Source: Acidobacteriota bacterium
GTDB lineage: Bacteria; Acidobacteriota; Terriglobia; UBA7540
NCBI GenBank assembly: GCA_902812415.1
Contig: CADDZJ010000027.1
Location: 1 to 41,102 of the forward strand
DNA length: 41,102 nt
Reading direction: 5' to 3'
The notes under the pieces were generated by a model. The model was not told the DNA's origin. It did no database searches and saw only the letters and a program-made list of their open reading frames with translations. Numbering within the stretch: the stretch's first letter is position 1; every line of letters starts with the position of its first letter. This document shows, piece after piece, positions 1-41,102 of the stretch. Position numbers and translations under genes: made by a program.

Positions 1-19
1 CGTCCATCAGTTGGGTCAT
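1..19 (-). CDS. Possible 5' end of a gene leaving the window
   Basis: A minus-strand ATG at position 19 is preceded, about 8 bases upstream, by an AAAGG purine stretch, and it opens a frame (MTQLMD) running off the left edge. It would lie about 150 bases downstream of the M23 peptidase gene in the same orientation. Only six codons are visible, so no function can be given and the frame may be chance. Confidence 0.22.
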
Positions 20-89
20 AGGTGAGCCTTTTCTGTTGTCAGCTTGCGGGCTAGCCGCGAGGAATGGATGATGATAACTCAGATTGTGG

Positions 90-124
90 AAAGCAGAAAG
101 CGGAAGGCAGAAGGCAGAAGGCAG
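90..124. repeat. Tandem heptamer repeat (AAGGCAG)n
   Basis: Five head-to-tail 7-base units lie just after the end of the M23 peptidase gene: AAAGCAG, AAAGCGG, then three identical AAGGCAG copies. The purine-rich tract is not part of a convincing gene. Seven-base units change copy number by replication slippage, so this is a likely polymorphic site. No regulatory role is evident. Confidence 0.8.
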
Positions 125-173
125 AAGAACTCACTACCCGACTGTCTTTTCTCAGAGACTGGACGGCGTGGTT

Positions 174-1121
174 TCAGCTGCGGAGGAATTTGGCGGGGTT
201 GACGGGCGTTTCATGCACCAGCACTTCGTAGTGCAGATGCGGTCCTGTGGCGCGGCCAGTCATGCCGACGCAGCCAATAATCTGGCCCTTTCTCACTTCC
301 TGTCCCTCGATCACGAAGATTCGTCGCAAGTGACCGTACTTGGTGGCCATGCCCGACCCGTGATCGATAAGGATTTCATTGCCGTATCCGGCTTCTCCGG
401 GGCCTGCGTGCAAGACAATCCCGTCCGCTGCGGCTCGAACGGGAGTGCCAGAGGGAGCGGCAATGTCCATTCCTGAATGGAATGCGCCCTCGCCACTGAA
501 CGGGTCCATGCGCTCGCCAAAACCAGCGGTGACTTCACCCTGAACGGGCCATATGCTCGGAATCTCTCCGGGATTCACGGCAGGGCTGGACAAGAGTCCC
601 AGAAGGGAAGGATTTCGGGAGGGAATCATGGAAGCCTGTTCGATCAAATTAAAGGCATAGAGCGACGCATTGTAGCGTGTGTCACCCGTTGAATTGCTTT
701 GCGAAATGGTTGTGGGAGCCATATGGGCCAACACAGAAGGTGAAGTCTTCGCAAATCCATAGCTGACAGCGACCTCGGAAGCCAGCGACTCGAGCGAGCT
801 CAACTGAGTGTTGGTGTGTTTGACCGCGCTCTCTAAAAGGTGGTATTGGGTCTTCAGGGCCTCACGGTCGGCGCGCAAGTAATTATAGTTTGAAACTTTC
901 ATCAACATCCGGGCATAGCTTTTAGCCAGAGCCGTGAGCGTGATGACCCCCACAAGACTGAACGCCAGCAGCAAATAAAGCGCATACTTGGGGATTTGAA
1001 GCTTAAACGGCCTGCCATGTGGTCCGAGCAGAAGCAGCGTATAAAGCTTTCTCTTCTTTTGATAGGCGCTGAATATCATGCTTTGTAGTCTTACAGCCGC
1101 AGAGTGGCTGCGAAAGAGCAT
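174..1121 (-). CDS. Membrane-anchored M23 family metallopeptidase
   Basis: This is a probable peptidoglycan endopeptidase of the LytM/M23 family. A single membrane segment lies at about residues 45-66, followed by a predicted coiled coil (about 75-118) and a linker. The C-terminal M23 domain (about 198-312) carries the zinc motif HxxxD (H215, D219) and HLH (H295, H297), so the catalytic site is intact. This matches the periplasmic, one-pass M23 proteins that cleave stem-peptide cross-links or act in divisome or envelope regulation. The start at 1121 suits a good promoter 31 bases upstream. An alternative ATG at 1079 would drop 14 residues, and neither start has a classical ribosome-binding site. 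It is divergent from thiL. Confidence 0.9.
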   Translation of the reverse strand: MLFRSHSAAVRLQSMIFSAYQKKRKLYTLLLLGPHGRPFKLQIPKYALYLLLAFSLVGVITLTALAKSYARMLMKVSNYNYLRADREALKTQYHLLESAVKHTNTQLSSLESLASEVAVSYGFAKTSPSVLAHMAPTTISQSNSTGDTRYNASLYAFNLIEQASMIPSRNPSLLGLLSSPAVNPGEIPSIWPVQGEVTAGFGERMDPFSGEGAFHSGMDIAAPSGTPVRAAADGIVLHAGPGEAGYGNEILIDHGSGMATKYGHLRRIFVIEGQEVRKGQIIGCVGMTGRATGPHLHYEVLVHETPVNPAKFLRS

Positions 1122-1158
1122 CTTCTATTCAGATGGCGCTCGGGTAAAGCAGGAAAAA

Positions 1159-1187
1159 ATCCTATTGGACTCTGTAAGGATTGTCAA
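1159..1187 (-). promoter_or_regulatory. Sigma-70-type promoter of the M23 peptidase gene
   Basis: On the minus strand a perfect TTGACA (-35, 1182-1187) is followed after exactly 17 bases by TAGGAT (-10, 1159-1164). Transcription would begin near 1152, about 31 bases before the ATG at 1121, which supports that start codon. Confidence 0.65.
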
Positions 1188-1240
1188 GCAAAAAACCTGA
1201 GCGCGCAGAAAAATTAGTCCGAAATTTGGTCTCAACAGAC

Positions 1241-1296
1241 TATAATTTGTAAATAATGTATTGTCTGATGTTTACAATAATATAAACCCCCGGAGG
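1241..1296 (+). promoter_or_regulatory. Candidate -10 box and ribosome-binding site of thiL
   Basis: A consensus TATAAT lies at 1241-1246 and a GGAGG ribosome-binding site at 1292-1296, only three bases before the ATG at 1300. No good -35 box is found 16-18 bases upstream of the TATAAT, so the promoter is tentative. The ribosome-binding site favours 1300 over an in-frame TTG at 1261. Confidence 0.35.
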
Positions 1297-1299
1297 CGC

Positions 1300-2295
1300 A
1301 TGGTTTCTGAGCGGCCTTTTCAGAGTGAAGAAGAGTTTGTACGCTGGCTTCAGAAGCGCGCTGTGGGAAGGGTTCAAGGACTGCGGCTCGGCATCGGAGA
1401 TGATGCGGCGCTTGCAAGAGTTCCTTCAGGCCGCGAGATCGTGATGACAACCGATCTCTCCATTGAGGGAGTTCATTTCTCGACTCGCCTTTATACCCCG
1501 GAAACCATCGGCTACCGGGCGATTGCCCGCTCGCTGAGCGATATTGCGGCCATGGGTGCGGTTCCGAAGTATGCGCTTGTGGCTTTAGCGCTCTCGAAGC
1601 GCGCGAGCCGAAGGTGGGTGGAGTCCCTCTACGAGGGTATGTGGAGGCTGGCGCGCCGCTATCGGGTTGGCATCCTGGGGGGCGACACAGCCCGCTATTC
1701 CGGGAAGACGTTGTTGGATGTGGCGGTGATTGGCGAAGTGGCTCGCGGAAAAGCTTTGCTCCGCTCGGGGGCAAAGCCCGGCGATCGGCTCTTTGTTGCA
1801 GGGACGCTCGGGCTTTCGGCGTGGGGACTCGAACTGCTCAAAGCGCGTGCGAGAAAGGGAATGGCGCACGAAGCCTTGCGCGCCCATCTTTATCCTGAGC
1901 CTCAGTGCGGCCTGGGGCGGTATCTTGCGAAAGAAGGATTGGCCTCAGCCGCCATCGATGTGAGTGACGGGCTTTCGACGGACCTGCATCGACTCTGCGA
2001 AGCGAGCGGCGTGGGTGCGCGACTCTGGGAAAGCCGCATTCCCCGGCCTCAGGCTTCGGCCAACGGTCGTCTACAAGCGCGGCTGCTTCAATTCGCCCTG
2101 CACGGAGGCGAGGACTACCGGTTGCTGTTTACGTCGTCAGCGGCAAAAGTCCGTCGCATTCCGTCCTCATTTCAGGGAATACGGATTCATCAGATTGGAG
2201 AAGTGTTCGCCCCACGCAAGATTGTGTTGATGCATGAGGACGGCGCCGAGCAATTAATCATTCCTCAAGGCTATGATCATTTTCGCAAGTCATGA
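1300..2295 (+). CDS. thiL: Thiamine-monophosphate kinase
   Basis: ThiL phosphorylates thiamine monophosphate with ATP to give thiamine diphosphate, the last step of cofactor synthesis in the cytosol. From the ATG at 1300 the protein has 331 residues, normal for the family. Diagnostic motifs are GIGDDAA (31-37), TTDLSIEGVHF (50-60, Mg/ATP binding), GGDT (127-130), DVSDGLSTD in the C-terminal domain, and HGGEDYRLLF near residue 277. All are typical of the PurM/ThiL (AIR-synthase-related) fold. The ATG is preferred to the in-frame TTG at 1261 because of the GGAGG just upstream, and because the 13 extra residues do not resemble the family. No TPP riboswitch was found upstream and no other thiamine gene is adjacent. 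Confidence 0.95.
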   Translation: MVSERPFQSEEEFVRWLQKRAVGRVQGLRLGIGDDAALARVPSGREIVMTTDLSIEGVHFSTRLYTPETIGYRAIARSLSDIAAMGAVPKYALVALALSKRASRRWVESLYEGMWRLARRYRVGILGGDTARYSGKTLLDVAVIGEVARGKALLRSGAKPGDRLFVAGTLGLSAWGLELLKARARKGMAHEALRAHLYPEPQCGLGRYLAKEGLASAAIDVSDGLSTDLHRLCEASGVGARLWESRIPRPQASANGRLQARLLQFALHGGEDYRLLFTSSAAKVRRIPSSFQGIRIHQIGEVFAPRKIVLMHEDGAEQLIIPQGYDHFRKS

Positions 2296-2397
2296 AGCAA
2301 CGCCTGAGCGCATGATGCGGCCCTTGCTGATTTCCAGCAAATGGGCGGAGATATTGCCCAACCTGCCATCCTGAGGAGCCAAAAAAAGTGATCAGTG

Positions 2398-2530
2398 AGA
2401 AGGTGTGAAAAAATTAGAGGGCGGTTGTCATCCTGAGCGATAGCGAAGGATCTCCGCATTTTGTTTTCCGTACAATACCGGGATGCTTCACTGCGTTCAG
2501 CATGACAGATTCGATATTTTCACACCTTCT
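2398..2530. repeat. Family A palindromic element with outer 14-bp inverted repeats
   Basis: The core (2426-2507) begins TGTCA and ends TGACA. It consists of two hairpin arms with the covarying 5-bp stems ATCCT/AGGAT and ATGCT/AGCAT. The core is bracketed by a perfect 14-bp inverted repeat, AGAAGGTGTGAAAA at 2398-2411 and its complement at 2517-2530. A close copy lies in the opposite orientation at 27275-27380. The AGTGATCAGTGA just outside (2387-2398) recurs at 9064-9075. Confidence 0.85.
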
Positions 2531-2686
2531 GACGAGTGATAAGCGCTGAGTTATACGTTGACAGGCGCAAAGCAGCCCCACATGGTCTTCACACATCATC
2601 CAACACTCATAATCGACAACTCTACCCTTGTCTCTTGTCACTGCCGTTAGGATTCCTCGCGGAGTCTGCCTTGGGTTCAAATGCAG

Positions 2687-2725
2687 GGATTCTTCCGCTT
2701 CGCTGCGCTCAGTGTCAGGATGACA
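2687..2725. repeat. Family A repeat, right half
   Basis: A single hairpin arm runs from GGATTCTTCCGC to TCAGGATGACA. The stem ATTCT/AGGAT contains one G-T wobble pair. It has the same TGACA end as the other family A copies. Confidence 0.75.
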
Positions 2726-2800
2726 GGCGACGGGCTCAGCAGGTCCCGGATTTGAAAATCTCCGCCGATGTCAGATATATTGCCAGAAAGAGGTGGAAGC

Positions 2801-3013
2801 ATGCCGATCTTCGAATACGAATGCCGCGAGTGTGGAACCAAATTTGAAGCGCTCGTTTCTTCCAGCGCTCAGGAAGTTGCCTGCAAGCGTTGCGCGAGCA
2901 AGCGCGTTGAGCAGTTACTTTCCGTTTTTGCCGTCTCCGGGAACTCGGGAGTTTCTGCCGAACCTGGCCCTTGTCCCTGCGGGGCTCCGCGCCGGGGCAT
3001 GTGCGGCGAGTAG
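2801..3013 (+). CDS. FmdB-family small zinc-ribbon protein
   Basis: This 70-residue protein starts MPIFEYEC, the hallmark of the FmdB/CxxC_CXXC_SSSS putative regulatory family. A zinc ribbon is formed by C8-x2-C11 and C28-x2-C31. A glycine/proline-rich tail adds C58, C60 and C68. FmdB-type proteins are annotated as putative regulators, but their biochemical role is unsettled. The start is fixed by the family N-terminus and by an AGAGGTGG ribosome-binding site. The downstream GNAT gene begins within 70 bases, or within 12 if its upstream TTG is used, so the two are probably co-transcribed. Confidence 0.9.
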   Translation: MPIFEYECRECGTKFEALVSSSAQEVACKRCASKRVEQLLSVFAVSGNSGVSAEPGPCPCGAPRRGMCGE

Positions 3014-3081
3014 CGGGGTGATTTTTGCTCACTTCCGTCTGCCCCGGCCGGAGGTCTTCGCCGATCCGCCCCGTCTCTTTT

Positions 3082-3933
3082 ATGAACCGCATCAAGATTC
3101 GCCCTCTCAAAATTGAGAAAGAATTCCGGGCATGCGAGGATATTCAGCGGGAAGTCTGGGGCGGGCTGGCGATTTCAGCGGAAGCGCTCAGCGTAACCCA
3201 GAAATATGGTGGAGCGGTGTTGGGCGCGATAGCGGCAGGCGAAATGGCAGGCTTCCTTTGCGCCTTTCTTGCCAAGCGCAAAGGGAAGCTTATTCACTGG
3301 TCTCACATGATGGCGGTGAGGACGCGCTTCCGAGATCGCGGTCTGGGTTTTCGGATGAAGCTGCTTCACCGCCGGCTGGCGCTCGATCAGGGCATTCGCT
3401 CCATTTGCTGGACTTTCGATCCGTTGCAAAGCCGGAATGCGAAGTTGAACGTGGGGCGGCTGGGCGTTCAGATCGAAGAATACATCCCGGACTGTTATGG
3501 CGAGTTTCCCAGCCGCATCGAAAAGGGCCTTCCGAGCGACCGTTTCGTCGCTTGCTGGCATATTGCTTCAGCGGAAGTTGAACGCCGTCTGCGGCGACCG
3601 ACTGAACGGCGCATCGATCTTTCGTGGCCATGCGTCAATGAAACCAGGCGCGCGTCAAGTCGCTTCCTCGAAAATTGCCAGATTGCCTGGAATCTCGATG
3701 ACCGACATCTCCTGGTGAAAATTCCCGCCAACACCGACGTCATGCGCGAGCGTGATCTCAGCCTCGCAAAGCGCTGGCGGATGGAAACGCGCAGGATTTT
3801 CCGACATTACTTCGGCTTGGGATATCGGGTGGAAGACTTCGTGACCGCGCCGGAGGGTACGGAAGCTTGCTTCTATGTGCTGAGCCGGGCAAGTTCTTTG
3901 CGGGCTCGAGAGTCGCACTTGAAGAGGCAATAG
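3082..3933 (+). CDS. GNAT-superfamily acetyltransferase (COG3375-like)
   Basis: From the ATG at 3082 the protein has 283 residues. It resembles the long GNAT proteins grouped as predicted acetyltransferases in COG3375. The acetyl-CoA pyrophosphate loop is visible at about residues 82-88 (RFRDRGLG), followed by a helix and the segment around LQSRNAKLN. The extra C-terminal region (about 150-283) is characteristic of this group and absent from short GNATs. The substrate is unknown. An in-frame TTG at 3025 with a GGGGTG ribosome-binding site is an alternative start that adds 19 residues and would bring the gene to 11 bases after the FmdB stop. The PLD-type nuclease follows after 11 bases. Confidence 0.8.
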   Translation: MNRIKIRPLKIEKEFRACEDIQREVWGGLAISAEALSVTQKYGGAVLGAIAAGEMAGFLCAFLAKRKGKLIHWSHMMAVRTRFRDRGLGFRMKLLHRRLALDQGIRSICWTFDPLQSRNAKLNVGRLGVQIEEYIPDCYGEFPSRIEKGLPSDRFVACWHIASAEVERRLRRPTERRIDLSWPCVNETRRASSRFLENCQIAWNLDDRHLLVKIPANTDVMRERDLSLAKRWRMETRRIFRHYFGLGYRVEDFVTAPEGTEACFYVLSRASSLRARESHLKRQ

Positions 3934-3944
3934 GGTGAGGGCTT

Positions 3945-4406
3945 ATGCCCGGCCGCGCGTTTTTCACACGATCGGCGAGTATTGCAAGTGAGATTGAGCG
4001 TTGCCTTCGAGGGGCGACGGTTTCTGTGGATGCAGCCCTTTACCGCATGAATCATCCCGCGCTCGCGCAAGCCCTGGCTGGCGCGATGAAGCGAGGGGTT
4101 CATGTGCGGATCGTGCTTGATCGAGGGAAATTCCAGGAAAGTGACGCGACACGAAAACTGCTGCTTGAGACGGGACTTCCTTATCGGCTGTCTTGCGGGC
4201 GCAAGAAACGGGAATCCAAGATGCACCATAAGTTTGCCATTGTGGATCATGGCATTCTGCTAACAGGAAGCTACAATTGGACTCTGGAGTCTGAGGAAGG
4301 CAATTATGAAAACCTGGTTGTTCTTTCGGAACCTGCGTTGGTGGAAGCTTACGCGCGGGAGTTTGAAACTTTGTGGAACGAATCAAGCCGGGCTGATTCG
4401 ATCTGA
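3945..4406 (+). CDS. Single-HKD phospholipase-D-type nuclease
   Basis: This 153-residue protein contains one HKD motif, H94-x-K96-x4-D101, followed by GSYNWT (108-113) and a conserved N120/E122 region. One HKD per chain and this length match the Nuc-type endonucleases and mitochondrial-PLD-like phosphodiesterases, which work as homodimers with a shared active site. No signal peptide is seen, so the enzyme is probably cytosolic and acts on nucleic acid rather than secreted phospholipid. That choice is inference. It lies 11 bases after the GNAT gene and 62 before sixA, consistent with one transcript. Confidence 0.85.
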   Translation: MPGRAFFTRSASIASEIERCLRGATVSVDAALYRMNHPALAQALAGAMKRGVHVRIVLDRGKFQESDATRKLLLETGLPYRLSCGRKKRESKMHHKFAIVDHGILLTGSYNWTLESEEGNYENLVVLSEPALVEAYAREFETLWNESSRADSI

Positions 4407-4468
4407 TCACGAGCGTTCGAGCTGGGCTTTGCCATCCGATCGTTTTTCGGCCTCACGGAGAGCATCTT

Positions 4469-5020
4469 ATGGCCTCAGGAAAGAAATCATCTCAGAATAA
4501 CGACGATCAGCCCTACGAACTTTATCTCATGCGTCATGGCATCGCCGCAAACCTGGAAAGCGGCGGCTCCTCGGAAGACGCCAAGCGTCCTCTCACGCCG
4601 GAGGGCAAACTGAAGCTTCGGGGTATTGCCAAAGGGCTTGACCGTCTGGGTGTGAGTCTCGATTGGATCGTAACCAGTCCGCTGAAACGCGCGGTTGAGA
4701 CTGCGGAGATCGTTCGGGATGTGCTTGCGCCCTCGGCGGCGATGGATCCTTGCGAAGCGCTCGCCCCGGGCGCGGTCACTTCTCAGAAAGTGATGTCCTT
4801 CCTGTCTCAACAACCGGATCGCACCCGCGTGATTTTAGTCGGCCATGAACCCTCGCTGAGCGAATTGGCTTCCGAGTGGATCGGTTTGGGGCGCGCCGCC
4901 AACCTGGTTTTCAAGAAAGGCGGCTGCTGCCTGATTAGCTTTGACGAATCTCCACCCAGACCTCCCGGTCTTTTATCCTGGTGGCTCACCCCTCGCATCA
5001 TGCGCAAGCTGGGCGCGTAA
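4469..5020 (+). CDS. sixA: Phosphohistidine phosphatase SixA
   Basis: This is a small histidine-phosphatase-superfamily protein of 183 residues. The catalytic RHG motif is at 22-24 (nucleophile H23) and the second catalytic histidine is in GHEPS (H126). Short length and the GHEPSLSEL context match SixA, which removes phosphate from phosphohistidine proteins such as HPt domains or phosphotransferase components. No partner kinase lies in the window, so the physiological target is unknown. The ATG has a GGAGAG about 7 bases upstream. A roughly 20-residue N-terminal extension is longer than in E. coli SixA. Confidence 0.85.
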   Translation: MASGKKSSQNNDDQPYELYLMRHGIAANLESGGSSEDAKRPLTPEGKLKLRGIAKGLDRLGVSLDWIVTSPLKRAVETAEIVRDVLAPSAAMDPCEALAPGAVTSQKVMSFLSQQPDRTRVILVGHEPSLSELASEWIGLGRAANLVFKKGGCCLISFDESPPRPPGLLSWWLTPRIMRKLGA

Positions 5021-5073
5021 GCTCTGAATCGAGATGGTAGGCGCCGGCATCGAATGCGAACAGGAGGAATATG

Positions 5074-6204
5074 ATGAGCCTTAATCGTTATGTAACATTG
5101 GGAAGGTCCGGACTTCGCGTCAGCCCTCTGTGCCTTGGGACGATGACCTTTGGAACCGAATGGGGATGGGGCGCCGATGAAAGCGCCTCTCAAGCGATCT
5201 TCAATCACTACCTCGAATCGGGCGGCAACTTCATCGACACCGCCGATGTTTACACCAACGGCAAAAGCGAAGAGCTTGTCGGAAAATTTGTGGCGGAGCG
5301 CAAGCTGCGCGACCGGGCGGTGATCGCCACGAAGTTCACTTTCAATGCCGAGCCTGCTAATCCCAATGCGGGCGGCAATGGCCGCAAGAATATCTATCGC
5401 GCGCTGGAAAGTTCGCTGCGACGGCTGAGAACAGACTATATCGATCTCTACTGGTTGCATGCCTGGGACACGATCACGCCAGTCGAGGAGGTGATTTCCA
5501 CGCTGAACGATCTTGTGCGCGAGGGGAAGATCCGGCATTACGGGTTTTCCGATACGCCGGCGTGGTATGTGGCTCGGGCGCAAACGCTGGCTGAAAAGGA
5601 AGGCAAGGAGCGGCTGATCGCGCTTCAGCTTGAGTATTCGCTGATCGAGCGGAATATCGAACGCGAACATATTCCGGTGGCGCAGGAGCTCGGCATTGGA
5701 ATCTGCCCCTGGAGCCCGCTCGCCAGCGGCTTCCTTGCGGGTAAATACAAGCGGGATGGCAATGCCGGCAAGGGAGAGGGCCGGCTTGAAAAAATGAAGA
5801 CCTCAACGAATCCCGCTTTTCAGAAATTCACAGAACGCAACTGGCGCATCCTCGACTCGTTGCTTGATGTGGCAGGCAAGATTGCCAGGTCGCCGGCCCA
5901 GGTGGCGCTGAACTGGGTTGCCAGCCAACCGGGGATCACCTCAACCATCATCGGCGCGACGAGCGTCAAACAACTCACCGATAATCTATCGTCGCTTGAG
6001 TTCACGATTCCGTCTGATCTTCGGAAGACCCTTGATCAGGTGAGCTCCCCTCAGCCGATCCATCCTTACCTCTTCTTCAGCGGCGAGATTAGTGCGATGA
6101 TTTCAGGAGGAACTTCCACTCAGCCCTGGATGCCGGCGCGAGTCACCGGCGCGCCTGCCTCTGCGCCCGCGTCACCTGCCAGGGCCAAGAGTGCGGAGGG
6201 ATGA
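5074..6204 (+). CDS. Aldo/keto reductase
   Basis: An NADP-dependent oxidoreductase of the AKR superfamily, 376 residues. The catalytic tetrad is complete: D55 and Y60 (IDTADVYTNG), K87 (IATKF) and H129 (YWLHAWD). The C-terminal IIGATSVKQL segment is the nucleotide-binding signature common in bacterial YajO/Tas/YhdN-like members. An alanine/proline-rich tail of about 30 residues is unusual and probably disordered. The upstream AGGAGG (5062-5067) is best spaced for the second of two tandem ATGs (5074 rather than 5071). The substrate cannot be predicted. It is followed by a family A repeat. Confidence 0.92.
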   Translation: MSLNRYVTLGRSGLRVSPLCLGTMTFGTEWGWGADESASQAIFNHYLESGGNFIDTADVYTNGKSEELVGKFVAERKLRDRAVIATKFTFNAEPANPNAGGNGRKNIYRALESSLRRLRTDYIDLYWLHAWDTITPVEEVISTLNDLVREGKIRHYGFSDTPAWYVARAQTLAEKEGKERLIALQLEYSLIERNIEREHIPVAQELGIGICPWSPLASGFLAGKYKRDGNAGKGEGRLEKMKTSTNPAFQKFTERNWRILDSLLDVAGKIARSPAQVALNWVASQPGITSTIIGATSVKQLTDNLSSLEFTIPSDLRKTLDQVSSPQPIHPYLFFSGEISAMISGGTSTQPWMPARVTGAPASAPASPARAKSAEG

Positions 6205-6220
6205 TCTGAGGCCATTCCCT

Positions 6221-6345
6221 TGTCATTCTGAGCGATAGCAAAGAATCTCTGTATTTTGGTTCAGAATAAACGGCGCGAAGCATCGCGGCATCTACTGAAA
6301 ATGAATACGGGGATTCTTCGTTCGCCGTGCTCGCTCAGAATGACA
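6221..6345. repeat. Family A palindromic element
   Basis: This complete 125-bp copy runs from TGTCATTCTGAGCG to CAGAATGACA. Both arms use the stem ATTCT/AGAAT. It separates the convergent aldo/keto reductase and glyA genes. Confidence 0.85.
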
Positions 6346-6403
6346 GAAGAAGGTTCAGGGTGACAGGTCGTGGATGTTGTCCATCTGCCTTTGTTACGCC
6401 CCA

Positions 6404-7693
6404 CTAACTTACTCGCGCCACAGCCGGGCGGCGGTTTTCATAGAGAGGGAACTGGTCTGTGAGGGCGTAAACTTCCTTGCGAATTCGTTCAAGCACTGAG
6501 GCGTTTTCGAGATTGTTCAGCGCTTCGGAAATCCAGTCGCCGATGCGCCGCATTTCCGCCTCTTTCATTCCTCGCGTCGTGACGGCGGGCGTGCCAATGC
6601 GAATGCCGCTCGCGACCATGGGCGGATTGGCATCGAAGGGAATGGCGTTCTTGTTCACTGTGATTCCCGCGCGTTCCAGGGCTTCCTGCGCCTGCTTACC
6701 GGTGACTTTGCGCGAAAAGACATCCACCAGCATCAGGTGTGTATCCGTTCCGCCGGAGACAACTCGAAAGCCCTTTTCCGCTAAGGTTTCCGCAAGCGCT
6801 TTGGCGTTCAGGATGATCTGCTTCTGATAGTCACGGAATTCCGGTTGCAGCGCCTCGTGGAAGCACACGGCCTTGGCTGCAATGATGTGCATGAGCGGGC
6901 CGCCCTGGATGCCCGGGAACATGGTCTTGTCCAGTTCTTTGGCGAATTGCGCCTTGCAGAAGACCGCCCCGCCGCGCGGTCCACGCAGCGTCTTGTGTGT
7001 GGTGGTGGTGACGAAATCGGCGTGCGGGATGGGGCTGGGATGCAGTCCCGCGGCCACCAGTCCGGCGATATGCGCCATATCCACCATAAAGACCGCTCCG
7101 CACTTTCGGGCGATGGAGGCGAAGCGCTCAAAATCCAGTAGGCGCGGATAGGCGCTGGCGCCCGCAAGGATCAGCCTGGGCTGATGCTCCTGCGCAAGTC
7201 TCTCCACCTCATCGTAATCGATGGTCTCGGTATCCTTGCGCACTCCATAGGGAATAATCTGATAAAGCTTGCCGGAAAGGTTCAGCGGATGGCCGTGCGT
7301 CAGGTGGCCGCCGTGCGCCAGGTTCATGCCCAGAATCTTGTCACCCGGCTTCAAAACCGTCATGTAAACGGCCTGGTTGGCCTGGCTGCCGGAATGCGCC
7401 TGGACGTTGGCGTGCTCGGCGTTAAAGAGCTTTTTGGCGCGCTCAATGGCAAGCTGCTCCGCCACGTCCACATATTCGCATCCGCCATAATAGCGCCTGC
7501 CGGGCAGCCCCTCGGCGTATTTATTGGTCATCACCGAGCCCATCGCCTGAAGCACCGCCTCGCTCACAAAGTTTTCCGAGGCAATCAGTTCGAGCGTGCG
7601 CGCCTGGCGCTCGGCTTCACTTTCAATAGCTCGCGCAATTTCAGGATCGACTTCCTCCAGCGAACGCAGGCGGGCGGGCTGAGATAGGCTCAT
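6404..7693 (-). CDS. glyA: Serine hydroxymethyltransferase
   Basis: GlyA is a PLP enzyme interconverting serine plus tetrahydrofolate with glycine plus 5,10-methylene-tetrahydrofolate, the main source of one-carbon units. From the ATG at 7693 it has 429 residues, standard length. Conserved elements are LIASENF (36-42), [13 protein letters not shown] (59-71), the PLP-contacting D205 and H208 (VDMAHIAG), and the Schiff-base lysine K234 in [14 protein letters not shown]. The frame extends 25 codons upstream, but those residues are not family-like. An AAGGAAC ribosome-binding site and a strong promoter at 7764-7793 support 7693. No glycine riboswitch was recognised in the 64-base leader. Confidence 0.97.
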
Positions 7694-7763
7694 AGGACGA
7701 TGTTCCTTAGCTGGGATTCTCGTAGCGGTCTGGTGTGATTTTGAGAAAGTGCGGCCACACCCC

Positions 7764-7793
7764 ATCATAAGGGCAGCCGCAAAGGAGCGTCAA
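7764..7793 (-). promoter_or_regulatory. Sigma-70-type promoter of glyA
   Basis: On the minus strand TTGACG (7788-7793) is followed after 18 bases by TATGAT (7764-7769). This predicts a start near 7757 and a leader of about 64 bases before the glyA ATG. Confidence 0.55.
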
Positions 7794-7838
7794 CTTTGGG
7801 GCGGCTGTTTGGTGGATTACGGAAAAAATTTCCTCACC

Positions 7839-7966
7839 TATCATCCTGAGGAGCCAAAGGCGACGAAGGGTCGCTGCATTTGCTTGATTCTGTGAATGCA
7901 GGCATGCTTCGCGGAGTTTACGCTGAGTGGAAATACAGGGATTCTTCGCTTACGCTCAGAATGACA
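7839..7966. repeat. Family A palindromic element
   Basis: The left arm is the longer variant (ATCCTGAGGAGCC...GAAGGGT, one wobble pair). The right arm is ATTCT...AGAAT and ends in TGACA at 7966. It lies between the glyA promoter and the end of rpiB. Confidence 0.8.
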
Positions 7967-7991
7967 AGCGAAGGCTTAGAGTGACGCCTTC

Positions 7992-8474
7992 CTAACCCTG
8001 TTTCAGCGACCTGCCAGAAGAAACCTGTTCTTCGATCTTTGTGATCTTCTGAACGCGTTCCTCGTGGCGGCCGCCGGCGAATTTTGCGCCAAGCCAGGCG
8101 TCCAGAATTCGCCGCGCCTGAACTTCATCCACGATGCGTCCGCCCATGGTGAGAATGTTGGCGTCATTGTGTTCGCCCGCGAAACGGGCCAGCAGCGTGT
8201 TGTTGCAAGTCGCGGCGCGGATGCCCGGAACCTTGTTGGCCGCAATCGCCACTCCAAGGCCTGTGCCGCAAATCAGGACGCCTCGTTCAGCCTCATGGCG
8301 CGAAACCCGAACGGCGACTTTTTCGGCGGCGTCAGGGTAGTCGGCAGGCTGCTCGGAATGTACGCCGCAATCTTCCACCTCGTAACCCCGGCTCGCAAGG
8401 TGATGACGCACGCTTTCTTTCAGCGCGAATCCAGCGTGGTCTGAGCCTACAGCGATCCTGATCTTTTCGGTCAA
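7992..8474 (-). CDS. rpiB: Ribose-5-phosphate isomerase B
   Basis: RpiB interconverts ribose 5-phosphate and ribulose 5-phosphate in the pentose phosphate pathway. Starting at the TTG at 8474, which has GAGAGG about 8 bases upstream, the protein is 160 residues, the usual size. Motifs are GSDHAGF (10-16), DYP (46-48 region), the catalytic cysteine C69 in CGTGLG, R86/C90/N91, and EHNDANILTMGGR (101-113). The same frame is open to an ATG at 8585, but that adds 37 atypical residues. A TTG start is therefore preferred. LacA/B-type sugar isomerases share the fold, but the intact cysteine and stand-alone gene favour RpiB. Confidence 0.92.
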   Translation of the reverse strand: MTEKIRIAVGSDHAGFALKESVRHHLASRGYEVEDCGVHSEQPADYPDAAEKVAVRVSRHEAERGVLICGTGLGVAIAANKVPGIRAATCNNTLLARFAGEHNDANILTMGGRIVDEVQARRILDAWLGAKFAGGRHEERVQKITKIEEQVSSGRSLKQG

Positions 8475-8702
8475 GGCAGAACCTCTCGCTAGGGGATGGA
8501 AGCGCCATTCTAACGAAACTCCTCGCCGCGCGTCAAAGCTGATGATGCTAACGCCCCGGCCATCTTCCCGAGATTTACCTCCCATCTACCTCGTACGAGG
8601 GTTCTTAGAAAAACGCGAATTATCCTATCCAAACTTTCTAATTTTACTTATAGCTCGCGCGCGCATCCAACAAACTTGAGACTCGGTTTAAAGGAGATTT
8701 CA

Positions 8703-8966
8703 ATGATCCAGGAGGGAACCATGGAGGCGCACAGACGGAATCAGGATGTCAGCACGCAGTGCTTTAACTGCGCTCGGATTTACTACAAAGCGCGGCTCAC
8801 GCGTTGCCCGCGCTGCAAAAGTCACTTCATCCAGCATTTCAGTTTGGGTGATCTTGTCGCGCTGTCGCGGCAGGAACCGAGGCCTTACGTCGGAGGCTCC
8901 GTCGCGCAAAACCAAGCGATACCCTACAGTCATGACGGCGGCGAAGGGGAACGGGTTGAAGCATAG
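8703..8966 (+). CDS. Small zinc-ribbon protein of unknown function
   Basis: Up to 87 residues. The centre holds two cysteine pairs, CFNC and CPRC, spaced as in a rubredoxin-like zinc ribbon (CFNCARIYYKARLTRCPRC). The rest is low-homology and the C-terminal third is rich in glycine and charged residues. Two in-frame starts each have their own ribosome-binding site: ATG 8703 behind AAGGAG, and ATG 8721 behind AGGAGG. The gene lies alone between rpiB (divergent) and gdhA. I do not recognise a family beyond a generic ribbon, so a role in RNA or protein binding is only a guess. Confidence 0.6.
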   Translation: MIQEGTMEAHRRNQDVSTQCFNCARIYYKARLTRCPRCKSHFIQHFSLGDLVALSRQEPRPYVGGSVAQNQAIPYSHDGGEGERVEA

Positions 8967-9038
8967 CACGGTCTTTGCCGCGACCCAGGCAGTCGCCAAG
9001 TCAAGAAGTCTCATCAATATCTGAAGAACCCAACAACC

Positions 9039-9220
9039 TGTCATCCTGAGGGCAGGAAAGACCAGTGATCAGTGACGAGTGATGAGCAAAGAATCCATCC
9101 GAGGTTCTGGTGGTTTTTACTTGTCACTCGCCACTTTCCACTCATTCCTGCCGTCGGAATTCCCCAGGGTTTTTACCCTAAGCCGAAATACGCGGATTCT
9201 TCGCTTCGCTCGGAATAACA
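9039..9220. repeat. Family A element interrupted by a nested inverted-repeat element
   Basis: The ends match family A (TGTCATCCTGAGG at the left, GATTCTTCGCT...GGAATAACA at the right). The middle (about 9051-9152) is bounded by a perfect GGCAGGAA/TTCCTGCC inverted repeat. It contains AGTGATCAGTGA, which also occurs beside the copy at 2387-2398. The intergenic space 8967-9261 contains nothing else but the gdhA ribosome-binding site. Confidence 0.7.
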
Positions 9221-9261
9221 GGCTGGATGAGTTTTCCAGCAACCCATCAAGGAGGATTGTC

Positions 9262-10530
9262 ATGTTAGTTGAAGAGACACTGCGCGCGGCCAGCCCGCGC
9301 GAGATGGTGGACCATCACTTTGACCGCGCGGCAGAGCGTCTGCGATTGAGCGCCGAAATGCGAACCCTGCTCAGCACGCCGTTTCGGGAGATCAAAGCGC
9401 AGGTTCCCGTGCGCATGGACGATGGATCGTTGCGCATTTTCACAGCCTATCGCGTGCAGCACAACAGCGCCCGCGGACCGGCCAAGGGAGGAATCCGGTT
9501 TCACCCCTGGGTGAATGAAGAGGAAATCCGCGCGCTGGCCGAGACGATGACCTGGAAGGCGGCGCTGGTGAACGTTCCGTTCGGAGGCGCCAAGGGCGGA
9601 ATTGTCTGCGACCCTGCCGAGCTGTCAGAAGGAGAACTCGAGCGGCTGACGCGCAAGTTCATAAGCCGCATTCATCGCCTGTTAGGGCCGTATCGCGACG
9701 TTCCGGCGCCGGATATGGGCACGAATCCGCAAGTGATGTCATGGATTCTGGACGAATACAGTTCCCACTACGGCTACACTCCGGCCTGCGTTACGGGCAA
9801 GCCTGCCGAACTTGGCGGGGCGCCGGACCGGATGCAGGCTACAGGCCGCGGAGTGGCCTACGTGCTTTCCCGATACATCGAAAGCTTCGGCCATCCTCTC
9901 AAAGACCTGGGGCTGAAGGTTGTGATCCAGGGATTCGGAAACGTCGGTTCCCATACCGCTCTGGCGCTGGCCGCGGAGGGTTGCGAGGTGATGGCCGTTT
10001 CAGACGTTTATGGCGGGATTGCTTCCAGAGATCGCAAGGGACTGCCGATTCCGGCGCTGGCGGCTTACGTGCGCGAACACGGGTCGGTGGCGGGCTTTCC
10101 CGATACGAGACCGGTCGATAACGAAGAGATCCTGACGCTCGATTGCGACGTGTTGATTCCGGCGGCGGTTGAGTGCGTTCTTCACCAGGGGAACGCTCCG
10201 CGAGTCCAGGCCCGCATGGTTGTCGAGGCAGCCAATCTTCCCACCATGCCGGAAGCGGATGAGATTTTCGCGCGGCGGGGCATCACGGTGATTCCCGACA
10301 TTCTGGCTAATGCCGGCGGCGTGGTGGTGAGTTACCTGGAGTGGACGCAGAACCTGCAACAGGAAGAGTGGGACGAAAACAAAACGGAGGCGGAACTGCG
10401 CCGCTATCTCTCGCGCGCCTTTCAGGAAGTATCCGCGCGCGCCGAGGCGGAACGAATCTCGCTGCGGCAGGCTGCCTACGAGATCGCGATTGAGCGCGTG
10501 GCCCAGGCGGAGCGGCTGCGGGGAGCGTAA
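9262..10530 (+). CDS. gdhA: Glu/Leu/Phe/Val dehydrogenase family, probably glutamate dehydrogenase
   Basis: This enzyme catalyses reversible oxidative deamination of glutamate to 2-oxoglutarate and ammonia with NAD(P). From the ATG at 9262, which has an AAGGAGG ribosome-binding site, it has 422 residues, the size of hexameric GDH. Conserved features are KGGIRFHP (K75), TWKAAL (K99), the catalytic lysine K111 in VPFGGAKGGI, the VPAPDMGT aspartate, and the Rossmann loop GFGNVGSHTA. The frame is open for 61 further codons, but those lie in a repeat. Coenzyme preference cannot be assigned by eye. It converges with mbfA and ends 26 bases from it. Confidence 0.93.
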   Translation: MLVEETLRAASPREMVDHHFDRAAERLRLSAEMRTLLSTPFREIKAQVPVRMDDGSLRIFTAYRVQHNSARGPAKGGIRFHPWVNEEEIRALAETMTWKAALVNVPFGGAKGGIVCDPAELSEGELERLTRKFISRIHRLLGPYRDVPAPDMGTNPQVMSWILDEYSSHYGYTPACVTGKPAELGGAPDRMQATGRGVAYVLSRYIESFGHPLKDLGLKVVIQGFGNVGSHTALALAAEGCEVMAVSDVYGGIASRDRKGLPIPALAAYVREHGSVAGFPDTRPVDNEEILTLDCDVLIPAAVECVLHQGNAPRVQARMVVEAANLPTMPEADEIFARRGITVIPDILANAGGVVVSYLEWTQNLQQEEWDENKTEAELRRYLSRAFQEVSARAEAERISLRQAAYEIAIERVAQAERLRGA

Positions 10531-10556
10531 ATCCGCATATCATAGCCGAAGGCAGC

Positions 10557-11516
10557 TTACGAGCTTCCGATCAGGACTCCGGCCACAAACACCAGCGTTC
10601 CGCCGACGATCACCTGGAAGGCGGCGGAGAGGAAGGGAGTATCCATATAGCGGTGCCGGATGTAGCTGATGGTGAGAAGTTCCACGCCCACCACGAAAAT
10701 GGCGATAAGCGTGGCGATCCGAAAATCGGGTATCAGGAAGGGCAGCGTATGGCCGATGCCGCCCGCCGTGGTCATCAAGCCGCAGATAATCCCTCGCACC
10801 CAGGGGTAGCCGCGGCCGGTGAGCGAGCCGTCATCCGAGAGCGCTTCGGCAAAGCCCATGGAAATCCCAGCTCCGATGGAGGCCGCGAGTCCAACGAGGA
10901 ACGCGTCAAAGCTGTGGTGGGTGGCGAAGGCGGCGGCAAAGATTGGCGCAAGCGTTGAAACGGAGCCATCCATCAGCCCTTCAAGACCAGGCTGGACGAT
11001 CTGCAACACAAATCGGCGGCGCTGGGCCAGATCCTCCCTTTGACGCGCGTCAGGCGTAAGGTGCCGCTCTTCCAGAGATTCCGCCATAGCGTAGTGCCGG
11101 CGCTCGACCTCGGCCAGATCGCCCAGGAGTTTGCGGATGGAGGCGTCGGTCACTCTCTGGATCGCGCGCTCGTAGAAACGGCGGGTCTCCATTTCCATGA
11201 GCGCGGCCTGCTTGCGGACGGCGTCAAGCCCCAGGGGCCGCACCAGCCACATCGGGCGGCGTTCGACGAACCCTTTCACATCCTGGCGGCGGATAAGAGG
11301 AATGTGGTCGCCGAAGCGCTGGCGGTAGGTCTCAATCAGGCTGTTGCGATGTCCTTGCTCTTCGGCCTGCATTTCTTCAAACATTTTGGCCGTGGCGGGG
11401 TAGGCGTCACGGAGGCCTTCGGCGAAGTCGCCGTAAATGCGGCCATCCTCCTCTTCAAGTGAGATGGCGAGAGCGAGGATTTCCCGCTCGGAGAGGTCTT
11501 TGAAGTTTCGCGCCAT
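10557..11516 (-). CDS. mbfA: Ferritin-like/VIT1 fusion, MbfA-type iron exporter
   Basis: This 319-residue protein joins two domains. Residues 1-155 form a rubrerythrin/erythrin-like four-helix domain with two carboxylate-histidine motifs (E53-QG-H56 and E138-RR-H141) and further glutamates at 21-23 and 108-110, a di-iron site. Residues 175-319 form a CCC1/VIT1 transporter domain with about five membrane helices. The same architecture is found in membrane-bound ferritin A of Bradyrhizobium and Agrobacterium, which exports iron and helps resist peroxide. The likely role is cytosolic iron sensing or loading coupled to efflux. No regulator-binding site is obvious, and the start codon has only weak ribosome-binding purines. 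Confidence 0.88.
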
Positions 11517-11542
11517 GATGGCTTCTCCCGATTCTATTGATG

Positions 11543-11629
11543 CCTGCAGATCACAGTGACAGCCTTTGCTGTAGCGCTGGTGTCCTCACCGGCGATTTCG
11601 GCAGAAAACATTGCCACTGTAATTTGCAG
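11543..11629. repeat. Family B (REP/BIME-like) element, degenerate
   Basis: The ends form an imperfect 16-bp inverted repeat (CTGCAGATCACAGTG against CTGCAAATTACAGTG). Inside are a GTAG foot and the hairpin GCTGGTGTCCTCACCGGC, with one mismatch to the 39 kb copy. The second hairpin has decayed. Confidence 0.7.
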
Positions 11630-11655
11630 ACCTTGGTCGTGTGAACGTTTCTCCG

Positions 11656-11857
11656 GTCATCCCTTCGCGCTGCCCAGGGCAGGCTTTGAGCTCGAGCGAA
11701 GGATCTCGAATGAGCAATCAGCGCTCAGCCATCGGTATTCAGCTTTTCGACCCCCAGCTTTCTCGCTGAACGCCGTTGGCTGAAAGCTAAGTGCGATGCT
11801 TCGTGGATTCTACTCTGAGCGTAATGCGAAGACTCTTCGCTGCCGCTCAGAATGACA
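11656..11857. repeat. Degenerate family A element
   Basis: The left end GGTCATCCCTTCGCGC and a GCGAAGGATC segment mark the left arm. The right arm is ACTCTTCGCTGCCGCTCAGAATGACA-like and ends at 11857. About 90 bases of unrelated sequence lie between the arms. Confidence 0.55.
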
Positions 11858-11897
11858 GATCATCGGATTTGTCATTCTATTTTTTCGTTGCGCCATA

Positions 11898-12398
11898 CTA
11901 TAACAGCACTTGGATCGTGTCTCCCGCGCGCACCGTGCCGCTGGCCAGCACGCGCGCGCAGACACGGCTCCATCCGGGATAGAGTTTTTGCGAGATCCGC
12001 GAGAACTCGCCTTTCAGGAACGAGCCGCTGATTTTGTAGCATGGACTCGTGTATCGGGTCACCCGCAGCCGCGCCTGGCCGACCTGAAGTTCGACGCCAG
12101 GAACGATTAAATTCCAGTCCAGGCCGGAAGTGGTCAGGTTTTCGCCAGCGCTTCCGATGGAGATGGGATGGCCCTCTCGCTGGAGAGCTTCGATCAGTTC
12201 AAGCGAATAGAGCAGCACGGCTCGGTCGGGACCTCCGTGATAGCGCCGGTCCTGCTGGCGGTCGCTTTCAAGACCGAATTCAGTGATCAGAACTTCGGAG
12301 ACGGGTGTTTTGGGCACGCCGCCATTCGAGCGATTGATGGATTCCACTTGGCCAAGTCTCAGGTGCATGGGCAACTCATTTTGAAGTTTACAGGCCAT
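11898..12398 (-). CDS. MOSC domain protein (YiiM-like)
   Basis: This 166-residue protein is almost entirely one MOSC domain, the molybdenum-cofactor sulfurase C-terminal fold. Visible motifs are HGGPDRAV (54-61), GSAGENL (82-88) and the conserved cysteine C120 in YTSPCYKI. Stand-alone MOSC proteins such as YiiM and YuaD bind molybdenum cofactor, and YiiM reduces N-hydroxylated base analogues. A similar detoxification role is plausible but not shown here. Two starts are possible, ATG 12398 or ATG 12368, and neither has a strong ribosome-binding site. The gene is divergent from the flavoprotein gene. Confidence 0.85.
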   Translation of the reverse strand: MACKLQNELPMHLRLGQVESINRSNGGVPKTPVSEVLITEFGLESDRQQDRRYHGGPDRAVLLYSLELIEALQREGHPISIGSAGENLTTSGLDWNLIVPGVELQVGQARLRVTRYTSPCYKISGSFLKGEFSRISQKLYPGWSRVCARVLASGTVRAGDTIQVLL

Positions 12399-12480
12399 GA
12401 AAACATAAACTCAAGATGAGCCCCAATAGCGCGTAGCGGCTGCCCGGCATGAAGTCGGCGCTACAATAGGAGAACCCTTT

Positions 12481-13857
12481 ATGGATTGGATTGCCGATCT
12501 GGCAGCGAGGATCGAAGGCGCCACACTCAAAGACGAAGCTTCACGGGCGGCGGTCGCCTCTGATTTCGGACGCATCGTCGAACGCAAGCCTGCGGTGGTG
12601 GTGCGGCCGGCATCCGCGCGCGATGTGGCGGAGGTTGTAAAATTTGCAGCCTGCAATTCACTTCGCGTCACCGCGCGCGGAGCGGGGCATTCGCAAAGCG
12701 GGCAATCCCTTTCCGATCAGATCGCGCTCGATATGCGAAGCCTGGACCAGATTCTCGATCTCGATGAGCGGAACTGCACCGTTCGATGCCAGGCCGGGAT
12801 CACCTGGCGAAATCTGCTTGAAAAGCTTCTTCCCCTTGGTCTTTCGCCTCCTGTCCTCACTAACAATCTGGACGTCACAGTTGGCGGCACACTTTCGACG
12901 GCCGGCGTTGGCGTTGCTTCCTGGCGATACGGCGCCCAGGCGGACCATTGCCTGGAGTTGGAAGCGGTCACCGGTGAGGGCAAAATCCTGCGCTCGTCCC
13001 CATCTTCCCATCGCGACCTGTTTGACGCTCTTCGCGCGGGCCTCGGCCAATTTGGAGTCATCACCGAAGTTCATCTTGAGCTTCGCCGGCATCAACCCAG
13101 AGTGTGCACGTTCTACCTGCTTTATGACGACTTGCAGGCCTTGCTCGGCGACCTGAAGGCTCTGATCGAAGAAGCGCGATTCGATTATCTTGAGTCCTGG
13201 TGCGTGCCTCTACCGCAAGGGATGAAGAAAATCGGGGGCGAGCGACAGCCATTTGCCCAGTGGTTCTTTCCGTTGCATGCCACGGTTGAGTTCAGCGGGG
13301 GCGCTTTGCCTGACGCCAGTGAAAAGCTTCATGGCTTGAATTTTTATAAATATGTTCACACCGAAGAGAGCAGCATCGCCGAGTTCTTTACCCGGCTTGA
13401 TCCCTTGTTTGCATTCTGGAAGCGAAGTGGATTCTGGGATTACGCCCATCCTTGGATGGAGTGCATTCTTCCATGGGAGGCCGCCTCATTTTACATTCCC
13501 CAGGTCCTCCAGAATTTCCCGCCCCAGGCCCTTGCCGGAGGGCACATCCTGCTATGGCCTGCGCGCGGATCGGCATCCTCTGTGTCGCTCTTTGCGCGAC
13601 CGGAAGGCGAAGCGGTGATGGGCTTTGGAATTCTTCCAGCGGTTCCCAAGGCTTTATTGGGCGAAGCTCTTCCGCGGCTCGAACGAGCCAGCGAAGCTGC
13701 CCTCGGATTGGGGGCTAAGCGATATCTCTCCGGCTGGTTCACCTTTAATGCGGACCAGTGGAAGGCCCATTACGGTGATAAGTGGACGGCTCTGGTTAAT
13801 CTTAAAAGGAAATACGATCCGAAGACAATCTTCAATCCGGCCTTAATGAATCGCTGA
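12481..13857 (+). CDS. FAD-linked oxidoreductase, cytokinin-dehydrogenase-like
   Basis: This 458-residue flavoprotein belongs to the vanillyl-alcohol-oxidase/p-cresol methylhydroxylase FAD superfamily. The N-terminal FAD_binding_4 domain (about 35-210) contains RGAGHS with H70, the position of the covalent FAD histidine in cytokinin dehydrogenases. It also contains the segment TVGGTLSTAGVGVASWRYG, very like the plant and bacterial CKX signature, then FGVITEVHLEL. The C-terminal substrate domain ends KYDPKTIFNPALMNR, the usual family terminus. No signal peptide is visible. CKX cleaves the side chain of isopentenyl-type cytokinins, but related enzymes oxidise sugars or other alcohols, so substrate assignment is tentative. 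The gene is monocistronic. Confidence 0.82.
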   Translation: MDWIADLAARIEGATLKDEASRAAVASDFGRIVERKPAVVVRPASARDVAEVVKFAACNSLRVTARGAGHSQSGQSLSDQIALDMRSLDQILDLDERNCTVRCQAGITWRNLLEKLLPLGLSPPVLTNNLDVTVGGTLSTAGVGVASWRYGAQADHCLELEAVTGEGKILRSSPSSHRDLFDALRAGLGQFGVITEVHLELRRHQPRVCTFYLLYDDLQALLGDLKALIEEARFDYLESWCVPLPQGMKKIGGERQPFAQWFFPLHATVEFSGGALPDASEKLHGLNFYKYVHTEESSIAEFFTRLDPLFAFWKRSGFWDYAHPWMECILPWEAASFYIPQVLQNFPPQALAGGHILLWPARGSASSVSLFARPEGEAVMGFGILPAVPKALLGEALPRLERASEAALGLGAKRYLSGWFTFNADQWKAHYGDKWTALVNLKRKYDPKTIFNPALMNR

Positions 13858-14219
13858 AGATATTTCATGTAAGTTGCAGTTATATAAAGGTTTAGTTACA
13901 TTACATCCCAAGGCTGTGCCGCTTGATGGACAACCAAATCTTCCGTCACATACCCATAGCCCTTTCCTGTCTTTTATGTAAGAATAAGTATGGGGGTGGT
14001 GACTTGGGTTCTCCTGAAAAACGAGATTGGCTGACGGGCATCAGCGACTTAAACTCCGGTTCCACTCCCTTAACCTCGCAGGCACCAGAGTCATTCGCAC
14101 CAAGTCTCGAAGCGTAAAGCGCCTCCTGCTCGAAGAACAGGCTGCGGGCTTGAACTGAAGCTGCCCGGGTCGTAGCGAGTACAGCAATCGAAATCAACAT
14201 TAGGGGATAAGGGACCATC
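13858..14219. other. Intergenic region upstream of the M16 peptidase
   Basis: 362 bases without a convincing gene. The first 60 bases are AT-rich (TATATAAAGG near 13880) and could hold a promoter. The last 20 bases contain an AAGGGA ribosome-binding site for the peptidase. Unlike most gaps in the window, this one contains no family A or B repeat. A minus-strand 84-codon frame (14200 to 13946) begins with a weakly hydrophobic stretch but lacks supporting signals. Confidence 0.5.
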
Positions 14220-15485
14220 ATGCCTGAAGTTCGCAAAGAAGTTCTGCCGAACGGCCTGACTATCATCACCGAACCCATGTCGGCTGTGCGGTCGGTCTCG
14301 ATCGGAATCTGGGTCCATGCAGGATCGCGGCACGAGCGTGAGCCGGAAAACGGCATCACGCATTTCCTGGAGCATATGGTCTTCAAGGGAACTCGAAACC
14401 GGACGGCGGAAGAGATTGCGCGCGCGGCGGATGCGATCGGAGGACACCTGGACGCTTTCACGGCCAAAGAATGCACCAGCTTTTCGATCAAGGTTCTGGA
14501 TGAACACCTGCCCCGGGCTTTCGACATTCTGGCCGACTTGGTGAAGAACCCGCTGCTGCGTCCTGAAGATATTGCGAAAGAGAGCCAGGTGATTCAGGAA
14601 GAAATCAAGATGGTGGAAGATACGCCGGATGATCTGGTGCATGAGATCTTCACCCAGAGCTACTGGCGCGGGCATGCTCTGGGCCGGCCCATCCTGGGCA
14701 CTCGCCAGACGGTGAGCAGCTTTAATCGCCGCCGCCTGACGGATTACTTTCACGGCCACTATACTCCGCAGAACATCATTGTTGCGGCAGCAGGCCATTT
14801 GAGGCATGCGCGGATTGTCGACTTGGTCGCCAAAGAATTCGCTGACTTGCCTTCCGGCTCCCCGCCGTCCCGCGATTCGGCGCCGGTGCCGCATCCGGTC
14901 ATTCGGCATCGTTACAAGAAGAATCTGGAACAGGCGCACATCTGCCTGGGCGCTCCGGCATACTCCCATTCGCACGAGAAGCGCTATGCCTGCTACATCA
15001 TGAATACGGTGATGGGCGGCGGCATGAGCTCGCATCTGTTTCAGAACATCCGCGAGCAGCGCGGGCTGGCTTACGCGGTCTTCTCCGGGCTCAGCAGCTT
15101 CCGCGATACGGGTTGTCTCAACGTCTATGCCGGTACTGCCCGGGAAAACATCCGTCAGGTGGTGCAGTTGATTATCGAAGAATTCCACCGTATGAAGACC
15201 CAACCGCTGGCGGAGGAAGAGCTTCAGCGCGCCAAAGACTACCTGAAGGGCAGCACGATGCTGGGGCTTGAATCCACCTCCAGCCGCATGTCGAACCTCG
15301 CCCGACAGGAGATGTATTTCGGCCGGCACATCCCTCTCGATGAGATCGTGAAACGAGTGGATGCTGTCACAGCCGAAGACGTGCTCGGCGTGGCGAATGA
15401 ACTTCTGAACCACAATCGCATCGGCCTCACCGTACTCAGCCCCTCCAACGGCCTCAAGATCACACGCTCCGATCTGAAGTGCTGA
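14220..15485 (+). CDS. M16 family zinc peptidase (processing-peptidase-like)
   Basis: This 421-residue single-unit member of the insulinase/M16B family carries the inverted zinc motif H48-FL-E51-H52, with the distal glutamate in VIQEEIKM (about 128). The C-terminal M16 half has the conserved R/Y-type segment REQRGLAYAVFSG. It resembles bacterial relatives of mitochondrial processing peptidase beta such as YmxG/PqqL-like proteins. It is active-site complete, so it could work as a homodimer, unlike the paired active/inactive subunits found elsewhere. No signal peptide is present, so location is probably cytosolic. The natural substrate is unknown. Confidence 0.93.
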   Translation: MPEVRKEVLPNGLTIITEPMSAVRSVSIGIWVHAGSRHEREPENGITHFLEHMVFKGTRNRTAEEIARAADAIGGHLDAFTAKECTSFSIKVLDEHLPRAFDILADLVKNPLLRPEDIAKESQVIQEEIKMVEDTPDDLVHEIFTQSYWRGHALGRPILGTRQTVSSFNRRRLTDYFHGHYTPQNIIVAAAGHLRHARIVDLVAKEFADLPSGSPPSRDSAPVPHPVIRHRYKKNLEQAHICLGAPAYSHSHEKRYACYIMNTVMGGGMSSHLFQNIREQRGLAYAVFSGLSSFRDTGCLNVYAGTARENIRQVVQLIIEEFHRMKTQPLAEEELQRAKDYLKGSTMLGLESTSSRMSNLARQEMYFGRHIPLDEIVKRVDAVTAEDVLGVANELLNHNRIGLTVLSPSNGLKITRSDLKC

Positions 15486-15536
15486 TCGCTCGCCTCACCC
15501 GCAACTGGGTTGCTTTGCGCCGCTAAGTCCCTCGTC

Positions 15537-15661
15537 TCTCATTGTGAACGCTGGCAAAGAATCCCCGCATTTGTTCGGCCCGTAATATAGGGCGCTTCTA
15601 GAGCTTATCCAAGCTGAACTACCGAGATTCTTCCGCTTCGGCGCTCAGCGTCAGAATGACA
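15537..15661. repeat. Family A palindromic element
   Basis: The left arm is degenerate (CATTGTGAACGCTGGCAAAG). The right arm is intact, with stem ATTCT/AGAAT enclosing TCCGCTTCGGCGCTCAGCG and ending TGACA at 15661. Confidence 0.7.
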
Positions 15662-15763
15662 GGGAAAAGTTCGGCAGCGAGTAATGAGCATCCCACGGTG
15701 GCAACCCTTACAAGCGGCGGCTCCGAACAACAAGTCTGCCCCACCTGCTACCTGCTGAAATAC

Positions 15764-15792
15764 CGGGATTCTTCGCTGTCGCTCAGAATGAC
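15764..15792. repeat. Family A repeat, right half
   Basis: A lone right arm, GGGATTCTTCGCTGTCGC followed by TCAGAATGACA, with perfect stem ATTCT/AGAAT. Confidence 0.75.
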
Positions 15793-15850
15793 AGAATGAA
15801 AAGGCTACTGCGCAGAATGGTTGGCGAAGGGCGGGAAGAGCACGGTCAAA

Positions 15851-17101
15851 TTACTCGTAGCGCAGAGCGACAATCGGGTCGAGGCGGGCGGCTTTCATGG
15901 CGGGCCACAGGCCAAAGAAAATGCCCACGCTGACTGAGACGATAAATCCGGCGGCAACCGCCCAGATCGGGACGCTGGGGACAAGCGAAGGGAAAAGTAG
16001 AGGAACCACGAAGCTGATGACCCACCCCAGGATAATGCCCACGATGCCGCCAATTCCGGTGAGCGTAATGGCTTCAAGCAGAAACTGCCAGGTAATGTCG
16101 CTGCGCCGGGCGCCGATGGCTTTGCGGACGCCAATCTCGCGCGTCCGTTCGGTGACGGAAACCAGCATGATGTTCATCACGCCGATTCCGCCTACCAGCA
16201 GTCCCACGGAAGCGACAGTGATCATGGCAATCACCATGGTGCCGATGATGGAATTGAATTGCTGAATAAAGGAGTCTGCCGTGCCGATCCCGAAGCTGTC
16301 CGGCTGCCACGGCTTATCGCCCCGAAGTCGCCTGAGAAGGCCGGTGACTTCATCCGCAGCCTGGTCTCTTCTTCCCGGATAAGCCTGCGCCATGATGAAG
16401 TTATCCTTCATGGCGGGATAGATGTCCCGGTAAGTGTTGTAGGGAATGTAGACCACGCGATTATTGCCGGTATCGATGAAGAATTCCTTCCTTTTACCCA
16501 GGGTTCCGACCACCAGAAAATTGTGACCGTCAACGTCAATGGTTTTGCCCACCGGGTCCTGGTTGGGGAAAAGCCGCTGAACCACATCCGAACCCAGAAC
16601 GGCCACGTCACGGCGATGCCAATTATCGATATCGGTAAAGAAGCGGCCCTCGGCCAGAGAGGCGTTGCTGATGGCAAAATCGTTGGGGGTGGCCCCCGTC
16701 AGCGTGCCGTCGAGCATTTGCGTGCCCTTATACTTCATGATAGGTGGCGTTCCTCTCCAGTTGACCATTTCAACCGCCACATCCTTCACACTGGGACATT
16801 GTTCCTTGATGGCCATCGCCTGCTCGTAAGTGAGCGGCTTGCGCAGCCTCATTTCCCTCGTCAGACGAAAGTTCAGGCCTGGCTGCCACTTATAGATATA
16901 GAGATTCTGTGTGCCAAACTGCTTGGCCATGTCAGCCATCTGCGTTTCCATGCCGACAAAAACGGACGCCACCAGAATGACGGTCGCCACACCGATCAAC
17001 ACTCCGAGCATGGTTAAAAACGAGCGGAACTTGTGCGTGCGCAAGGTGTCAAGCGCCAGCGCCAGATTCTCACGAATATTCCCGCGATAAGCCTCTTTCA
17101 A
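15851..17101 (-). CDS. ABC transporter permease, MacB/FtsX type
   Basis: This 416-residue protein has the MacB plan: a first membrane helix at about 30-52 (RTHKFRSFLTMLGVLIGVATV), a large periplasmic MacB_PCD domain (about 55-270), then three helices near the C-terminus with the TERTREIGVRKAIGARR coupling loop and the PIVALRYE tail. It lacks an ATPase domain, which is supplied by the gene at 18636-19376. It starts two bases after the stop of the preceding permease gene, indicating translational coupling, and the two permeases probably form a heterodimer. The complex is likely a tripartite efflux or lipid/lipoprotein-handling pump. Its substrate is unknown. Confidence 0.92.
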   Translation of the reverse strand: MKEAYRGNIRENLALALDTLRTHKFRSFLTMLGVLIGVATVILVASVFVGMETQMADMAKQFGTQNLYIYKWQPGLNFRLTREMRLRKPLTYEQAMAIKEQCPSVKDVAVEMVNWRGTPPIMKYKGTQMLDGTLTGATPNDFAISNASLAEGRFFTDIDNWHRRDVAVLGSDVVQRLFPNQDPVGKTIDVDGHNFLVVGTLGKRKEFFIDTGNNRVVYIPYNTYRDIYPAMKDNFIMAQAYPGRRDQAADEVTGLLRRLRGDKPWQPDSFGIGTADSFIQQFNSIIGTMVIAMITVASVGLLVGGIGVMNIMLVSVTERTREIGVRKAIGARRSDITWQFLLEAITLTGIGGIVGIILGWVISFVVPLLFPSLVPSVPIWAVAAGFIVSVSVGIFFGLWPAMKAARLDPIVALRYE

Positions 17102-17103
17102 GT

Positions 17104-18405
17104 TCAGCCCTCCATCCTCAGGGCCTCAATGGGGTCAAGCTTGGCAGCTTTGTTTGCGGGATAAATTCCAAAGAAAAGCCCCACGAAGCTGGAAAGCAGC
17201 AGACCCACCACAACCGCCGCAACGGGCATCGAAGCTGGCATCACCAGCGCTCGGACCAGTGCCGTGATCAGAAACGCCACGATGAGGCCGATGGCCCCGC
17301 CGGCTGCGGCCATCACCATCGATTCCGTCATGAATTGCATCATAATGTCCTTGCGCCGCGCGCCGAGCGACTTGCGGAGACCGATTTCCTGATAGCGCTC
17401 CGTGACACTGGCCAGCATGATGTTCATGATAACGATGCCGCCAATCACCATAAAGACCGCGACAATGCCGACTGCGCCGCCGAAAATCGTCTTGGTCAGG
17501 CTTTGCCAGGCGCTCATCAAAGCCTCCGAGGTGTTGATGGCGAAAGTATCGTCTTCATGGTAGGGAATATGGCGGTGGATGCGAAGCAATTCGCGAGCTT
17601 CGTCTTCGAGAGCCATCATCTGGTCGCTATCCCAGGCCTGAACGAAAATTTGCAGTTGAGGCCGGGCCACAAAAACTTTCTGATAGGTGCTTAACGGGAT
17701 CTGGATAAAGTTATCCTGGCTCTCGCCGAACGTGGTTCCGATTCTTTTGGCTATGCCGATTACCCGAAAAGGAAGGCCGCGAATCAAAATCTCTTTTCCC
17801 AGCGGGTCGATGTTGGCGAATAACTTATCGACCACGTCCTGGCCAATAAAACAGACCATGGAGCGGTGAAGATAATCTGAATCCGAGACGTAACGGCCAT
17901 ATTCAACTTCCGTCTGCCCGATATTGACCAGACCAGGCGTGACACCGCTCAAGTCGACTTCTTCAATTTCCTGCCGTCCGTAATGTGCCGGGGGGTTTGG
18001 CCAGAGTTCTGCCGCCGCCCCGATGTGTTTGTAACCCAGCAGATTGTCGCGGATAAAATCGAACTCCTCAATCGTCAGGGGGCGGTTTCTTCGTCGCGCC
18101 TTCAGCCATGCCTCATAGCCTTGGGCCCATTTAAACTCCGACATAATGAAGGTGTTGACGCCCAGATCAGCAATGTGCGTGGCGATGTATTGATTCAGCC
18201 CGTGCACCACCGACATCACCGCGATCAGGGTGGCGGTTGAGATGACGATTCCGAGCAGCGTAAGGAACGAGCGGAGCTTGTGGGCGCGAAGCTCGTTCAT
18301 GGCGATTCCGAAGGCTTCGCGCGCCGTAAACCAGAAGCTGGTGTGCGTGCGCCGCTTGGCAGGATCGGAAAACGGCCTGGGTCGGACTTGGGTTTCAGTG
18401 ATCAC
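17104..18405 (-). CDS. ABC transporter permease, MacB/FtsX type (first of pair)
   Basis: This is a second MacB-type permease with the same topology: RAHKLRSFLTLLGIVIS helix, periplasmic MacB_PCD domain, three C-terminal helices with TERYQEIGLRKSLGARR, and the ending PIEALRMEG. The start is uncertain. The frame is open to ATGs at 18483 and 18522, but those fall in or at the end of a family A repeat. A GTG at 18405 gives an N-terminus of ordinary length (433 residues) and is preferred here. The periplasmic sequence differs strongly from its partner, so the pair is a heterodimer rather than a recent duplication. The next permease gene starts two bases downstream. Confidence 0.88.
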   Translation of the reverse strand: MITETQVRPRPFSDPAKRRTHTSFWFTAREAFGIAMNELRAHKLRSFLTLLGIVISTATLIAVMSVVHGLNQYIATHIADLGVNTFIMSEFKWAQGYEAWLKARRRNRPLTIEEFDFIRDNLLGYKHIGAAAELWPNPPAHYGRQEIEEVDLSGVTPGLVNIGQTEVEYGRYVSDSDYLHRSMVCFIGQDVVDKLFANIDPLGKEILIRGLPFRVIGIAKRIGTTFGESQDNFIQIPLSTYQKVFVARPQLQIFVQAWDSDQMMALEDEARELLRIHRHIPYHEDDTFAINTSEALMSAWQSLTKTIFGGAVGIVAVFMVIGGIVIMNIMLASVTERYQEIGLRKSLGARRKDIMMQFMTESMVMAAAGGAIGLIVAFLITALVRALVMPASMPVAAVVVGLLLSSFVGLFFGIYPANKAAKLDPIEALRMEG

Positions 18406-18477
18406 CGAGGTTCTCGGATTCCAGCCTGTTCGAGGTAACGATAGCAGGCTGACAAAGTCAATACTGAGCCCTTCACC

Positions 18478-18607
18478 TGTCATTCTTCCGCTGAGTGCAG
18501 CGAAGCGGAGGAATCCCTGCATTTCGGCTTAGGCTAAACTCTGCGAAGAATCGTGGCATTTGCCCAAAAGAAAATACGGGGATTCTTCGCTATAGCTCAG
18601 AATGAAA
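18478..18607. repeat. Family A element inside the efflux operon
   Basis: This complete copy lies in the roughly 230-base gap between the ATPase stop and the proposed permease start. The left arm is an extended hairpin (ATTCTTCCGCT pairing with AGCGGAGGAAT, one mismatch). The right arm has stem ATTCT/AGAAT around TCGCTATAGCTC. It would be transcribed with the operon. Confidence 0.85.
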
Positions 18608-18635
18608 GGTGAAGAGCTCAGCACAATTTTAAAGG

Positions 18636-19376
18636 TCAGCGCGTGCGTTCGTCGCGGTCGATTTTTCCATCGCGGATGTGAATAATGCGATGAGCGCGCA
18701 CCGCAACATCGTGTTCATGGGTGACCAGAACAATGGTATTTCCGGCTTGATGCAGGCGGTCAAAAAGGGCCATGATTTCTAGTCCGGTCGCGCTATCGAG
18801 GTTCCCGGTAGGCTCATCCGCCAGCAATAAGGATGGGTTGTTCACCAGGGCTCTGGCAATCGCCACGCGCTGGCGCTGGCCGCCGGAAAGCTCGTTGGGC
18901 CGATGGTGCATCCGCGAGCCCAATTCGACGCGCTGCAAGGCTTCACGCGCCCTCTGCAATCGCTCTTCAGCCGGAGTGCCGTTATAAATGAGAGGCAGCT
19001 CAACGTTATGCAGTGCGGTTGAGCGCCCCAGCAAGTTGAACGTCTGGAACACGAACCCGATTTCTTTATTGCGGATATAGGCCAGTTCGTCATCGGAAAG
19101 CTCGCTCACCAACCGCCCATTCAGCCAATATTCTCCTCGCGTCGGCGTATCCAGGCAGCCGATCAGATTCATCAACGTGGACTTCCCTGAACCCGACGGC
19201 CCCATAATAGCCAGATAATCCCCCCGCTGCACCTCGAACGAGACTCCGGAAAGCGCATGAACTTGCGTATCGCCCATCTCGTAGGTTTTCCAGAGGTCGT
19301 GGGTGCGAATAAGAACGCCATCCGGAGGAGCCACGCCAGGTTGCTGTAAAGGTGATGAGAGAAGTTCCAAGCCCAT
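18636..19376 (-). CDS. ABC transporter ATPase, MacB/LolD type
   Basis: This 246-residue ATPase energises the two downstream permeases. Walker A is GPSGSGKS, the Q-loop is VFQTFNLL, the signature is [15 protein letters not shown], Walker B is [12 protein letters not shown], and the switch histidine is in VTHEHD. These match the MacB/LolD (FtsE-like) subfamily of mechanotransmission transporters. The ATG at 19376 is chosen because of an AAAGGAA ribosome-binding site. An in-frame ATG at 19442 would add 22 residues and bring the gene within 6 bases of the adaptor stop. It is the second gene of the adaptor-ATPase-permease-permease operon. Confidence 0.95.
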
Positions 19377-19448
19377 AGCTTGATTCCTTTCCGTTGCTGA
19401 TACTATGCCTGCCAGAACAGATGTCCTGGAATCATGATCCACAATAGA

Positions 19449-20921
19449 TCAGGAGCTGCTCGCGCTCGCCGCGTTGGGAATCAGCGGCTTGTTATTGATG
19501 CGCACTTTCGCGCCGTTGCGCAGCGTTCGGAGCACCGAGTAACTGCCGGTCACGATCGTATCGCCCGGCTCCAGTCCCTTGAGCACCTGAACGTTCATCG
19601 TGCCCATAATGCCTGTCGTCACCGGAACGAAATAAGCTCGCCCATTGCGGATCACAAAGACTCCCTGCTCGTCGTCGTTGTGGGCGCCAGGGCCAAAGCC
19701 TGAATCGGCGTCGGCTGCCGGCGGCTGGACCTCTGCGGCCAGCACTTGACCGGGTCCGCCTTTTTTGTTCTGCTCAAGCTCTTTCTTCGAGCGGATGGTC
19801 AGGGCCTGAATGGGAATGCTGACCGCATTCTTGGCCGTGGCCGTGATGATTCTTGCGGTGGCGGAAAGGCCCGGACGCAGCACGCTGGGAGGGTCCAGCA
19901 GCCGTACCTTTACTTTAAACTGCTTGGCCTCCTGGTTGGCCGTGTTGCTGGTGGATTGCGCCGTAGTCGTCTCGCCCGTGGTGCTGCTCACTGCGCTCTG
20001 ACCGATTTCGGTCACCACCCCTTTGAAGGTCTGATTGGGTAAAGCGTCGATCGCCACATAAGCTGGCTGATTCAGCTTAACGTTAGCCACATCGGTTTCA
20101 TCCACCAGGATTTCGGCATTCATCACGGAGAGGTCAGAGACCTGGAACAGCAGGCTTCCGGTCTGGTTCTGGACGCCGGGGACCACGTTTTCACCCACGT
20201 GCACTGGCAACGCGGTCACAATGCCGTTGTAAGGGGACTTATAGACGGTTTGCTGGAGCACGTCCGTCACCCGCATAAGCGCGGCGCGGGTCTGCCCTAC
20301 CTGCGCGCTGGCCATATCCCGAGTATTCTTGGCTTGCAGATATTGAGCCCTAGCCTGCGCCAGGCGCGCCGCAGAAGATTGGACAGTGGCCTGGGCCACT
20401 TTGTAATCACTCAGCCGCTGGTCAAAGTCCTGCTTGGAAAGCAGGTCATCCTTCATCAGTTGCAAGCCGCGCTGGTAAGCCAACTGCCTCTGAGCCAGTT
20501 GAGCCTTGGCCTGGGCCAAGTCAGCCTGAGCGGTTTTCACCGCCGCCGCGGCGGATTCCACCGCTGATTCGTTGGAGGCGAGCGTCGCCTCGGCCGCCTT
20601 CAAGGCCGCTTGCTGCGCATCCACGTCCGCCTGCTGCTCAACGTCCTGAGTGCGCAGCAGAAGCTGCCCCTTGGTTACCCGCTCGCCTTCCTTGACGTAA
20701 ATATCCGTGATCTTCCCGATGGAGTTTGCGTTCACGTTGGCGTAGTTTTCAGGCTCAATCTGCCCGGAGGCTGTGACCACTGACGTGATATCCTGACGGC
20801 TTACCTTTCCGGTTTGAACGGTAACCTGGCCTCGCCTGCTCCACCACACCCCTACGATCGCCAGGATGATCAGAGCCAGTATTCCGCCGCCGATCAGCAG
20901 TTTTTTCTTCCAGGACTTCAT
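19449..20921 (-). CDS. HlyD/MacA-type periplasmic adaptor subunit
   Basis: This 490-residue membrane-fusion protein has an N-terminal membrane anchor (about 7-27), a biotinyl-lipoyl-like half (GKITDIYVKEGERVTKGQLLL), a long alpha-helical hairpin (about 95-215, alanine/glutamine-rich) and a second lipoyl half (YKSPYNGIVTALPVHVGENV). Beta-barrel and membrane-proximal domains follow, ending DTIVTGSYSVLRTLRNGAKV. It bridges the inner-membrane MacB-like complex to an outer-membrane factor, probably TolC-like and encoded elsewhere. A glycine/aspartate-rich insertion around 395-425 is unusual. The start is firm, with AAAGGAGA upstream, and it is the first gene of the operon. Confidence 0.93.
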   Translation of the reverse strand: MKSWKKKLLIGGGILALIILAIVGVWWSRRGQVTVQTGKVSRQDITSVVTASGQIEPENYANVNANSIGKITDIYVKEGERVTKGQLLLRTQDVEQQADVDAQQAALKAAEATLASNESAVESAAAAVKTAQADLAQAKAQLAQRQLAYQRGLQLMKDDLLSKQDFDQRLSDYKVAQATVQSSAARLAQARAQYLQAKNTRDMASAQVGQTRAALMRVTDVLQQTVYKSPYNGIVTALPVHVGENVVPGVQNQTGSLLFQVSDLSVMNAEILVDETDVANVKLNQPAYVAIDALPNQTFKGVVTEIGQSAVSSTTGETTTAQSTSNTANQEAKQFKVKVRLLDPPSVLRPGLSATARIITATAKNAVSIPIQALTIRSKKELEQNKKGGPGQVLAAEVQPPAADADSGFGPGAHNDDEQGVFVIRNGRAYFVPVTTGIMGTMNVQVLKGLEPGDTIVTGSYSVLRTLRNGAKVRINNKPLIPNAASASSS

Positions 20922-21525
20922 TCTGTCTCCTTTGAAGGGCAGGGAAGCGACCGAGGATGCGCTTCCTTGACGTCATTGCCTGATGAGATGCCCGAAAAGC
21001 GCCTTCTGTCTTATCGTACTTGATCTCATCCAGCGTTACTTCACGAATCGGCACGCTGGGCGGTTGTCTCAACCGCCGCGGCTCATGGCCGTTTCCACGC
21101 CGTGCCCGCATTAAAGGGCAAAGTTTGCGTTTCACCAAGCAAAATATTGGGGCACTAAGTGGTATAAGATGCAGGTTTTTGAGACTTAACGCAGCCTCGT
21201 TGAATTACCGATGCGGGAGTCTCGCCAATTCTGCTCCGTGTTTAGCCGGACCCAGGGATGTAGTGATTTCACCCCTCTTGATTATACGTTTGTGAAACGC
21301 AGAAAGTTTCGACAAAAATCGTAAAGCGAGGCTCTAGTTCGTGGGAATCCCAGAAAGCAGCCCGCCCCCTTGAGGAACGCCCTCCGCCGTTTCTGCTCGC
21401 CGCCTTCATCGTCCGTGGCACTCAAGGTTGTTAAAATCCTACCTTTGCTCATTTTACTAATTTTCGGACGAATCACAAGTAAACCTTAGCCCAAAAAGGT
21501 GTAAAGTCGTCTCTGGCATACCCAG
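20922..21525. other. Intergenic region between divergent efflux and GH32 genes
   Basis: 604 bases contain no supported gene and, unusually for this window, no family A or B repeat. The region should hold the promoters of the adaptor operon (minus) and of the GH32 gene (plus). The 110 bases before the GH32 ATG are AT-rich with TTTTAC and TAAACCTTAG stretches, but no clear -35/-10 pair was found and no ribosome-binding site precedes the GH32 ATG. Confidence 0.5.
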
Positions 21526-23136
21526 ATGAAACTGTCGCGTCGTGAATTTTTCATCCGCTCAGCCGCGGGATTGCAAGTCTTCGCCGTTCCAGCAACCAGG
21601 GCAGCGTTCTCGCTGCCTTGGTCCAGGGTCGACTTGGAAGGCCGGGCTCCCAGCGCCGAAGATTACAGCCAGACTTTTCGCCCGCAGTTTCATTTTAGTC
21701 CTCAGAAAAATTGGATGAACGATCCCAACGGACTTGTTTACGATCGCGGGGAATACCATTTGTTCTATCAATACGATCCCTTCGCCGAGATTTGGGGGCA
21801 CATGAGTTGGGGGCATGCCGTGAGCAAGGACCTTGTGCATTGGGAACATCTGCCCGTGGCTTTGCATGAATACGACGGGATTATGATTTTTTCCGGCAGT
21901 GCGGTGGTGGACTGGAAAAATACAAGCGGTTTCGGAGCGGCGGGAAATCCGCCGCTTGTCGCCATTTTTACTGGAGATGGCCATGGCAAGCAGACTCAAA
22001 ACATTGCGTACAGCACAGACCGGGGCCGCACCTGGATCAGATACAGGAACAATCCGGTGATTGACATTAACGAGCGTGACTTCCGCGACCCGAGGATGTT
22101 CTGGCACGAGCCCGGCGACGATTGGGTGATGGTGGTTTCGCTGGCGAGCCAGCATAAGGTTCGGTTCTATGCCTCCCCAAACCTGAAGGACTGGAATCAT
22201 CTGAGCGATTTTGGTCCGGCAGGCGCAAAAAATCCTCCCAACTGGGAATGCCCGGACCTTTACCGCTTACCCGTCCAAAACCAGCCGGGCGCGAGCAAGT
22301 GGGTGCTTGAAGTCGGGATCGGCGATCATGCCGCCGCGGGCGGCTCCGGGGGCCAATATTTTATTGGCGAATTCGATGGCAAGAAGTTTACAAACGATAA
22401 CCCCCCGGAACAGGTTCTTTGGGTTGACTACGGCATGGATTTTTACGCTGCTCAGACATGGTCGGATATTCCTTCGTCCGATGGTCGTCGCATTATGCTG
22501 GGGTGGATGGATGACTGGAAGTATGCCGCAAAAATCCCGACCCACCCCTGGCGGGGCCAGCAGTCAATTCCTCGGGTTGTAACCCTCAGACGGCTGCCAG
22601 AAGGGGTTCGGATGTTTCAAAGTCCTATTGCGGAACTTCAAAAACTTCGCGCCGAGCGGTTTCATACGGGTGAGCAGATGATCTCGGGCAGCCGCGACTT
22701 GTTCCCGGGGAGGAATTTGGGCGAGACCCTGGAAATCCTGGCGGAGTTTGAGCCCGGGTCGGCGGCTGAATTCGGTTTGAAGGTGCGCAAAGGAGCGTCG
22801 CAGGAAACCCTGGTCGGATATGATGTGAAGCGTAGCGAGGTCTTTGTGGACCGGAGACGTTCAGGCGCCGTCAGCTTTAGCGAAAGCTTTCCAGGAAGGC
22901 ACTCCGCTCCGCTTCTGCCCGAGAACCATCGGATTCGGCTTCATACGTTCCTTGATCGTTGCTCCGTCGAAGTTTTTGCCAACCGAGGCCGAGCCGTAAT
23001 CACCGACCTGATTTTCCCCGATCCGTCCGGCCAGGCCCTTGAAGTGTATTCCTCCGGCGGCACCGCCAGGCTGCGTTCGCTTGAGGTCTGGAAACTCAGG
23101 TCAGTCTTTCAACCGCCAAGGCGTGCCACTTATTGA
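21526..23136 (+). CDS. Tat-exported GH32 beta-fructosidase (levanase/inulinase-like)
   Basis: This 536-residue glycoside hydrolase splits fructose from fructans or sucrose. All three GH32 catalytic motifs are present: WMNDPNG (63-69, nucleophile D66), FRDP (186-189, transition-state D188) and WECPDL (240-245, acid/base E241). The five-bladed propeller is followed by a beta-sandwich domain ending in LHTFLDRCSVEVFANRG. The N-terminus has a twin-arginine signal (SRREFF, then a short hydrophobic stretch to about residue 28), so the folded enzyme is probably exported by Tat. The size and beta-sandwich suggest an exo-acting fructanase over intracellular sucrose hydrolase, but linkage preference cannot be told. 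Confidence 0.93.
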   Translation: MKLSRREFFIRSAAGLQVFAVPATRAAFSLPWSRVDLEGRAPSAEDYSQTFRPQFHFSPQKNWMNDPNGLVYDRGEYHLFYQYDPFAEIWGHMSWGHAVSKDLVHWEHLPVALHEYDGIMIFSGSAVVDWKNTSGFGAAGNPPLVAIFTGDGHGKQTQNIAYSTDRGRTWIRYRNNPVIDINERDFRDPRMFWHEPGDDWVMVVSLASQHKVRFYASPNLKDWNHLSDFGPAGAKNPPNWECPDLYRLPVQNQPGASKWVLEVGIGDHAAAGGSGGQYFIGEFDGKKFTNDNPPEQVLWVDYGMDFYAAQTWSDIPSSDGRRIMLGWMDDWKYAAKIPTHPWRGQQSIPRVVTLRRLPEGVRMFQSPIAELQKLRAERFHTGEQMISGSRDLFPGRNLGETLEILAEFEPGSAAEFGLKVRKGASQETLVGYDVKRSEVFVDRRRSGAVSFSESFPGRHSAPLLPENHRIRLHTFLDRCSVEVFANRGRAVITDLIFPDPSGQALEVYSSGGTARLRSLEVWKLRSVFQPPRRATY

Positions 23137-23140
23137 TCAT

Positions 23141-23241
23141 GCAAATTACAGTGACAACGCAGGTTGTAGCGGCGTCGCCCTCAGCGCCAAAAAACGCCGG
23201 TGGGAACACCGGCGCTACAGAAAATGACGTCACGATAATTT
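23141..23241. repeat. Family B (REP/BIME-like) element
   Basis: The ends are GCAAATTACAGTGAC and GTCACGATAATTTC, an imperfect inverted repeat. Inside are a GTAG foot with a decayed left hairpin and an intact right hairpin CGCCGGTG-GGAA-CACCGGCG followed by CTAC. Confidence 0.8.
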
Positions 23242-23310
23242 CTAAGCTTTAGTAGATTCCAACCGGCTGCAATTGTGGAAAACCTCGGAGGCTTCAGTAA
23301 AATCGTCTCC

Positions 23311-23805
23311 ATGCTGAATATTCGACCGGCCATGATCAATGACGTTCCCCTTATTCTGCAACTCATCCGCGACTTGGCGGAATATGAGAAAGCTCCGCAG
23401 GAAGCTGTGGCGACGGAAACCGATCTTCTTCGTGACGGATTCTCGGCAAACCCCAAGTTTCGTGTCCTCATCGCGGAGTGGGAAAACGAACCGGCGGGAT
23501 TTGCCTTGTTTTTCTATCACTACTCCACCTGGCTCGGCCGGCCCACTCTTTTTCTGGAAGACGTTTTCGTGCGGCCTCGGTTTCGCGGGCGGGGAATTGG
23601 CAGAGCGTTGCTTGCGCGTCTTGCGAAAATCGCGGTCGAGGAAGGTTGCGGACGCTTTGAGTGGCAAGTGCTCGATTGGAATGCGCCGGCCATTGAGTTC
23701 TATCAATCGCTTGGCGCGAAAGTCATGAAGGAATGGCTCACCATGCGGCTTACCGGCGAAGCGCTTCAGAAGCTTGCTGCCGGACGCACGGCTTCCGAAG
23801 GCTGA
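23311..23805 (+). CDS. GNAT N-acetyltransferase, SSAT/thialysine-acetyltransferase-like
   Basis: This 164-residue single-domain GNAT has the acetyl-CoA loop in VRPRFRGRGIGRALL (about 91-105) and a C-terminal WNAPAIEFYQSLGA segment. It most resembles the diamine/thialysine N-acetyltransferase group (RDLAEYEKAP near the N-terminus, FFYHYSTWLGRPTLFLEDVFV before the loop), which acetylates small amines. Exact substrate is not known. ATG 23311 is preferred, since a GTG at 23275 adds 12 residues not expected in the family. No good ribosome-binding site is seen. Family B elements flank the gene on both sides, so it forms a repeat-bounded cassette. Confidence 0.87.
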   Translation: MLNIRPAMINDVPLILQLIRDLAEYEKAPQEAVATETDLLRDGFSANPKFRVLIAEWENEPAGFALFFYHYSTWLGRPTLFLEDVFVRPRFRGRGIGRALLARLAKIAVEEGCGRFEWQVLDWNAPAIEFYQSLGAKVMKEWLTMRLTGEALQKLAAGRTASEG

Positions 23806-23818
23806 TCCTTACCGAGAA

Positions 23819-23900
23819 TTACAAATTATAGTGACGTCGTTTTCTGTTACATTGCTGTCCACGCCGGCGTTTTTCGGCGCTGAGGACAGCGCCGCTACAG
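23819..23900. repeat. Family B (REP/BIME-like) element, half decayed
   Basis: The left end TTACAAATTATAGTGAC differs by one base from the perfect terminal repeat at 39151. The left hairpin has decayed. The right hairpin GGCGCTG-AGGA-CAGCGCC followed by GCTAC is intact. Confidence 0.75.
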
Positions 23901-23941
23901 AAGTTCTCGCTGTGATTGCGCATGGCCGCGCTGGGTTTGAG

Positions 23942-25516
23942 CTACTGGCCTTTCAGTCCAAAGCAATAGAGCGTCGAATCATGGTCCACGGCGAAGACGC
24001 GGCCATCGGCAACCGCAAGCCCGCTGAAGTGAACCCAACCCGTGATGGCGCTGCCGCTCTGATAGAGCACCTTGCCGGTTTGAGCATCGAGGGCGTAAAG
24101 AACGGCATTATGCGTGTTCTGGCTGCGCTGCTGATCGGTGAGAAGTTTCTGGCCGTGATAGATGACTGTGGAGCCCACGGTTTGCTGCGTGTTCTCGCCC
24201 GTTGAGAGTGCAAACACCACCCCATTGGCGATTGCGACCGGTTCAGGAACGTCGAAATCACCCGAAATCCATACGGGTTTGAGCGTGGGCAGTTTGGTTG
24301 CCGCATCGATGACAACTTTGAATGCCATGATGCAGCCATGAGGATGATTTCCGTTTGTTACAGGGAAGGTGGGCGACTTCTTTGAGGCTGGACCCCAGAT
24401 GGGAACATAAAGCCACGTCTCCCCAGCGGGATCACGCCAGGAGGAAAGCTCGCCCCAGATGCCCTTTTCCTCAAACTCCAGATCATCATTGGCCAATTTC
24501 TGCTTATAAAGGGGCGTTTGATGATCGCGGGTGCCCAGGTCATCGGCGTTCAGCATGTAGAGCACTCCCTCTTTTCCGCCGCCAGCCACCAGGTCGTAGT
24601 TCCGATAAGGGAACCAAATCAGACTTGAAGCGGAAATATCGAGGTCGTATTTTGTGATCTTGAGGAAATTCAGGGGAGAATAGTAGTCGAGCACCCGCAA
24701 CGACCCGAGCGAAGCGGCAATTACGCTGCTGCCATAGTCCCCTTCGGAAGGATTAAAGTCGCCGTCTCCGGTGGAGGCGTAAATGCGTCCATTTTCTCCG
24801 ATCACCGCCCCTCCGCGCCCCCAGATTCCGGCGCCCCCATCCTTGGAAACAAAAAGATCACGAATGGCAGGGCGGTTACGGTTGCGGATATTGATGGAAT
24901 AGATTCCCGAAGTGGCGCCTCCGCAACCCTGAGAAATGGATGTATAGACAATCCCGTTCCACAGATTCAGACTCCAATCCTTGGAGAATGGCGGAACGAA
25001 TTGCACCGGGCCGAAACGGATCTGCCCTGTGCTGAGGTCTAACCCGTAGAATTTGCCGTCAGTGGCAATGACATAGAGCGAATTGCGGCCTTTGTCGACG
25101 ACCGGGGTGGAGTTCAGATTATTCGGGCAAAGCCACATGCCCGCGTCCTTGGGAAGCGCGTGCGTCTCAAAGGTCTTGCTCCAGAGAATCTTCCCCGTCT
25201 GGACGTCGATTGCATAAACCTCATCCGAACTTCCCGCGACGTAAACCACGGTTTTCGGGCCTGACGCCGTGCTGATGCCCTCAGCCACGACGGGGGCTGT
25301 CAGCGCGGTGAGGGATTTCGGCTCATTTTTAAGCTGAGTCTTCCACAAAAGCTGCAATCCCGAAACGTTCTTGACGTCAAAAGTCTCCTCGCCCGACGCC
25401 CAGCCTGACCGTTGCGGGTCGTGCCCGAAGGTCGGCCAATCGGCGCTCCGGAGCGCGGCGCAGCCGAGAAATAAGAAGCTGATCGTGCACATCAAGGCGA
25501 GCTTCTTCAAGTGCAT
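23942..25516 (-). CDS. PQQ-type beta-propeller lipoprotein
   Basis: This 524-residue protein starts with a lipoprotein signal (MHLKKLALMCTISFLFLGC, lipid-attachment C19). The rest is a beta-propeller of PQQ/quinoprotein-like blades, with recurring motifs such as VYAIDVQTGKILW, FYGLDLSTGQIRFG and LYALDAQTGKVLYQ. The catalytic and PQQ-binding residues of true alcohol dehydrogenases were not identified, so an enzymatic role is doubtful and a structural or binding role is as likely. The frame is open to a TTG at 25573 that overlaps the stop of the upstream TPR gene (TTGA), but the lipobox argues for the ATG at 25516. It is co-oriented and probably co-transcribed with the TPR gene. Confidence 0.85.
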   Translation of the reverse strand: MHLKKLALMCTISFLFLGCAALRSADWPTFGHDPQRSGWASGEETFDVKNVSGLQLLWKTQLKNEPKSLTALTAPVVAEGISTASGPKTVVYVAGSSDEVYAIDVQTGKILWSKTFETHALPKDAGMWLCPNNLNSTPVVDKGRNSLYVIATDGKFYGLDLSTGQIRFGPVQFVPPFSKDWSLNLWNGIVYTSISQGCGGATSGIYSINIRNRNRPAIRDLFVSKDGGAGIWGRGGAVIGENGRIYASTGDGDFNPSEGDYGSSVIAASLGSLRVLDYYSPLNFLKITKYDLDISASSLIWFPYRNYDLVAGGGKEGVLYMLNADDLGTRDHQTPLYKQKLANDDLEFEEKGIWGELSSWRDPAGETWLYVPIWGPASKKSPTFPVTNGNHPHGCIMAFKVVIDAATKLPTLKPVWISGDFDVPEPVAIANGVVFALSTGENTQQTVGSTVIYHGQKLLTDQQRSQNTHNAVLYALDAQTGKVLYQSGSAITGWVHFSGLAVADGRVFAVDHDSTLYCFGLKGQ

Positions 25517-25569
25517 GGACAGGAGTCTCCCAAAGGTTTTATGAGATTTCTGCAATTCACGAGTTTGAT

Positions 25570-27165
25570 TCAAGGCGGAGTTATCCCCTGCTGCCGGGCA
25601 AGCTGCTGGGCGCGCTCCACCGATGGCGTTGAAATCTCCGCAAAGCGTTGCATTGTTTCCTGCGCTAGGGCTTTCTGGCCGGTTTGCCGATAAGCCTCGG
25701 CAAGCTCATAAAGGATGGGTTTGGCGTCACTCTGCGACGAGGCGGCCTTTAAGAGCGGAATCGCCTGCGCCGCCTCTCCATTCCTCAGGTATGCAAGCCC
25801 CAGCGAAGCTTGCGCCGGCAAATTGCCGGGCGAGAGGGCTATCGCCCGCTGGAGATAGGCGATGGAGTCTTTCACCCTGCCCAGGCGAAGCAGGGTATCG
25901 CCCATCTCGAAATTCAGTTCCGCGGATTCTGAATTCTGCAGAAGGAGCTTCGTGAGCAGCGGCAACGCTTCCTGATAGTCATGATCAAGCCATAGCGACC
26001 GGGCGAGGCCTTCCTGCAGTCTCCGGTTCACGGGCGAAAGCGCAGCCGCTTTTTTCCATTCTGCGACGGCGGAACGATATTGTCCCTGAATGTTGTCGGC
26101 TTCCGCCATCAGCTCATGAATTTCGGCAGACTCCGGCATTTGGGCAAGCCGTTGAAATGCGCGAAGCGCGAGTTGCTGGCCGGCGCGCGCCTGCCAATAA
26201 TATGCGGCAGGATCAGAGTTATTTTGCGCCTTGCTGATGACCTGCGCATAGCGACCCGCCAGAAAGTCGCAGGCCAGAGGGCTTCGAGCGCAATCAGGCG
26301 GAGGCAGGCTTCGTTCGCGCTCCTCTTCGATGGCGGCCCAGTCGCTATGGCCGGTGTTGCGATAAATTTCGGCCAGGGCGCGATGAATGCCGGGAAGATT
26401 GGCCGGCTTCGCCGCAAGAGCCTTTCGATAGAAGTAAAACGCCAGGCGGTATTGATCCTGACCGGCGAGCGATTCTGCCAGAAGCGCATCGTGGTAAGCC
26501 GATCCGGGCGCGACTTTTTCGATTTCCCGAAAGGCTCTCCGCGCAAGGGCTGCATAACTCAGCCCCAATCCCTGCCATGCCCTGGAATTATCAGGGTTTC
26601 GCTCTGTGATCTTTTGGAATTCTTCGATTGCTTCTCGCGGGCGCCCGGTTGAAAGAAGAGCTTCGCCCAATTGCAACTGAGCCAGGCTGTTATCCGGCTC
26701 TATTTTCAACGCTCGTCGAAGCGCGGCAATGGCTTCTTGTGATTGCCCAAGTTTCACTTCTGAAAGGCCGAGCATCAGCCATGCAGAGGCGTTCTCCGGC
26801 TGGCGCTTGGTCACTATGCGGAACTGGTTGACGGCCTCGCGGTATCGGCCGTCGGAATGCAAAGCCAGGCCGAGATTGAGATGCAACCCTGCGTTTTGCG
26901 GAAGGTCGTGGACGAGTTCCGTATAAAGCGCGACGGCTTGCTTGAAGTCGCCGGTTTCCATGGCCCGCTGGGCCTGCTGCGCCTTAGGCGCCAGATCGTT
27001 CGCCTGCGCCCATAAAATCCCGCTGGCGCACAATCCCACCGCCGATAGAAGCCAGATCGCGGAAGCGCGACCGTTTTTCCTCCACTTGCCCGCATCCCAA
27101 ACGTGTTGTTGCCGCTTCCACAAACTCTCAGTATATACACAACGGCATGATGCAGTGATGTTCAC
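25570..27165 (-). CDS. Exported tetratricopeptide-repeat protein
   Basis: This protein of up to 531 residues is made almost wholly of TPR units, for example GDFKQAVALYTELVHDLPQN, then repeated A-x-LGL-x-L patterns to the C-terminus. A hydrophobic stretch (AIWLLSAVGLCASGILWAQA, about 35-54) looks like a signal sequence preceded by a basic region, so the protein is probably periplasmic. The start is uncertain: the frame opens at a GTG (27165) next to a family A repeat, and an in-frame TTG about 14 codons later is possible. TPR arrays bind protein partners. The adjacent propeller lipoprotein is the natural candidate. Confidence 0.83.
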   Translation of the reverse strand: MNITASCRCVYTESLWKRQQHVWDAGKWRKNGRASAIWLLSAVGLCASGILWAQANDLAPKAQQAQRAMETGDFKQAVALYTELVHDLPQNAGLHLNLGLALHSDGRYREAVNQFRIVTKRQPENASAWLMLGLSEVKLGQSQEAIAALRRALKIEPDNSLAQLQLGEALLSTGRPREAIEEFQKITERNPDNSRAWQGLGLSYAALARRAFREIEKVAPGSAYHDALLAESLAGQDQYRLAFYFYRKALAAKPANLPGIHRALAEIYRNTGHSDWAAIEEERERSLPPPDCARSPLACDFLAGRYAQVISKAQNNSDPAAYYWQARAGQQLALRAFQRLAQMPESAEIHELMAEADNIQGQYRSAVAEWKKAAALSPVNRRLQEGLARSLWLDHDYQEALPLLTKLLLQNSESAELNFEMGDTLLRLGRVKDSIAYLQRAIALSPGNLPAQASLGLAYLRNGEAAQAIPLLKAASSQSDAKPILYELAEAYRQTGQKALAQETMQRFAEISTPSVERAQQLARQQGITPP

Positions 27166-27169
27166 TTAC

Positions 27170-27214
27170 CCTAAGCGAAACTACAGGGATTCTTTGCTCT
27201 CGCTCAAGATGACA
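27170..27214. repeat. Family A repeat, right half
   Basis: A right arm, GGGATTCTTTGCTCTCGCTC followed by AAGATGACA. The stem is partly broken (ATTCT against AAGAT). It abuts the possible start of the TPR gene and may carry its promoter. Confidence 0.65.
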
Positions 27215-27274
27215 GGCTATCGACTTTATCAGTCTGCTTTCGTCACACCACGCGAGCCTCTGAAGCAAAGGCTT

Positions 27275-27380
27275 AGAAGCTGTGAAAATATCGAATCTGT
27301 CATGCTGAACGCAGTGAAGCATCTCGGTATTTTACGGAAAAACGAAATACTGGGATCCTTCGCTCTCGCTCAGGATGACA
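27275..27380. repeat. Family A element, inverted near-copy of the one at 2398-2530
   Basis: The core is 27298-27380. The sequence from AGAAGCTGTGAAAATATCGA onward matches the reverse complement of the 2426-2530 segment with few differences, and the core lengths are 83 and 82 bp. Stems are ATGCT/AGCAT and ATCCT/AGGAT. It lies between the TonB receptor 3' end and the TPR gene. Confidence 0.85.
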
Positions 27381-27406
27381 GCCGCCCCGAATTTATTCGC
27401 ACCAAT

Positions 27407-30400
27407 TCAGAAGCTGATCTTGAGGCCCAGTTGGATATTCCGCGGACTGTTAATCGTTCCGAAAGCCTGCCCAAAGGTATTGCTGCTGAAGAAGCTGTCA
27501 ATCGTCCCAAATAGTCCGCCGAATTGCGGAGTGTTAAAAAGGTTCAGAAAATCGGCCCTGAATTGCACGCCCACGCGCTCGGTCGCCTGGAAGGTCTTGG
27601 CCAGGCTGAAGTCAACATTCCGAATCCAATCTTCGCGTAGATTTGAAATGTACCGAGGCGAATTGCCGATCGTAAAAGGGGGCGCCGCAACCCACGCCAC
27701 CGGTTGAGTGGGGCTCGAGCAGCCGGAACGGATCGTGGGATTGCCCGAGGAGTCGAGGAGCAGGGAACAGGTGTTAAACCACTGCGCGGGCGTGCGGTTC
27801 GGAATATTCAAAGCTTTGGCGCTGACCAGGTTAGGGTAGCCCACCTGGAAGCCATAGTTTCCGTTGAGATTAGGGCCTTGAACCTGAATCGGAAAGCCGC
27901 TTTGCAGCCGCACGATTGTTGAGGCCTGCCAGCCGCCGATCACCTGATTGAGCGCGCCAGTTGCACCTCCGGCAAACCGCTTGCCGCTGCCGAAGGGAAG
28001 CTGATAAACCAGGCTGGTGACAAAGCTCTGCGGAATATCCGCCGCTCCGACCGAGTAATCCAGTTTGCGATTGTAATAATCGCGCCAAGTATCGCTGATT
28101 TCCCAGCCCTGATTTTCCGACGCATCATCAAGCTCTTTGGACCATTGATAATCCGCCAGCAGCATCAGACCGTTGGAAAACCGACGCGTGAATTTAAGGG
28201 TCAAAGCGTCGTAATTGGCCGTCGCTCCCGGAAGAGAGCGGGTGAAATTGATGTTCCCAAACTCAGGGTAGGGCATCAGCAGTTGAGATTGAGCGATGGT
28301 AGGCCCGTTCAGAAAACTTCCCGGGATAAGACCGGCGAATGGATTGGCCACCTGGTTGTTGAGGGCATTCCCCATGCTGAGGTACTGGGGATTCAGTTGG
28401 TTGGCGTTCAGGCTGGGATTGCCAAAAACGAGGTCACGCGCTCCCCAGCCGTTGAAACCTACGGTCAAGACCGTTCCGGGCGAGAATTCATACTGAATGT
28501 CAAAGCTGTAATTCTGCATGTAACCGGTGGGGTGCGGCCCCTTGGGCCAGATCTGGAACAGCCCTTGTCCCACCTGGGTCAGCAGACCCTGAGCGTTGCC
28601 GGTGGGCTGGCTCTTGCCATTCGGAAAGGGATTGCTCAGAAGGTTTTGAGGGATGAAGCCCCCGCCTCCCACGCTGCTTACCCAGGCGGTGGAAGTCGAG
28701 AACCCTTCCGATTGCCCTGGGCTGTCAAACGTGATGAGCGCTGAAGGCTGCATGTAGAAGACTCCAAAGCCCGCGCGCACCACAAGATTCGGCTTGACCT
28801 CGTAGGCCAGGCCCACGCGCGGCGCGAAATTGGTAGTATCCGTCTGCCACAGGCCACGGTTGCCCGGGCTGGCGTAAACGAACCCGCCTTTCAGAGGCAG
28901 CCCGGTGGACTGGCTGAGAGGATTTGTGGCGTTGAAATCAAACAGGCTCCAACGATTAAACCGCTCGGTCGCTCCGGGCTGGATTTCATACCGCAGGCCG
29001 TAAATCAGGTTGAGCTTGCGGGTCGCATGCCACGTATCCTGCGCGTAAAGGGCGTAGTAGGGCATGCTGGCGGCGATATCGGGATTGAGTTGAGCGCTGC
29101 CGCCTGATCCGGTTCCGAGCAGGAGGGAAGCAACGCTGTTTCCGGTAATGCTGCTGTCCTGCTGGGCAATCGAGCCTGAGGTCATCCCACGGTTGAAATT
29201 GAACTGGGCGCTGAACCGGTCAATATTGTTCAGCAGGTCTGACTCGCCCATAAAGCCAAACTGGATGGCGTGCGCGCCCCTCACGTGCGTCGCGTTGACT
29301 TGCAACGTATTGGCGTAGCGGACGAAGTTCCGAACCTCATCATCGCCTAACGAGGAATAATTCTCGAAGTTGAAATTCGGAATAAGCTGCGCCTGAAACT
29401 CGGCAGGGTTAAGGCCGACGCTTGCCGGCGTCAGGACTCCGGTGCTGGGCGAAACCTGAGACTCATTCCAGCGGCTGGCGGACACCAGAACGTTGATGAC
29501 CGTCGTCGGGCTGGGCACAATGGTGTTTCCCCACACGGCCTGGTAGTCGGGATTTTTGCCGTTAAAGTTGGTGTCCGCGCCATTGCAGTAAAAGCAGGGA
29601 ACATTGTTGTTCACCCGGATTCCCTGCGTCCAGCGAACAAACATGGTGTGTTTGGCGCTGTGGGCCCAATCGATGCGGCCGCTCACAATGTCATTCACCA
29701 CGTCTCCCGCGCCGACTTTAAAGAAGTTGTTGGCCTGGGTCATGGCGTCTCCGGGCCGGTTCGGCGCCGGAAACAAACCCATCACCTTTTGCCCGACCGC
29801 ATCGATCAAATTCTGTGGAATGGCATTTCCCGAGCAGGTATTCGGGTAGGTGACGCCCACACAGGAGGCGTCGAACGGATCGCGCAGAAACTGTCCGGGA
29901 TTGTTCGGGTCGGGGCGCGTTGAGAAAGGATTGTAAATTACAGCCAGCGACCCGTCGGGATTGTAGGTCTGGGAAAAATCACCGCTGCGCTGCGCCGTGG
30001 TGGGCACGCTCTGAAGGCCGCTGTCGGAGGAGTAAGGCTGGCGAAGTCCGTCATAGGCGGCAAAGAAATAAACGCGCCGGCTCTTGGAGATCGCTCCGCC
30101 GATGTCGCCGCCAAACTCGTTCCGCTTGAAGGGAGGCTTCCCGGATCCGAAGGCATTATCGCTCCAGGAGTTGGCGTCCAAAGCGCTGTTCCGGAAATAA
30201 TCGTAGGCTTCGCCGTGAAGCTGATTGCTACCGCTCTTGGTCACAATGCTGACCACGCCGCCGCCGGTTCTGCCATACTGGGCGTCATAGGTGCTTCGGG
30301 TCACCTGCATTTCCTGCACGGTATCGATGGCGGGCAACACCATGAGTCCGCCCCAGTCCGAAGCGGTGGAGGGTATGCCGTCAATGAGGATCAGGTTGTT

Positions 30401-31018
30401 CATGTCCCGGCCGCCATTCAGAGCAAACCGGCTCTGATCCTGAGGGTCCACATCATTGCTGAGCCCCGAGGAACCCCCTTCGCCGAGCGCCGTCGTGCCC
30501 GCCATGGCGAAGACAAAAGCAAAGGGAGTGCGGAGGCTGGTGGGAAGCGCTTCCACCATCGCCCGCGTGAGCGTGGTGGACTGGTTTGCAGACTGCGTAT
30601 CCAGCATCACCCCGCGCGCGGAAACCTGAACGGTTTGCGACACCGACCCAAGTTGCAGCGTAATGTTCAACGCTGCGGACCGGGCGGCAAGCAGGGTGAT
30701 GCCGCTCTGCACGTACTTCTTGAAGCCGGTCGCTGTGGCGGTCAGCTCATAGGTGCCGGGGGCAAGCTGGGAAAACGTATAGCGCCCGTCAGAGGCCGTC
30801 ACCGCGTGCCGCACCGCATTGGTGTTGGTGTCTCTCAATTCCAGGGCCGCATTGGCGACCACCGCGCCCTGCGGGTCGGTCACGATTCCGGTCAGGGTTG
30901 CCGTAAAGACCTGGCCCAGGCCATTCGCGGCTCCGAAAAGAAAGACAGCTAAAGCGAGAATCCACAGGCCGTCACCTGTGGGCCGAAAACAGGAAACAGC
31001 AGCTTGATAACGCTTCAT
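27407..31018 (-). CDS. Oar-like TonB-dependent outer-membrane receptor
   Basis: This 1203-residue receptor has a signal peptide (hydrophobic core about 18-33), an N-terminal carboxypeptidase-regulatory-like domain (TLTGIVTDPQGAVVANAALEL to about 125), a TonB plug domain (about 145-270: RFALNGGRDMNNLILIDGIP, then STYDAQYGRTGGGVVSIVTKSG) and a long 22-strand-type barrel ending NIQLGLKISF with the required terminal aromatic. Such CarboxypepD_reg/Oar proteins are greatly expanded in Acidobacteriota and are thought to import large or rare substrates, often oligosaccharides. No SusD-like partner is adjacent. The ATG has a GGAGG ribosome-binding site and a good promoter. It is divergent from the LacI gene. 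Confidence 0.95.
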   Translation of the reverse strand: MKRYQAAVSCFRPTGDGLWILALAVFLFGAANGLGQVFTATLTGIVTDPQGAVVANAALELRDTNTNAVRHAVTASDGRYTFSQLAPGTYELTATATGFKKYVQSGITLLAARSAALNITLQLGSVSQTVQVSARGVMLDTQSANQSTTLTRAMVEALPTSLRTPFAFVFAMAGTTALGEGGSSGLSNDVDPQDQSRFALNGGRDMNNLILIDGIPSTASDWGGLMVLPAIDTVQEMQVTRSTYDAQYGRTGGGVVSIVTKSGSNQLHGEAYDYFRNSALDANSWSDNAFGSGKPPFKRNEFGGDIGGAISKSRRVYFFAAYDGLRQPYSSDSGLQSVPTTAQRSGDFSQTYNPDGSLAVIYNPFSTRPDPNNPGQFLRDPFDASCVGVTYPNTCSGNAIPQNLIDAVGQKVMGLFPAPNRPGDAMTQANNFFKVGAGDVVNDIVSGRIDWAHSAKHTMFVRWTQGIRVNNNVPCFYCNGADTNFNGKNPDYQAVWGNTIVPSPTTVINVLVSASRWNESQVSPSTGVLTPASVGLNPAEFQAQLIPNFNFENYSSLGDDEVRNFVRYANTLQVNATHVRGAHAIQFGFMGESDLLNNIDRFSAQFNFNRGMTSGSIAQQDSSITGNSVASLLLGTGSGGSAQLNPDIAASMPYYALYAQDTWHATRKLNLIYGLRYEIQPGATERFNRWSLFDFNATNPLSQSTGLPLKGGFVYASPGNRGLWQTDTTNFAPRVGLAYEVKPNLVVRAGFGVFYMQPSALITFDSPGQSEGFSTSTAWVSSVGGGGFIPQNLLSNPFPNGKSQPTGNAQGLLTQVGQGLFQIWPKGPHPTGYMQNYSFDIQYEFSPGTVLTVGFNGWGARDLVFGNPSLNANQLNPQYLSMGNALNNQVANPFAGLIPGSFLNGPTIAQSQLLMPYPEFGNINFTRSLPGATANYDALTLKFTRRFSNGLMLLADYQWSKELDDASENQGWEISDTWRDYYNRKLDYSVGAADIPQSFVTSLVYQLPFGSGKRFAGGATGALNQVIGGWQASTIVRLQSGFPIQVQGPNLNGNYGFQVGYPNLVSAKALNIPNRTPAQWFNTCSLLLDSSGNPTIRSGCSSPTQPVAWVAAPPFTIGNSPRYISNLREDWIRNVDFSLAKTFQATERVGVQFRADFLNLFNTPQFGGLFGTIDSFFSSNTFGQAFGTINSPRNIQLGLKISF

Positions 31019-31038
31019 AGAGAACCTCCGTCCCGCGA

Positions 31039-31068
31039 ATTAAAGCATTAACTCATGGGCGCTGTCAA
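31039..31068 (-). promoter_or_regulatory. Sigma-70-type promoter of the TonB receptor gene
   Basis: On the minus strand a perfect TTGACA (31063-31068) is followed after 18 bases by TTTAAT (31039-31044). Transcription would start near 31032, giving a leader of only about 14 bases containing the CGGAGGT ribosome-binding site. Confidence 0.6.
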
Positions 31069-31162
31069 GGATCAAGTTGGGCAATATTTGAACCGATATA
31101 TTCCTTGTAGAATAGGGGTTTTAATGAATTCTCAGCGATCATCGAACAAATCCGAATTGGGC

Positions 31163-31210
31163 CATTTAAATGATTAAATAAGGATTAAATCAGGCGCTTT
31201 TGGCTATAAT
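31163..31210 (+). promoter_or_regulatory. Palindrome, phased direct repeats and -10 box upstream of lacI-type gene
   Basis: A perfect 10-bp palindrome CATTTAAATG (31163-31172) is followed by two GATTAAAT direct repeats (31172-31179 and 31183-31190) spaced 11 bases apart, about one helical turn. A consensus TATAAT lies at 31205-31210. The pattern suggests a protein-binding site upstream of the regulator gene. Autoregulation by the LacI protein is inference. Confidence 0.45.
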
Positions 31211-31221
31211 CAGAAATCAGC

Positions 31222-32250
31222 ATGGCAAGCATCAAAGAGATCGCGGCCCTGGCTCGAGTTTCGACCGCAACAGTTTCGCACGTCCTCAATCGCAGCGCCT
31301 ACGTAAGTCCTGAGCTCGAGGCTCGCGTGATGAAGGCGGCGCAGGCGTTGAACTATCAGCCCAACCAGCTTGCCCGAAGCCTCCGCACCCGGCAAACGAG
31401 AACCGTGGGGATGATTATTCCCAATATCACGAACCCCTTTTTTCCGGAGGTGGTGCGGGCGGTGGAGGACGTTCTCAATCGCGAAGGGTACACGCTGGTG
31501 CTGGGGAATTCCGACTACAACATTCAGAAAGAAGAGGCATACTACCGGACTTTCATGGCCAAGCGTGTGGACGGGCTGATTCTTGAAATTACGCCCGTCA
31601 AGCCGCCTCAGCACCTTTATCGCCATGACTGGGAAGAAGTTCCGGTGGTTTATATTGATCGGCTTTACCAGGGCCTCGGGGGCGATGTGGTTCTGGTGGA
31701 TAGCCTTGCGGGCAGCTATGAAGCCGTGTGTCACCTGCTCGATAGGGGTCACCGCCGCATCGGCGTCATCACCGGCCCGCTCAGCATGCTGATGGCTTCG
31801 AAAAGGCTTCGCGGTTATCGGATTGCATTGAGGCGTCGCGGCCTCGCTCCCGATCAGGACTTGATTCGGGAAGGCCGGTTTGATTTTCAGTCGGGCTATG
31901 AGCATGCCCGAAGTCTTCTGCAGCTTCCTTCGCCCCCGACGGCCATCTATGCCTGCAATGGATTGATGGCGCTTGGGTGCCTTCAGGCGATTCGGGAACG
32001 AAAACTGAAATGTCCGGAAGAGATCGCGCTGGTCAGCTTCGATGATCTTTCGATTTTTGAGATGATGCAGCCGCCCCTCACCGCCGTGTCGCAACCTGTT
32101 TATGAAATCGGCTCGAAGGCCGCTGAAATGCTGATCGAACGCATCTCGGGAAAAGTGACGGGGCCTCCGCGACGAAAAATCCTCAGGACTCGATTGATTG
32201 TTCGAGAGTCCAGCAATGGCCGTCTTTGGCGTTGTCTCAGCGCCCCGTGA
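31222..32250 (+). CDS. LacI-family transcriptional regulator
   Basis: This 342-residue repressor-type protein has an N-terminal helix-turn-helix (about 3-25, IKEIAALARVSTATVSHVLN), the hinge helix QLARSLRTRQT, and a periplasmic-binding-protein-like sugar sensor domain (about 60-340). It should bind a palindromic operator and respond to a sugar-derived ligand. Its place between the divergent TonB receptor gene and the convergent GH10 gene points to control of glycan uptake and breakdown. The ATG lies only 11 bases after the TATAAT and has no ribosome-binding site, so the mRNA may be leaderless. Confidence 0.93.
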   Translation: MASIKEIAALARVSTATVSHVLNRSAYVSPELEARVMKAAQALNYQPNQLARSLRTRQTRTVGMIIPNITNPFFPEVVRAVEDVLNREGYTLVLGNSDYNIQKEEAYYRTFMAKRVDGLILEITPVKPPQHLYRHDWEEVPVVYIDRLYQGLGGDVVLVDSLAGSYEAVCHLLDRGHRRIGVITGPLSMLMASKRLRGYRIALRRRGLAPDQDLIREGRFDFQSGYEHARSLLQLPSPPTAIYACNGLMALGCLQAIRERKLKCPEEIALVSFDDLSIFEMMQPPLTAVSQPVYEIGSKAAEMLIERISGKVTGPPRRKILRTRLIVRESSNGRLWRCLSAP

Positions 32251-32309
32251 TTGACCGGCCGCTGAGAAACGTTTTGACCATCTCATGGGGAGCCCTTCAC
32301 CTGCCTGGC

Positions 32310-34001
32310 TCAACCCATGCCTCGGGCAGGCAGTCGTTTCCATTGTTTCTGCAATTTTGCCAGCCGGTGGAAAACCTCCTTTCGTGTTCCATCCGGCGAC
32401 GCGAGCAATCCGCCGTTTGGCACCCATGAATAAGGGTCAACAAAGTCATACCAACTGATGGCGTGAATGTAAGGCTTGCTGTAGGCGAGGGTGTACAGAT
32501 CCTCCATCCATTCGGCCTGAAGATTCTCATCCCAGGGCCGATGCCAGGCGTAGAGGCCGGTTGGCAATTCAAGCCTTCCTGATTCCACCGAAAGTTTCGT
32601 CGGCCCCGAAGAAACGCCGATTTCCGTCACGTATATCGGCTTGCCAAGGCTGGCGAATTTCTCGACGATCAGGGCGATATCCGCCAGATCACGGTCGGGA
32701 AAATAGAGCTGAATGCCCGTGATATTGAAATCGACGCCGGCCTCGATAAGTTGCCTGACGAATTGAAATGGCGTGCGCTGAGGGTACTTTGCTTCAAGCT
32801 CTCCCCATTTTCTCTTCTGCACGTAATCGCCGAAAAGGCAGCAATTGTTAATGAGGCGGAGCACCTTCGGGTTGGTAGCCCGAGCCACTTCGCAGGCCAG
32901 TCGCGTGACTTCGATCGTTTGTTCGTGATTAAGCTGGCATTCATTGGACCAGTCGTGCAACTCATTCACCACTTCCCAGGCGTACATCCCATCGCCGTAA
33001 TGGCTCACCACGCTTCGCGCGTGCCTTTCCACAAACTTCAGAAGCTCGCTGTATTTCATCCGCTTGAGCCACTCCGGAGTGGTGGTCCTGTAAAAATAGA
33101 GAATCGGCCTTCCTTCAACGGTGATATTCCGGGCGCGAAGATCGTTGAAAAGCGCGGTGCGAAGAGCAAACCGCTCCTGGCCCGGCGCCGGTTCAAAGTC
33201 GTCAATAAAACCGCCCTCCAGATAGTGCGTGATGGTGGCGTAGTTGAAGAGTTCCGTAAACCGGGAAAGGAAAAGCTGCACATTCATCTGGAAATAAGCC
33301 CGCGCGTCGCAACCGAAGAAAAACGCCGGACGATAACCCGCGCGTCCGATGTCGTGCCGGGCCTTTTCAAGCTCCATCTTTTCGCTCGCCCAAAGGGCGT
33401 AAAGCAGGGATTTCTGCGCGAGCTGAGCGCACGTCTCATGAGCGGGCTGAGCCTTTCGCGCGTCTTCCAGATACCCTTCCGATAGGTCAGCAAGCGCTTG
33501 CGCCTCGCGGGAGGGCTTCCACCCTTGCTCGAGGAAGAGATTCAGCCGCTTTCTATTCCGAGCGACGCGGCTTTCCGCCAGTTCAAAATTCAGGTTGAGG
33601 GTCGCTGAGCGCCCCGCCTCGGGAAGCTCATAAAATTCACCGCCATGATCTGCCGTGAGATAGAGATAACCGAACGGTTCCACATCCCAGCGGACATTGA
33701 TCCCAAACTTTTTCTTTCCTTTCGTATCGAAAATTCTCACCCCTTGCGCGTCTGCGGTAATGCCTGCATAGAAAGCGTCCCAGTTTGAATCGGTGACGTA
33801 GCTCCCTTCAAACCAGCGAGGTTCTGGCCCGGGAGGGATGAAATACGGGCGGAACACCAGTTCCCCTGCCGCGGCTGAGCGTTCAGCCTTGCGGTCCGTC
33901 AGAATGATCGGGGCGGCAGAGGAGTTCTCCCAGGTCAAGGCGGCGCTCGCGCCGCTCAGCGCCGATTGTTTCATAAAACTTCGTCGATTGATGTTTGGCA
34001 T
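32310..34001 (-). CDS. Tat-exported, divergent GH10-type glycoside hydrolase
   Basis: A 563-residue protein with a twin-arginine signal (NRRSFMK, residues 5-11). An N-terminal domain (about 45-200) of unknown type precedes a GH10 TIM barrel (about 225-545). Both catalytic glutamates of GH10 are recognisable: acid/base E347 in WEVVNELHD and nucleophile E460 in IYVTEIGVS. However, the usual beta-3 motif (GHTLVWH-like) reads GRPILYFYR, and the ENxMK substrate motif is absent from the expected place (FNYATITHYLEGGF). Clan-A xylanase activity is therefore not assured, and a different beta-linked substrate is possible. It is convergent with the LacI gene and lies 84 bases after the start of acs. 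Confidence 0.82.
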   Translation of the reverse strand: MPNINRRSFMKQSALSGASAALTWENSSAAPIILTDRKAERSAAAGELVFRPYFIPPGPEPRWFEGSYVTDSNWDAFYAGITADAQGVRIFDTKGKKKFGINVRWDVEPFGYLYLTADHGGEFYELPEAGRSATLNLNFELAESRVARNRKRLNLFLEQGWKPSREAQALADLSEGYLEDARKAQPAHETCAQLAQKSLLYALWASEKMELEKARHDIGRAGYRPAFFFGCDARAYFQMNVQLFLSRFTELFNYATITHYLEGGFIDDFEPAPGQERFALRTALFNDLRARNITVEGRPILYFYRTTTPEWLKRMKYSELLKFVERHARSVVSHYGDGMYAWEVVNELHDWSNECQLNHEQTIEVTRLACEVARATNPKVLRLINNCCLFGDYVQKRKWGELEAKYPQRTPFQFVRQLIEAGVDFNITGIQLYFPDRDLADIALIVEKFASLGKPIYVTEIGVSSGPTKLSVESGRLELPTGLYAWHRPWDENLQAEWMEDLYTLAYSKPYIHAISWYDFVDPYSWVPNGGLLASPDGTRKEVFHRLAKLQKQWKRLPARGMG

Positions 34002-34085
34002 GAGAGAGGCTTCCGGTCGTCCGGCGCGAAGGGTGGAAAAAATAGGTGAGAGAACTTACGAAGCGCAGCTCTTAGTCCCCAGGGT

Positions 34086-36062
34086 TCAATCCACAATCCC
34101 TTCTTCCTCATACTGTTGTTTGAGCTTCGCCACCACGCCAGGGTCGGCGAGGGTCGTGGTGTCTCCCAGCACCCGGCCCTCCGCAATGTCGCGCAACAGG
34201 CGGCGCATGATCTTGGCGCTGCGCGTCTTGGGCAGTTCTGACGCAAAGAAGATATCGTCAGGCCGGGCCAGCGCGCCGATCTTTTTGGCCACGTGTTCCC
34301 GAAGCTCTTTTTTGAGATCGTCGCTCGGCTTGACGTTTTCTTTCAACGTCACAAATCCGGCGATTCCCTGGCCTTTTACTTCGTGAGTCTTGCCGATCAC
34401 GGCGGCTTCCGCCACGCAAGGATGATCCACGAGCGCGCTTTCAACCTCAAAAGTGGAAATGCGATGACCGGAGACGTTCATCACGTCATCCACCCGGCCC
34501 AGCAGCCAGAAATAGCCGTCCTGGTCGAGCTTGGCGCCATCGCCGGTAAAGTACTTGCCGGGATACCTTGACCAGTACTGCCTTTCATAGCGTTCGGGAT
34601 CGCCATAAATGGTGCGAAACATGGCCGGCCACGGGCGAGTGAGCACCAGATATCCACCTCCCCCGGGGCCAACAGGCTGGCCTTTCTCATCAAGCACCTG
34701 CGCTTCAATGCCGGGGAAAGGCTTGGTTGCAGATCCGGGTTTTGTGGCCGTCAGTCCAGGCAGCGGGGTAATCATAATCATGCCGGTCTCGGTTTGCCAC
34801 CAGGTATCGACAATGGGGCAGCGCTCGCGCCCGATGTGCTGGTGGTACCACACCCAGGCTTCCGGATTGATCGGCTCGCCGACCGTGCCCAGCACTCGCA
34901 GCGAGGAAAGGTCATACTTTTCCGGCCACTCTTTCCCCCAGCGCATAAAAGTTCGGATCGCCGTGGGAGCGGTGTAGAAGATATTCACCCCGTACCTGGC
35001 CACAATTTCCCAGAAGCGGCCGCGATCCGGATAGTCCGGGCTGCCTTCATAGATCAGGCTTGTGGTTCCATTCGCCAGCGGACCATACACAATATAGGAA
35101 TGGCCGGTAACCCAGCCGATGTCAGCGGTGCACCAGTAAATGTCGTTTTCCTTGACGTCGAAGATGGCGCGGTGGGTTACGGAAACGCCCAGCAGATATC
35201 CGGCGGAGGTATGCACCACCCCTTTCGGCTTGCCGGTGGTGCCGCTCGTGTAGAGGATGTAGAGAATGTCTTCCGAATCCATCGGCTCGGCTTCGCAGCG
35301 GTCCGAAGCGTGGTCGACCAGTTCATGCCACCACAGATCGCGGCCCGGCTCCATCCGGCAAGGGGTTTTGTCGCCGATGCGGCGCAGCACGATGACCTTC
35401 GAAATGCTGGGCGTGCCTTTCAACGCTTCGTCGGCGTTGGCCTTGAGCGGCACCACTCCGCCGCGCCGCCAGGAGCCATCCGCCGTGATCAGGACTTTTG
35501 CCTGCGCATCGTTGATGCGCTCACGAAGCGACTCGGCGGAAAAGCCGCCAAATACCACGCTGTGCGGCGCGCCGATTTTCGCGCAGGCCAGCAAGGCAAT
35601 GGGCAGTTCCGGCGTCATGCCCATGTAGATGGCGACGCGGTCGCCCTTTTTCACTCCCAGCGATTTGAGGGCGTTGGCGCACTTATTCACTTCGCGTTGC
35701 AGCATTTCAAAGGTCAGCACGCGCGAATCGCCCGGCTCGCCTTCCCAGATGATGGCGGCCTTGTTTCTCCGAGAGGATGCGGCGTGGCGGTCCACGCAGT
35801 TGTGCGTCACGTTCAGCTTGCCGCCCACAAACCACCTGGCCCAGGGGGCCTTCCATTCAAGCACCTTATCCCAGCGCTTGATCCAATCCAGATTCTTGGC
35901 TTCCGCAGCCCAGAACGCTTCGGGATCTTTGCGGGCCCGCTCATAAACAGCGGGATCAGACCAGTTGGCCTGCTTGCGAAACTCCTCCGAAGGCGGATAA
36001 ATCCGCTTCTCTTCGAGCAAGGCTTCCAATCTTTCACGCTGAGATACGCTTGGCTCTGCCAT
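34086..36062 (-). CDS. acs: Acetyl-CoA synthetase
   Basis: Acs converts acetate, ATP and CoA to acetyl-CoA by way of acetyl-adenylate. The 658 residues match the AMP-forming family length. Landmarks are the P-loop-like [15 protein letters not shown], the [10 protein letters not shown] core motif, the hinge [16 protein letters not shown], and the C-terminal [11 protein letters not shown], whose lysine is the usual acetylation-controlled catalytic residue. In most relatives the residue before it is glycine, here alanine. The ATG is well supported by GGGAGG. It is monocistronic or leads into GH10, which follows after 84 bases. Confidence 0.97.
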
Positions 36063-36388
36063 GAATCAGACCTCCCTGATGAGGGGATTAGAACCTGTTT
36101 CAAAGCCTTTCGACCATCAACAGCCTGGTGAAAAACCCACCCAACTGTCATCCTGAGGAGCTGAAGGCGACGAAGGATCACCGTATTTTGCTCAGCATGA
36201 CAGCCCCCGGCTTTTCAGTAGCCTGTCAAACGAGCGAAGCGAGGCTTTGCAACCGTTTTTAAGTAAGATCACACTCCAAATAATGTTGCGCGCGAAGCTG
36301 CTTCCCGCAGAACTCCATCGCGTCCTACAGCATACTCAAAAACGCTTCGCCAGAAAACCCGGTCGTTCGGTTGCTGAGTCCACGCGAG
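36063..36388. other. Intergenic region with a family A element
   Basis: 326 bases between the 5' end of acs and the 3' end of an unrecognised secreted-protein gene. A short family A element lies at 36146-36202. No gene is supported. The acs promoter was not resolved. Confidence 0.55.
36146..36202. repeat. Short family A element
   Basis: It begins TGTCATCCTGAGGAGC with stem ATCCT/AGGAT, then passes via CCGTATTTTG directly into a truncated right end, CTCAGCATGACA. The left arm is the same longer variant as at 7839. Confidence 0.75.
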
Positions 36389-38302
36389 CTAATGCAGCTC
36401 CACAATGAACACATCCGTCCGGCAACGCCCGCTGGCAGGACAGCCATGCGAGCCTTGCTCATCGCCGAGGCCTCCTTCCCAGTCGGACGTGAACATGTAA
36501 AACTTCCCATCCTGCGAGACATTGCCCCTGGGAGTCGCCCAGAAGTTTGAGGGCGCGTTGCGACCTTGGTTCCAGTTTCCCGTCGCGCGATGATGAGCGA
36601 ACCGCCACACCCGCGACGGCCCTGACGTGGCGACACAAACGATCTCTCCAACATAGGCTCGTTTGAAAGGGCCCCCGGAGCCATAAAATGAACCGCATAC
36701 CGGCATGGTGTCGGAAGGGTTGGCATCGTTCCACGACCAATGGCTGCCGGTAAACTGATGGGGCGTCGGCAAGGGATTAACCAGCATGGTGTAGTGCTGC
36801 AAATCCGAAAGGGGGCGGATCAAGACGTCTGCAAAATCATGATCGTTCGGGTCGTTGATCATATGAGAGTAGCCCAGCGCCTGATGCCCGCCACAATTAT
36901 CATGGCCGAAGGTGCAGGTGGTGATCTGGTTTGTTCCCGCTTTCCAGAAATAGAGCGTATAACCCTGCTGCGCATCGATGCGAACGTAGGTTCCGTCCTT
37001 GCTGAGCCTCGCGTTGTGAACGTTGTATCCTGCGATGCTGGCTTGAGGAGGGCGCCGTGATCCGGTATTTAACGGAGTTGACTGAACGTAATTCCCGCCG
37101 CCTACCGGCCCGCGCAGATTTTGCAGCGTCTCATTGCCCCGTGAGGTTCCGATGTAGACGTTGAAGGGCGTCAAGCCTTTCAGCCCCTTGGTGGGCACGC
37201 CGCCCCAGTTTCCTCCCGGCACCATAATTTCAGCCCGATCGGCGAGTTCAGAAGGCAAGGTGATCACGAGACTTCCGGGAGAGGCAAGGTGGATGGGGCC
37301 TACTTCCTGCGAAGGAGTGGTTTCGCCATTGTGTGGGTTCATCTGCGTGGCGGCGGTAATCTCAACGTAATAGTCCCCGGCAGGGAGATTGCCGGATCCC
37401 GGTTGAGCCGTGACGTTCGGGGCGGCAGGTGGAGCAAGCTGACCCACCCCGCTGGCCACCGGGGTGGGAGCCATGTTCGTGCCGCCCACCATTCCGGTAG
37501 ACGTGTCATACCAGTAGCATGCGCCCGCGCCCTGGTTGGCGGAGCGATCGTAGTAAGTGACCAGCGTCGTTTCCCCCTGGGCGCGCCCTCCGAAGTAAAA
37601 GCTGAATTTGGTGTCATCCCCGCTGTTGGTGACCCCTCCGCTGTAGCTTCCCACGTGTGAAGGGAGGCCAGGACAGGATTCAAAATTATAAAGGGATGTC
37701 ACCCGCCCGGTGGACAAATTGAGCGCTTCAAGCCGCCTCTGGTCTGTAAAATAGAGCACGTCCGGATCTGTATAACTGAAGGTCCCGCCCACGCTCAGCA
37801 ATCCGCCCGCGGAAAGAACGCCGCCTCGCTTCTTGCCGGTCAGTGGACTCACCTTCATCGTGGTGGCATCAAGCGTCAGCGCCAGCGCCCATCCGCCTCG
37901 CGTGTAAACCAGGAAGCGATAACCGCCGTTTGCGCCCAGAGTTGGATCAAACTTGCCCCATTCGTTGGCTTCCGCGGAAGCGTCGGTCATAAAGCTGGCG
38001 CCGGTGAACTGATTCCCCCGGCCAGCGACGCCAGTCAGGATATTCGCGTCAGTGGCGCGCACCATGCGTGAACCAAAGTCAGGATCACGAAAGGGAGAGT
38101 TTACCGGCGGAGGGGCCATGGGGGTCTCCTGGACGATATTTTGCGTCGAGTTGGCGCAATAGTCCGGGGGGCCGCCCTTGCAGGGTCCACTGTTGGTTTC
38201 GGATTGCATCGAGGCGCGCTGCAGGTTAGAATCGCGCGGCGCAAAGGCGATCAGCGCTGCGGCCAGTACGCCCCAAAAAACAAGATAAGGAATCAGCTTC
38301 AT
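36389..38302 (-). CDS. Secreted protein of unknown function with propeller-like repeats
   Basis: I do not recognise this 637-residue protein. A signal peptide or anchor is visible (hydrophobic 6-21). The body has recurrent beta-rich segments such as YRFLVYTRGGWALALTL and VLYFTDQRRLEALNLSTGRV, as in beta-propellers of the TolB/oligogalacturonide-lyase type. A proline/glycine-rich fibronectin-III-like insert lies about residues 290-370 (GNLPAGDYYVEITAAT...). Several cysteines (CPGLP, CTFGHDNCGG, CGSFYG, CPASGRC) could form disulfides, fitting an extracytoplasmic place. It stands alone between acs and a repeat-rich gap. No catalytic residues can be named. Confidence 0.8.
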   Translation of the reverse strand: MKLIPYLVFWGVLAAALIAFAPRDSNLQRASMQSETNSGPCKGGPPDYCANSTQNIVQETPMAPPPVNSPFRDPDFGSRMVRATDANILTGVAGRGNQFTGASFMTDASAEANEWGKFDPTLGANGGYRFLVYTRGGWALALTLDATTMKVSPLTGKKRGGVLSAGGLLSVGGTFSYTDPDVLYFTDQRRLEALNLSTGRVTSLYNFESCPGLPSHVGSYSGGVTNSGDDTKFSFYFGGRAQGETTLVTYYDRSANQGAGACYWYDTSTGMVGGTNMAPTPVASGVGQLAPPAAPNVTAQPGSGNLPAGDYYVEITAATQMNPHNGETTPSQEVGPIHLASPGSLVITLPSELADRAEIMVPGGNWGGVPTKGLKGLTPFNVYIGTSRGNETLQNLRGPVGGGNYVQSTPLNTGSRRPPQASIAGYNVHNARLSKDGTYVRIDAQQGYTLYFWKAGTNQITTCTFGHDNCGGHQALGYSHMINDPNDHDFADVLIRPLSDLQHYTMLVNPLPTPHQFTGSHWSWNDANPSDTMPVCGSFYGSGGPFKRAYVGEIVCVATSGPSRVWRFAHHRATGNWNQGRNAPSNFWATPRGNVSQDGKFYMFTSDWEGGLGDEQGSHGCPASGRCRTDVFIVELH

Positions 38303-38486
38303 TCAGCCAGTCTCCTAACGAGGTGTGCTGCTGCCAGCTCATTGACGATTCGAGAACCAGACCGGGCATCTGGGAAGCGCTGTTTTGTCTCCTCCCCGCC
38401 TGTTGGCCGAGTCAGCAGGCCATTTTACCGCGTTGCGGCAGCCGGTTTGCGGATTTTCTCGGCTTGCCGGGCATTCCTGATGATCA

Positions 38487-38560
38487 TGACAGCCTTTGCT
38501 GTCGCGACGAACTGTGTTCGCCGATTCGTTCTTTTCGGCGATCGCAGATCGCCGCTACAA
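38487..38560. repeat. Family B (REP/BIME-like) hairpin pair
   Basis: The left hairpin CGACGAAC-TGT-GTTCGCCG has one mismatch. The right hairpin CGGCGATC-GCA-GATCGCCG (38536-38554) is followed by CTAC. A spacer ATTCGTTCTTTT lies between them. The right hairpin is the same class as those near 40830 and 40962. Confidence 0.8.
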
Positions 38561-38864
38561 CATAAAACCGGGCTTTTCACCCAGGCGCGGCCTCGCCGAT
38601 TGTCATCAATCCGAATCGGGACTCGCAAATTATCTTCATAACTCCCGCCGTTTCCAGCACATCGTCGGTTCGTTTTCATCCGCTCCACCGCCTTCCAGCC
38701 ATGGCGCCACACCAGGCGCGCCGGGGTGAGCTTGGGAGAGCGGCATAAACGGGGTCGGTCGCAATGGTTCGTCTTCATAGCGGTTTCAGGATAACAGAGC
38801 GGGCGCCGAGGATGGAGACAGATGAGACGTTTGAGACACTTTTTGCGCCGTTTCAGCAACATGG

Positions 38865-38883
38865 CATGGGCATCTTGCCCATG
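38865..38883. repeat. Isolated 8-bp hairpin CATGGGCA/TGCCCATG
   Basis: A perfect 8-bp stem with a TCT loop, the same geometry as the family B hairpins but of different sequence and without a GTAG foot. It is followed by a second, imperfect GC-rich inverted repeat. Confidence 0.6.
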
Positions 38884-39150
38884 CGCGCGGCCGGGATGGC
38901 CGTGCCACGGGCTTTGCGACATGGTTTGGAGGCAACTAAGCAACAATCTCTCGAATCAGATAAAGGAGCGAGAGGAAGACTTTTTTGTGGGCGTGGGTGG
39001 GAGTATACTCAACCTAAGAGGGATTGCCGAGCAGGGATGCGACCGTCTCATCCAGCGTTCTATGTACAGGAAATCCATCGCATCCTGAAGCGTAGGAGCA
39101 AAGATCGGGCCCAAGGACCCCATCGCTCTTCATGGATAGTTTACTGAGGT

Positions 39151-39257
39151 TTACAAATTATCGTGACGCCGTTTTCTGTAGCGCCGGTGTCCTCACCGGC
39201 GTTTTTCGGCGCTGGGGACAGCGCCGCTACAGTTTTCGTTGTCACGATAATTTGTAA
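39151..39257. repeat. Intact family B element with perfect 17-bp terminal inverted repeats
   Basis: TTACAAATTATCGTGAC (39151-39167) is exactly complementary to 39241-39257. Inside, symmetric parts follow: GTAG (39178-39181), hairpin CGCCGGTG-TCCT-CACCGGCG, TTTTT, hairpin CGGCGCTG-GGGA-CAGCGCCG, CTAC (39227-39230). This is the structure of a REP pair (BIME) or a very small MITE. Confidence 0.9.
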
Positions 39258-39301
39258 TTCTCAATGAGCAATTCAATGAACTGGATGGGGAAGGAGGCGC
39301 A

Positions 39302-40081
39302 ATGAAAAGGACATTTCAGATTGCAGGGGTGATGCTGGCTCTCTGGGCGTTGGCCGGGATGGCCCTGGCTACCGAGGCTACCCAGCCTGCGGCGACGCCT
39401 CCGCCACCTATTCCTGCCGGCACAACCCTTCGGGTGCAACTGGATACCACTCTGACCGATAAAACCAACAAGTCGGGCGATAAGTTCACGGGCGAAGTCA
39501 GCGAACCGGTATTCGTTAACGGAAAAGAGGTTGTCCCCAAGTACAGCACGGTGAACGGCCATATTGCCTTCCTGAAGCCTTCAGGCCGCATCGCCGGCAA
39601 GGCTCAGATGCGCCTCGTGATTGACAATATCTCGACTCCGGACGGCGTTGTTTACCCGCTTTCCGGCACGCTGGAGGAGGCCCAGGGCGGCGTCTGCGCG
39701 CATACGGCGAATACCGGCAAGACGAAGGCCGATGAGGAAGGAACCATCACCGGCTGCGGCAAGAGCAAAAAGAAGGCTGCCGAGGCCGCCGCGATTGTGG
39801 GAGGGATGGGCGCAGGCGTCGGCGCAAGCATCGGCATGGGCAAGGAGATTGAGTGTGACTGGTATGGTTACTGCCCTCCGGGCGGATCAGGAATGGGCAC
39901 CGACATCATGTATGGCGCCGGGATTGGAGCAGGAACCGCGCTGATCTACAGCCTGCTGAAGCATGAAAAGCACATTGTGCTGGTTCAGGGCAGCACCCTG
40001 ACGTTCATTGTGAACCGCACGACGATGGCGGATAAGTCAACCGTTGCCGCGCCGGGTGAGGGGGCGACCGGTTCTCAGTGA
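39302..40081 (+). CDS. Exported glycine-zipper protein with VirB10/TrbI-like beta domain (paralogue 1)
   Basis: 259 residues with a signal peptide (cleavage likely after ALA, residue 23). A domain at about 38-130 begins IPAGTTLRVQLDTTLTDKTN and contains GDKFTGEVSEPVFVNGKEVV and SGRIAGKAQMRL, a pattern I associate with VirB10/TrbI-like beta domains common in Acidobacteriota envelope proteins. A lysine/alanine linker leads to a glycine zipper (about 165-185, VGGMGAGVGASIGMG) and a second (GAGIGAGTALIYSLL), which may insert in a membrane. The ATG has AAGGAGG. The next gene begins 8 bases after the stop and is a paralogue, so the two are one operon. Function unknown. Confidence 0.83.
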   Translation: MKRTFQIAGVMLALWALAGMALATEATQPAATPPPPIPAGTTLRVQLDTTLTDKTNKSGDKFTGEVSEPVFVNGKEVVPKYSTVNGHIAFLKPSGRIAGKAQMRLVIDNISTPDGVVYPLSGTLEEAQGGVCAHTANTGKTKADEEGTITGCGKSKKKAAEAAAIVGGMGAGVGASIGMGKEIECDWYGYCPPGGSGMGTDIMYGAGIGAGTALIYSLLKHEKHIVLVQGSTLTFIVNRTTMADKSTVAAPGEGATGSQ

Positions 40082-40089
40082 GGCCTGGC

Positions 40090-40782
40090 ATGAAAAGCGT
40101 CAAAACCGCTCTTTTGATGATCTTTGCCCTCGTCGGGGGATGCGCTCTTCTGGCGGGGGCTGAAAGCTCTCAATTTACGCTTCCTGCCGGGACGCGGATC
40201 GACGCCCAGCTTACTTCGACGCTCAGTTCCGCGGCCAACCAGCAAGGCGATCCGTTTACGGCGAAAATTGAAGACCCGATTTTTGTGAAGGGGATTGAAG
40301 CCGTTCCTGCGGGCAGCACGCTGCGCGGCCACGTGGCTTTTGTGAAGCCTCCGGGCCGGGCGAAGGGTAAAGCGGAGATGCGCCTGGTGGCGGATTATAT
40401 TGTCACCCGTGACGGAAAGCAGTACTCATTGAACGCTCAATTGACCAATAATGATTCCGCGAATGGAGTGAAAGTGAAAGGCGACGAGGGGACGCTTCAA
40501 GGGCCGGGGAAGAGTAAAAAGCAAAGCGTCGAAGAGAGCGGCATCGGCGCCGCCGCCGGCGCCGGAGTGGGCGCAATCGCCGATGGCGGTACCGGCGCGC
40601 TTTACGGAGCGGGCATCGGCGCGCTGGCCGGAGCTCTCCATGCCCTCGCCAAGCACCATAAGGATATCGTCCTTCACCCAGGTACAGAATTGACCTTCGT
40701 ATTGACCTCCCCTGCGACGGAAACCAAGGCCACCCAATCATCCGCCGTCTCAACCCCGTTTGTTTGCACAAGCTGCCGTTAA
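40090..40782 (+). CDS. Exported glycine-zipper protein with VirB10/TrbI-like beta domain (paralogue 2)
   Basis: A 230-residue paralogue of the preceding protein: LPAGTRIDAQLTSTLSSAANQ, GDPFTAKIEDPIFVKGIEAV and PGRAKGKAEMRL align one to one. A glycine zipper follows (GIGAAAGAGVGAIADGGTGALYGAGIGALAGAL). The N-terminus contains LVGGC at about residues 14-18, a possible lipobox that its neighbour lacks, so this copy may be a lipoprotein. ATG 40090 is chosen because GAGG lies six bases upstream. A GTG at 40078 overlaps the previous stop (GTGA) and adds four residues. The extreme C-terminus ends CTSCR, which is unusual. Function unknown. Confidence 0.83.
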   Translation: MKSVKTALLMIFALVGGCALLAGAESSQFTLPAGTRIDAQLTSTLSSAANQQGDPFTAKIEDPIFVKGIEAVPAGSTLRGHVAFVKPPGRAKGKAEMRLVADYIVTRDGKQYSLNAQLTNNDSANGVKVKGDEGTLQGPGKSKKQSVEESGIGAAAGAGVGAIADGGTGALYGAGIGALAGALHALAKHHKDIVLHPGTELTFVLTSPATETKATQSSAVSTPFVCTSCR

Positions 40783-40800
40783 GCCTGCCTCGACAGCGCC

Positions 40801-40976
40801 GCGACAGCGTGGTTGGGGCGATCTGTAGCGGCGATCTGCGATCGCCGACACCCGCGATCTGCGATCGCCGGAAAGAACGAATCGGCGAACATAGTTCGCC
40901 GCTACAGCAACGAATCGGCGAACATAGTTCGCCGCGACAGCGTGGTTGTAGTGATCTGTAGCGGCGATCTGCGATC
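40801..40976. repeat. Array of family B hairpins with a 133-bp direct repeat
   Basis: The array holds GTAG plus CGGCGATC-TGC-GATCGCCG (40825-40847), two CGGCGAAC-ATA-GTTCGCCG hairpins (40883-40901 and 40916-40934, the first followed by CTAC), and a final GTAG plus CGGCGATC-TGC-GATC that stops at 40976. The segment 40801-40843 recurs at 40934-40976 with few differences (period 133). The last hairpin is cut four bases before its end. Confidence 0.9.
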
Positions 40977-41007
40977 AGGCTTGTCCAAATTAGGTTTTCA
41001 AAAATGG

Positions 41008-41074
41008 GGCGGAATCCCCTATAAGTTGAGTTTGGATTTTCCCATGTTCAATCTCAACGATAGGAGATTCCGCC
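41008..41074 (+). promoter_or_regulatory. Long hairpin covering the transposase ribosome-binding site
   Basis: The left arm (41008-41030, GGCGGAATC...GTTGAG) pairs with the right arm (41053-41074, CTCAAC...GATTCCGCC) over about 20 of 22 positions, leaving a 22-base loop. The right arm contains AGGAG (41062-41066), the ribosome-binding site of the GTG at 41075. Transcripts entering from outside would fold and block translation. Confidence 0.65.
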
Positions 41075-41102
41075 GTGAACCGAGTATGCAGCATCTTCTC
41101 GC
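41075..41102 (+). CDS. Start of an IS4-family transposase with DUF4372-type N-terminus (partial)
   Basis: The GTG at 41075, eight bases after AGGAG, opens a frame reading MNRVCSIFS before the window ends. This N-terminus resembles IS4-group transposases that begin with a DUF4372 domain (MN..., then a hydrophobic-SIFSQ-type stretch). With nine codons the assignment rests on the short motif and on the surrounding insertion-junction evidence. Confidence 0.5.

Follow-up and report, generated by a model that had tools for sequence, protein, structure and literature searches.

An IS4-family insertion sequence residing at the apex of REP palindromes in Acidobacteriota

Results

The window ends in an insertion sequence that interrupts a REP hairpin

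The window, a stretch of 41,102 nucleotides that constitutes the whole of contig C27 in a 261-contig acidobacterial genome, carries a REP array near its right-hand end and, as its last 127 bp, the left end of an insertion sequence (IS) (Table 1). Two adjacent, similar-looking genes with glycine-rich stretches (39302-40782) lie upstream of the array. In agreement with a preliminary description of this DNA, the first copy of the array repeat runs through CGGCGATC-TGC-GATCGCCG, and the second switches after GATC (40976) to AGGCTTGTCC. What was termed there a 133-bp direct repeat is a repeat of 47 bp, 94% identical between its copies (40797-40843 and 40930-40976), with 133 bp being the spacing.

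Table 1. Features of the REP array, the IS and the adjoining RAYT gene (window positions unless a contig is named).
Feature	Position	Strand	Basis or remark
Further REP pair in the window, uninterrupted	38506..38558	-	Pattern matches
First REP-array unit, intact control copy of the target	40797..40929	+	Direct repeats D1/D3; alignment over ~118 bp to the empty site obtained by joining the flanks
Intact REP: GTAG foot and hairpin CGGCGATC-TGC-GATCGCCG	40825..40847	+	Sequence, pattern count, fold
Interrupted REP: GTAG CGGCG ATCTGCGAT, remaining 3' arm severed by the IS	40958..40975	+	Sequence, direct repeats
Left target-duplication copy ATCTGCGAT, hairpin apex	40967..40975	+	The same 9 bp adjoin the C120 right end
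Left end of the IS4-family element (5'-CAGGCTTGTCCAAATTAG...)	40976..41102	+	Contig end truncates the element
Putative transposase gene start (GTG; V/M-N-R-V-C-S-I-F-S...)	41075..41102	+	Matches the N terminus of the 391-aa G024 transposase
RAYT gene (REP-associated tyrosine transposase)	G000:C120:11183-11623 (L008:2184-2624)	-	NF047646, 99 bits, cut-off 80

The window hairpin is not a chance structure, because GGCGATCTGCGATCGCC matches three times in the window vs an expected 0.01, and GTAGCGSCGN{9,11}CGSCG matches 143 + 157 times across the genome vs 3 + 3 for the reversed control pattern. As single-stranded DNA, the intact REP has a folding energy of -9.2 kcal/mol (z -3.6). The apex varies among the REP types of this genome (GATCTGCGATC, GGTGTCCTCACC, GAACTATGTTC, and others), of which REPs make up ~0.15%.

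The left end is identical over 124/124 bases to a second copy found beside unrelated DNA on contig C87, and the right ends described below close both sites exactly, which upholds 40977 as an IS border. It is 81-83% identical to complete elements in two related genomes, G024 and G007. Judged by homology with CA...TG-tipped relatives, the IS most likely begins with the C at 40976, the duplication occupying 40967-40975. We adopted CA...TG tips because these relatives have 9-bp duplications at unrelated sites, and because the duplication at an ordinary insertion site in G024 is exact only when read in this way. A start at A40977, with duplications of 11-13 bp, was dropped for the same reason. The transposase of the window element was deduced from the first 28 bases of its gene and from the relatives, its interior being missing from the assembly. 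Indeed, the only matches in a DUF4372 search of the genome were a distant element, on C101 (35% identity), and another on C48, neither of them the window element. An exact-pattern scan of the collected genome contigs, in which this genome is possibly not included, gave no match to the left end.

Both copies in the genome lie in REPs

The element is represented in the genome by exactly two left ends and as many right ends. The second left end, at the start of C87, follows GTAGCGCCGGTGTCCTCACC, which is again a REP, cut four bases into its 3' arm. The right ends lie on C120 and C189 with the flanks GATCTGCGATCGCCGACACCC and GGTGTCCTCACCGGCG, as predicted by the targeting hypothesis. The right end and its target duplication, sought as the preliminary description had proposed, were identified at both sites: the joined flanks reveal the exact duplications ATCTGCGAT (9 bp, window site) and GTGTCCTCAC (10 bp), each a REP hairpin apex. 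When the C27 and C120 flanks are joined, the repeat array is restored and can be aligned with its first unit. The restored REPs fold as single strands with z of -3.6 and -6.6. In this draft genome, the pairings C27-C120 and C87-C189 were deduced from matching duplications and repeat continuity rather than from spanning reads. The junction had originally been placed inside the 3' stem; more precisely, the apex is the centre of the insertion, and on either side of it the cut lies 5 bp inward from the stem foot.

RAYTs are HUH transposases thought to spread REPs. A 146-aa RAYT gene lies on C120, ~110 bp past the IS right end, with REPs on both sides. These ~300 GTAG-tagged hairpins and the adjoining RAYT gene represent a known class, GTAG REPs with RAYTs (PMC3733652). 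Hence the REP array occupied by the IS is the one directly upstream of the RAYT gene, and the IS interrupts a REPtron.

Insertions in related genomes are overwhelmingly in REPs

Genome G024, which includes JASHON010000073.1 (Terriglobia MAG), is a relative of the same family and another genus. We read 32 left ends with distinct flanks and 34 right ends; of the latter, two come from an element that differs slightly (86-87% DNA identity). In total, 30/32 left and 32/34 right ends lie in one REP type, which reads GTAGGGGCGGGTTT[C/G]AAAC(C) from the left ends, the right ends lying in the mirror arm. The 30 left ends conform to GTAGGGGCG[GGTTT(C/G)AAAC(C)] followed by the IS, and the 32 right ends to the IS followed by [GGTTT(C/G)AAACC]CGCCC(C/T)TAC. 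The remaining ends form two pairs. One pair marks a palindrome that resembles a REP, GCAGGGGCG[AGGCGCAGCC]CCGCCCTG, and the other an ordinary site, GGCC[GGTCGAAGCC]CATCG (left end on C54, right end on C4), with the duplication GGTCGAAGCC. Residence in REPs is therefore a property of nearly all copies rather than of all, and these two sites indicate that the IS moves by itself. The only complete copy in G024 (C54:81460-82885) was rejected as a true locus, its flanks belonging to two insertion sites; C54 is a probable misassembly.

In other genomes, G007 has one complete copy (~1.4 kb) in a REP, at GTAGCGGCG[GTCTATGAC]CGCCG. Right ends were found at GGTCTATGACC (G023), GGTCTGCGACC (G003), and GGTCTATGCCC (G005), and G026 contains a small derivative of the element within GTAGCGGCG[AGTTTACCT]CGCC. 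G172 represents a different family of the phylum. A ~330-bp element that bears the same tip on either end occurs there in several places in GTAGGGGCGAACACAAGGTTCGCCCCTAC-type palindromes, some of the flanks being recombined. At four loci (L239, L241, L242, and L245) these are long GTAGGGGCGAAC palindromes. No matching transposase for this short element was detected in G172. Ends in G008, G029, G036, and G061 were assigned to other, related elements with looser targets. The G008 elements (L104, L108, L111, L113, L117, and L121) are ~80-240 bp long; on the left they have the tip AGGCTTGTCC, on the right a distinct one, GGACACC.T. A transposase of the DUF4372 IS4 type was sought in G008 and not found.

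The preliminary description took the landing in a hairpin as a sign of targeting, and proposed to inspect other copies, random sites among which would speak against it. Nearly all of the other copies are in REPs, at the same position, with duplications and in both orientations (2/2 in the window's own genome, 1/1 in G007, and the G024 ends above), which bears out the suggestion. An IS that inserts anywhere and struck a REP here by luck, as might be imagined from the ordinary sites used by close relatives with CACTCTTG tips, would yield such a distribution with a probability of ~2e-6 for this genome alone and ~1e-101 for G024, where REPs make up ~0.03% of the DNA. Luck is thus refuted by the other copies, and we give it virtually no weight.

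REPs are themselves mobile, a RAYT gene adjoins the window copy, and most G024 copies have in common a larger repeat around the REP. One could therefore envisage a single insertion into a REP, after which the IS-bearing REP was copied by the RAYT or by recombination. Several findings make this very unlikely. Relative to the asymmetric surroundings of the REP, 16 left flanks in G024 come from one side, 13 from the other, and one could not be assigned; the insertions are therefore independent and unoriented. Duplications of both 10 and 11 bp occur, identical IS ends sit in two different REP types of the window's own genome, the ordinary-site insertion has its own duplication, and 24 empty REPs of the target type remain in G024.

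When the IS is written CA...TG, the cuts fall after GTAGNNNCG and before CGNNN at nearly all sites, and the length of the duplication (9, 10, or 11 bp) tracks the apex length of the REP type. The hairpin does not, however, fix the stagger strictly, as duplications of 10 bp rather than 11 bp are found at 3/30 REP insertions in G024 and at the REP-like site.

The transposase belongs to the IS4 family

The proteins specified by the complete G024 and G007 genes are 390-391 aa long and have DUF4372 and DDE_Tnp_1 domains. They match the IS4-family model NF033592 with 269 and 260 bits (cut-off 115). The YREK motif Y-(2)-R-(3)-E-(6)-K was recognized by eye in the G024 transposase (IYRQRWQIELFFRALKQ, Y..R...E......K), and duplications of 9, 10, and 11 bp agree with the one helix turn or so that is typical of the family. 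The IS4Sa subgroup has 5'-CA tips, duplications of 8-10 bp, and a size of 1150-1750 bp (PMC2266710). The CA tips and ~1.4-kb length of our element fall inside these ranges, as do its duplications except for the usual G024 value of 11 bp, which is just outside.

The nearest other transposases (57-69% identity) are mostly from Acidobacteriota, with some from Rokubacteria and Syntrophobacterales. Those of their elements that have readable ends, DUF4372 IS4 relatives with CACTCTTGTCC/CACTGCTGTCC or similar tips, share the inner terminal repeat TGTCCAAATTA and make 9-bp duplications. They differ in having CACT as outer tip, not CAGGC / CA[GC]GGC, and in using sites that are neither REPs nor palindromic; no palindrome preference was found at eleven sites of these closer relatives, from Acidobacteriota (combined p 0.64). 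REP specificity in the acidobacterial element therefore looks derived. In a phylogenetic tree, in which several branches are long and the deep joins unsure, the pair of REP-targeting transposases is nested within this group with support of 100/99, and the Sinorhizobium elements are far from them. Because the pair is nested among non-targeting relatives and the Sinorhizobium elements are distant, REP targeting is probably a derived trait that has arisen more than once.

Possible palindrome targeting in the wider clade

We scored 25 non-redundant sites, from clade members that are not REP specialists, for palindromes about the centre of the duplication. Seven gave p < 0.05, and the combined Fisher p is 3e-7 against local flanking DNA. 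Plasmid records were taken by match rank, not at random, and some sites are possibly homologous; we regard palindrome targeting beyond the REP specialists as a less certain lead. In Acinetobacter, ISAbe18-like elements (L267, L275, L277, L279, and L283) occupy the axis of terminator-like hairpins that precede T runs, the clearest being AACAAGG[GCTTCGGCCC]TTGTTTTTTT and AAAGAGA[GGCTTAGCGC]CTCTTTTTTT, with 9-10-bp duplications. We found no account of this preference in the papers that we searched, and nothing relevant on DUF4372 or on IS4 elements in terminators. One rhizobial site, the palindrome CCCAG[GGTCAGGCC]CTGGG, is also among the clearest. Two Rhizobium DUF4372 elements (L288 and L289) split a palindromic repeat, GGATC...palindrome...GGATGACGG, at its axis; L288, from Rhizobium etli, has the right tip CACGGCTG.

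Discussion

Taken together, these findings are best explained, with a probability of roughly 0.93, by an IS4-family element that chooses REP palindromes as targets and makes staggered cuts bracketing the hairpin apex. Ends, duplications, site preference, mixed orientation, and family are read directly from the sequences, and transposition is deduced from them. The element (~1.4 kb), with the tips CAGGCTTGTCC and CA[GC]GGCTGTCC, would encode one transposase, in which an N-terminal DUF4372 domain precedes a DDE catalytic domain. This enzyme would choose GTAG-type REPs and cut on both sides of the apex, 5 bp inside each stem foot (GTAGNNNCG, apex, CGNNN). Repair would then duplicate the apex, i.e. 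9 bp at ATCTGCGAT, 10 bp at GTGTCCTCAC, and 11 bp at GGTTTCAAACC. The chemistry is presumably cut-and-paste, as in the IS4 family, and what the enzyme recognizes may be either the symmetric foot of the stem or the structure of the palindrome. By landing in abundant intergenic sites, the element may benefit from sparing genes.

A narrower form of this explanation is that the palindrome, or an extruded hairpin, is recognized and not the REP sequence, REPs merely being the commonest palindromes. REPs of types that differ in apex sequence all serve as targets, and distant clade members occur at other palindrome axes, i.e. the Acinetobacter terminator-like hairpins, the rhizobial palindromes, and Sinorhizobium REPs. 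On the other hand, the GTAGNGNCG arms common to all the REPs used are compatible with sequence recognition, the eleven sites of closer relatives lack a palindrome preference, and one G024 insertion is outside any hairpin of the REP kind. We consider recognition of structure a reasonable possibility, at somewhat under even odds. More tentatively, and with some doubt, one could extend it to the whole DUF4372-type IS4 clade, which would read palindromes by shape and cut on either side of the apex with a stagger that follows apex length, its lineages having specialized on terminator hairpins, other palindromic repeats, or REPs, the last at least twice (once in Acidobacteriota, once in rhizobia), and the REP specialists sharing the tip CA[GC]GGCTG. 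That this tip goes with REP targeting is only an idea, based on few independent lineages.

With more than 60 junctions, the element provides a clear and heavily replicated REP-palindrome IS in a phylum for which we found no reported case, and its closely related elements without the REP habit are a natural comparison. Target choice is thereby made testable, the question being which residues, in the transposase or in the tips, make a REP specialist out of a promiscuous IS4 element. For the way in which the target is measured, the variable length of the duplication offers a clue. A practical consequence is that assemblies break into contigs at REPs that contain the element.

Known elements resemble ours in different respects. 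ISAbe18, from Acinetobacter plasmids, has the same domain architecture, ~38% identity, 10-bp duplications, and several sites at the axis of terminator-like hairpins; unlike our element, it is not in REPs, and no fixed target sequence was seen. The target consensus of IS231A is GGGN5CCC. This IS4-family element makes 10-12-bp duplications with a known insertion specificity and belongs to another subgroup, with CAT tips (PMC2266710). IS1397 and ISKpn1 (IS3 family), and IS621, ISPpu9, and ISPpu10 (IS110 family), also insert specifically into REPs (PMC1525189), but they have unrelated transposase families and chemistry and use other REP positions.

The closest parallel is ISRm22, an IS4-family element all copies of which in S. 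meliloti lie in REPs at the palindrome axis (Tobes and Pareja, PMC1525189). De Palmenaer and colleagues placed it in IS4Sa and noted the conservation of its sites (PMC2266710). On pSymB of S. meliloti strain 1021 we found exactly one DUF4372-type element of this kind, which is very likely ISRm22 because one ISRm22 is counted there (PMC1525189). Its site is a REP-like palindrome in which 9 bp are duplicated, and its tips, CAGGGCTGTCC, are identical to the right tip in G024. Its close copies are annotated as ISRm16-like. ISRm22 shares with the acidobacterial element an IS4-family transposase and insertion at the REP axis. It differs in its transposase (~32% identical, in a separate and distant clade), phylum, and REP type, and in duplications of 9 bp (6 bp according to the 2006 paper, PMC1525189) vs 9-11 bp. 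The preliminary description named REP-targeting elements such as IS1397 but no IS4/DUF4372-type case from this phylum. This stands, as we found no earlier report of one from Acidobacteriota in the literature; in the IS4 family as a whole, ISRm22 came first (PMC1525189). The window element therefore joins a known kind, the REP-targeting IS4-family elements exemplified by ISRm22, in a new phylum.
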